Below, one piece after another: positions 1-37,402 of a stretch of 37,402 nt of DNA. The position numbers were made by a program, and so were the translations under genes. The notes below the pieces were generated by a model, which saw nothing but the letters and a program-made list of their open reading frames with translations, had not been told where the DNA came from and made no database searches. The DNA lies in contig JADCJJ010000634.1 of NCBI GenBank assembly GCA_020247085.1, positions 1-37,402 of the forward strand, written 5' to 3'. Source of the DNA: Myxococcaceae bacterium (GTDB taxonomy: Bacteria; Myxococcota; Myxococcia; Myxococcales; Myxococcaceae). Position 1 is the stretch's first letter; every line of letters starts with the position of its first letter.

Positions 1-183
1 GCTGGAGGCGCGACGGCGGGCGGCGCGGCTGGCGGTGCGATGGCCGGTGGAACGGCTGGAGGCGCGACGGCTGGTGGAGCGGCTGGCGGTGCGACGGCCG
101 GTGGAACGGCTGGAGGCGCGACGGCCGGTGGAGCGGCTGGCGGCGCGACGGCGGGTGGAGCGGCCGGGGGAGCAGCAGGAGGT
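1..183 (+). repeat. In-frame minisatellite encoding Ala/Gly linker
   Basis: Short imperfect tandem units built from gctggaggcgcgacggc and gctggcggtgcgacggc variants follow one another without a break. They combine into higher-order periods of about 30 bases (10 codons), so copy-number changes stay in frame. The array starts at or before the window edge and ends where the Ig-like domain begins. Confidence 0.85.
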
Positions 184-1485
184 TCCCCGGGGACACCACC
201 CACGTTCACGCTCCAGCCCGTGGCGGCCACCGTTCGCTCTGGCGCACCAGCCTCTTTCGTCGTGGCAGTCACGGGTACCGCGCCGATCACCCTTCAGTGG
301 CGGAAGGCCGTTGGGGCCCTTCCCCCGGCGCTGATCACCGGGGCCATGGGGTCGACCTACACGCTGACCTCTTCGACGCCCTCCGATGACGGGGCGCAGT
401 TCTCCGTCACCGCCACCAACGCCTTCGGGAGCGTGACGTCGAGTGTGGCGACGCTCACCGTGGTATCTCAGCGCCTCGTGGTCGCCAGCAGCGCCGGTGT
501 CCTCATGTGGAACAACCCCCAGAACCTTTCGGTCGCCAGGGCAGCTGACGTGGTGCTGCCGGTCACCGGAGCGCGGGCGGTGACGATGTCAGGCTCGCAG
601 CTCTTCGTCCTCGGCACCTCGGGCGTGACGGTCTTCACTGACGTGCTCGCGGCCACCCCAACGACCGCCCCGGCTTTCGTCGTTCCGCCCTCGGCGCTGA
701 CTCCGACGCCGGCCGAGCAGCCGCGTCGACTGACCCCGGTGTCCGCTGGCGCGGGTGCCGTCGGGCTCTTCGTGTGGGGCCAGGCGGGCGCGTGGTACCT
801 GCCGGCGCCGCTGTCTGCGTCGACGGTGAGCATCGCGGCCTTCCAGCACCCGTGGAATCAGCTCCCGTCCTTCCATCACGCGAGATCAGACGGCACACCC
901 GGCGGTGGGCGGCTCTTCATGGGTCAGATCAGCGGCGCCGGGCTGCTCGCCTGGAACGACCCGACGTTGGCCACCGGAACGCCGGCGCATTCCTTCGCCA
1001 CGCCCGGCGCCAACGTCTGGGCGCTCACGTCGAGCCGCACTCGCCTCGCCGGAGGCGGCTCCTTCGGCGGCGTGGGGTCCCTTACGCCGGGCATCGGGCT
1101 GTGGAACAACCTCATCATGTTCTCCGCGCCGCGCGCTCCTGACGTCATGCTCGCCAGCGCGACGGCGACGTTCTCGTCCAGTGACTTCGTCGCCGACCTG
1201 GCCTCTGACGGGTTCTCGCTGGCAGCCGCGGTCCAGAACCCCGGCGCGAACCGGCTCCTGGTCTGGTCGAACGTCGAGGCGGCGACGGCGACGACGACCC
1301 CGAACTACTCGGGCACCGTGTCGTCGCAGCCGCGTCGCGTCGTGGTGGCTGGGGCGCGGACCTACGTGCTCACGAGTACCACCATCGAGGTGTTCAGCCA
1401 GCCCATCGCCGGGTCTCTCCTGCTCAACGTCGTCACGCTCGGCGGCAGCACCGTGTCCTTCTCGGACCTGGCGGTGACCTTCTGA
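1..1485 (+). CDS. Surface protein with Ala/Gly repeat, Ig-like domain and propeller-like region (5' partial)
   Basis: The frame is open from base 1, so the start and any signal peptide lie to the left of the window. The first ~60 codons are Ala/Gly/Thr repeats (AGGATAGGAAGG type), a flexible linker. Next, at about nt 190-465, comes an immunoglobulin-like beta domain with the usual Trp (LQWRKA) and a late DDGAQFSVTATNAFGS stretch, as in bacterial I-set-like domains. The remaining ~340 residues contain recurring units such as LLVWSN, GLWNN and MWNNP spaced through the sequence, which suggests a beta-propeller-like fold. There is no catalytic motif. Architecture and linker match myxobacterial exported surface proteins; binding or adhesion is inference. 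The stop is followed by a 51-nt gap to the next gene. Confidence 0.85.
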   Translation, partial: AGGATAGGAAGGAMAGGTAGGATAGGAAGGATAGGTAGGATAGGAAGGATAGGAAGGAAGGSPGTPPTFTLQPVAATVRSGAPASFVVAVTGTAPITLQWRKAVGALPPALITGAMGSTYTLTSSTPSDDGAQFSVTATNAFGSVTSSVATLTVVSQRLVVASSAGVLMWNNPQNLSVARAADVVLPVTGARAVTMSGSQLFVLGTSGVTVFTDVLAATPTTAPAFVVPPSALTPTPAEQPRRLTPVSAGAGAVGLFVWGQAGAWYLPAPLSASTVSIAAFQHPWNQLPSFHHARSDGTPGGGRLFMGQISGAGLLAWNDPTLATGTPAHSFATPGANVWALTSSRTRLAGGGSFGGVGSLTPGIGLWNNLIMFSAPRAPDVMLASATATFSSSDFVADLASDGFSLAAAVQNPGANRLLVWSNVEAATATTTPNYSGTVSSQPRRVVVAGARTYVLTSTTIEVFSQPIAGSLLLNVVTLGGSTVSFSDLAVTF

Positions 1486-1536
1486 CGAACCGCCCTCAGG
1501 CGTGCGGGCGCGGGAACCTGGCGTTACGCACCGGGC

Positions 1537-2055
1537 ATGCTCGACACGCGGCGGGTGCTCAAGATCTTCCATGAGCTCAGCTCCGCTGGCGTCATCGGCG
1601 CCATCGCGGCGAACATGGTGCTCCTGAGCGTCGCCTCGCTGTCGAACGTCGGCGAGTACCTGGTGGTGCGCCGGAGCATGGACGCCATCGCGCGGCTGGT
1701 GCTGTTGCCCTCCATCGGCGTCGTGCTGTTCACCGGCGTGCTCGCCATCGCGGTGCATCGGCCCTTTCACGGCGCCGGGTGGGCCTGGCTCAAGGCCATC
1801 TTCGGCGTGTCGATGCTCGAGGGCACGCTCGGCGCCGTGAACGCCACCGCCCGCGAGGGCCTGCAGCTCGCCGAGCAGATCGCCGCCGGAAAGGCCGAGC
1901 CGAGCGCGATGAACGACGTGCTCCGCCACGAGTGGGCCGGCATGTGGGTGGTGCTGACGCTGTCGATCTTCAACATCGTCATCGGCGTCTGGCGCCCGAA
2001 GCTCCAGCGCGCGAACCGCGGGGCGGCCGCGTCACCCACCGGCCCGACTGCGTAA
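1537..2055 (+). CDS. Small integral membrane protein, unknown function
   Basis: 172 residues. Hydrophobic segments lie at about residues 14-36, 52-73 and 132-152, with a fourth weaker one around 81-101, so three or four membrane spans are likely. A soluble helix-rich stretch (about 104-131) precedes the last span, and the C-terminus is Arg/Ala/Pro-rich and probably cytoplasmic. It faintly resembles the DUF2269-type predicted integral membrane proteins, but I cannot confirm that from sequence alone. The ribosome site is weak (gcaccgggc before ATG), so the start is chosen because it gives the complete first span. It is followed 66 nt later by accD on the same strand, but there is no functional link visible. 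Confidence 0.75.
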   Translation: MLDTRRVLKIFHELSSAGVIGAIAANMVLLSVASLSNVGEYLVVRRSMDAIARLVLLPSIGVVLFTGVLAIAVHRPFHGAGWAWLKAIFGVSMLEGTLGAVNATAREGLQLAEQIAAGKAEPSAMNDVLRHEWAGMWVVLTLSIFNIVIGVWRPKLQRANRGAAASPTGPTA

Positions 2056-2121
2056 CGCGCTTCGCACCATCGGCCTCCAACGGGCTTGAGCGCACGCAGG
2101 CCGGGGACTACGAGCGCGCGC

Positions 2122-2985
2122 ATGTCGTGGTACGCCAAGAAGAAGCCGAAGATTGCCACCACCGCCGAGGTGGACGAGGTCGAGCAGCGCAGCGCCCCGA
2201 GCCGCATGGAGGGCCTGTGGGTCAAGTGTGATGCCTGCGGCGAGATCCTGCTGCGCGAAGAGCTCGAGCGCGCCTTGAACGTGTGCCAGTCGTGCAACCA
2301 CCACATGCCCTGGAACGCGCGGGCCCGGCTGCTCGCGCTGTGTGACGAGGGCTCGTTCGAGGAGCACGACGAGGCCCTCGAGCCGCAGGACCCGCTGGGT
2401 TTCTCGGACTCGAAGAAGTATCGCGACCGCATCAAATCGACGAAGAAGGCGCTCGGCGAGAACGACGCCTTCGTGTCCGGCACCGCCCGCATCGACGGCC
2501 ACCACGTCAGCGTCGGCGCTTTCCTCTTCGAGTTCATGGGCGGCTCGATGGGCAGCGTCGTCGGAGAGAAGGTCGCCCGGGTGTTCGAGCGCGCCCGTGA
2601 GCTCGACGTGCCCGCGATCGTCTTCTCGGCCTCGGGTGGTGCCCGCATGCAGGAGGGGATCTTTTCGCTGATGCAGATGGCGAAGACCTGCGCGGCCATC
2701 AACCGCTTCCGCGAGGTCCGCAAGCCCTACGTCTCGGTCATGCTCCACCCGACGACCGGCGGCGTCGCGGCGTCGTTCTCGTGGTTGGGCGACGTGATCC
2801 TCGCCGAGCCGCGGGCGCTGATCGGCTTCGCCGGCCCGCGCGTCATCGAGCAGACGATTCGCCAGAAGCTGCCCGAGGGCTTCCAGCGCTCCGAGTTCCT
2901 GCTCGAGCACGGAATGATCGACGCCATCGTGCAGCGGAAGGACCTGCGCGCGAAGCTGTCGCAGATCATCGGCCTGCTCGGCTGA
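2122..2985 (+). CDS. accD: Acetyl-CoA carboxylase carboxyltransferase subunit beta
   Basis: AccD with AccA transfers the carboxyl group from carboxybiotin to acetyl-CoA, giving malonyl-CoA for fatty-acid synthesis in the cytoplasm. The 287-residue product has the N-terminal four-Cys zinc ribbon (C36, C39, C55, C58: KCDACGE and VCQSCNH) followed by the crotonase-like carboxyltransferase core with SGGARMQEG and the TTGGVAASF segment. Length and motifs are full and normal. The start is set at the ATG before SWYAKKK because family members begin close to the zinc ribbon; an upstream in-frame ATG at 2086 would add 12 atypical residues. folC begins 14 nt after the stop, the accD-folC adjacency also known in E. 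coli, so the two are probably cotranscribed. Confidence 0.97.
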   Translation: MSWYAKKKPKIATTAEVDEVEQRSAPSRMEGLWVKCDACGEILLREELERALNVCQSCNHHMPWNARARLLALCDEGSFEEHDEALEPQDPLGFSDSKKYRDRIKSTKKALGENDAFVSGTARIDGHHVSVGAFLFEFMGGSMGSVVGEKVARVFERARELDVPAIVFSASGGARMQEGIFSLMQMAKTCAAINRFREVRKPYVSVMLHPTTGGVAASFSWLGDVILAEPRALIGFAGPRVIEQTIRQKLPEGFQRSEFLLEHGMIDAIVQRKDLRAKLSQIIGLLG

Positions 2986-2999
2986 CGGGCGCGCGACCG

Positions 3000-4661
3000 A
3001 TGCCCCCCGCCGAGGCGCTCGCGTACCTCGCCTCGCTCGCGCCCTCGACGATTCGCCTTGGGCTCGAGCGCGTCGAGGCGGCCCTCGAGCGCCTGGGGCA
3101 CCCGGAGCGCCGCTTCCCGTCCATTCACGTTGCCGGCACGAACGGGAAGGGTTCGACCTGCGCCATGCTCGCCTCGTGCCTGGGGCAGCGCTACCGGGTG
3201 GGCTTCTACTCGTCGCCGCACCTCGTCCGGGTGAACGAGCGGTTCCGCGTCGACGGCCGGCCGATCGACGACGCCACGCTCGCCCTCCGCATCGAGGACT
3301 TGCGGGCGCGGCTCGGCGAGGCGCACGGGCTCACGTACTTCGAGTTCGGCACGGTGCTGGCGTTCTGGCACTTCGCCGAGGAGGCCGTGGACGTAGCCGT
3401 CGTCGAGACCGGCCTGGGCGGGCGGCTCGACGCCACGTCAACCTGCGCGCCCTGCGTCACCGCCATCACCTCGATCGACTTCGATCACGTCGAGTACCTC
3501 GGCTCCACGCTGCCGGCCATCGCGCTCGAGAAGGCGGGCATCGTCAAGGGCGGCGTGCCGCTCGTGGTGGCCCGGCCGACGCCCGAGGTCCTCGCGGTGT
3601 TCGAGCGCGTCACCAGGGCGCGAGGGAGCCCGCTCGTCGTCGAGGGCCGAGACGTGGCGTTCCACGCGGGGACCTTCCGGGGGGAGCGCGGGTCCGTCAG
3701 CGGGTTGTCACTGCCGCTGCGGGGGCTCCACCAGGAGCAGAACGCCGGCGTGGCGCTGGCCTGCCTCGAGCGCTTACGGGAGCAGCTCCCCTTGACCGAC
3801 GACGAGCTGCGGCGTGGGCTGGCGCACACCCGCTGGCCCGGCCGGCTCGAAGAGGTCGACGGCGACCCCACGCTGCTCCTCGACGGCGCGCACAACCCCG
3901 CGGGGGCCGAGGTGCTGGCGCAGGCGCTCGAGCGCTCGTACGCCGGGCGGCCGCTCCACCTCGTCTTCGGCGTCTTCGCCGACAAGGACGCCGAGCCGAT
4001 GATGCGGCGCGTGTTCCCCCTCGCCGCCCGCGTGGTGCTGACGCCGCTCCACAGCCCCCGGTCGAAGGACCCGGCGTCGTACGTCGGGCTCGCCGAGCGC
4101 CTCTGCCAGCGCGTCGCCGTCGCCGCCACGGTGCCGCGCGCGCTCGCCGAGGCCATCGCGGGCGCCGAGCGCGGGGCCGTCGTCGTCGTCGCCGGCTCGC
4201 TCCACCTCGTCGGAGAGGCCCTCGCGTCGCTCGAGGCCGACTTCGAGGCGCTGGTGGAGCGCCTGGCGCGCTTCGAGCCGCTCGACGACGTCGAGGCCAC
4301 CGCGCGGGCCCTCGACGCGGCGCTCGCGTCGGGGCGGCCGGCGTTCGACCCGCCGCGGTTCCGCGCCGCGGCCCTCTCGCTCCTCGAGCGCTTCCCCGAC
4401 GCCGAGCTCGGCGCCCCCGGCCCGCTCGTGCACGCCCTCGAGCGAATGACGGTGCCCGACGACGAACTCGCCGCCTCGCTCGCGCGGCAGCCGACGTTCC
4501 CGACCGTCTCGATGGTGAACCGCGCGATGAACCTCACCGACGATTCCGCCCGCCTGGCGCGGCTGCGCGCGCTGCTCGAGGGCGCCGCCGCCCACCCGCG
4601 CTCCGCCGACTGGGTTCGCACGGCCGCCGACCGCTACCTGGCGCACCAGGCCGCCCGTTGA
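3000..4661 (+). CDS. folC: Folylpolyglutamate synthase / dihydrofolate synthase with C-terminal extension
   Basis: FolC adds glutamate to dihydropteroate and to reduced folates using ATP. The P-loop (GTNGKGS, residues 46-52) and the Mur-ligase-type core are plain: SSPHLVRVNER, the ETGLGGRLDATS segment, and LLDGAHNPAG in the C-terminal Rossmann-like half. The catalytic part ends near residue 408 (VVVVAGSLHLVGEAL), the usual end of the family at about 420 residues. A further ~145 residues follow, Ala/Leu/Arg/Glu-rich and predicted helical, with no motif I recognise. The extension keeps codon usage like the rest, so it is a real part of the frame rather than run-on. The start follows accD by 14 nt, and grpE starts 33 nt downstream, so all three may form one transcript. 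Confidence 0.95.
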   Translation: MPPAEALAYLASLAPSTIRLGLERVEAALERLGHPERRFPSIHVAGTNGKGSTCAMLASCLGQRYRVGFYSSPHLVRVNERFRVDGRPIDDATLALRIEDLRARLGEAHGLTYFEFGTVLAFWHFAEEAVDVAVVETGLGGRLDATSTCAPCVTAITSIDFDHVEYLGSTLPAIALEKAGIVKGGVPLVVARPTPEVLAVFERVTRARGSPLVVEGRDVAFHAGTFRGERGSVSGLSLPLRGLHQEQNAGVALACLERLREQLPLTDDELRRGLAHTRWPGRLEEVDGDPTLLLDGAHNPAGAEVLAQALERSYAGRPLHLVFGVFADKDAEPMMRRVFPLAARVVLTPLHSPRSKDPASYVGLAERLCQRVAVAATVPRALAEAIAGAERGAVVVVAGSLHLVGEALASLEADFEALVERLARFEPLDDVEATARALDAALASGRPAFDPPRFRAAALSLLERFPDAELGAPGPLVHALERMTVPDDELAASLARQPTFPTVSMVNRAMNLTDDSARLARLRALLEGAAAHPRSADWVRTAADRYLAHQAAR

Positions 4662-4694
4662 CAGGTCGAGGCCCCCGGTTACCTTGGCGCCGCC

Positions 4695-5342
4695 ATGAGT
4701 GACACCGTCGAGAAACCTTCTGGCGAAAAGCCCGCCCCTTCCGTGAAGGTCAACGATCGGCGCCGCGTGCGCGACGACGTCGACGCAGTCGGCACCGAGC
4801 CGGGCCAGCCTGCGCCTTCCGCGAGCGCGTCGCCCGCCGCTCCGGCCACCGAGGCGCCCGCGGGCGAGGCGCAGCGGCTCCACGCCGAGCTCGATGCGGC
4901 GCGCAAGCGCGTCGACGAGCTGGCTCGTGGGCTCCAGCACAGCGAGGCCGAGCGCGAGGCCTTCAAGCAGCGCCTGACACGCGAGCGCGACCAGCTGCTC
5001 GACCTCGAGAAGGGCAAGGTCGCCATGGTGCTGCTCGAGAGCCTCGATGACCTCGAGCTCTGCCTTTCGGCGCCTGACGGCTCGCCGCTGTACCAGGGCG
5101 TTCGGCTCATTCGCGACGGGCTGGTGCGAAAGGCCATCGACTTCGGCCTCGAGCGCGTCGAGCTGTTGGGCACCACGTACGATCCGAACCTCGCCGAGGC
5201 CTCCGACATGGAGGTCTGCGCCACCGAGGCCGACGACATGAAGGTGGTCGCGGTCTCGAAGGCCGCCTGGCGGCTCAAGGGCCGGGTGCTTCGGCCCGGG
5301 CGCGTGAAGGTGCTGCGCTTCGTGAAGCCGGCCGAGGCCTGA
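4695..5342 (+). CDS. grpE: Nucleotide exchange factor GrpE
   Basis: GrpE releases ADP from DnaK and so drives the Hsp70 cycle in the cytoplasm. The 215-residue protein has a disordered Ala/Pro-rich N-terminus (1-55), a long coiled coil (about 56-120; ELDAARKRVDELARG, then ERDQLLDLEK), and the C-terminal beta-domain with the family end motif (AWRLKGRVLRPGRVKV). The usual FRNF segment is replaced by FKQRLTRERDQ, so it is a diverged member. Its partner dnaK lies 28 kb away at 32.9 kb and has its own promoter; no dnaJ is visible near either. ATG chosen because it gives a normal N-terminus. Confidence 0.93.
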   Translation: MSDTVEKPSGEKPAPSVKVNDRRRVRDDVDAVGTEPGQPAPSASASPAAPATEAPAGEAQRLHAELDAARKRVDELARGLQHSEAEREAFKQRLTRERDQLLDLEKGKVAMVLLESLDDLELCLSAPDGSPLYQGVRLIRDGLVRKAIDFGLERVELLGTTYDPNLAEASDMEVCATEADDMKVVAVSKAAWRLKGRVLRPGRVKVLRFVKPAEA

Positions 5343-5348
5343 CGCGGT

Positions 5349-5362
5349 GGGGCCCGGGCCCC
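5349..5362. other. Perfect 14-bp palindrome between grpE and the HtrA gene
   Basis: GGGGCCCGGGCCCC is a perfect two-fold palindrome just after the grpE stop. It could fold as a hairpin in RNA, but the loop would be too tight and no T-run follows, so it is not a good intrinsic terminator. A protein-binding site is possible but unsupported. Confidence 0.3.
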
Positions 5363-5437
5363 TGTCGACGAGGCCCCGCGGTCGAGACGCCGCCGACGAG
5401 GCGTGACGGGCAAGGACTTTTCGAGTCAAGTGGTCCG

Positions 5438-6826
5438 GTGCGAGTCGTCGTCCTGACCTTGCTCGTCGCCGCCCCGGCCACGGCTGACGAACTCCGAGAC
5501 TGGGCCCGCGCGAAGGTGCGCGCGCAGCGGGAGGGCCTGGAGGCGCGGACGGCCGAGGCCCCGGCCGAGCCAGACGAGGGTGGGGCGCCTACCGCCTGGC
5601 GTGAGCGCACCATCATCCCCTTCTGGAAGGAGCGGCTCCCCGGCGGGCCTTCGCTCGTTCCCTCCTTCACGCCGCCGGCCTCGCTCGCGCCGCTGGTGCG
5701 GGCCGTGCGGGCGGGCGTCGTCAATTTGTCGACGAAGAACGAGGGGCCGTCGAAGAGCCTGGGGTCGGGGTTCCTCATCACCGCTGATGGGCTCGTCGTC
5801 ACCAACCACCACGTCATCGAGCGGGCCCAGTCCATCGTGTGCCGGCTCGCTGACGGGCGCGCCTTCGGGGCGAGCGTCGTCGGGCGTGACGCCGAGACCG
5901 ACCTCGCGTTGCTGCGGCTCGACGGCGCCGCCGACCTGCCGACGGTCACCCTCGGCGACTCGGATCAGCTTGAGGTGGGAGACTGGGTCGTCGCCATCGG
6001 CAACCCGTTCGGCCTCGACACGTCGGTCACCCACGGCCTCGTCTCGGCGCGCGAGCGCATCATCGGCGTGGGGCCCTTCGACGACTTCCTGCAGATCGAC
6101 GCGCTCATCAACCCGGGGAACTCAGGCGGGCCGATCTTCGACCTGCGCGGGTACGTCATCGGCGTCACCTCGGCGGTGATGAGCCAGGGCCAGGGGGTGG
6201 GCTTCGCGGTGCCCATCAACCTCGTCAAGGACCTGCTGCCGAACCTGCGCGACCAGGGCACGCCGGTGCGGGGCTGGCTGGGGGTGACGATCGCCGAGCT
6301 GCGCGACGGCGCGCCGAGCGACGCGGTGGTGGCCGAGGTCTACCCGGGCTCACCGGCGGCGAGGGGGGGAATCAGAGTGGGCGACCGGCTCGTGTCGGTC
6401 AACGGGCGACCGGTCGACCGCTATCAGCAGCTGCTGCGTCGCATCGCCGTGCAGGGCCCCGGCGTGATGGTGCGCCTCGGGGTGCTGCGCGACGGCAAGG
6501 CGCTCACCGTGCAGGCGCTGCTGTCGGCGCGCCCGGCGGCCGGGCCCGCGCCGCGTCTGGAGGGGCGCGTCGACGGCCTCGGGCTGGTGCTCGCCGAACT
6601 CGAGCCCGGGCCGGGCATGCGCGTCGAGGCGGTGGACCCGGGCGGCGTGGCCGAGGCCGCCGGGCTCGCGGTTGGAGACGTGGTGGTCGAGGTGAACCGC
6701 ACGCCATGCCGCTCGCTGGGGCAGATGCAGGCCCTCGTCGCCGGCGCTCCCGCGGGCGAGGCGGTGCTCCTCAAGGTCACGCGCAAGGACGCCTCGCGCT
6801 ACGTCGCGCTCAAGCGGCGCGGCTAG
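5438..6826 (+). CDS. HtrA/DegP-like serine protease with two PDZ domains
   Basis: A periplasmic quality-control protease of the S1C family. The 462-residue product starts with a short signal peptide (hydrophobic VVVLTLLVAAPATA, likely cut after Ala16), then a charged linker, and a trypsin-like domain from about residue 85. The triad is visible: His125 in TNHHVIE, Asp155 in AETDLALL, Ser229 in NPGNSGGP. Two PDZ domains follow, at about 272-360 (RGWLGVTIAEL, then GSPAARGGIRVGDRLVSVNG) and 375-460 (second DPGGVAEAAGLAVGDVVVEVN). The start is GTG, chosen because it begins the signal peptide; AAGGA lies about 22 nt upstream, which is too far for ideal spacing. Its stop is 7 nt from the stop of the convergent tcdA gene. 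Two PDZ domains make it DegP/DegQ-like rather than DegS-like. Confidence 0.95.
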   Translation: MRVVVLTLLVAAPATADELRDWARAKVRAQREGLEARTAEAPAEPDEGGAPTAWRERTIIPFWKERLPGGPSLVPSFTPPASLAPLVRAVRAGVVNLSTKNEGPSKSLGSGFLITADGLVVTNHHVIERAQSIVCRLADGRAFGASVVGRDAETDLALLRLDGAADLPTVTLGDSDQLEVGDWVVAIGNPFGLDTSVTHGLVSARERIIGVGPFDDFLQIDALINPGNSGGPIFDLRGYVIGVTSAVMSQGQGVGFAVPINLVKDLLPNLRDQGTPVRGWLGVTIAELRDGAPSDAVVAEVYPGSPAARGGIRVGDRLVSVNGRPVDRYQQLLRRIAVQGPGVMVRLGVLRDGKALTVQALLSARPAAGPAPRLEGRVDGLGLVLAELEPGPGMRVEAVDPGGVAEAAGLAVGDVVVEVNRTPCRSLGQMQALVAGAPAGEAVLLKVTRKDASRYVALKRRG

Positions 6827-6833
6827 GGCGGCG

Positions 6834-7691
6834 CTACCGCCCCTGCGCGAGGCGGCGCACGACGACGCCGGCGATCTGCATGCCGAAGACGCTGGTGACG
6901 AAGGCCACCGAGCCGTCGATCTGGTTCCGGTGCTCGCAGCTGTGGAAGTCATTCTCGCCCTGCGGGCAGACGCACATGAAGCCGCCGTGCTGCTCGTCGT
7001 AGTGCACGGTGTGCGGGTCGCGCCGCGGCTCGATCGAGTACACCGCCGTGACGCCCGTCGGCTTCGAGGTGTCGTGGCCGTACTTGCGCTTGAGCAGCTT
7101 GCGCACGTCCTTCGCGAACGGGTCCATGTGGGTCTCGCACAGGTCCTCGACGCGAATGGCGGTGGGGTCGAGCCGCCCGGCGGCCCCCATCGAGCTGACG
7201 ACCGGGTACCCGCGCCGCAGACACTCGTGGAGCAGGTTCAGCTTGGCCTTCACGTTGTCGATGGCATCGACGACGAAGTCGTAGGGGCCTGCGAGGAGCG
7301 CCTCGGCACGCTCCTCGCGGTAGAAGTCGACCACTGGCGTGACCTGAACGTCGGGGTTGATGCTGCGGCACCGCTGGGCCATCAGTTCGGCCTTGGGCTT
7401 GCCGACGGTGCTCGTGGTGGCGTGGAGCTGGCGGTTCGAGTTCGTCACGCACACCAGGTCGAAGTCGACGACGGTGAGCCTCCCGACGCCGCTGCGAACG
7501 AGACCTTCGACGGCGAAGCTCCCGACGCCGCCGAGGCCGAAGACGGCGACGTGAGCGCCCTGCAGGCGCTTCATCGCGGCGTCGCCGAGGAGGCGGCCGG
7601 TGCGGTCGAAGCGGCGGTGCAGGCGAAAGGGTCGCTCGCCGGGCGGCGGCGCGGGCGCAGGCTGGCCCTGCGGGGTCGGCGTGGAGTCCAT
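6834..7691 (-). CDS. tcdA: tRNA threonylcarbamoyladenosine dehydratase (TcdA/CsdL)
   Basis: TcdA is an E1-like ATP-dependent enzyme that cyclises t6A37 to ct6A in tRNAs reading ANN codons. The 285-residue product has the ThiF/MoeB nucleotide-binding motif (GLGGVGS, 52-58), the acidic pair VVDFD (74-78), and the TNSNRQLHA motif with its Asn and Arg residues, then AIDNVKAK and the characteristic SSMGAAGRLDPT segment. The C-terminal half has the family end MCVCPQG and the final hydrophobic helix. The first ~20 residues are a Pro/Ala-rich tail not seen in most members. The start is the ATG of MDSTP; an open frame continues upstream but runs into the divergent rhomboid gene and looks non-coding. 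It is a stand-alone gene, convergent with the protease. Confidence 0.93.
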   Translation of the reverse strand: MDSTPTPQGQPAPAPPPGERPFRLHRRFDRTGRLLGDAAMKRLQGAHVAVFGLGGVGSFAVEGLVRSGVGRLTVVDFDLVCVTNSNRQLHATTSTVGKPKAELMAQRCRSINPDVQVTPVVDFYREERAEALLAGPYDFVVDAIDNVKAKLNLLHECLRRGYPVVSSMGAAGRLDPTAIRVEDLCETHMDPFAKDVRKLLKRKYGHDTSKPTGVTAVYSIEPRRDPHTVHYDEQHGGFMCVCPQGENDFHSCEHRNQIDGSVAFVTSVFGMQIAGVVVRRLAQGR

Positions 7692-7842
7692 GAGGGCGTC
7701 TTTGCCCGACCCGGCCCCCGGCTGGCAACCCGCCACGCCTCGCCGTTGGGGCCCGGCCGGCGTCCGGCGCTCCCTGCCGGCCTGAAGGGCGGGCGTCTTT
7801 GCCGGGCGAGGGTGGCTCGAGCGCGGTACAGAGCGCATCAAC

Positions 7843-9372
7843 ATGGAGACGCGCCGTCCGTTCGCGACGTTCACCCTGGTCGGAATGAACCTGGCCGCCT
7901 TCGCGGCGATGGTGGCGCGGGGCGTGTCTCCGACGAACCCCGACGTCGACGCGCTGCTGCGCTTTGGCGCGAATCGGGGCTCCGACGTCGTCTTCGACGG
8001 TGAGTGGTGGCGGGCGCTGACGTGCATGTTCCTGCACATCGGCGTGCTGCACCTGGCAGTGAACCTCTACTCGTTGTGGCGGGTGGGCGCATTCGTCGAG
8101 CGGCTGGTGGGGCCAGCGTTCTTCGCGGCGGTGTACGTGCTGGCGGGGCTGGGGGGCTCGTTCGCGTCGATTCTCTGGAACCCGACGCACGTCTCGGCGG
8201 GCGCCTCGGGCGCCATCTTCGGCCTCTTCGGCTTCATCGTTGGCTTCGTGATTCGCGCGCGCAACGTGCTTCCGCCCGACGCGGTGCGCAGCCTGTGGGA
8301 CGGCATCATCCTCACCATCGCGATCAACCTGTTCCTCGCGCTCTCGGTGCCCTACCTCGACAACGCGGCGCACCTGGGCGGGCTCGCGGTCGGGCTCTTC
8401 GCGGGCGTGATGGCGACGGACTCGGCGCTCGAGCGTCAGGGGCGCGGCGCCTCGTTCGCCTCGCAGCTCATCGTCGTGGCGACGGTGGCCGGCCTGGGGG
8501 GGCTTGCGAAGGTGAAGACCGAGAACGACCCCACGGCGCGGCTCGCCGTCACCTTCGACGAGGCGCGCGCGGCGCTCGAGCGCAGGGACCTGGGGCGGGT
8601 CGAGGCGCTCGCCACCGAGGTGATCGGCAAGTCGAAGGACCCGGTGGCGTACCTGCTGCGCGCCATCGCCCGGAGCGAGGCGGGCGACGTGGACGGCGGC
8701 TTCGCAGACGTGAGCGCCGCCGTGCTCGAGAGCGCTGGCCGGGACGACCGCGGGCTCGTGCTCGCCGAGGCCCTCTCGCTGCGCGGCAGCCACCACCAGG
8801 CGGCCGAGCGCCATGCGCAGGCCGACGGTGACTTCTCGCGGGCGCACGCGCTCCGGCCCGAGCCCGTGCTCCTGGGGTTGCGGGGCTTCAGCCGGCTCCG
8901 CCTGGGAGACGTCGACGGGGGCGTGAGCGACGCCGCGCAGGTGCTCTCCCTCGACGCGGGCAACGGCGCGATGTTGAACAACCTGGCCTGGGGGGCGCTG
9001 CACGCCGGAGTCGATCTCACCTTTACGCTCGCGCTCGCGAACGCGGCTGTGGACGCATCGGACACGGCGGCGAGCCGGGGCACCCGCTGCTGGGTGCGCG
9101 CGGCGCGGGGCGAGACGGCGTTCGCGCTCCCCGACTGCGAGGCGGCCGTGGCGCGCGCGGGCGAGCCGCTGGATCTCGGCATGCTGGCATTCCTCCGCGG
9201 TCAGGACGAAGAGGCCATCGCTCGGTGGGAACAGGCCCGGCGGCCGGCCGACGTGCGGGACGTGGCGCCGTGGCTCGAGCGCGCGCGGGCCCGCCTCGAT
9301 GCCGGCACGCCGGTGCGCGAACCAGGTCGGGTGGCGGCTGACGGCGCCAGCGAGGCGCTCGACGGCGGGTGA
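7843..9372 (+). CDS. Rhomboid-family intramembrane serine protease with TPR-like tail
   Basis: Rhomboids cut transmembrane substrates inside the membrane. Residues 1-200 hold the six-span core: WWRALTCMFLHIGVLHLAVNLYSLW (His70 and Asn74 in the HxxxN signature), catalytic GASGAIFG with Ser122, and catalytic His177 in DNAAHLGGLAVGLFAG. About 300 residues follow, made of Ala/Leu/Arg/Asp-rich helix pairs with repeated ALERRD, SRAHALRPE and DAGNGAMLNNLAW patterns, typical of TPR repeats, so the tail is likely a cytoplasmic protein-binding domain. The last ~25 residues (from RLDAGTPV) are low complexity. It is divergent from tcdA across a ~150-nt gap with no obvious promoter. Rhomboid plus TPR is known in bacteria; the substrate is unknown. 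Confidence 0.93.
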   Translation: METRRPFATFTLVGMNLAAFAAMVARGVSPTNPDVDALLRFGANRGSDVVFDGEWWRALTCMFLHIGVLHLAVNLYSLWRVGAFVERLVGPAFFAAVYVLAGLGGSFASILWNPTHVSAGASGAIFGLFGFIVGFVIRARNVLPPDAVRSLWDGIILTIAINLFLALSVPYLDNAAHLGGLAVGLFAGVMATDSALERQGRGASFASQLIVVATVAGLGGLAKVKTENDPTARLAVTFDEARAALERRDLGRVEALATEVIGKSKDPVAYLLRAIARSEAGDVDGGFADVSAAVLESAGRDDRGLVLAEALSLRGSHHQAAERHAQADGDFSRAHALRPEPVLLGLRGFSRLRLGDVDGGVSDAAQVLSLDAGNGAMLNNLAWGALHAGVDLTFTLALANAAVDASDTAASRGTRCWVRAARGETAFALPDCEAAVARAGEPLDLGMLAFLRGQDEEAIARWEQARRPADVRDVAPWLERARARLDAGTPVREPGRVAADGASEALDGG

Positions 9373-9654
9373 CGCAGGGTCCTTCCAGGTGAGCGCCGCG
9401 CGCGCCGGCCGTGCGCCTGGGCGACGGTTGACGGCGAGGTGCCCAGGGCGTCGGCGAGGCGTCGGGTGGTGCTGGTGTCGAGCGGCCCATCGGGGGCGCC
9501 GGGGCCGCGACGCGAAAGAGTCGCCGGTTCAGGCCGGAGGGGCGCCCGTCGGCGAGCAGCTCTCTGCACGCTCGGTCCGCGACGCAGAGACCTCGCCCGT
9601 GCGGAGCGGCGTCGGACCTGTCGTTGCGCGCCTCGAGTTGCCCAGGTCGGGCGC
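9373..9654. other. Intergenic region between convergent rhomboid and tatD genes
   Basis: No gene seen. The stretch sits between two stop codons and has no clear hairpin-plus-T-run terminator. A short minus-strand reading contains an HTH-like segment (about 9400-9460) but without a start or frame support I do not call it. Confidence 0.5.
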
Positions 9655-10440
9655 TCAGGTCGCGAAGCGGGGGAACAGCCTGAGCGTGTTGCTGTGCAGG
9701 GTGTCGGCCAGCGCCTCGAACGGCTCACCGCGCGCGCTCGACATGGCCCTGGCGATGAGCGGCAGAAAGGCCGGCTCGGAGCGGTGGCCCCGGTGGGGGT
9801 GGGGCGCCTGGTCTGGCGCATCGGTCTCGACGAGCAGCCGCTCTGCGGGCACCGAGCGCAGGGCGTCGAGGGGGCGCCGCGCCTCGGTGAAGCTCACGGG
9901 CCCGGCGAACGAGAAATGGCACCCATGGCGCACGTAGCGCCTCGTCAGGTCGGCCGAGCCCGAGTAGCTGTGCATGAGCAGCCCGGCCTCGGGCACGGGC
10001 TCGGTCTCGAGGAGCTTCAGCAGCTCGGGGTGCGCCCGCAGGCAGTGCACGAGCAGCGGGAGCCGATGCTTGCGCGCCAGCGCGAAGTGGCCTCGGAGCA
10101 CCCGGAGCTGGCGCTCCATCGGAGCGGTTTCCTTCGTCGGGCCATCGAGGCCGCACTCCCCGACGGCGATGGCGATGCCCTGACCGAGCAGGGCGTCGAG
10201 GGCGGCCAGGTGCCGCTCGTCGTCGCGCTCGGCGAGCTCGGGGAGGAACTGCGGGTGCATGCCGAGGCCCACCTGAACGCGGCGTTCGCGCGCGGGCCAC
10301 TCGAGGAGCGCCGCCCAAGTCGCCGGCGCCACGCCCGGCACCACCAGCCCCGTCACGCCCGCGGCCCAGGCACGCGCGAGCACCTCGGCCCGGTCCGCGT
10401 CGAAGCGCGCCATGTCGAGGTGGCAGTGCGAGTCGATCAC
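9655..10440 (-). CDS. tatD: TatD-family metal-dependent hydrolase/DNase
   Basis: TatD proteins are TIM-barrel metalloenzymes with 3'-5' exonuclease activity. All family signatures are present in the 261-residue product: DSHCHLD at the start, GECGLD with a metal-ligand Glu, LLVHCLRAH, LMHSYSGS, and VETDAP near the end, closing with NTLRLFPRFA. The start is GTG, overlapping the stop of the upstream trm112-like gene by 4 bases (GTGA), so the two are translationally coupled. A decayed, frameshifted copy of its 3' half lies at 21.26-21.57 kb in the same orientation. Function is inferred from the family only; the exact substrate is not settled for TatD proteins. Confidence 0.95.
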   Translation of the reverse strand: MIDSHCHLDMARFDADRAEVLARAWAAGVTGLVVPGVAPATWAALLEWPARERRVQVGLGMHPQFLPELAERDDERHLAALDALLGQGIAIAVGECGLDGPTKETAPMERQLRVLRGHFALARKHRLPLLVHCLRAHPELLKLLETEPVPEAGLLMHSYSGSADLTRRYVRHGCHFSFAGPVSFTEARRPLDALRSVPAERLLVETDAPDQAPHPHRGHRSEPAFLPLIARAMSSARGEPFEALADTLHSNTLRLFPRFAT

Positions 10441-10670
10441 GAGAAGTTCGGACGAACGCCCTCGGCCGCGGCCTTCGCCATCACGGCCTGGTGCTCGGCC
10501 TCCGACAGCACCTGCGCTTCGTCGACGAGCATCACCGGCACGCCGTCGTCGACGCGGTACCGGCGCTTGAGGCGTGGGTTGTAGAGGAAGCCGTCGGCGG
10601 CGAAGTACAGCAGCGGGCCCTTGTCCTCAGGGCAGGCGAGGATGTCGAGCAGCGTTGGATCGAGAGCCAT
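10437..10670 (-). CDS. Trm112-family small protein
   Basis: The 77-residue product has the Trm112 pattern: LLDILACPEDKGPLLYF near the start and LVDEAQVL near the end. Bacterial members (YcaR-like) have a partial zinc-ribbon fold, and several act as partners for methyltransferases or sugar-nucleotide enzymes; only one Cys is left here, so metal binding is doubtful. The ATG start at 10670 gives the family N-terminus (MALDPTLLDI); a longer frame upstream crosses the phosphatase pseudogene and is not used. Its stop overlaps the GTG of tatD, so the two form an operon. A divergent truncated phosphatase starts 22 nt away. Only its first ~10 codons are repeated at 21.57-21.60 kb. Confidence 0.9.
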   Translation of the reverse strand: MALDPTLLDILACPEDKGPLLYFAADGFLYNPRLKRRYRVDDGVPVMLVDEAQVLSEAEHQAVMAKAAAEGVRPNFS

Positions 10671-10692
10671 GGTGGCGGCATAGCATCGCGTC

Positions 10693-10943
10693 ATGCCGAT
10701 GGTGGACCTGCACCTGCTCCCGGGCGTCGACGGCGGGTTCAAGACGATGGAGGACGCGCTGGCGATGGCCAGGGCGCTGGTGTCGTGCGGGTTCACCTTC
10801 GCCGCGCCCAGCCCCGCAAGCGGCCCGAGTACGCGAGTCGCGTGGTGTGCCGGGCCCGGCTCGACGAGGTGCGGGCCGCCGAGGCGTGGGTGTCGCGGAG
10901 CCTCGAGGCCCTCGGCAAGCTGGCCGGTGCCAGGGCGCTGCGC
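10693..10943 (+). pseudogene. Decayed PHP-type phosphatase (copy 1)
   Basis: Matches the intact gene at 21.62 kb from its ATG onward. The first residues agree (MPMVDLHLLPGVDGG against MPMVDLHLHLLPGVDDG), but two residues of the metal-binding HLH motif are gone, one Asp is Gly, and a one-base loss after AAPSP shifts the frame. About 410 bases of the middle are then missing: the sequence jumps at 10877 straight to the 3' part of the intact copy (GTGTCGCGGAGCCTCGAGG region), ending near 10943. The gene is therefore broken in at least three ways and cannot make an active product. It is the left end of the decayed band. Confidence 0.9.
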
Positions 10944-11821
10944 GGCATCAGGTGGAGTTCGCTCGTCTTGTTGGCGACGGCGACCGTGCTGCTGGGCCGG
11001 GCGCTCGAGAAGGTGGCCGAGCGCCCGCCGGCCCTCTTCGCGTTGATGTGGGAGATGCGGCTGGGCACCGGACTGCGGCGGACGGCGGCGTTCCCTCTCC
11101 TGGCACGTTCACCTTTGCAGCCGGTTCAGCCAGCGCGTCGCGAAGGGCCCATCGCGTCCCTGCGAGTTGCCCAAGCTCCATCGATTCTCTCCGGTTCACA
11201 AGCGGCTCGCCGAACGTCACCTCCGCCTCAGGTCGGGCGGTGGGCACGGCGAGCGGTGTGCTTCTGGGCGGCGAGTAGCTCAGCGTCTCGTTCGACCTCG
11301 TGCTCTGTCCCTTCGTCGGTGTCGCCGCCATGTGCGCGCCGGAAGGCAAGTCACACGGTGACGCAGGGACCGTGAGTGGACGGTGGCAGCACGAGGGGGT
11401 TGCATGAAGGTCGGGGAGCCAGGCACCTGAAGGCAGAGAGTGCCTCCTGGGCCTGGGCATCGGCGTCAGGTCGAGGGGCAGCAACGACTGCGGCTCAACC
11501 GGGGCCGGGAGAGGCGATGGCCGCCCGAACGCCACGACCGCGCTTCGGTGTCTGGCGGCGGGCCCGAATATCCCCTGGCAATGCATCAGGCACTTGCCGC
11601 GCGGAGGCGTGACGGCACGCGCTGGGTGCCCTCATCACGGCGCTCCTGTGAGGGTACGCCCGCGAGCCCGCGCACCGCGCCGTGAGGGCCGTGTGACCTT
11701 CTGAACAAGTGCCAGCGAATGACGACCCGGGTGGAGCGCCGGGCTCGCGTTCTCCCCCTCGCCTCGTTCGTCAGCACGAAAGGAGCGCTCTGACTTCGAC
11801 ACCGAGCCACGCGAAGCGCCT
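10944..11821. other. Gene-poor stretch, no supported gene
   Basis: About 880 bases without a frame that carries a recognisable protein or a good start. A + frame from 10960 to about 11090 reads like a protein fragment (WSSLVLLATATVLLGRALEKVAE, with a hydrophobic stretch), but has no start and ends in unrelated sequence, so it may be a remnant. The rest has more mixed base composition than the neighbouring genes and no repeats or strong hairpins that I could see. It lies just inside the left repeat copy and probably represents decayed DNA. Confidence 0.5.
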
Positions 11822-14800
11822 TCACCGAATCACCCGCGCCGCCACGCGCCATCTCGTCTCGGGTGCACACCGCTCCTGCCAGATGACGACGAGCGCATCT
11901 TCGATGAACACCAGCCGCGGCCACGCCGCTTCGCAGGCCACGTCGACGTCGTACCGCTCGTCACCCGGAGCGAGGGGCACTGCCCGGGGCGGACCGGGAA
12001 TCGGCGGAACGTTCGCCGAGGCAGGCCCTCCCCAGTACAGGCGCAGGTCGCCATTCTGAGAGAGAGCGAAGACGAAGTTATCCCCGCGCTGAGCGAAGTC
12101 GAATCCCCCGGTGACGGGAGCAGCCAGGCCAATTGGACGCACCGAGTTCGACGCATAGAGGAAGCCGAGGCCGCTCGACGTCGACACGATGGTTCCGCCG
12201 TTGCCGAAGCTGCCATTGGTGTTCTCCGCCGGACGGAACACGGTGAGGCCCGAGAGCGCCCCAGTCCACGGCACGCTGGCCCACGTCGCGGTGGCGGGGT
12301 TCCGGTAGAACAAGGTGATGCCACCGGGCACCTCGACCGAGATGGCTGGCTGCGGCGCAAGCCCGCTGAGGGCGACGACGGTGGCCGAGCGGCTGGTACC
12401 CGTGGCGAGCCGGCCCACCGCCGACGTGACGCGCTCAGCGTTGGTGAACCCACCGGTGCGCGGGTCGTAGACGTCACTGACAACGCCACCGTCGTCGACC
12501 CACGCGCTGCGCACCTCGAAGCCAGGGCCGCGGTGCAGCTCCCCTTTCGAGACGAACGTCGACCACACGCCAGCCGACGAGCGCCGCGCGTACCGCAAGC
12601 CGCCGTCGGTGACCTGCATGGCGACGAGGAGCTGATCCTGCGCGTGCGTCGCGCGATGGCCCTCGGGCGTCAGAGCGGCCAGCTCGAGGCCCGCCAGCGG
12701 GGTCGACGACGCCGGCAACGGGCATGCGGGGGAACACGAGCCAGCCGCGCCGAGGGGGTCGAGCGAGAACTCGACGAGGTTGCTCCCTTCGCGCGCGACC
12801 AGCGCAAAAGGAACGGGCGGCGAGGCGCTGCGGTGAAAGCCCGACTGCACGTCCCACGGAAGGTGGCCGGCCGTCACCCCGACGGGGCGCGGGTTTTCGA
12901 AGTCCAACGACGAGACGTAGGGCCCCAGCACCTCACGCTGGATGAGCGCCGTCGAGACGACAGTCACGTTCGGCGCGATGTTGGCCGGCGTCGCGGTGTC
13001 TCGCAGCGGTTCGAAGGCGGCGTAGGCCCAGCTCCCACAGGCCTGGTTCGTCGTCGGGCTCACGGCAAGCGAAAGGTAGCCTCCGTCGAACGACTCGAAC
13101 ACCTGGTTCATTCCGGGGCACAGCGAGGTGGAAAAGGCGTTCGCGGGGACGAGGGGCTCCGACGTGCGCAGCAGCATGCCGAAAGGGGAAACCCGGAGTG
13201 ACGCACTGTTCGGCCTCGAGGCGAGGAGGAAGGGGAGCTCGCGGTCGTTGAGCAGCAGCGACACGGTGGACGTCAGGGTGAGCGGGCTCAGTGGTGGCTG
13301 GGCGGTCGCCGTCACTACGCAGCTGGCAGTGACGCTGGCGCCGACGATGCGAGGCACGATGAAGTCCATCACGCCACCGTCGCTGGTGTTGACGACCGAC
13401 ACGCCCGAGCAGGCCCAGGTGAACGAGACGCGCGGGGTGGGCACCGTCGTCGTCACCGTCGGGACGATGCGCTGGGGCAGGGTGAGTGGCCCGACCCACG
13501 AGACCGTGGGCCCGCCCACCACCTGCGCCGCGAGGCTCCAGTTCGATGGGTTGCCGGGAACGACGGTGTAGCTCTGCGTGGCAGCGCCCGACGACACGCC
13601 GGCGGCGTTGCCGACGACGAGCGACACGGTGACGAGCGCAGCGGGTTCGGAGACGGCCCGCGGCGGCAGCGTGAGCATGGCCACGCCGCCATCAGGAACG
13701 AGCACGGCGCCCGGCGCCGAGGCGGTGACGCTCCAGTCAATCGACGTCAACAACAGCCCGCCATCGTCGAAAGACGTCGACCGCAGTTCGATGACGTCAC
13801 CACCGAAAAAGACGCCGCCGTCTGGCTCGAAACGAGCGGTTGGCACCCGCGACACGGCGACCCGAGCCACGGCGGAGTTGGCGCTCTCACGACCCAGGGC
13901 ATCGCGCACCACGAGGGCGACCTCGACGACCGTGCCCAGCACCGTGGGCGCGGTGAGCTGTGCGCTGTGCGCGGCTGGCACGTTGTTGGGCGTGACGGTG
14001 AGTGACTGATTTGGCGGCAGCACCGTCCACCGGTACGAGAGGGGTTGGAGCCCGGTGCTCCGAGACCCGTCGAGCATCGCAGGGGCCCCAGGCGCCACGA
14101 CGACGAGTGAGCCCACGACGGCTACCGGCAGCGGCACCCCAGCATCGAGGGCGCCCGCATCCGGCGTGCCGGCGTCTGGCAGCCCGGCGTCTGGCAGCCC
14201 GGCGTCTGACGGCCCGGCGTCTGGCAACCCGGCGTCTGGCAACCCGGCGTCTGGCAACCCGGCATCTGGGAGCCCAGCATCGACACCACCATCGAACCTG
14301 GGCGGCTGCAGTGGCCCGGCCGAGCCCGAGCCTGCCGTCAGTTGAAACGGGCCGACGGTCGTCCTCGGTGCATCGATGACGACGTTGCGAACGAGGAGCG
14401 GCGCGAAGCCCGCCTTCTCCAATGCGAGGAAGGTGAGGCCCACCGGCTGCTCGGTGAAGGTGAACGAGCCCTCGGCGTTCGACGTCGTCGTCACCTCGCC
14501 GACGCCGCGCACCATGCGCACGGTCACACCGTCGAGCGCCTCGCCCGTGTTCGAGACGACCCGTCCGACGAGGGTGGCGACGCTGAGCGCGCTGGTGCGG
14601 CGGAGGGTGAAGGGCGCCAGCCGCAGTTCCTGCCCGCCCGACGCCGTCACTTCGAGGCTGGTGTTCTCGTAGCCCGGCGCGCTGGCGGCAACCGTCGAAT
14701 CACCTTCGGGTACACCTGCCAGCACGAACGAACCGTCGTCGCTGGTGAAGGTGATGGGGCGCTCGAGCGGAGTGAAGACAGCGATGCCTCCGTGCCCGCC

Positions 14801-15232
14801 AGCGGTGGCGACGTCTTCACGCCGGGCGACCCCGATGACGGCGGCCGGCCGCCCCAGCACGAGCGTGCCGAGGTTGACGTCGCGGCCGAAGCCCGCGCCG
14901 ACCGCTTCGAGCGAGATGATGCGGGAGCGACGCTCCGAGGGGTCGGTCCCCGGGAACTCGATCAGCACCCGCCCGGCCAGGGCGGTGAGTTCTCCGAGAC
15001 GAAAGTTGCCCTCGTCGTCGGCGCGCGTCGCCAGCGTGCTGCCGAGGAGCTGAATGGTGGCTCCAGCCGCCGGCACCTGCGCGGCGCTGCCAGACCGAAC
15101 GGTGACGAGGGTGGCCCGCAGGCTACCTGGCTTCAGCTCGCGACGGGGTGGCACCGACGTGTCGAGACACGACGCGAACGACAGCAGCGTCAGCACCGCT
15201 GAGCCCCGCCACCCACCTCGTGCGCGAACCAT
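11822..15232 (-). CDS. Large surface lipoprotein with carboxypeptidase-regulatory-like domains
   Basis: 1136 residues. A signal peptide ends in LLSFASC, with Cys22 as the likely lipidated residue. Three CarboxypepD-regulatory-like beta modules follow (about 38-110, 130-205, 213-300), each with a GATIQLLG- or GVTVRMVR-type core and an EGSFTF turn. Then comes a Pro-Asp-Ala-Gly linker (about 314-365, PDAGL repeats), PKD/Ig-like domains (about 370-620), and a ~500-residue C-terminal part rich in beta-strand and Gly/Thr/Ser turns, with a propeller-like look. No catalytic motif. The start ATG has a good ribosome site (GGGGAGG, 9 nt upstream). Likely anchored in the outer membrane and exposed; the binding partner is unknown. 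Free-standing, with no linked operon. Confidence 0.9.
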   Translation of the reverse strand: MVRARGGWRGSAVLTLLSFASCLDTSVPPRRELKPGSLRATLVTVRSGSAAQVPAAGATIQLLGSTLATRADDEGNFRLGELTALAGRVLIEFPGTDPSERRSRIISLEAVGAGFGRDVNLGTLVLGRPAAVIGVARREDVATAGGHGGIAVFTPLERPITFTSDDGSFVLAGVPEGDSTVAASAPGYENTSLEVTASGGQELRLAPFTLRRTSALSVATLVGRVVSNTGEALDGVTVRMVRGVGEVTTTSNAEGSFTFTEQPVGLTFLALEKAGFAPLLVRNVVIDAPRTTVGPFQLTAGSGSAGPLQPPRFDGGVDAGLPDAGLPDAGLPDAGLPDAGPSDAGLPDAGLPDAGTPDAGALDAGVPLPVAVVGSLVVVAPGAPAMLDGSRSTGLQPLSYRWTVLPPNQSLTVTPNNVPAAHSAQLTAPTVLGTVVEVALVVRDALGRESANSAVARVAVSRVPTARFEPDGGVFFGGDVIELRSTSFDDGGLLLTSIDWSVTASAPGAVLVPDGGVAMLTLPPRAVSEPAALVTVSLVVGNAAGVSSGAATQSYTVVPGNPSNWSLAAQVVGGPTVSWVGPLTLPQRIVPTVTTTVPTPRVSFTWACSGVSVVNTSDGGVMDFIVPRIVGASVTASCVVTATAQPPLSPLTLTSTVSLLLNDRELPFLLASRPNSASLRVSPFGMLLRTSEPLVPANAFSTSLCPGMNQVFESFDGGYLSLAVSPTTNQACGSWAYAAFEPLRDTATPANIAPNVTVVSTALIQREVLGPYVSSLDFENPRPVGVTAGHLPWDVQSGFHRSASPPVPFALVAREGSNLVEFSLDPLGAAGSCSPACPLPASSTPLAGLELAALTPEGHRATHAQDQLLVAMQVTDGGLRYARRSSAGVWSTFVSKGELHRGPGFEVRSAWVDDGGVVSDVYDPRTGGFTNAERVTSAVGRLATGTSRSATVVALSGLAPQPAISVEVPGGITLFYRNPATATWASVPWTGALSGLTVFRPAENTNGSFGNGGTIVSTSSGLGFLYASNSVRPIGLAAPVTGGFDFAQRGDNFVFALSQNGDLRLYWGGPASANVPPIPGPPRAVPLAPGDERYDVDVACEAAWPRLVFIEDALVVIWQERCAPETRWRVAARVIR
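14140..14284 (-). repeat. 15-bp minisatellite encoding (PDAGL)n linker
   Basis: About nine to ten imperfect copies of a 15-base unit (ggcgtctggcagccc as read on +), coding for DAGLP-type pentads inside the large lipoprotein. Every unit is a multiple of three, so expansion or loss keeps the frame. Confidence 0.9.
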
Positions 15233-15469
15233 CGGTATGGACCTCCCCCGGAATGGGACTGCGCTGAGCAGCGTCCCCCATCATTTGAAGGTTCGCGGGA
15301 GTTACCACTCTTGTCCAGCGCAACGCGAGCCGTTCGCACCTGAGACAGGTGGCGGAGGCTCCTCGCCTCGAGCCGGTCGATGCCCACGCGGGTCGAGACG
15401 CCAAGCAGCCAGGGCGTGGAGGTGAACGGGTCGACGTTGCCAGCCCCGAGCTCGCGTAGAACAGTCTCG

Positions 15470-15658
15470 ATGAGCACCCTCGCCCGGCTCGTCTTCACGA
15501 CCCTCGTCACCTGCTCCTGCCTGGTGCTCTCGGCTGACGGAGAAGCCAAAGACAGCGGGAAACCGAGGCGAGGGGCAAGAGGCGGTGCAGGGCGTCCTGG
15601 CGCGGGGACCGGCGACCCGAAGCGCCCAAGCCCCCCACGCTCGAGTCTCAAGCGCTGA
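15470..15658 (+). CDS. Possible small secreted basic protein
   Basis: 62 residues: an N-terminal signal-like hydrophobic stretch (LARLVFTTLVTCSCLVLSADG), then a short Arg/Gly/Pro-rich tail (RRGARGGAGRPG). The Cys pair inside the hydrophobic part could be a poor lipobox. The family is not recognised and the ribosome site is weak, so this may be a chance frame in a gene-poor stretch between the lipoprotein and the pentapeptide gene. A longer start at 15380 would add 30 unlikely residues. No partner gene is visible. Confidence 0.35.
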   Translation: MSTLARLVFTTLVTCSCLVLSADGEAKDSGKPRRGARGGAGRPGAGTGDPKRPSPPRSSLKR

Positions 15659-15765
15659 ACCGCGCAGTCGTTGTCGTGTGACCTGTGTGTGGCGCTATCA
15701 ACGTACGGCGATTCACTGGTTGCGCCTGAACCTCCGCCGCGCGCGGGGCGCGACCTCGAGGGTGA

Positions 15766-16929
15766 ATGAAGACGTATCTCCAATCCTGGGCAGAGTTCGG
15801 CGGAGAGGGGCAACCTCCTGTGTTGTTGGGGCGCATGCCGCGGCACGACGAAGTCGAGGGCATCGATCTCTTTCGGACGCAGCTCACCGGCGTCGCCCTC
15901 GAGCGCGTCACGCTGCCGCATCTGTTCGCGTGCCCCTCACTGCTGAGCCGCTCGTCGTTCGTGAGCGCAGACCTGCACCAGAGCGTGATCACCTGGTGCG
16001 ACGTCGAACACGTCGACTTCTCGAGCGCCGATCTTCGAGAGAGCGACCTGCGCAACAGCCAGTTCGTCGCCGCTCGCTTCGAGAACGCCCGTCTCGAACA
16101 GTGCGATCTGCGGGGCTCTTCGTTTGATGGCTGCGACTTCAGCGGGGCGCGGCTCGATGGCGCGATCGTCACGAGAGAACAACTGGGTACGCTCTCGCTG
16201 TCGGTGGTTCAGCGGCAGTCGCTGAAGGTCGACACCGCGGACGACGCATCGGGCGGCCGAGACCGCTCACGGCACGACGAGCACGATCATCGCGGTGATG
16301 TTGTGGCTCATGCGATCGGCCTGTTGGGCAGGGCGGTTGACGACGTTGTTCATGTACCCAAGCTCGGACTGCCACGCCGCGACCTTCACGTTCGGTCCGG
16401 CGAACGCGCGGTTCTGATCGAACCCGGCGACGGGCCCCCGCTCCACGGAGTTCAAGGTGACGAAGAGCTCGTCGAAGACCGCGAGGCCCAAGGGCGAGTC
16501 GTGCCCGAAGCGGGTCACCGCGCGCACCATGTGCCGCAGCCGGTACGAGGGCCCGCCGGTGTCGGCGATGAAGCGCTCCTCGGTGCGGAGCCGGTTCACC
16601 AGGCTCACCACGCCGAACTTCTGAACTCGGACGTCGAGCGGCAGGGTTGCGCCTGGGGCCCGCACTGGCAGGCCGAGAACGAGACGAACAACGGGAGGAC
16701 AACTCGTTGGGCCGACGCGCGTGCGGGCCGAAACCTGGGTGAAGTCCACTCGGCGCGGGCAGCCCGCGCTCGTCGCTCTCACCGCGCGAGAATGCGACTG
16801 GCGCGTCGGGACTCCACGCACGTCACTCAGGTTCTGGAGAGCCGCAGAATCAGGCGCTCCGCGAAGTCGATGGTGGCACGCAGCTGGCCGTCGTCCATGT
16901 TCGACCAGGTATCCGACGGCCGGTGGTAG
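15766..16929 (+). CDS. Pentapeptide-repeat protein with run-on C-terminus
   Basis: 387 codons in one frame. Residues about 60-145 are A(D/N)LxX-type pentapeptides (VSADLHQS, VDFSSADLRESDLRNS, RLEQCDLRGSSFDGCDFSGARLDG), which form a right-handed quadrilateral beta-helix; such proteins often bind or mimic other macromolecules, but no target can be read here. The first ~50 residues are an ordinary globular lead. After about residue 165 the text becomes His/Asp/Arg/Glu-rich and reads the antisense of the DUF2490-like remnant at 16267-16680, then of the peptidase 3' end. The real protein probably ended near nt 16260 and the native stop is lost. The start has GAGGG a few bases upstream. Confidence 0.65.
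   Translation: MKTYLQSWAEFGGEGQPPVLLGRMPRHDEVEGIDLFRTQLTGVALERVTLPHLFACPSLLSRSSFVSADLHQSVITWCDVEHVDFSSADLRESDLRNSQFVAARFENARLEQCDLRGSSFDGCDFSGARLDGAIVTREQLGTLSLSVVQRQSLKVDTADDASGGRDRSRHDEHDHRGDVVAHAIGLLGRAVDDVVHVPKLGLPRRDLHVRSGERAVLIEPGDGPPLHGVQGDEELVEDREAQGRVVPEAGHRAHHVPQPVRGPAGVGDEALLGAEPVHQAHHAELLNSDVERQGCAWGPHWQAENETNNGRTTRWADARAGRNLGEVHSARAARARRSHRARMRLARRDSTHVTQVLESRRIRRSAKSMVARSWPSSMFDQVSDGRW
16267..16680 (-). pseudogene. 3' fragment of a DUF2490-like outer-membrane protein
   Basis: The minus-strand reading shows the features of the C-terminal half of DUF2490 proteins: a LRTEERF strand, YRLRHMVRA, an ELFVTLNS strand, then FDQNRAFAGPNVKVAAWQSELGYMNN and a final hydrophobic strand ending in HNITAMIVLVVP. 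These are beta-barrel-like strands of a predicted outer-membrane protein. The N-terminal part, with the signal peptide, is missing and the upstream frame looks non-coding, so I call it a truncated remnant. It lies 147 nt downstream of the M28 peptidase stop on the same strand and overlaps the run-on tail of the pentapeptide gene. Confidence 0.6.
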
Positions 16930-18053
16930 TGCCGGGGCGCGCCGATGTCGGGGTCGATGCAGGTCAGTGACATCGACGGGAACCCACGCACGAGGAAGGG
17001 CAGCGCGTCGGTCGCGCCCGTCGGCACCACATACGTCGTCACCGGCGGAACGTCGGGTCGTGCGGCGTTTTCCTGCGCGACGGCGTCGACGAGCGGCTTC
17101 GGAATCGGGTGTGGCCACAGCTCACCCTCTTCGAGGATGCGCAAGGTCCCGTTCGAGAGGGTGTCGAGGCCGAGCACGATGGTGTCCGAGGGGCTCCACT
17201 CGCCGCTGGCGACGATCTGCTCGGCCAGCCGCAACGCGCCGCCCGTGCCGGCCTCTTCGGCGCCCGAGATGACGATGACGAACTCCACGTCGTCGGGCAG
17301 CGTGGACTCGAGCCGATGCGCCAGCTCGACGCTCCCGCTGCAGCCCGAGAGGTTGTCGCAGGCCCCGGGCACGACGTGGTTTCGCAGCACGACGTCGAGG
17401 TTGAAGAGCGCCACGAGGACCGCGGGGATCGTCACCACGCCACGCAGCCAGCCTGGCGCGCTCCACACGGACAGCCCCGCGAGCAGCTCGAGCGCCGCCA
17501 TCGCGGCCACCGTGGCCGTCGCGAGGCCCAACTGCTTCTTGAACCACCCGAGCCCCGGCGGCGGCTGCTTCGTCGCAACCTTGATGATGGCCGGGGTGAA
17601 GAGGAGCCCGGTGTATGCGGCATCGGCGTGGGCCACGATCACGAGGCGCTTGCGGCGCGTGGTTCGCGCAGGCCGAATGGCGAGCAGATTCTGCGAGGTG
17701 ATGCGGGGCATCAGGCTGCGCAGCAGCAGGCCCTTTCGGGTCGACTCGAGGGTGTAGGACAGCGCGACGAGGGCATGCAGGCCGGCCCCCACGAAGGGCG
17801 CGGAGAAGCCCACGCCGGTGGCGAGCACGGCGAGGCCGAAGTGGAGCAGCAGGCTCGCGTAGAGGCTCTGGGTCCAGGTGAAGGGCCGCCAGGCGAGGCG
17901 GTATCCCAGGGACTCGAGCTCCTCGCCGAGCATTGTCTGGGCGGCCTTCTCCGTGGGCGTCCCGGTGAGCCGTCGGGGTCCGAGCGCTTCGAGCGCGCGG
18001 ATTCGGTCCATCGGGGTGAGGCGCGGCTTCGTCGCGTCAGGTGACGCAGTCAT
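16827..18053 (-). CDS. Membrane-associated M28-family metallopeptidase
   Basis: M28 peptidases are dizinc aminopeptidases and related enzymes. The 408-residue product shows the metal ligands in order: His142 (VAHADA), Asp233 (GACDNLSG), Glu266/267 (GAEEAG), Asp297 (LGLDTLSNG) and a late His (RHYHRPSDT). Between the first and second ligands are two or three hydrophobic segments (about 65-105 and 175-220), so the enzyme is membrane bound with the active site on one face. The start is ATG at 18053; the preceding 180 bases lead into rnpB on the other strand. Nothing else in the region suggests a substrate. The gene seems intact amid decayed neighbours. Confidence 0.92.
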   Translation of the reverse strand: MTASPDATKPRLTPMDRIRALEALGPRRLTGTPTEKAAQTMLGEELESLGYRLAWRPFTWTQSLYASLLLHFGLAVLATGVGFSAPFVGAGLHALVALSYTLESTRKGLLLRSLMPRITSQNLLAIRPARTTRRKRLVIVAHADAAYTGLLFTPAIIKVATKQPPPGLGWFKKQLGLATATVAAMAALELLAGLSVWSAPGWLRGVVTIPAVLVALFNLDVVLRNHVVPGACDNLSGCSGSVELAHRLESTLPDDVEFVIVISGAEEAGTGGALRLAEQIVASGEWSPSDTIVLGLDTLSNGTLRILEEGELWPHPIPKPLVDAVAQENAARPDVPPVTTYVVPTGATDALPFLVRGFPSMSLTCIDPDIGAPRHYHRPSDTWSNMDDGQLRATIDFAERLILRLSRT

Positions 18054-18231
18054 CGTGTCGGAGACCTTACCGTGCCTCGGCAGCTCCGTGGGCTCGTGTT
18101 CTCGGCGCCGCGGGTCTCGCGCGATTTCGCGGGGTCACAGCGGGCGCCATCCTCCGTTGACCGGCCAGCGTCGGATTCTCGAGGGCCGTCATGCGGCCGC
18201 CTTTCTGACGTCGAGGTGGTTCGGCGCTCCT

Positions 18232-18628
18232 CGCTGGAGCAGCCCGGGTGAACGCCGGCCACGGCAGGACGGGGTGGCGGAAGGAAAGTCCTGGCACCGC
18301 AGGGCAGGGCGCTGGTGAACGGCCAGTCGGCGCAAACCGCAGGACAGTGTCACAGACAACAGACCTCCTGTTCCGCAAGGGGCAGGGAAGGGTGAACCGG
18401 TGCGGCGAGAGCGCACCGCGCGCCTGGAAGCAGAGGCGGCACGGCAAACCCCACCCGGTGCAAGAGCCAACAGGGAAGCGTTGCTCCGAACGAGGTGACC
18501 CGGGCGGCCCGCCCGATGCTTCCCGGTTGCACGCTGTCGAAGGCGTCGGCAACGGCGCCTCTCGATGAATGTTCGCCGCCCCCGGGAAACCGGGAAGACA
18601 AGACCCGGCTTACAGGGCTGCTCCAGCG
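18232..18628 (+). ncRNA. rnpB: RNase P RNA
   Basis: The catalytic RNA of RNase P, which trims the 5' ends of tRNA precursors. The type A conserved regions are all present in order: GGAAGGAAAGTCC with GGGCAGGG (18288-18325), AGGGTGAACCGGTG (18388-18402), GGCAAACCCCACCCGGTGC (about 18443-18461), and ACAAGACCCGGCTTACAG (18598-18614). A perfect 14-bp P1 helix joins CGCTGGAGCAGCCC (18232-18245) with GGGCTGCTCCAGCG (18615-18628), which sets both ends. The length of about 397 nt is normal. T-rich sequence (gttttcc) follows the last helix. It lies inside the decayed band and its 3' end is 25 nt from the convergent anti-sigma-like gene. Confidence 0.95.
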
Positions 18629-18652
18629 TTTTCCTTGTCGCCATGGCCACCG

Positions 18653-19003
18653 TCAGTAGCTGCTGCCAAGCAACAAGCCAACCCGAGCCCCGAAGGGGGT
18701 CCCAGACTCCGAGGGCGATGAGGGCGCGAGCATCAGCGTGAACGAAGCGGTCACCGCCGCCGGAACCGACAGCCACCACCACCGTTGCCACCACGGCGAT
18801 GGCCGGCCTCGCGCCCGGATTCGCGGGACGACGAGGGTCGCGGGCCGCTGGTCGACGAACGCTCGCGCCTGGGCCTTCAGGCGCTCCACCTGCTCCGTGC
18901 ACACGGGGCACGAGGCGAGGTGTTCTGCGACGCCGTCCACCGGTTCTCCGACCGGGAGGCGCTCCACGTCGATGGTGCGCAGATGCGGGTGAACGCGATT
19001 CAT
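18653..19003 (-). CDS. Anti-sigma-factor-like protein with zinc-finger motif (possibly truncated)
   Basis: 116 residues. The N-terminal half has an anti-sigma zinc-finger-like motif (EHLASCPVC, two Cys), then a linker, a hydrophobic segment (about 70-92, WWQRWWWLSVPAAVTASFTLML) and a short tail. This looks like the small membrane-anchored anti-sigma proteins that in myxobacteria follow an ECF sigma gene. ATG at 19003 overlaps the stop of the sigma fragment (ATGA) and has a good ribosome site (AGGGGG). The product stops soon after its membrane segment, 25 nt from the end of rnpB, so the usual C-terminal domain may be lost. It is likely non-functional in the absence of its sigma partner. Confidence 0.6.
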   Translation of the reverse strand: MNRVHPHLRTIDVERLPVGEPVDGVAEHLASCPVCTEQVERLKAQARAFVDQRPATLVVPRIRARGRPSPWWQRWWWLSVPAAVTASFTLMLAPSSPSESGTPFGARVGLLLGSSY

Positions 19004-19119
19004 GCTCGTCCCCCTGCCTGCTCCCATCGGCTCTTGAACTCCGTCGAGAACCGCTCGAGCTTCTTTCCAACCGTGCGCCTGGATAACCCGCAGTGATGGG
19101 TGAGCTCGTACTGCGTCAA
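19000..19119 (-). pseudogene. C-terminal fragment of an ECF sigma factor
   Basis: The 39 codons before the anti-sigma ATG read LTQYELTHHCGLSRRTVGKK then LERFSTEFKSRWEQ, which is the sigma region 4 helix-turn-helix end of myxobacterial ECF factors. Its stop TGA overlaps the next ATG by one step (ATGA), the arrangement of a coupled sigma/anti-sigma pair. Region 2 and most of region 4 are missing: the frame upstream hits a stop at 19120 and before that reads the end of the neighbouring membrane protein. So this is the stump of a sigma gene removed by deletion. Confidence 0.7.
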
Positions 19120-19892
19120 TCACTCGAGGACGGCGTCACCCGACTGCTTCGCCTCGACGCCGAAGGCGTTGTAGTCGGTGCGCCAGGACGAGCTCAGGCG
19201 GCGAGTCGCTACGGGGACCCGGTCGGCACGGCGTCGCAGCGTCAAGGTCGCGCCGTACTCGCCTCGAACGGCGCCCAGGTCTGTCGCGAACGCGGCGAGC
19301 AGCGCTGCGGGAATGGCAGCCAACAGGCCGATGCTCATGCCGAAAACCGCGGAGAGCCGGTCCTGTCCCCGGCTCGAGTCGATGGCGTGGCCGATGCCAG
19401 CCGCAGCCCCAGCCAGCAGGATTCCGGTCTCCAGGGCGAGGCCCAAAGGCAGTCCTCTGCCGAATCCGTAGAGCTCCTTCGCGACGAGGTCGACCTCGAG
19501 CGAATAGACGGCCGGACCGTCGATCGCTCCGAGGGCCGTCGCCATGGACAGCGTGCTCCGAACCCGGTCCGTCAGTTGGGCCTTGAGTTGGGCGGTGTCC
19601 GCTCCTCGGCGGCGCAGCGGGCGGAGTGGACGACGTGGGCTCTGCGACGGCCGCCCCAGGGATGTCGAAGGACGTCGACGCCAAAGGCGTGCAGGTGAAG
19701 GGAAGCCCAGTCCAGGCGGCGGGTGGGCCTGCGAGGGCGCGGTCGCGAGTGGTGCTGGAGGGACGAGTGCTGGAGCGCCTCGTACTCGTCCAAACGCCAC
19801 GGGGCGTCTTCGTCGGTGAAGCCATTGCGGGCCTGGCGCAAGACGCGCCGGAGCATGGCCTCGAAGTCGGCGTCGTCGGGGGGGGAACTCAC
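19120..19892 (-). pseudogene. Frameshifted two-span membrane protein
   Basis: Three frames carry consecutive parts. The first (GTG at 19892, after AAGGTG) reads PDDADFEAMLRRVLRQARNG and WRLDEYEAL. The second (around 19770-19620) reads a Pro/Ala-rich linker (FTCTPLASTSFDIPGAAVAE). The third reads TAQLKAQLTDRVRSTLSMA and then two membrane segments with ALETGILLAGAAAGIGHAID and MSIGLLAAIPAALLAAF, ending at 19120. The joined text is a plausible protein with a cytoplasmic N-terminus, linker and two spans, so two frameshifts have likely broken it. Sequencing error cannot be excluded. It lay upstream of the sigma/anti-sigma pair and was probably cotranscribed. Function unknown. Confidence 0.55.
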
Positions 19893-20061
19893 CACCTTGC
19901 GGTCTTGCGTCCACAGCGCCTGAAGGAAGCAGCGCATGGAGGTGCGGCGTCACTTGAAGCCCAAGGTCCAGCTTCGTCGACACCGAACCTCGCCTGCGCG
20001 CAGGAATTCAATCCGGCACTCGTGCTCTCGCAGGAGCCCTTCGACGCAGGCCCGGCGACCG

Positions 20062-20910
20062 TCAGGGGACGAGCGTGATCGCGAACATGATGTTGGTCAG
20101 GCTGGCGACTGGGCCGCGGCTGGCGGTGCCCGCGAGGAGCTCGCTCGAGGACAGCCGCACGACAGTCCGCGGAGCAATCTCGTCATCGGAAGGGAAATCG
20201 GAGTCGAAGACCCGAAATGCGAAGCCCGTCGTGGAGAGGACCTGGGCCGTGAGAACACAGGAGGAGCTGAGGGTCCAGACCGGCATCAACGAGTCCCGGG
20301 CGATGTCGGTGGAACTGGTGATCGCGGTCGCCGTCGCCGGACAGTACAAGTCGACGAATGGGTCGGGGCCGGAGCCGGGGTCCCAAGCGGTTCCAGCCGG
20401 CCGGTTCGGTGCAATCACCCCACGACTGGCTCGAATGAGCCACCGTGACGACGGGTCCAGAGCGGGGCCTCCGCCTCCGACGGGTGCTCCCCCTCCCGTC
20501 GCGGAGCCGCCGCCCGTCGCGGAGCCGCCACCCGTCGCGGAGCCGCCGCCCGTCGCGGAGCCGCCACCCGTCGCGGAGCCGCCGTCCGTCGCGGAGCCGC
20601 CGTCCGTCGCGGAGCCGCCACCCGTCGCGGAGCCGCCACCCGTCGCCGCGCCGCCACCCAAACCCGCGTTGGAGAGGATGCACGCTCCAAGCGAGCACAC
20701 TTCAAGAAGCCCGCAGGCTTTACATGTTTCTCCTCGTGTCCCGCACCGCGCCGAGGACGTCAAGATGACGCACTCCCCGGAGAACTCATCGCAACACCCG
20801 TTGCTGCACATCGTGGTCGAGCACGGTTGGCGCACCGAACCACAGCTGCTGACGAACGTTGCCAGCGTGAGGCTAACTGCCAGGGCCATCGCGAAAGCCG
20901 AGGGTCTCAT
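20062..20910 (-). CDS. Lipoprotein with Cys-rich module, (GGGSAT)n linker and C2-like domain
   Basis: 282 residues. A signal peptide ends in TFVSSC (Cys23 likely lipidated). A Cys-rich knob follows at about 30-77 with CSNGCCDEFSGECV and CGLLEVCSLGAC, spacing as in many myxobacterial surface proteins. Then a linker of GGGSAT repeats (about 84-146), and a C-terminal domain (about 152-282). The last part has the pattern of a C2 domain: DPFVDLY early, then PVWTLS and FRVFDSDFPSDDEIAP, where the Asp residues could bind calcium. The start at 20910 (ATG before RPSAFAMAL) is chosen because it begins the signal peptide; a longer frame exists upstream. The same Cys-rich module occurs in the CAP lipoprotein at 36.3 kb. 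Confidence 0.88.
   Translation of the reverse strand: MRPSAFAMALAVSLTLATFVSSCGSVRQPCSTTMCSNGCCDEFSGECVILTSSARCGTRGETCKACGLLEVCSLGACILSNAGLGGGAATGGGSATGGGSATDGGSATDGGSATGGGSATGGGSATGGGSATGGGSATGGGAPVGGGGPALDPSSRWLIRASRGVIAPNRPAGTAWDPGSGPDPFVDLYCPATATAITSSTDIARDSLMPVWTLSSSCVLTAQVLSTTGFAFRVFDSDFPSDDEIAPRTVVRLSSSELLAGTASRGPVASLTNIMFAITLVP
20493..20660 (-). repeat. 18-bp minisatellite encoding (GGGSAT)n
   Basis: About nine imperfect copies of an 18-base unit (cgtcgcggagccgccgcc as read on +), six codons each, in the linker of the lipoprotein. The even spacing without spacers excludes a CRISPR array. Confidence 0.9.
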
Positions 20911-21256
20911 GCTGGCTTGACACCCGGCCAAGGCCAGGAGCGCAGTCTTCAGGTCATCGACTGTCGGGTGGCCGAACTGGAGCAGGCGCACCGCGGCCGT
21001 CTTGTGAGTGGAGTGTCGACGGCGGACGGTTTCCGACTTCGCCTGACGGTCGAGGTCGAGCGGCGGCACGGCCACCGACGAGCTGTTCGCCGCCGACCCT
21101 GCGCCGGTTCAGCTCCTGCGTCTTCGTGGGCTTCGGCGGTGGCTCGTTCTTCGTCTGGCGCCAGGACTCGGCGTCGAGGTCGACGGTGTGCAGGTGCTGC
21201 GAGAAGCGGTCGCCGAGTGCGACGACACGGGCGGCAGCGGTGAAGACGGTGCCCCC
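20911..21256. other. Gene-poor stretch next to the right repeat copy
   Basis: A minus-strand frame crosses this region (ALGDRFSQHLHTVDLDAESW and KNEPPPKPTKTQEL, about 21100-21230) and continues the decayed tatD remnant, but it is not recognised and has no start of its own. It may be the 3' end of another lost gene. No promoter or hairpin stands out. Confidence 0.45.
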
Positions 21257-21602
21257 GTGCAGGGTGCCGGCCAGCGCCTCGAACGGCTCACCGCGCGCGC
21301 TCGAGATGGCCTTGGCGATGAGCGTCAGTAAGGCCGGTTCAGAGCGGTGGCCCCGGTTGGGGGGGCGCCAGGTCTGGCGCATCGGTCTCGACGAGCAGCC
21401 GCTCTGTGGGCACCGAGCGCAGGGCGTCGAGGGGGCGCCGCGCCTCGGGGAAGCTCACGGCCCAGCGAACGAGAAACGGCGCCCATGGCGCACGGAGCGC
21501 CTCGTCAGCTCGGCCGAGCCCGAGCAGCTGTGCATGAACAGCCCGGCCTCGGGCACGGGCTCGGTCTCGGGATGTCGAGCAGCGTTGGATCGAGCACCGT
21601 GG
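21257..21602 (-). pseudogene. Fused trm112/tatD remnant (copy 2)
   Basis: Read on minus from 21602, the text starts with VLDPTLLDI, the first codons of trm112 without its ATG, then jumps to the middle of tatD (ETEPVPEAGLFMHSCSGSAE), and continues through RSVPTERLLVETDAP to SARGEPFEALAGTLH in three different frames. At least two frameshifts separate the pieces, and the 5' half of tatD and most of trm112 are deleted at about 21569. The remnant ends at 21257 without the family NTLRLF end. This is the counterpart of the intact pair at 9.65-10.67 kb. Confidence 0.9.
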
Positions 21603-22290
21603 CGGTGGCATAGCATCGCGTCATGCCGATGGTGGACCTGCACCTGCACCTGCTCCCAGGCGTCGACGACGGGTGCAAGACGATGGAGGACGCGCTGGCG
21701 ATGGCCAGGGCGCTGGTGTCGCTCGGGTTCACGGTCGCCGCGCCCAGCCCCCACAACCGGCCCGAATATGCGAGCCGCGAGGTGTGCCTGGCCCGGCTCG
21801 ACGAGGTGCGGGCCGCGCTGGGCGCCCAGGGCGTCGCCCTGGCGCTCGAGGTCAACGCCGAGAACTTCTTCCTCGACGAGGCGCTGCTGTCGGCGCTCCC
21901 CACGCCCGCCTCGAGGCGCCTGGGCGCTGCCGGCAAGTACCTGCTGGTCGAGGCGCCGTACACCTCGCCGCTGCCGCTCCTCACCGACGTCATCTTCCGC
22001 ATGAAGCTCAAGGGCGTGACGCCGCTCATCGCCCACCCGGAGCGGTGCCTCGAGTTCGAGCGGAAGGGGCGGGCCGCCGAGGCGGTGCAGGCCGGGGCGC
22101 TCCTGCAGCTCGACGTCGGGGCCCTCATCGGCCGCTACGGCAAGACGGCGCAGAAACTCGCCCGCCAGTTCGTCGACGACGGCCTGTATGCGGTGGCCGC
22201 GACCGATCTGCACTCCCCCGTCGGTGCCGAGGCGTGGGTCTCGCAGAGCCTCGAGGCGCTCGGCAAGCTGGCCGGCGCCAGGGCGCTCAC
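21257..22290 (+). repeat. Right copy of the direct repeat
   Basis: Matches 9694-10009 (to 21569), 10640-10877 (21570-21816) and 10877-10943 (about 22224-22290) in the same orientation. Together with the left copy it brackets about 10.3 kb including rnpB. Confidence 0.9.
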
Positions 22291-22345
22291 GCAGCTCACC
22301 GAGGCCAACCCGGCTCGCCTCCTCGCCGGGCAACCCCTCGCCTGA
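21623..22345 (+). CDS. PHP-type tyrosine-protein phosphatase (CpsB/CapC-like)
   Basis: CpsB/YwqE-like enzymes are PHP-fold metal-dependent phosphatases that remove phosphate from tyrosine and often control polysaccharide synthesis. The 240-residue product opens with the metal-binding motif MVDLHLHLLPGVDDG, and has later ligands in EVNAENFF, IAHPERC, and a final ATDLHS. Length is typical. There is no capsule gene cluster in view, so a role in polysaccharide control is inferred from the family. The start ATG matches the start of the decayed copy at 10693. The next gene begins 50 nt later, so cotranscription with the LPG-synthase-like gene is likely. Confidence 0.92.
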   Translation: MPMVDLHLHLLPGVDDGCKTMEDALAMARALVSLGFTVAAPSPHNRPEYASREVCLARLDEVRAALGAQGVALALEVNAENFFLDEALLSALPTPASRRLGAAGKYLLVEAPYTSPLPLLTDVIFRMKLKGVTPLIAHPERCLEFERKGRAAEAVQAGALLQLDVGALIGRYGKTAQKLARQFVDDGLYAVAATDLHSPVGAEAWVSQSLEALGKLAGARALTQLTEANPARLLAGQPLA

Positions 22346-22395
22346 GGGCAGGGCGGGTGCTATGGCCCGCAGGTCCTTTGCTGCGGAGCGCGTCC

Positions 22396-23460
22396 TTGGG
22401 GAAGTGGGTCAAGTTCATCGTCAGCCTGCTGATCACCGGCGTCTGCCTGTGGCTCACGTTCAAGGACACGAACTGGGAGGCGATGTGGGCCTCGCTCCGC
22501 ACGGCGAACTGGACGTGGCTCGTCGTGTACGTCGCGCTCCTCGGGTTCATCCAGCTCGCGCGGACGGTACGGTGGGGTCATCTGCTCTCCGGGCTCGAGC
22601 ACGTGCCCTTCAGGCAGCTCAACGAGGCATCGGCGATCGGCTTCATGATGCTGCTGATCCTCCCGTTCCGGCTCGGTGAGTTCGCCCGCCCGTACCTCAT
22701 CGCGGAGCGCTCGAAGATCCGCCGGAGCGCGGCGATGACGACCGTCGTGCTCGAGCGCATCATCGACGGCATCGTCATCGCGGCGATGCTGCGGGTGCTG
22801 CTCTTCTTCGTCAACACCGACGCGCCCAACATCAAGGCCGTCGAGCTTGGGTCGAACGTGATGTTCGCGGTGTTCGGCGGCGGCCTCGCCTTCCTCATCG
22901 TCGCGCGGTGGCAGCACGACCGGGTGATCGGTCTGATGCGGGCGGCCCTCGGGCGGGTGTCGCCGGCCATGGCTGACAAGGCGGTCTACATCGTCGATGG
23001 CTTCGTGAGCGCGTTGCGGCAGCTGCCCGACGCGAAGAACCTGCTCGGCTTCACCTTCTGGACGGCGGCGTACTGGGCCGCGAACGGCGTGGGCATGTCG
23101 GTGCTGACGCGGGCCTTCGACTGCGACGGGGGCACCGCGGCGTCATGCGTGCCGCTGTCGCTCACCGTGTTCCAGGGCTTCGTGGTGCTGTCCGTGCTCA
23201 TCGTCGGCCTGATGATCCCCGCGGCGCCGGGAAGCGCCGGCACCTTCCAGGCCTTCGTGTTGCTGGGCCTGTCGGTCTTCGTCAGCAAGGAGGCGACGAA
23301 CTCGAGCGGCGTGGCGTACGCGAACGTGCTGTGGGTCGTGCAGATCCTCCAGCAGATCCTGACCGGCATGGTGTTCCTGTTCCTGGGGCAGGGCTCGTTC
23401 AAGGACATCGCGGGCAAGCTGTCGTCGCAGAAGGCCGAGAACGAGGGGGCGACGGCATGA
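22396..23460 (+). CDS. LPG-synthase-type (UPF0104) multispan membrane protein
   Basis: 354 residues, about eight hydrophobic spans (first at about 5-20, VKFIVSLLITGVCLWLTF), with the family signatures LPFRLGEFARPYLI, TTVVLERIIDGI and MIPAAPGSAGTFQAF. Members are transmembrane regions of lysylphosphatidylglycerol synthases or stand-alone lipid flippase-like proteins; no aminoacyl-transferase domain follows here, so it is the stand-alone type. The start is a TTG, chosen because GGAG lies about 8 nt upstream and the first span begins right after; no ATG is available near this point. Its stop overlaps the next ATG by 4 bases (ATGA). Confidence 0.92.
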   Translation: MGKWVKFIVSLLITGVCLWLTFKDTNWEAMWASLRTANWTWLVVYVALLGFIQLARTVRWGHLLSGLEHVPFRQLNEASAIGFMMLLILPFRLGEFARPYLIAERSKIRRSAAMTTVVLERIIDGIVIAAMLRVLLFFVNTDAPNIKAVELGSNVMFAVFGGGLAFLIVARWQHDRVIGLMRAALGRVSPAMADKAVYIVDGFVSALRQLPDAKNLLGFTFWTAAYWAANGVGMSVLTRAFDCDGGTAASCVPLSLTVFQGFVVLSVLIVGLMIPAAPGSAGTFQAFVLLGLSVFVSKEATNSSGVAYANVLWVVQILQQILTGMVFLFLGQGSFKDIAGKLSSQKAENEGATA

Positions 23461-23690
23461 CGGTCGACTGGAAGGCGTTGGTGCTGCTGCTGGCGGCGTG
23501 GCTGTTCTCGCGCTTCGCGCCGGCGTCCGAGCGGGTGAAGCGGCTGGTGTTCGCGGCCGCCTGCTTCGGGGTCGCGGGCCTGCGGTTCGCCGAGTCGGGC
23601 ACGGCTGGCAACAACCTCGTCTTCGTGCTGATCGCCGGTGGGTTCGGCGCCTGGTACGTGATGCAGGCGCTCAAGCTGCCGAAGGGGTGA
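23457..23690 (+). CDS. Small two- or three-span membrane protein
   Basis: 77 residues with hydrophobic stretches at about 6-18 ([15 protein letters not shown]), 29-42 and 51-70. The family is not recognised. ATG overlaps the stop of the LPG-synthase-like gene, so the two are translated together, and the next gene starts 5 nt after the stop. A membrane-lipid or signalling accessory role is possible from context only. Confidence 0.8.
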
Positions 23691-23694
23691 GGCC

Positions 23695-25371
23695 ATGGCC
23701 TCGTCGCAAGAAGAGACGGTGCGGCTCCGGGAGCGGCCTGCCCTCGAGGGCCGAAGCCGGCGGCTTCGCCTCGTGGTGGTGAACGAGGCCGGGTCGTCGT
23801 CGCATGCGCTGCCGGCGACGGGCGCGGTGGTGCTGGGTCGGGGCGACGACGCGACGCTCCGCCTCGACGACGCGGCGGCCTCGCGCCGGCACGCGGTGCT
23901 GCACCTCGGCCCGACGGTCACGCTCGAGGACCTGGGCTCGGCGAACGGCACGACGGTGCGCGGCCGGCGGCTGACGTCGGGAGCGCTCGTCGAGGTGCAG
24001 CCCGGAGACGCGATCGAGCTCGGCACGACCCTGGCGGTGCTGCAGACCGACGAGCTGTCGGGGAGCACCACCCCGTGGACGCTGGTGACGCACGCCCGCT
24101 TCCTCGAGGTGATGAAGGCGACGAGGCCGCCGTTCGGTGTCGTGCGGGTGCAGGTGCTCGCGGCTCCGGGCGTGGCGCAGCGGGCGCTGTCGGCGGTGCT
24201 GTCGCCGCACGACACGGTGGCGTCGTTCGGCCCGGGACAGTTCGAGGTGGTGCTCCCGGGGCGTGGCGCCGAGGCCACCATGAAGGCGATGGAGGCGGTG
24301 TCGGCCCGCCTGGTGGCCGAGGGTGCGCGGGTTCGGGCGGGGTGCGCGAGCGCGCCGGTCGACGGCACCGACGCCGACCAGTTGCTGGCCGCCTGCGTCA
24401 GCCCGACGACGCCGCCGACCGCCGGCTTCGTCGTGCGCGACGACGCGATGCTGTCGATCAGCCGCTTGATGGACAAGGTGGCGCCCAGCCTCATCAACGT
24501 GCTGCTGCTGGGCGAGACGGGGGTCGGGAAAGAGGTGCTCGCCGCCGAGGTACACCGGCGCTCGAAGCGCGCGGCGGGACCGTTCGTGAAGCTCAACTGC
24601 GCGGCCTTGACCGAGTCGCTCCTCGAGAGTGAGCTCTTCGGGCACGAGAAGGGCGCGTTCACCGGCGCGCTGAAGCAGAAGCCCGGCCTGCTCGAGACCG
24701 CGAAGGGCGGTACGGTGTTCCTCGACGAGATCGGTGAGCTGCCCGAGGTACTCCAGGCCAAGCTCCTGCGGGTGCTCGAGGAGCGGAAGGTCTTGCGGGT
24801 CGGCGGCACCACGCCCGAGCCCATCGACGCGCGCTTCGTCTTCGCGACCAACCGCGACCTCGAGGCCGAGGTCGAGCGCGGCGCGTTCCGGCGTGATCTG
24901 TTCTTCCGCATCAACGGCATCTCGATCGCCATCCCCCCGCTCCGGGAGCGCGTGGGTGAGATCGAGCCGCTCGCGCGGCAGTTCCTCGCAGTGGCCTGCG
25001 CGCGAGACGAGCGGCCGGTGCCCGAAGTGACGCCCGAGGCGCTGGCGCTGCTGAAGGCGTGGCCCTGGCCGGGGAACGTTCGCGAGCTCAAGAACGTCAT
25101 CGAGCGGGCGGTGCTGCTCGCCAGCGGGAGCGCCCTCGGTCCCGACGCCCTCGCCATCGACGGTCACGAGGCGCCCCCGCGGGCGTCGAGCGGGCTCGGG
25201 CTGAAGGACGAGCGCGAGGCGGCCGAGCGGCGCGCGGTGCTCGAGGCGCTCGAGAGGACGGGCGGGAACCAGACGAAGGCCGCCGAGCTGCTGGGCATCT
25301 CACGGCGCACCCTGGTGAACCGGCTCACCGCCTACGGGCTGACGAAGCCCCGCAAGCGCCCGGGCGCGTAG
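23695..25371 (+). CDS. FHA-domain sigma-54-dependent activator with cyclase-like middle domain
   Basis: 558 residues. N-terminal FHA domain (about 27-117) with [14 protein letters not shown] (63-66) and GSANGT (81-86), which binds phosphothreonine. A middle domain (about 126-235) has [18 protein letters not shown] and [18 protein letters not shown], resembling a GGDEF or class III cyclase fold without the catalytic loop. The AAA+ domain follows: Walker A GETGVGKE (273-280), GAFTGA (320-325), Walker B VFLDE (341-345), and R-finger segment RRDLFFRI. A Fis-type HTH ends the protein ([21 protein letters not shown]). It should open sigma-54 promoters in response to phosphorylation by a Ser/Thr kinase. 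The start is 5 nt after the small membrane gene, and the kinase gene follows 80 nt downstream. Confidence 0.95.
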
Positions 25372-25451
25372 GCGAGCGACCGCAAAGGCCTCCCGCGCAC
25401 GGGGACGGGGCCCCTCGACCGTGCTCCCAACCTGTTACAACCAGGCGCAGC

Positions 25452-28400
25452 ATGCCCGACGCTCCCCGACCACCGGGCTTCCCCCTCACGGCGCGCTACC
25501 AGTACGTGCGGGAGCTGGGCGTCGGCGGCATGGGCGTCGTGTACGAGGCCATCGACACCGAGCGCGGCGACCGGCGCGTGGCGCTGAAGGTGCTCCAGGG
25601 CCACGACGCCGACGCCATCGCGCGCCTCAAGCGGGAGTTCCGGTCGCTCCACGACGTTCGCCACCCGAACCTCGTCTCGCTGTACGAGCTCACTGCCACC
25701 GGCGACACCTGGTTCTTCACGCTCGAGCTCGTCGAGGGCGTCGAGTTCCTCGAGTGGGTGCGGCCCTCGGCGTCACCGGTGCGCCCCTCCGCGGCCCCCA
25801 CCGCCGCGCTCGACGTCACCGTGCGCGCGAAGAGGCCGGCGGCGTCGCGGGTCGACCGGCCGCGCCTCGAGGCGGCGTTCCGGCAGCTCGCCGAGGGCGT
25901 CGCCTTCCTGCACGCGAACGGCCGGGTGCACCGAGATCTCAAGCCCTCGAACGTCCTCGTCACGAGTGAGGGGCGGGTCGTCATTCTCGACTTCGGCCTC
26001 GTCGTCGACTTCGGGGGGCCGACGAGCCTCACCGAGGCCCAGGGCAACGCCATCGTCGGCACCGTCGCCTACATGGCCCCGGAGCAGGTCGCCTCGGCGC
26101 CGCTCGGCCCGCCGTGCGACTGGTACGCCGTCGGCGTCATGCTCTTCCAGGCGCTCACCGGCCGGCTCCCCTTCGAGGGGCCGCCCGTCGCCGTGATGCT
26201 CGACAAGCAGCGGCGCCCGGCCCCGCGCCCGACGGCTTCGACCACCGACGTCCCCGACGCGCTCGAGGCCCTGTGTGTTGGGCTGCTGCGCATCGAGCCC
26301 GCGGAGCGCCCGGACGCCAGCACGGTGCTGGAGGCGTTCGGCGCGGCGAGCCGGCCGGCCCCGGTGCGCACGCTCGTGGGGCGCGACGCCGAGCTGGCCG
26401 TGCTGCTGCGCGCCTTCGAGCACACGCGCACCGAGGGGCCGCGGGTGGTTCGGGTGCAGGGCCCACCGGGAATCGGCAAGACGGCGCTCCTGCGCGCCTT
26501 CGCCGACCGGCTCGACGAGGCCGGCGCCGTCGTGCTCTCGGGACGATGCCACGAGCGCGAGTCCGTGCCCTTCAAGGCCATCGACCCGATCATCGACGCC
26601 CTCACACGGGCGCTCGCCGCGATGGCCCCCGAGCGGGTCGACGCCATTCGGCCGCGCGACGCCCGGCTGCTGACGCAGATGTTCCCCGTCTTGAGCCGCG
26701 TGCCCTCGTTCCGCGAGGCGCCGGCCCGCGACGTGGTCGACCCGCTCGAGCGTCGGCGCCGCGCCGTCCTCGCCCTGAGGGAGCTCTTCGAGCGGCTGGG
26801 GGAGCGGGTGCCGCTGGTGGTGCTGGTCGATGACGCACAGTGGGGCGACGCCGACTCCATCGCCCTGATGGAGGCGCTGCTTCGGCCCCCGGAGCCGCCC
26901 ACGGTACTGGTCGTCACCTCGATCTGCGACGACGGGCCCGCGCTGCCCCCCGGAACGGTGCCCGTCGAGCTGCTTTCGGTCGGGCCGCTCGCCCTCGAGG
27001 CGGCGCGCGCCATCGCTCTCACGGCCGGCATCGCCAAGGAGCGGGCGAGCGCGCTGGCGGCCGAGGCCCGAGGCAACCCGCTCCTGCTGGTGCAGTTGCT
27101 CGAGTCGTCGGGCGAGGGAGAGGTGACGGTCGAGGGGCTGTGGCGTCGGAAGCTCGAGCGGCTCGCGCCCGAGGCTCTGGCCGTCATGCGGGCCGTCGCC
27201 GTCGCCGGCGCGCCGCTCGACGCCCAGCTCGCGCTCGAGGTCGCCCAGGTCGCCGCCCGGCACGCCGACGTCGTGCAGCAGCTCGCGGGCCACCACCTGG
27301 TGCGCATGCTCCCCGATGAGCGGCGCCTCGAGCCGTGGCACGAGGGGCTGCGCGCCGTCGTGGCCGGGACGCTCGACGCCGACGCGGTGCGGGGGCTCCA
27401 TGGGCGGCTCGCGTCCGTGCTGGCGTCGCACCCCGATGCCGGGCTCGAGGCCATCGCCAACCACTGGCTGGCCGCGGGGCAGGGCGACCAGGCCGCCGAG
27501 GCGATGCTGCTGGCCGCCGAGCGCAGCCGCGAGAAGCTGGCGTTCGCGCGGGCCGCGACGCTGTACTGCCGGGCGCTCGAGCTGCTGCCGCCCGACGAGC
27601 GACGCCGGGCGGGTGTCACGCTCTCGATGAGCCACTGCCTCGCCAGCGCTGGCCAGGGCAAGGCGGCGGCCGACGCATTCCTGGGCCTGGCGCGGGCGCC
27701 TGACATCGACGTGGGCCAGCGCCTCGAGCTGCAGCGGCTTGCGGCTGAGCAGTTGCTGGTCTCGGGGCACGTCGACGAGGGCGTCGCTGCGCTGTCGGGC
27801 GTGCTGTCGGAGCTGGGCATGACGCTGGCGAAGACGCCCTCGGGCGCGATGGGGGCGCTGCTGGTTCGCCGCGCGCACCTCGCGATGCGCGGGCTGTCGT
27901 TCGACGAGCGCGCGGCCGCGCAGGTCGACCCGCGGCTGCTGGGGCGCATCGACGCCTGCTGGTCGGTCGCCGTCGGGCTGGGCATGGTCGATACTATCCG
28001 CGGGGCGTCATTTCAGACGCGACAGCTGCTGCTGGCCCTCGACGCCGGCGAGCCGTGGCGGGTGGCGCGGGCGCTCGCGGCCGAGGCCGCCTTCGTCGCG
28101 ACGGAAGGGCACCCGGCCGAGGGGCGGGCGAGGGCCCTCGTCGCCAGCGCGCGGTCGCTCTGTGAGCGGGTCGGTGACGTGCGCCTGCGGGGCGTGGTCA
28201 CGTTCTGCGAGGGGCTGACGCGCTTCCTCGTCGGAGACTTCCGCGAGGCGCGCGCGCGGGTGGCCGAGGCCGAGGGGCAGCTGCGCGAGGCGGGGCTCGG
28301 TGTGTCATGGGAAGCGGCGAGCGCCCGCCTCTTCTCCATCTGGTCGCTCTTCTACCTGGGTGAGTTCTCCGAGGTGTCTCGCCGGGTGCCGGCGCTGACG

Positions 28401-29042
28401 AGAGACGCCACGAGCCGAGGCGATCGCTACGCGGTGACCAGCCTCAGCGTCGGGTTGGCGACCGTGTCACGCCTGGCTGCCGGTGCTCCGGCCGAGGCCC
28501 GCGCGGCCGTGGCCGACGCGATGGCGGCGTGGCCGTCGAAGGGCTTCCACTTTCAGCACTACTGGGCGGCGCTGTCCGAGGGCTTGATCGGCCTGTACGA
28601 GGACCGGCCGGAGCCGGCGCTGGAGCGCCTGTGCGCGGCGTGGCCGGCGATGGCGCGCGCGCAGTTGCTGCGCATTCAGAACGTGCGCGTCGAGGCGTGG
28701 TCGCTCAGGGGGCGCTTGGCGATCGCGAGCCGGCAGCCGGAGGAGGTCCGGCGGTCCCTGCGGGCGCTGCGCGGGGAGCGCGTCGAGTGGGCACAAGCCC
28801 AGGCCCGCGTTCTCGAGGCGGCACTGGAGCCGCGCCGCAGCGCCGCGGTGCTCGCGAGCGCCATCGGGGCGTTCGAGCGGCAGGGCCTGGCGGCGTTCGC
28901 CGAGGCGACCCGCCTGCGGCTCGGCGCGTTGATGCCGGGCGACGCCGGGCGGGAGAAGAGGCAGGCCGCCGCGGGCTGGTTCGAGCGGCAGTCGGTCCGC
29001 GACCCTGAGGCGTTCGCCCGGGTGCTGGCCCCGGTGGGGTGA
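25452..29042 (+). CDS. Ser/Thr protein kinase with AAA-type ATPase and TPR-like C-terminus
   Basis: 1196 residues. Kinase domain at about 18-300: Gly loop GVGGMGVVYEA (23-33), Lys46 in VALKVL, HRDLKPSN (160-167), DFG (180-182) and the APE-like APEQ (209-212), so active. A small insertion (about 104-135) separates hinge and C-lobe. Next an ATPase of the STAND/MalT type: Walker A GPPGIGKT (337-344) and Walker B VVLVDDAQW (455-464). The remaining ~600 residues are Ala/Leu/Arg-rich helical pairs, like TPR or similar repeats. This kinase-ATPase-repeat layout is known in myxobacteria (Pkn-type). No membrane span. ATG at 25452 chosen because the kinase begins there. Convergent with the TIGR02996-type gene; partner candidates are the two FHA regulators beside it. 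Confidence 0.95.
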   Translation: MPDAPRPPGFPLTARYQYVRELGVGGMGVVYEAIDTERGDRRVALKVLQGHDADAIARLKREFRSLHDVRHPNLVSLYELTATGDTWFFTLELVEGVEFLEWVRPSASPVRPSAAPTAALDVTVRAKRPAASRVDRPRLEAAFRQLAEGVAFLHANGRVHRDLKPSNVLVTSEGRVVILDFGLVVDFGGPTSLTEAQGNAIVGTVAYMAPEQVASAPLGPPCDWYAVGVMLFQALTGRLPFEGPPVAVMLDKQRRPAPRPTASTTDVPDALEALCVGLLRIEPAERPDASTVLEAFGAASRPAPVRTLVGRDAELAVLLRAFEHTRTEGPRVVRVQGPPGIGKTALLRAFADRLDEAGAVVLSGRCHERESVPFKAIDPIIDALTRALAAMAPERVDAIRPRDARLLTQMFPVLSRVPSFREAPARDVVDPLERRRRAVLALRELFERLGERVPLVVLVDDAQWGDADSIALMEALLRPPEPPTVLVVTSICDDGPALPPGTVPVELLSVGPLALEAARAIALTAGIAKERASALAAEARGNPLLLVQLLESSGEGEVTVEGLWRRKLERLAPEALAVMRAVAVAGAPLDAQLALEVAQVAARHADVVQQLAGHHLVRMLPDERRLEPWHEGLRAVVAGTLDADAVRGLHGRLASVLASHPDAGLEAIANHWLAAGQGDQAAEAMLLAAERSREKLAFARAATLYCRALELLPPDERRRAGVTLSMSHCLASAGQGKAAADAFLGLARAPDIDVGQRLELQRLAAEQLLVSGHVDEGVAALSGVLSELGMTLAKTPSGAMGALLVRRAHLAMRGLSFDERAAAQVDPRLLGRIDACWSVAVGLGMVDTIRGASFQTRQLLLALDAGEPWRVARALAAEAAFVATEGHPAEGRARALVASARSLCERVGDVRLRGVVTFCEGLTRFLVGDFREARARVAEAEGQLREAGLGVSWEAASARLFSIWSLFYLGEFSEVSRRVPALTRDATSRGDRYAVTSLSVGLATVSRLAAGAPAEARAAVADAMAAWPSKGFHFQHYWAALSEGLIGLYEDRPEPALERLCAAWPAMARAQLLRIQNVRVEAWSLRGRLAIASRQPEEVRRSLRALRGERVEWAQAQARVLEAALEPRRSAAVLASAIGAFERQGLAAFAEATRLRLGALMPGDAGREKRQAAAGWFERQSVRDPEAFARVLAPVG

Positions 29043-29148
29043 GGCACGCGCCGGGCGCGAGCCGTCGGCGAGGCTGCTGACGCTGGCCACGCGCAGCGTG
29101 ACCGGGGGCGCCGCCAGGGGGCTGGCCCGGGGTGCGCGACGACGGGCG

Positions 29149-30036
29149 TCACGTCACGGCGCGCGGGGGCGTGAAGCGCCTCAGGTGGTCGAAGCGGTCG
29201 GCCGTCTCTGCGAGGATCTGCGCGAACGCCGGCAGCGGCTCGACCCCGAGGTGCAGCTCCTCGAGCTGCCGGACGAGGCCGCAGGCCGCGAGGTCTTCGA
29301 GGTGCTGCGGCCAGAGGCTCCCGGCGAGGGCGAGCGCCCGGAGCGAGGGCAGCGTGTGGCCCGACAGCACGTCGATCGGCCACCGCGCGGGGCTGGCGCG
29401 CAGCCCCAGCACGAGGCCGCGGAGCCTCGGCAGCCGCAGCGTCGAAAGCTCGGCGGCGATCTCGTCACCGGGGCGCGCGAAGGCGCTCCAGGTGAGGCTC
29501 TCGAGGGTCGGGTGCGCGAGGCCAGCCAGCGAGAGCTGGCCCTGCGCGGAGAGGGTGGTGAGGCGGGGCAGTCGCGCCACGACGGCGGCGAGGGGCGCGG
29601 GCGTGGTGCGCTCACCCGAGGCGACGAGCTCGAGCTCGCGCACCGTCACGGGCAGCCGCGCGAGGGCGTCGAGCGCGGGCTCCTCGTCGAGGCTCCACCA
29701 GCGGACGGCTCGGAGCGCGCGCGCGGCGGGCTCGTCGAGCAGCTCAGCCAGCGCGCCCCCGGCTCGCCGCGTGTAGCGCACGCCCGCCAGCAGGCCGGTC
29801 GCCGCCCAGGACAAGGCGTGGCCGGGGTAGCGCGTCTCGAAGGCCTGCTGGCGGCGGAGCACCTCGAGCGTGAGCGCGACGTCGCCCGGCTTCCGCGTGA
29901 GCTCGAGCGCGAGGCGAAGGTGTTCGCCCAGCGGGTCGCCCAACTCGAGCAGCTGGTCGGCCAGCACGTCGACGCACTTGACGTCCTCCGGGGCCTCGCA
30001 GACCTGTGCCCAGGCGAGCTCCAGCGCGTCGGGCAT
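29149..30036 (-). CDS. TIGR02996-type protein, LRR-like
   Basis: 295 residues. The first 45 residues (AWAQVCEAPEDVKCVDVLAD then QLLELGDPLGEHLRLALEL) match the TIGR02996 repeat-companion domain found in many myxobacterial and planctomycete proteins. The rest consists of Leu-rich segments spaced by about 22-26 residues (LEELHLGVEPL, LRALALAGSLWP, RLPRLTTLSAQG, ARLPVTVRELELVAS), so an irregular leucine-rich-repeat solenoid is likely. The start is ATG at 30036; an upstream ATG-like start adds 19 residues of low-quality text. It follows the FHA regulator on the same strand by about 100 nt, so it may be in its transcript. Function unknown; likely protein binding. Confidence 0.85.
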   Translation of the reverse strand: MPDALELAWAQVCEAPEDVKCVDVLADQLLELGDPLGEHLRLALELTRKPGDVALTLEVLRRQQAFETRYPGHALSWAATGLLAGVRYTRRAGGALAELLDEPAARALRAVRWWSLDEEPALDALARLPVTVRELELVASGERTTPAPLAAVVARLPRLTTLSAQGQLSLAGLAHPTLESLTWSAFARPGDEIAAELSTLRLPRLRGLVLGLRASPARWPIDVLSGHTLPSLRALALAGSLWPQHLEDLAACGLVRQLEELHLGVEPLPAFAQILAETADRFDHLRRFTPPRAVT

Positions 30037-30139
30037 CAGCGCGCCGGTCCCGCGGGGGAGAGGGGCCGCGCGAGGGCCTGGCCGCCCGCCCACGGAGGCT
30101 GGCGGTGGGAAGGCGCTTCTGCGCCCGGGTTGGCCCCGC

Positions 30140-31456
30140 TCAGCCGAGGCCCTCGGCGTTCTTGAGGTCCTTCAGGCGCAGGCCGTTCTTCTTCAAGAGC
30201 CGGTAGAGGCTCTGCATCGACAGGCGTGTCTTCTGCTCGGCGACCTGCATGTCGAAGTTCGACTGCTTCATCACCTCGGCGAAGTAATGCCGCTCGAAGT
30301 CGCCGGTCACCCGGTCTTTCGCTTCGTGGTACGGCAGCTTCGCGACCATCTCGATGAGGGTGGTGTGGTCGGTCTTGCGCTCGCCGGGCACCAAGAGCTC
30401 GAGCCAGCTCCGGTTGCCGGTCGCCTGCATGAGCGCGCCGCGCTCGAGAACGTTGCGCAGCTCGCGCACGTTCCCCGGCCACTCGTAGCCCTCGAGCAGC
30501 GACAGCGTCTGCGGCGAGAGGTCGAACGACGTCGACAGCCCCTTCGCGAGGTGCCGGGCGAGCAGGGGGATGTCGATCTTCCGGGTGCGCAGCGGCGGCA
30601 GGCGCACGCGAGCGACGGCGAGGCGGAAGAAGAGTTCTTGGCGGAAGCGCCCCTGCTGGGCCTCCTCGGTGAGGTTGCGCGACGTCGACGCGATGACACG
30701 CAGGTCGAGCCGCCGCGCGGGGTGCCCGGCCATGGCTGGCAGCTCCTTCGTCTCGAGCAGGCGCACCAGCCTCGGCTGGACGCTCGCCGGGAGCTCAGCC
30801 ACCTCGTCGAGGAACAGCGTGCCGTTCTTCGCCGCGGGGAAGGCGCCGTCGTCGCCGAAGAGCTCGCGGTCGGCGTTCTGGTCGGACAGCATGGCGCAGT
30901 CGAGCACCCGGAACGGCCCGTAGCGCTTGTTCGACAGCGCGTGGACGGCGCGGGCCGCCAGCTCCTTGCCGGTCCCCGTCTCGCCCTCGAGCAGCAGGTT
31001 CACGTCTTCTCGCGCGATACGACGCAGCTCCGCGAACACGATGCGCATCGCCTCCGACGTGCCGACGAGCTCGCCGAAGGTCTCGGCGTCGAGCAGCTCG
31101 AGCTCGGTCTCGCGGCTCTTGCGCTTCACCGACAGCTTCGTCTTGCCGAGGGCGATCTTATCGCCGGTGTCGATGAACGTCTGCACCACCTGCCGGCCCT
31201 CGATGAAGGTCCCGTTCCGGCTCTGCAGGTCGCGCAGCAGCAGACCACGCGAGGTGCGCTCGATCTCGAGGTGTCGACGGCTCACCGTCGTGTCAGTGAG
31301 GACGAGGTCGTTCGTAGCGTCGCTGCCCACGCGCACGAGCCCCTCGAGCGTCGTCACGCGCTTGCCCTTGTCGGGCCCCGACACGACCTCGACCGTCCAC
31401 TCCCGCACCGGCACCCGGCTGATGGCCTCGCCGGGCAGGGTGACGGACTCCGTCAT
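30140..31456 (-). CDS. FHA-domain AAA+ regulator lacking the GAFTGA motif
   Basis: About 438 residues from the ATG at 31456 (a GTG at 31471 would add five). Numbering here is from the GTG. FHA domain at 25-115 with RVGSDATNDL, SRRH (64-67) and SRNGT (84-88). AAA+ domain: Walker A GETGTGKE (163-170), Walker B GTLFLDEV (217-224) and R-finger segment RQELFFRL are intact, but the loop between them reads ELFGDDGAFPAAKNG where sigma-54 activators have [13 protein letters not shown] and ten more residues. The loop that contacts sigma-54 is shortened and changed. The C-terminus has a Fis-like HTH (QKTRLSMQSLYRLLKKNGL). It lies 55 nt downstream of the lipid-kinase-like gene on the same strand. Confidence 0.93.
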   Translation of the reverse strand: MTESVTLPGEAISRVPVREWTVEVVSGPDKGKRVTTLEGLVRVGSDATNDLVLTDTTVSRRHLEIERTSRGLLLRDLQSRNGTFIEGRQVVQTFIDTGDKIALGKTKLSVKRKSRETELELLDAETFGELVGTSEAMRIVFAELRRIAREDVNLLLEGETGTGKELAARAVHALSNKRYGPFRVLDCAMLSDQNADRELFGDDGAFPAAKNGTLFLDEVAELPASVQPRLVRLLETKELPAMAGHPARRLDLRVIASTSRNLTEEAQQGRFRQELFFRLAVARVRLPPLRTRKIDIPLLARHLAKGLSTSFDLSPQTLSLLEGYEWPGNVRELRNVLERGALMQATGNRSWLELLVPGERKTDHTTLIEMVAKLPYHEAKDRVTGDFERHYFAEVMKQSNFDMQVAEQKTRLSMQSLYRLLKKNGLRLKDLKNAEGLG

Positions 31457-31511
31457 TTCAGGAAGGTTCACGAGCGGCGAGTGTAGCGCGCGGCGCTCGC
31501 GGGAGAAGCGG

Positions 31512-32597
31512 TCAGTTCGCCGCGCCGCCGAAGTCGCATAGCTCGATGGACTCGGGCGCCAGCTGCACGCGCAGCTCGTCGCGGTACCCCTCGGCGTCGC
31601 CGGCGAGCTGGAACGGCATCGGGCGTGAGAAGCGCACCGTCACGTCGCTCGCCAGGAAGTCGTGCAGGCCTTCGGGGAACCAGGTGCCCTTCCACAGGCC
31701 CGGCAGGTTCGAGAGAATCTGCGTCGTGGGCAGGGTGCCGACGCGCAGGTCGAACATGCCCCGGCGCTTGCCGGCGAACGGGAACATCTTCAGCTCGTAG
31801 CCGTAGAACGGCACGGTACCGGCGGCCGCCATCATGAGCGGGCCCCGATAGAGCGTCTGACCGGCCGAGAACGTCTCGACGGGCGCGCCCGACGGCCCCA
31901 TGCGCCACGCCACCGGGCCCTCGTTCACGACCTCGCAGTCCACCGAGTTCGAGTTCGCGAGGTAGTAGGGCACCGTCTTGAAGGCCACCGACGTGAAGTA
32001 GCCGCCCGGGCCCGACATCAACTTCGCGAACGGCCCCTGAGCGAAGGTGTTCTTCACCGCGATGTAGTCGTTCAGCAACTGCCCGTCGACGCCCAGCCCG
32101 GCGAAGGGCGCCCGCTTACCGTCGACGAGGAGCAGGTCGAGCGCCTTCGTCCCGGGCACCTCGCCCGACCGCGCCCGCAGCACGTCGTCGAGGAAGCCGT
32201 CACCGCGCGCCCCCGAGGCCTTCACGTAGGACGCGACCGAGTTGCCCGTGCCGAGCTTGAGCACCCCGAAGCGCGGCGTCGGGGTGGGGTGGTGCACCCG
32301 GCGCCGTGCCACCTCAGAGAGCACCTCGTTCACGAAGCACGCGACCGTGCCGTCACCGCCGCCGAGGAACACCGTGTGGTACCCGTGATCGACCACCGAC
32401 TGCGCGATGCGCCGCGCGTCGAACTCGGAGCGCGAGAGGTAGAGGTCTCCCGACGGCACGACGTGCGACAGCGAGCGCACGATGCGGCTCGTCACTCGGC
32501 GCGCGTTCGCGTTCAACAGCACGGCCACCCGGTGATCGATGTCCAGCCGAGGGGGCACCTGCTCGACCGGCGTGCTGCGATAGGGCTGAACCCACAT
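31512..32597 (-). CDS. Diacylglycerol/sphingosine-kinase-like protein
   Basis: 361 residues with the DAGK catalytic signatures: VAVLLNANARRV at about 25-35, the nucleotide-binding GGGDGT (79-84), and LGTGNSVASY (115-124). It probably phosphorylates a lipid such as diacylglycerol or a sphingoid base at the membrane; the substrate is not readable. The start is ATG (MWVQPYRS) because GGAGG sits 8 nt upstream; the ATG at 32663 has no ribosome site. It heads a likely operon with the FHA regulator and the TIGR02996-type gene, and is divergent from dnaK. Confidence 0.92.
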   Translation of the reverse strand: MWVQPYRSTPVEQVPPRLDIDHRVAVLLNANARRVTSRIVRSLSHVVPSGDLYLSRSEFDARRIAQSVVDHGYHTVFLGGGDGTVACFVNEVLSEVARRRVHHPTPTPRFGVLKLGTGNSVASYVKASGARGDGFLDDVLRARSGEVPGTKALDLLLVDGKRAPFAGLGVDGQLLNDYIAVKNTFAQGPFAKLMSGPGGYFTSVAFKTVPYYLANSNSVDCEVVNEGPVAWRMGPSGAPVETFSAGQTLYRGPLMMAAAGTVPFYGYELKMFPFAGKRRGMFDLRVGTLPTTQILSNLPGLWKGTWFPEGLHDFLASDVTVRFSRPMPFQLAGDAEGYRDELRVQLAPESIELCDFGGAAN

Positions 32598-32798
32598 AGT
32601 GTCGGCCTCCGTCAGCGCCGGCAGGGTCCCCAGGCCCCCGGGCTGCGTCAGCGTCACAAGCATGTGGCTTGCCAGCCTGCGTCGAGATGGAAGGCCTCGG
32701 TTTTTCGAGGGTTTTGACGTCGACCAAGCGCCGCGCTGGCACCTGTCGGTGGCGGTCGGTGCGAAGCCGCTTACGCGCACCCGGCGCGTTCAACGCGA

Positions 32799-32826
32799 TT
32801 GACACGCCTGCGTCGCTGGTTAGGTT
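32799..32826 (+). promoter_or_regulatory. Probable sigma-70 promoter of dnaK
   Basis: TTGACA (32799-32804), 16 bases, then TAGGTT (32821-32826), lying 75 bases upstream of the dnaK ATG and on the divergent side of the lipid-kinase gene. The -35 box is perfect, the -10 box fair. No CIRCE inverted repeat is seen. Confidence 0.55.
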
Positions 32827-32900
32827 GCGCACATCTCGGGCCGACCTGAAAGCCCGGTGATTTCAAATGCTTGCGCGAAAGCGCTGGAGGTAGCGACATC

Positions 32901-34814
<1,914 letters not shown>

Positions 34815-34864
34815 GGCCGTTCGCGCCGGCCGTGGGGGCCGGTACGACTGCAAAGTCGAGTGAG

Positions 34865-34905
34865 CGGGGCCGGGGCATTTCATCGCCTCCGGCCCCGACG
34901 CTTTT
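34865..34905 (+). terminator. Intrinsic terminator of dnaK
   Basis: A perfect 9-bp stem CGGGGCCGG (34865-34873) with CCGGCCCCG (34889-34897), 15-nt loop, then TTTT at 34902-34905. It lies 50 nt after the dnaK stop and 79 nt before the next gene. Confidence 0.7.
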
Positions 34906-34983
34906 CGACGCGGCGAGGGTGAGGCCGACGCCACCTTGGAAGCGCGGTGGCCGTCGTGGAGCGGTCGTCGAGCCAGGCGGTCG

Positions 34984-35919
34984 ATGCTCGTGAAAGCCGG
35001 CGCGCGCTGGGCTACGTCGCCGAGCGTGAGCGAGGCGCCAAACACACGGTGGGTCGTTCCGGCGCTCGCGGCGGTGTACCTCGTGTGGGGCTCCACCTAT
35101 CTGGCGATGCGCGTGGTGGTCGCGGCCGTGCCCCCCTTCGCCATGGCGTCGGCAAGGTACCTCGGGGTGGGGCTCTTTCTGCTGGCGCTCCTCAAGCTCC
35201 GGGGGGCGCCCTGGCCGACGGCGAGGCAGTGGGCGTGGTCAGCGCCGGTCGGCGCGCTCATGTTCGTGCTCGGGAACGGTACGGTGGCGTTCGCCGAGAA
35301 GCACCTCTCGTCGGGCATCGCGGCCGTCGTCTGCGGCACCATGCCGCTGTGGGCGGCCGCGATGGGGCCGCTGTGGGGCGAGCGGGCGACGCCGCGAGAG
35401 TGGGCGGGGCTTGCGCTCGGCTTTCTCGGCGTGGCGACGCTGGGACTCGGTCGAGAGCTCCGCGCCGAGCCGCTGCATGCCGCGGTGCTGCTGCTGGCGC
35501 CCATCGCCTGGGCGGCCGGCTCGATGTTGGCGCGCGCGTGGCCCCTGCCGAAGGGGCTCATGTCGGCCGCGACGCAGATGACGACCGGCGGCGCCATGAT
35601 GGGGCTGCTCAGCTTCGCCCTCGGGGAGCGCGTGCCAGAGCGCATTCCGCCCGCGGTCATCGCGTCGTGGCTGTACCTCTGCGTCTTCGGCTCGCTGATC
35701 GCGTACTCGGCGTACACGTACCTGCTCAAGGTGACACGGCCCGCCGTCGCGACGAGCTACTCATACGTCAACCCCGTCATCGCGGTGCTGCTGGGCGCGC
35801 TGCTGGGGGGCGAGCGCGCCGGGCCCGAGGTGATCGCCTCGGTGCTGCTCGTCGTCTCGGCGACCGCGATGGTGGTGCTCGGCCGAGCGCGGCCCGTCAC
35901 GCCGGTGACTCGCGCGTGA
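34984..35919 (+). CDS. EamA-family (drug/metabolite) transporter
   Basis: EamA proteins carry about ten membrane spans in two similar halves and export small metabolites. The 311-residue product shows the pattern: AVYLVWGSTYLAMR in span 1, GNGTVAFAEKHLSSGIAAVV, and the second-half SYVNPVIAVLLGALLGGE. Substrate not readable. The start is set at ATG 34984, with a modest AGGCGG before it; a GTG at 35026 (SEAPNTRWVVP) would shorten the protein by 14 and is equally possible. The 3' end of the gene is followed by degenerate copies of its own last ~100 bases. Confidence 0.93.
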   Translation: MLVKAGARWATSPSVSEAPNTRWVVPALAAVYLVWGSTYLAMRVVVAAVPPFAMASARYLGVGLFLLALLKLRGAPWPTARQWAWSAPVGALMFVLGNGTVAFAEKHLSSGIAAVVCGTMPLWAAAMGPLWGERATPREWAGLALGFLGVATLGLGRELRAEPLHAAVLLLAPIAWAAGSMLARAWPLPKGLMSAATQMTTGGAMMGLLSFALGERVPERIPPAVIASWLYLCVFGSLIAYSAYTYLLKVTRPAVATSYSYVNPVIAVLLGALLGGERAGPEVIASVLLVVSATAMVVLGRARPVTPVTRA

Positions 35920-36150
35920 CGGCGAGGGCTGGCTCCGCGGTCGTCGCCGTCGCGTGGTGTGTCGGCTCAGCGGCCGAGATGGTGGCGCTCGGCCGTGCGT
36001 TGCCCGTCGCGCCGGTGCCTTGCCCGTGAAGGCGTGGGTAGCTCCGCGGTCGTCGCCGCCGCGCGGTGGGCCGGCTCGGCGATGGGGGCGCCACGGCCGC
36101 GCGCTGCGCATCGCGCCAGCGTCACACCCGCGAGCGGGGGCCGTTCTGGC
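35866..36150 (+). repeat. Degenerate tandem repeat of the EamA 3' end
   Basis: Three related blocks begin at about 35866 (ATGGTGGTGCTCGGCCGAG), 35976 (ATGGTGGCGCTCGGCCGTG) and 36079 (ATGGGGGCGCCACGGCCGC), periods about 110 and 103 bases. Shared text includes the CTCGGCCG start, CGTC(A/G)CGCCGGTG and GGTCGTCGCCG. The first block spans the transporter stop at 35917-35919; the other two lie after it. Confidence 0.75.
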
Positions 36151-36312
36151 CCAATCGCCGTCAGAGCGCGCCGGCCGACCGGCTCCAGGCCCGGGGCCTT
36201 CACGTCTCGGACGACGCCCTCGCGGCGTGAAGGGCTGGGGCGCGGTGGACGCCCGTCGCGGCGTCACAGTCTTCTTCAGCCGGGCCGGCGTCGAGGTGGC
36301 GCCGATGGGCCT
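35920..36312. other. Region after the EamA gene without a supported gene
   Basis: Holds the second and third degenerate copies of the transporter 3' end (to about 36150). After them no gene, promoter or clear terminator is seen up to the convergent CAP-domain gene. Confidence 0.6.
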
Positions 36313-37038
36313 TCAGTACGGCCGCTGTCCGACGTAGTTCCCCGGCGGCGAGTAGTTGCACGCCGTGAGGAACCAGATGGGGAAGCCGCGGAATGGTGAG
36401 TTGACGGTGCACCGGGCCGTCGCGCAGCCGAGCTTCGTGCTCGAGCGCCACACCACCTGGGTGTAGTGGCCGCACACCGCGCCCGCTCTGCAGGTGTTCG
36501 TCGAGTAGGTGTAGTCGGTCTTCTCGTCGTCCCAGGCCTTGACGATCACGCTCGGCCGCGAGTCCTGAGCGGCTGCGTACAGGTTCTCACCGTACTGGTT
36601 CTGGTCGCGGTGCTCGAAGATGCAGCGCGTGGCGCCGACCGTCGCGAACGCCTCGGCCTCCGCGTCCCACGTGACGTCGGCCAGCGGTGGCGACGGGGTG
36701 GGGAGGGCCGCGCGACGGGCGGTGTTGTGGGCGGTGACGTACTCCTGTTGGGGCGGTGTCAGCCCCGGCGTTCCTCCAGCCGAGCCCCCGCCGGCCGAAC
36801 CGCCGCCACGCGGCGCGTTCGGGTCGAGCTCACACGTCGCGTCCGCGCGGCACCGCTGGGTGTCTCCGCAGCTCGCGCAGCGGAAGCCTCCCGAGCCGCA
36901 CGCCTCGCGCGTGACGCCCGTTTGACACTGCCCGCGCGCATCGCAACACCCGCCACAGTTCGCCGGGCTGCAGTCGCCGATGGGCGAGAGCGACGAACAA
37001 CCGATGGCCGAGACCAGGAGGAGCAGGGGAGCGCGCAT
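36313..37038 (-). CDS. CAP/SCP-domain lipoprotein with Cys-rich module
   Basis: 241 residues. Signal peptide ending VSAIGC (Cys14 lipidated). A Cys-rich knob at about 23-69 (CSPANCGGCCDARGQCQTG and CASCGDTQRCRADATC) has the same spacing as that of the lipoprotein at 20 kb. A short GGGSAGGGSAGG linker (78-90) leads to a CAP/SCP domain (about 93-241) with AHNTARR, EHRDQNQYGENLYAA, GHYTQVVW and the family end NYSPPGNYVGQRPY. Cys-pairs in the CAP domain suggest disulphides outside the cytoplasm. CAP proteins bind lipids or act as secreted effectors in other bacteria and eukaryotes; role here unknown. Confidence 0.93.
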   Translation of the reverse strand: MRAPLLLLVSAIGCSSLSPIGDCSPANCGGCCDARGQCQTGVTREACGSGGFRCASCGDTQRCRADATCELDPNAPRGGGSAGGGSAGGTPGLTPPQQEYVTAHNTARRAALPTPSPPLADVTWDAEAEAFATVGATRCIFEHRDQNQYGENLYAAAQDSRPSVIVKAWDDEKTDYTYSTNTCRAGAVCGHYTQVVWRSSTKLGCATARCTVNSPFRGFPIWFLTACNYSPPGNYVGQRPY

Positions 37039-37099
37039 GGAGGACGCCTGAACGTCGAATGGGGCCGGCCCGGCGAAGGCCTTAGCACGGCTGGCGCCG

Positions 37100-37402
37100 T
37101 CAGCGCTTCGCAGGCTTCGCCCCCCTGAGGAACTCGTAGGTGCCGCGGCCGCCTTCGATGGTGAGGAGCGCCGCGAGCCCGTACGAGGTCGTCCCGTCGT
37201 TGAGCTTCCAGGGCAATGGGTTCGCCGAACCCTGGTTCACGAAGAGCGCCGGGTGGAGCTTGCGCGGTGGGAGCACCTTGCCCGCGGGGTCGGTTCCCTT
37301 CCCGGCTGCTTCGAGGATGTGGCCCATGATGCCGAAGCGGACGTTGGCCCGCTGGGCGAGCGCGGTCAGGCGGGGGTCGCCCACGTTGTCGGCGCCGGGG
37401 AC
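37100..37402 (-). CDS. Unrecognised protein (5' partial, runs off the right edge)
   Basis: 100 codons visible, continuing past the window end without a stop (VPGADNVGDPRLTALAQRAN is the most upstream text). It ends with ALLTIEGGRGTYEFLRGAKPAKR. Segments such as LPWKLNDGTTSYGLAALL look like an ordinary folded domain, but no family signature is seen. The gene is on the same strand as the CAP lipoprotein, which starts 61 nt downstream of its stop, so they may be cotranscribed. Confidence 0.7.
   Translation of the reverse strand, partial: VPGADNVGDPRLTALAQRANVRFGIMGHILEAAGKGTDPAGKVLPPRKLHPALFVNQGSANPLPWKLNDGTTSYGLAALLTIEGGRGTYEFLRGAKPAKR

Follow-up and report, generated by a model that had tools for sequence, protein, structure and literature searches.

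How did a myxobacterial genome come to hold the same three genes, tatD, trm112 and a phosphatase gene, twice in direct order around about 11 kb of other DNA, and is that intervening band, which contains an RNase P RNA gene (rnpB), its own? The window, that is the whole stretch of 37,402 nucleotides analysed here, is contig C595 of a 7.36-Mb Myxococcaceae assembly in 641 contigs. The direct repeat around the band had been described in an earlier note made from the sequence alone, and it is borne out: the left copy (9694-10939) and the right copy (21257-22287) align colinearly and in the same orientation, with E-values down to 7e-135. Aligning the two segments, a check which that note had proposed, gave 93% identity in the tatD part, 89% across the trm112 start and the 5' part of the phosphatase gene, and 94% in the phosphatase 3' part, and also placed the breakpoints. 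Both copies evidently descend from one segment of ~1.65 kb, running from the tatD 3' end through trm112 to near the phosphatase 3' end. The right copy lacks the counterpart of left 10010-10639 (630 bp), a loss across short CGAGGA-like repeats that removed the greater part of tatD and trm112. Missing from the left copy is the counterpart of right 21817-22225 (409 bp), within the phosphatase gene. Deletion between short repeats would account for either loss, with one or two such events sufficing for the 409 bp.

The damage is divided between the copies as the earlier note had read it. On the left, tatD (9655-10440, minus strand; TatD_DNase, Pfam PF01026, 1e-63; 261 aa) and trm112 (10437-10670, minus strand; PF03966; 77 aa, with an ATG start) are intact and open, next to a phosphatase pseudogene (10693-10939, plus strand) which besides the 409-bp deletion has a smaller one of 6 nt and a 1-nt frameshift. 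On the right, the CpsB/CapC-type phosphatase gene (21623-22345, plus strand; PF19567, 1e-28; 240 aa) is intact and is the only full-length one in this genome, while trm112 and tatD are reduced to a fused pseudogene (21257-21601, minus strand) which has the 630-bp deletion, frameshifts and an ATG>ACG change at the Trm112 start. Across the two segments each of the three genes has one open copy. Changes were polarised with five congeners (G001-G005) as outgroups. Over 312 aligned tatD sites the right copy has 16 derived changes and the left 2; in the phosphatase gene the right copy has 4 and the left 14 (Fisher p=1.3e-4 for 16:2 against 4:14). Each copy has decayed mainly in the gene where the other has not, the pattern of reciprocal loss after duplication, and substitutions piling up in each lost gene support the earlier idea that a duplication was followed by each copy losing what the other kept. 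Because the derived changes are so one-sided by gene, the copies were almost the same when they arose, and the reading that one of them came from another species is rejected on the same ground. As in known cases of complementary degeneration after duplication, each copy lost the part that the other kept and substitutions gathered in the lost genes, but here whole genes of a three-gene segment went, not regulatory subfunctions. The locus is a clean natural case of duplication with complementary loss, in which direction and relative timing can be read from one contig.

Could the repeat, or the second rnpB described below, be an artefact of a chimeric assembly or a mixed bin? The assembly is of metagenome type, with its 641 contigs and a contamination estimate of 4.2%, and the question is fair. 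However, no assembly error yields copies that are ~5% apart and have decayed in opposite genes, the genome has a single full-length phosphatase gene and no empty-site contig, and C238, the contig with the second rnpB, matches the genome by divergence and composition. We consider an artefact very improbable.

The genus to which the source genome belongs comprises few species, and its relatives there are environmental MAGs. Gene order and the presence of the band were compared in the near relatives, as the earlier note had advised. In all five congeners that have the whole locus (G001-G005) the order rhomboid-tatD-trm112-phosphatase-flippase is single and uninterrupted, and the band is absent from the locus in all five; G006 agrees from the phosphatase on, at which point its contig ends, and G002 and G004 have ~0.7 kb extra between rhomboid and tatD. 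Since the congener locus is single, uninterrupted and without the band, we take the band to be an insertion in the source lineage. Each copy is native on its outer side, the left one towards the rhomboid gene as in the relatives. Two observations had been named in advance as telling against a duplication: the same gene order without a repeat in relatives, and two segments that are unrelated paralogues with long separate histories. The first is indeed what the congeners have, together with an insertion that is new here, whereas independent paralogy did not emerge.

Does the rnpB inside the band make it native? The earlier note had reasoned that, rnpB being normally single and essential, the band might not be simply foreign. 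That argument fails, as searching the genome for a second rnpB, which the note had itself suggested, found an intact one on contig C238. Two RNase P RNA genes of type A are thereby present: the one on C238 scores 286.9 bits, that in the window (18236-18628, plus strand) 224.5. In a survey of first 30 relatives and then 96 family genomes, more than one rnpB was found in no other genome, and the window copy is the weakest of 94 matches in the 96 family genomes. The C238 gene lies between a PD40-repeat gene and FtsK, as in the sister G003, without the M28 peptidase of the G003 locus; in the window the order is the start of a PD40 gene, the peptidase, rnpB and then unrelated DNA. C238 is 83% identical to G003, where the window flanks are 80-85% identical to it, and its tetranucleotide correlation with the window flanks is 0.89. 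Because both its divergence from G003 and its tetranucleotide pattern match the flanks, C238 fits the same genome, and its rnpB is the intact copy at the genus-native locus. With that copy in place, we reject the view that the band is native on account of the rnpB it holds. The case carries a caution: a single-copy essential gene in an island is no proof that the island is native, as the real copy is here elsewhere.

The window copy is most likely a pseudogene, as judged from the features it has lost. Among 209 positions that are invariant in 14 other family copies, 10 are changed in it against 1 in C238; it has more non-standard, broken helix pairs in the family alignment; and the -10-like GTGCTA found upstream of 7 of the 7 other genus copies reads GTGGTT. 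Neither the conserved core nucleotides nor the promoter that mark a functional type A RNase P RNA have been kept. It is still full length and scores far above the Rfam cut-off, so that one might think of a gene which functions or is retained for a different role, but in view of these changes and of the lowest score in the family we find this highly improbable. The essential rnpB of the cell would be safe, since the window copy is the second, broken one and an intact one lies elsewhere. Where the window copy came from is a separate matter. A recent copying from C238 is not supported, the window gene being 85.5% identical to C238 and 89.3% to G003; where C238 and G003 differ, it sides with G003 at 17 positions and with C238 at 2. 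Its 5' half resembles G003, and part of its 3' half (18480-18628) resembles G001, G004 and G005. Possibly it is a recombinant or stems from an unsampled lineage. RNase P RNA pseudogenes have been described for animals (PMC2996960), likewise as extra copies without promoter signal and with changed conserved positions, next to one good copy; the window copy differs from those in being of bacterial type A and in lying inside a mobile-element mosaic. For bacterial rnpB duplicates no direct precedent turned up in the literature searched, which, its coverage being partial, is weak evidence. The locus is an instance of bacterial mobile DNA carrying an rnpB pseudogene, and the use of rnpB as a species marker could pick up such a second, misleading copy.

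What is the rest of the band made of? Its GC content is 69.2% against 72% in the flanks, its genes have a GC3 of 75-90% against 93-95%, and the tetranucleotide correlation between band and flanks is 0.68; its joins are sharp, with unrelated pieces abutting. The band is compositionally alien, and it is a mosaic. It begins with a 140-bp fragment of a PMT_2-like membrane gene (10940-11079, plus strand) copied from the C345 locus of this same genome, to which it is 91% identical against 78-82% to other species; 9 of the 12 differences are derived in the window copy, and PF13231 is found in C345. Directly abutting it is a fragment like C164 of G003 (11075-11340, plus strand; 72% over 267 bp). Such direct adjoining of unrelated fragments could be produced by end joining of several loose DNA pieces at a double-strand break, an explanation to which we give almost no credence, since no Ku gene was found in this genome, which is 100% complete by marker estimate. 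The C345 stretch at the junction, overlapping the next fragment by 4-5 bp, would also suit microhomology-mediated template switching, in which a stalled fork copied other loci and resumed upstream, duplicating the segment and leaving a patchwork between its two direct copies, an arrangement typical of replication-based template switching. However, the pieces nearest to other species (95% to G004, and an rnpB nearer to G003 than to C238) could not be copied from this chromosome, and the band composition is foreign, so we regard template switching as unlikely.

Further to the right lies the 3'-end remnant of an IS91-family transposase gene (11351-11631, minus strand; 73% by blastx against residues 360-418 of an intact 511-aa transposase with PF04986 and PF14319 on G004 C38), followed by an open 1136-aa lipoprotein-like gene with CarboxypepD_reg domains (11822-15232, minus strand; PF13620, 7e-22) which has a homologue in G005 C313 at 64-76% nucleotide identity. 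At 15537-15612 there is a solitary IS91-type element end, a dispersed repeat with 16 other copies in this genome, several of which adjoin transposase genes or remnants. The next piece (15707-16623), with a pentapeptide gene and a truncated DUF2490 gene, matches G004 C3:179544-180460, near groEL in that genome, over 917 bp at 95%; other congeners match at 72-78% and in the DUF2490 part only. Orthologues of the two species are ~75-80% identical, and the 917-bp piece is best read as a recent transfer within the genus. It is followed by a piece colinear with the G003 rnpB locus (16638-18632; 78.6% over 2028 columns), comprising the PD40-repeat gene start, an open 408-aa M28 peptidase gene (16827-18053, minus strand; PF04389, 1e-14; 81% aa identity to G003) and rnpB up to its T run. 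A second M28 peptidase gene, 74% identical in aa to that of the window and open but for one in-frame TAG, occurs at C566:19143-20294; it is not syntenic with the relatives' copies, and we do not claim the peptidases as a third reciprocal pair. Beyond rnpB lie a second IS91-family transposase remnant with an internal deletion and frameshifts (19591-19961, minus strand; blastx to an intact 442-aa transposase on C233 with PF04986, 1.7e-19) and an open lipoprotein-like gene with 18-bp tandem repeats and a weak C2 domain (20062-20961, minus strand). These tandem repeats (20453-20695) are of a low-complexity type common in the genus. The band ends with a truncated dispersed repeat (21014-21255; 84% over 245 bp) which is cut off by the right copy and in C248 adjoins an IS1595-family transposase gene (PF12762). 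No tRNA gene was found in the window, and a tRNA-targeted island was dropped as a reading.

As to its kind the locus is ordinary, an insertion associated with mobile elements and accompanied by complementary loss of genes; what is unusual is how well it is documented, and the curiosity is its rnpB pseudogene. Taken jointly, the repeat, its absence in congeners, the polarised reciprocal decay, the second intact rnpB, the lost features of the window rnpB, the mosaic and the IS91 remnants are held with high confidence; from them we infer that there was a circle, that IS91 transposition had a part in it and that the event was single. The explanation that we favour, and to which we would give about an even chance, is capture by an IS91-type circle, Campbell integration through the shared segment and then reciprocal loss. 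The original locus would have been rhomboid-tatD-trm112-phosphatase-flippase. A circle would have arrived that combined a ~1.65-kb copy of tatD-trm112-phosphatase with a mosaic of further pieces and was probably the work of rolling-circle (one-ended) transposition by an IS91-family element. Homologous recombination between its copy of the segment and the resident one would have inserted it in Campbell fashion, giving segment, band and segment in direct order. With two gene sets present, each gene would be free to go in one copy, so the left one would drop the phosphatase and the right one trm112 and tatD; the incoming rnpB beside the M28 peptidase would be redundant and decay, while the native rnpB kept working.

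The layout is in keeping with this: at the band edges, the end of the left copy and the start of the right copy coincide with the limits of the shared segment, and the locus is single and uninterrupted in the five congeners. The earlier note had offered a Campbell-type circle or a large duplication; the layout fits the first of these, and the doubt on foreignness that it had attached to rnpB is dropped. As in Campbell-type integration, a shared segment is directly repeated on both sides, although no replicon or transfer genes were recognised in the band. A plain insertion-sequence insertion would duplicate only a few to ~15 bp of its target, whereas the flanking repeat here is ~1.65 kb. IS801, of the IS91 family, mobilises neighbouring DNA, >40 kb of it in one system, and forms circles (PMC6354349), and since IS91-type remnants lie in the band, elements of this family are plausible makers of the circle. 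With one-ended transposition by IS91, IS801 and ISCR elements the band shares the HUH Y2 transposase (Y2_Tnp) with the IS91 zinc-binding domain, represented by the two remnants as fragments only, a dispersed terminal sequence downstream of the transposase, and captured genes and fragments of several origins. It differs in that remnants are all it has, in the 1.65-kb chromosomal direct repeat around everything, and in its edges: the 140-bp gene fragment on the left and the truncated IS1595-associated repeat on the right are not IS91 ends, and the terminus-like repeat at 15537-15612 sits inside the band, at neither edge. In the flanks of twelve end copies, compared by eye, no consistent GAAC/CAAG tetramer was recognised.

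The main rival to the captured circle is that the 1.65-kb segment was first duplicated in tandem, and that mobile elements and captured pieces were inserted over time between the copies, followed by reciprocal decay as above. Bacteria often undergo tandem duplication, the final layout would be identical, and the remnants of several different mobile elements suggest repeated insertion. On the other hand, the inserts abut both segment ends exactly, with no plain tandem junction seen, and the extent of decay is similar throughout: 5.1% per site in the right tatD stub, 5.7% in the left phosphatase, 5.0% private changes at genus-invariant columns in the window rnpB and 6.4% (9 window-derived changes in 140 bp) in the fragment from C345. 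A tandem start is possible, if clearly a second choice. Since decay is so alike (~5-6%) in the repeat copies, rnpB and the 140-bp fragment, a single event is suggested; with such small numbers this is compatibility and no proof. The differing affinities of the pieces (own genome, G004-like, G003-like) may mean that the mosaic was built stepwise and is older than its integration. A more daring version, which we put forward as speculative, is that a single capture put together fragments from several congeneric genomes and from the cell's own, and that the product integrated via its own 1.65-kb homology arm, carrying rnpB and the peptidase along; if true, the locus would preserve, with a date, a myxobacterium's uptake of DNA from multiple sources. 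Elsewhere in this genome, on C158 and C338, paired 76-bp IS91-type ends lie ~2.4-2.5 kb apart in direct order and enclose a rhomboid-like gene or a radical-SAM-like reading frame; these pairs are possibly passenger units of one-ended transposition.

Follow-up and report, generated by a model that had tools for sequence, protein, structure and literature searches.

The MXAN_4899 family of FHA/AAA+ regulators in Myxococcaceae lacks the GAFTGA sigma-54 contact loop and conserves its catalytic residues

Introduction

The L1 loop of sigma-54 enhancer-binding proteins (EBPs) encloses the N-terminus of sigma-54 and makes the power stroke, according to the passages cited from PMC12054792. EBP homologues without a normal GAFTGA motif have been described. 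NtrC of Rhodobacter capsulatus and Caulobacter has an L1 deletion in an intact AAA+ domain and is reported at sigma-70 promoters in the part of PMC10274813 cited here, and TyrR, DhaR, HupR, VpsR and YplP are named as homologues with a defective GAFTGA in a passage of PMC3162934. The protein described below shares with them the loss of GAFTGA and the retention of the AAA+ domain. However, the NtrC proteins carry a receiver domain instead of an FHA domain, serve nitrogen control and lost the loop in a separate event, and the other five have different sensory domains and regulons.

The literature regards MXAN_4899 of Myxococcus xanthus as a sigma-54 EBP; a passage of PMC12773805 gives its length as 459 aa and calls it sigma-54-interacting. 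Papers report a role for it in the regulation of secondary metabolism and development. As relayed in passages of PMC7910581, PMC4902038 and PMC4880591, Volz et al. (2012) found that natural-product promoters are bound by HsfA and MXAN4899, which act as hetero-oligomers. The review PMC4902038 states in the cited part that MXAN_4899 raises or inhibits myxovirescin production according to nutrition. HsfA activates the heat-shock gene lonD (passage of PMC9109919). In evolved M. xanthus clones, MXAN_4899 carries a frameshift from residue 444, and the role of the affected helix is given as unknown (passage of PMC12773805). The literature passages naming MXAN4899 make no mention of GAFTGA, and the relevant passages of PMC3162934 and PMC12316311, which mention GAFTGA with Myxococcus, do not name MXAN_4899; we do not claim novelty in print.

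Results

Domain organization of P0001

The window, which is the whole 37,402-nucleotide stretch of Myxococcaceae DNA analysed here, encodes the protein P0001. As shown in Table 1, its domains are an FHA domain, an AAA+ domain of the sigma-54 activator type, a lid (AAA_lid_14) and a C-terminal helical DNA-binding region. The Pfam scores were 57.6 bits for FHA (residues 46-109) and 136.3 bits for Sigma54_activat (residues 135-289; cut-off 20.2), versus 217.8 bits for Sigma54_activat in P0002, the protein encoded at 23.7 kb. HTH_8 (Fis-type) matched P0002 and not P0001, whose model has helices at residues 376-398, 403-410, 414-423 and 428-437. The AlphaFold2 model of P0001 (mean pLDDT 73.5, pTM 0.60) matched the AAA+ structures of GtrR (Z 23.0, rmsd 2.6, 213 aligned), FleQ (Z 22.2), NtrX (22.1), PspF (21.2) and VpsR (20.1); VpsR and NtrX are among its closest solved structures. 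FHA structures also matched, for example GarA (Z 16.5).

Table 1. Features of the P0001 locus in the window
Feature	Position	Strand	Remarks
FHA-EBP with intact GAFTGA (P0002)	23695..25371	+	
GAFTGA-less FHA/AAA+/HTH regulator (P0001)	30140..31471	-	GTG start, 443 aa, orthologue of M. xanthus MXAN_4899
C-terminal DNA-binding domain with SMQSLYRLLKKNGLRLKDLKNAEGL	30143..30331	-	Best-conserved part of the family
Sensor II PGNVRELR	30455..30478	-	Arg336 in 58/58
AAA+ sigma-54 activation domain, PF00158, residues 135-289	30605..31069	-	Score reduced
R-fingers Arg277 and Arg283	30623..30643	-	
Walker B TLFLDE	30803..30820	-	Asp222 in 58/58, Glu223 in 57/58
Site of the lost L1 loop, ELFG-DD-GAFPAAKNG, residues 203-217	30821..30865	-	12 residues including GAFTGA deleted between ELFG and GAF
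Walker A GETGTGKE	30962..30985	-	Lys169 in 58/58 sequences
FHA domain, residues 46-109	31145..31336	-	Ser64, His67 and Asn86 kept; Gly-Arg position is Gly-Ser
Diacylglycerol-kinase-like gene	31512..32693	-	Directly upstream of P0001; kept in the genus
dnaK	32901..34814	+	Divergent; adjacent in the window's genus, with groESL in this place in other genera

The FHA Ser, His and Asn are retained in all 57 orthologues that cover these positions. In the same 57, the Arg of the Gly-Arg pair, which we take to be a phosphothreonine contact, is replaced by Ser, Thr or Gly; its replacement is also common among myxobacterial FHA-EBPs that keep GAFTGA. Control of P0001 by a Ser/Thr kinase through the FHA domain, as the preliminary description suggested, is plausible.

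Loss of the L1 loop

GAFTGA is not present in P0001, and Walker A, Walker B, both R-fingers (R277/R283) and sensor II are intact, as the preliminary description had stated for the loop, the Walker motifs and the R-fingers. The same description held that the loop was replaced by GDDGAFPAAKNG and shortened by about ten residues. P0001 was aligned with 53 other EBP rows. Its GAFPAAKNGT aligns with the canonical GAFERANGGT segment (GxFExAxGGT) that precedes Walker B, so GDDGAFPAAKNG is the normal pre-Walker-B segment after a deletion and not a replacement; the paralogue alignment likewise rules it out as a remnant of GAFTGA. The region reads ELFG-DD-GAFPAAKNGT-LFLDE, and the gap between ELFG and the pre-Walker-B segment falls from 14 residues in the closest GAFTGA-bearing paralogues to 2 (DD). 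Counting from a conserved Cys to Walker B gives 31 residues for P0001 versus 43 for 31 of 31 measurable GAFTGA-bearing rows (the other 22 of the 53 non-target rows were either unmeasurable or without the motif), indicating that 12 in-frame residues, the whole L1 tip, are gone. Thus the shortening stands, at 12 residues instead of about ten.

Six other genomes of the same genus carry the same 12-residue deletion, which rules out a sequencing error. A pseudogene was rejected as well, since the frame and the catalytic residues are conserved across 29 other genomes. In the structure prediction that had been proposed for the loop, the shortened connection was modelled confidently (pLDDT 88, 88 and 93 for the blocks in residues 191-220); in the model of the M. 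xanthus orthologue, residues 210-217 fall below pLDDT 50.

The window genome contains one rpoN, and 25 or more of its EBPs carry GAFTGA or a near variant of it. We took 30 PF00158 loci out of 39 rows from this genome, and 25 of the 30 have GAFTGA, GSFTGA or GAFTDA. Only the window gene has lost GAFTGA while keeping the catalytic motifs; in two further loci (L029, L030) the loop was not covered. Pseudo-EBPs of another kind are represented by L027 and L028 (contigs C518 and C462), with a degenerate L1 and no R-fingers, where GAFTGA is lost along with Walker A (GEPGTDHA and GEFGTGRL). An Asn to Asp change at the glutamate switch was rejected as a second hallmark of the family, since Asp is also found there in several GAFTGA-bearing EBPs from this genome.

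Distribution and conservation of the family

Searching 59 other genomes with the full-length sequence gave clear orthologues in 29, every one of them in Myxococcaceae (29 of 35 in that family), with scores of at least 445 bits versus 307 for the next class. With a C-terminal profile, 88 of 195 Myxococcota genomes were positive, again all Myxococcaceae (at least 123 bits versus a next best of 51). A second collection gave 49 loci whose titles include Myxococcus, Corallococcus, Archangium, Hyalangium, Pyxidicoccus and Citreicoccus; the record of L143 bears the title Comamonas sp. KCTC 72670.

From 79 loci, 58 distinct sequences were compared. GAFTGA is absent from all 58 (L058 included). The Cys-to-Walker-B spacing is 31, 34, 36, 40, 42 and 43 residues in 20, 1, 1, 3, 29 and 4 of them, respectively. 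The homologues with the same loop that the preliminary description had called for are among the 20 with the 12-residue deletion. Most of the others keep the length of the loop and fill it with sequence unrelated to GAFTGA, often acidic, such as GLRAGDGEDREAR in M. xanthus; HLRGALATSEGSSP in L044/L127 resembles a decayed GAFTGA. Besides the residues given in Table 1, the two R-fingers are kept in 57 (one Lys) and 58 of the 58. Mean pairwise identity reaches 0.81 in the C-terminal domain, its highest value, versus 0.71-0.73 in AAA+ and 0.70 in FHA. Since L1 is conserved neither in length nor in sequence, the region looks like one under relaxed constraint and not like a new contact loop. Judged by the alignment, the loop has decayed along different routes, deletion and acidic replacement, with the catalytic residues fixed.

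Relationship to a second loop-less clade

A tree of 70 rows was built with the loop masked. The P0001 clade (support 100/100) adjoins a second FHA-EBP clade of Myxococcaceae that has also lost GAFTGA (HDVS--SARPSARPGAFEEAEGG) and is the closest such clade, with GAFTGA-bearing relatives between the two. The GAFTGA label needs three changes, forced by the branches starred on the tree; a sister relation of the two loop-less clades has support 93/84, which is not decisive. The simplest reading is that GAFTGA was lost at least twice among Myxococcaceae FHA-EBPs, because its regain is unlikely. The second clade (L170, L173, L174, L176, L188-L197 and others) thus differs from that of P0001 in having its own separate loss on the tree. 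It ends in the C-terminus PRQSVHRMLRRLGI (PRQSVHRML). One member, L172, keeps GAFTGS, and the outgroups L168, L198 and L200 keep GAFTGA. L172, together with L175 (LSAFAQ), appears to be an intermediate in loop decay.

Identity with MXAN_4899

In M. xanthus AM003 (L166) the gene order is groES, groEL, glutaredoxin-like, c10, c5, P0001 orthologue, c6, smc. The orthologue has 459 aa, 456 of them counted from where the match begins and three more from the start codon. It is the fourth gene after groEL, and groEL1 is MXAN_4895 in the groESL operon (PMC9040617), which identifies it as MXAN_4899. By this comparison the window gene is the orthologue of MXAN_4899. The two proteins have the same domain order. 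They differ in the loop, which keeps its length with the acidic filler in MXAN_4899 and is deleted in the window copy, and in their neighbours, groESL and dnaK, respectively. Residues 444-459 of the M. xanthus protein lie in its last helix, in the near-invariant family stretch NGLRLKDLKNAEGL. The near-invariance from residue 444 onward supports a loss of function by the evolved frameshift.

Gene neighbourhood and promoter

Twenty loci were taken for the neighbourhood comparison, and in 16 of 16 outside the genus groEL lies upstream of the gene, with groES seen in 14. Upstream sequence of 3 kb or longer is available for 43 of the 49 named loci, and there we found groEL in 36, DnaK in 5, an Hsp70-like gene (40% identical) in 1 and none in 1; the other six have less than 3 kb. 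The linkage to groEL is a single inherited arrangement and not many independent cases. In the window genome, groESL is on a different contig without the gene, and no genes of the P0001 locus were found in the 2.6 kb downstream of that groEL. The neighbourhood is suggestive of a role in proteostasis.

Directly after P0001 in the window is a gene without a Pfam match (29149-30093). In several genera the P0001 orthologue is followed by a small gene of cluster c8 (L062:10181-10771 and seven more loci), which is missing from the window; this gene is presumably E1/ThiF-like. P0002 and the following Ser/Thr kinase with an AAA_16 domain at 25404-29042 (together 23695-29042, + strand) form a likely signalling pair, linked to P0001 in part of the genus.

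No sigma-54 promoter with at least 9 of 10 consensus positions was found upstream of the gene in 47 loci. A sigma-70-like pattern, TTG-(N3)-(16 to 19)-TAAA, composed after viewing the same sequences, was present in 26 of the 47 versus a mean of 0.06 in plain shuffles; it was not found in the window's genus. The conserved element in these 26 loci, TTGCCC-N18-TAAACA/TAAAGA, is probably a sigma-70-type promoter of the gene in Myxococcus, Corallococcus, Archangium and Hyalangium. A search by eye of the regions upstream of the P0001 gene in 20 loci gave nothing firm for an operator common to the groES, dnaK and P0001-type promoters.

Candidate partners

P0001 had been proposed as a possible antagonist of the activator at 23.7 kb. 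We searched 22 Myxococcaceae genomes, of which 19 have the P0001 gene, and a P0002 orthologue was present in 8 of these 19; G003, of the same genus and 89% complete, also lacks one. P0002 is therefore unsupported as a general partner, and P0001 as its dedicated antagonist. An antagonist role as such would be close to the published HsfA hetero-oligomers of the M. xanthus orthologue.

HsfA was placed in genome G028, from the genus with M. xanthus-like sequences, by its distance from the P0001 orthologue, which is about as expected for MXAN_536x. Two further marks agree with passages of PMC9109919: the candidate has Thr288, and the neighbouring kinase, which has an N-terminal receiver, has Gln97/Gln176, one residue off the published Gln98/Gln177. 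The identification is good but indirect. The window genome has an HsfA orthologue, L004, which is 81% identical (next best 46%) and has a full GSFTGA loop. Of 36 Myxococcaceae genomes, 30 have HsfA-like matches at E <= 1e-160: 27 of the 30 that carry the P0001 gene and 3 of the 6 that do not. Matches also occur outside the family. The three P0001-bearing genomes without a match at this cut-off are 78-92% complete. Because the two distributions do not coincide, this co-occurrence is no evidence of dependence.

Discussion

The missing sigma-54 contact loop together with the intact ATPase motifs indicates that P0001 is probably not an ordinary sigma-54 activator; because the L1 loop is absent, the protein alone should not open sigma-54 promoters. 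That the ATPase and DNA-binding parts are intact speaks for a functional regulator, with ATPase activity predicted from the conserved residues. Most likely, P0001 is a DNA-binding regulator switched by ATP which, without opening sigma-54 promoters by itself, acts at sigma-70-type promoters and/or in mixed rings with HsfA. The signal received by the FHA domain would probably be a phosphothreonine made by a Ser/Thr kinase. By binding and hydrolysing ATP, the AAA+ ring would, judging from its intact catalytic residues, still drive oligomerisation, and the near-invariant C-terminal domain would set the protein at a fixed promoter set. Activation or repression there would be direct, without pulling on sigma-54, and housekeeping promoters of the sigma-70 type would be the most likely sites of action; NtrC of R. 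capsulatus and Caulobacter is reported to work in this way.

Such direct regulation by an MXAN_4899-type protein, free of sigma-54 contact, has in our estimate about an even chance of being correct. It is favoured by the family-wide loss of the loop with catalytic residues kept, by the at least two losses on the tree, by the precedents of GAFTGA-less bEBPs at sigma-70 promoters (passages of PMC10274813 and PMC3162934), and by the report that MXAN_4899 both enhances and inhibits myxovirescin (passage of PMC4902038). Against it, the PF00158 match is still far above the cut-off, a Caulobacter NtrC without GAFTGA activated sigma-54 flagellar genes when mutated (passage of PMC12421884), and the reported HsfA hetero-oligomers fit a mixed ring at least as well. 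In a mixed ring the protein would enter the hexamers that a complete bEBP forms, in M. xanthus those of HsfA; a loopless subunit without a grip on sigma-54 would still pass on ATP-driven motion and bring its own DNA sites, and so brake, tune or redirect its partner at sigma-54 promoters. We hold this as a tentative possibility. The hetero-oligomers reported by Volz et al., L004 with its GSFTGA, the HsfA matches in most P0001-bearing genomes and the intact Walker motifs and subunit-interface R-fingers are all consistent with it, but HsfA also occurs in genomes without the P0001 gene and outside the family, three P0001-bearing genomes have no match, and the near-invariant DNA-binding domain suggests action at the protein's own sites. 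Direct regulation and mixed-ring modulation may operate together. A more specific proposal, which we regard as doubtful, is that the MXAN_4899 family lost its sigma-54 grip, kept the motor and the DNA address, and enters HsfA-type hexamers as a brake or tuner that couples FHA kinase signalling to a two-component activator; the proteostasis genes next to it would be possible targets.

Two other explanations concern the targets and the contact surface. The main targets might be the neighbouring groESL or dnaK, which would be compatible with a direct or a mixed-ring mechanism. The frequent groEL, DnaK and Hsp70-like neighbours, the move of the gene in the window's genus from groESL to dnaK, and the activation of lonD by HsfA all point this way; however, the groEL linkage was inherited once, the published targets are natural-product genes, and the control described for M. 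xanthus groEL involves HrcA, sigma-32 and MXAN_4468 (PMC9040617), so that we consider it unlikely. Far less probable still is an unorthodox sigma-54 activator in which another surface of the protein remodels the sigma-54 polymerase. The description of MXAN_4899 as sigma-54-interacting and the link between the mutated Caulobacter NtrC and sigma-54 genes speak for it, but the loop that encloses the sigma-54 N-terminus is missing and the family has no conserved substitute.

With the loop lost throughout this protein family of the predatory Myxococcaceae, the well-studied MXAN_4899 probably works otherwise than its name implies. If the whole family has lost sigma-54 contact, the published activation and inhibition and the HsfA hetero-oligomers need another mechanism. 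The family would also allow a direct test of the number of L1-bearing subunits that a bEBP ring requires, and it would be an example from nature in which the loop disappeared, at least twice among the FHA-EBPs of a single bacterial family, under full constraint on the ATPase.
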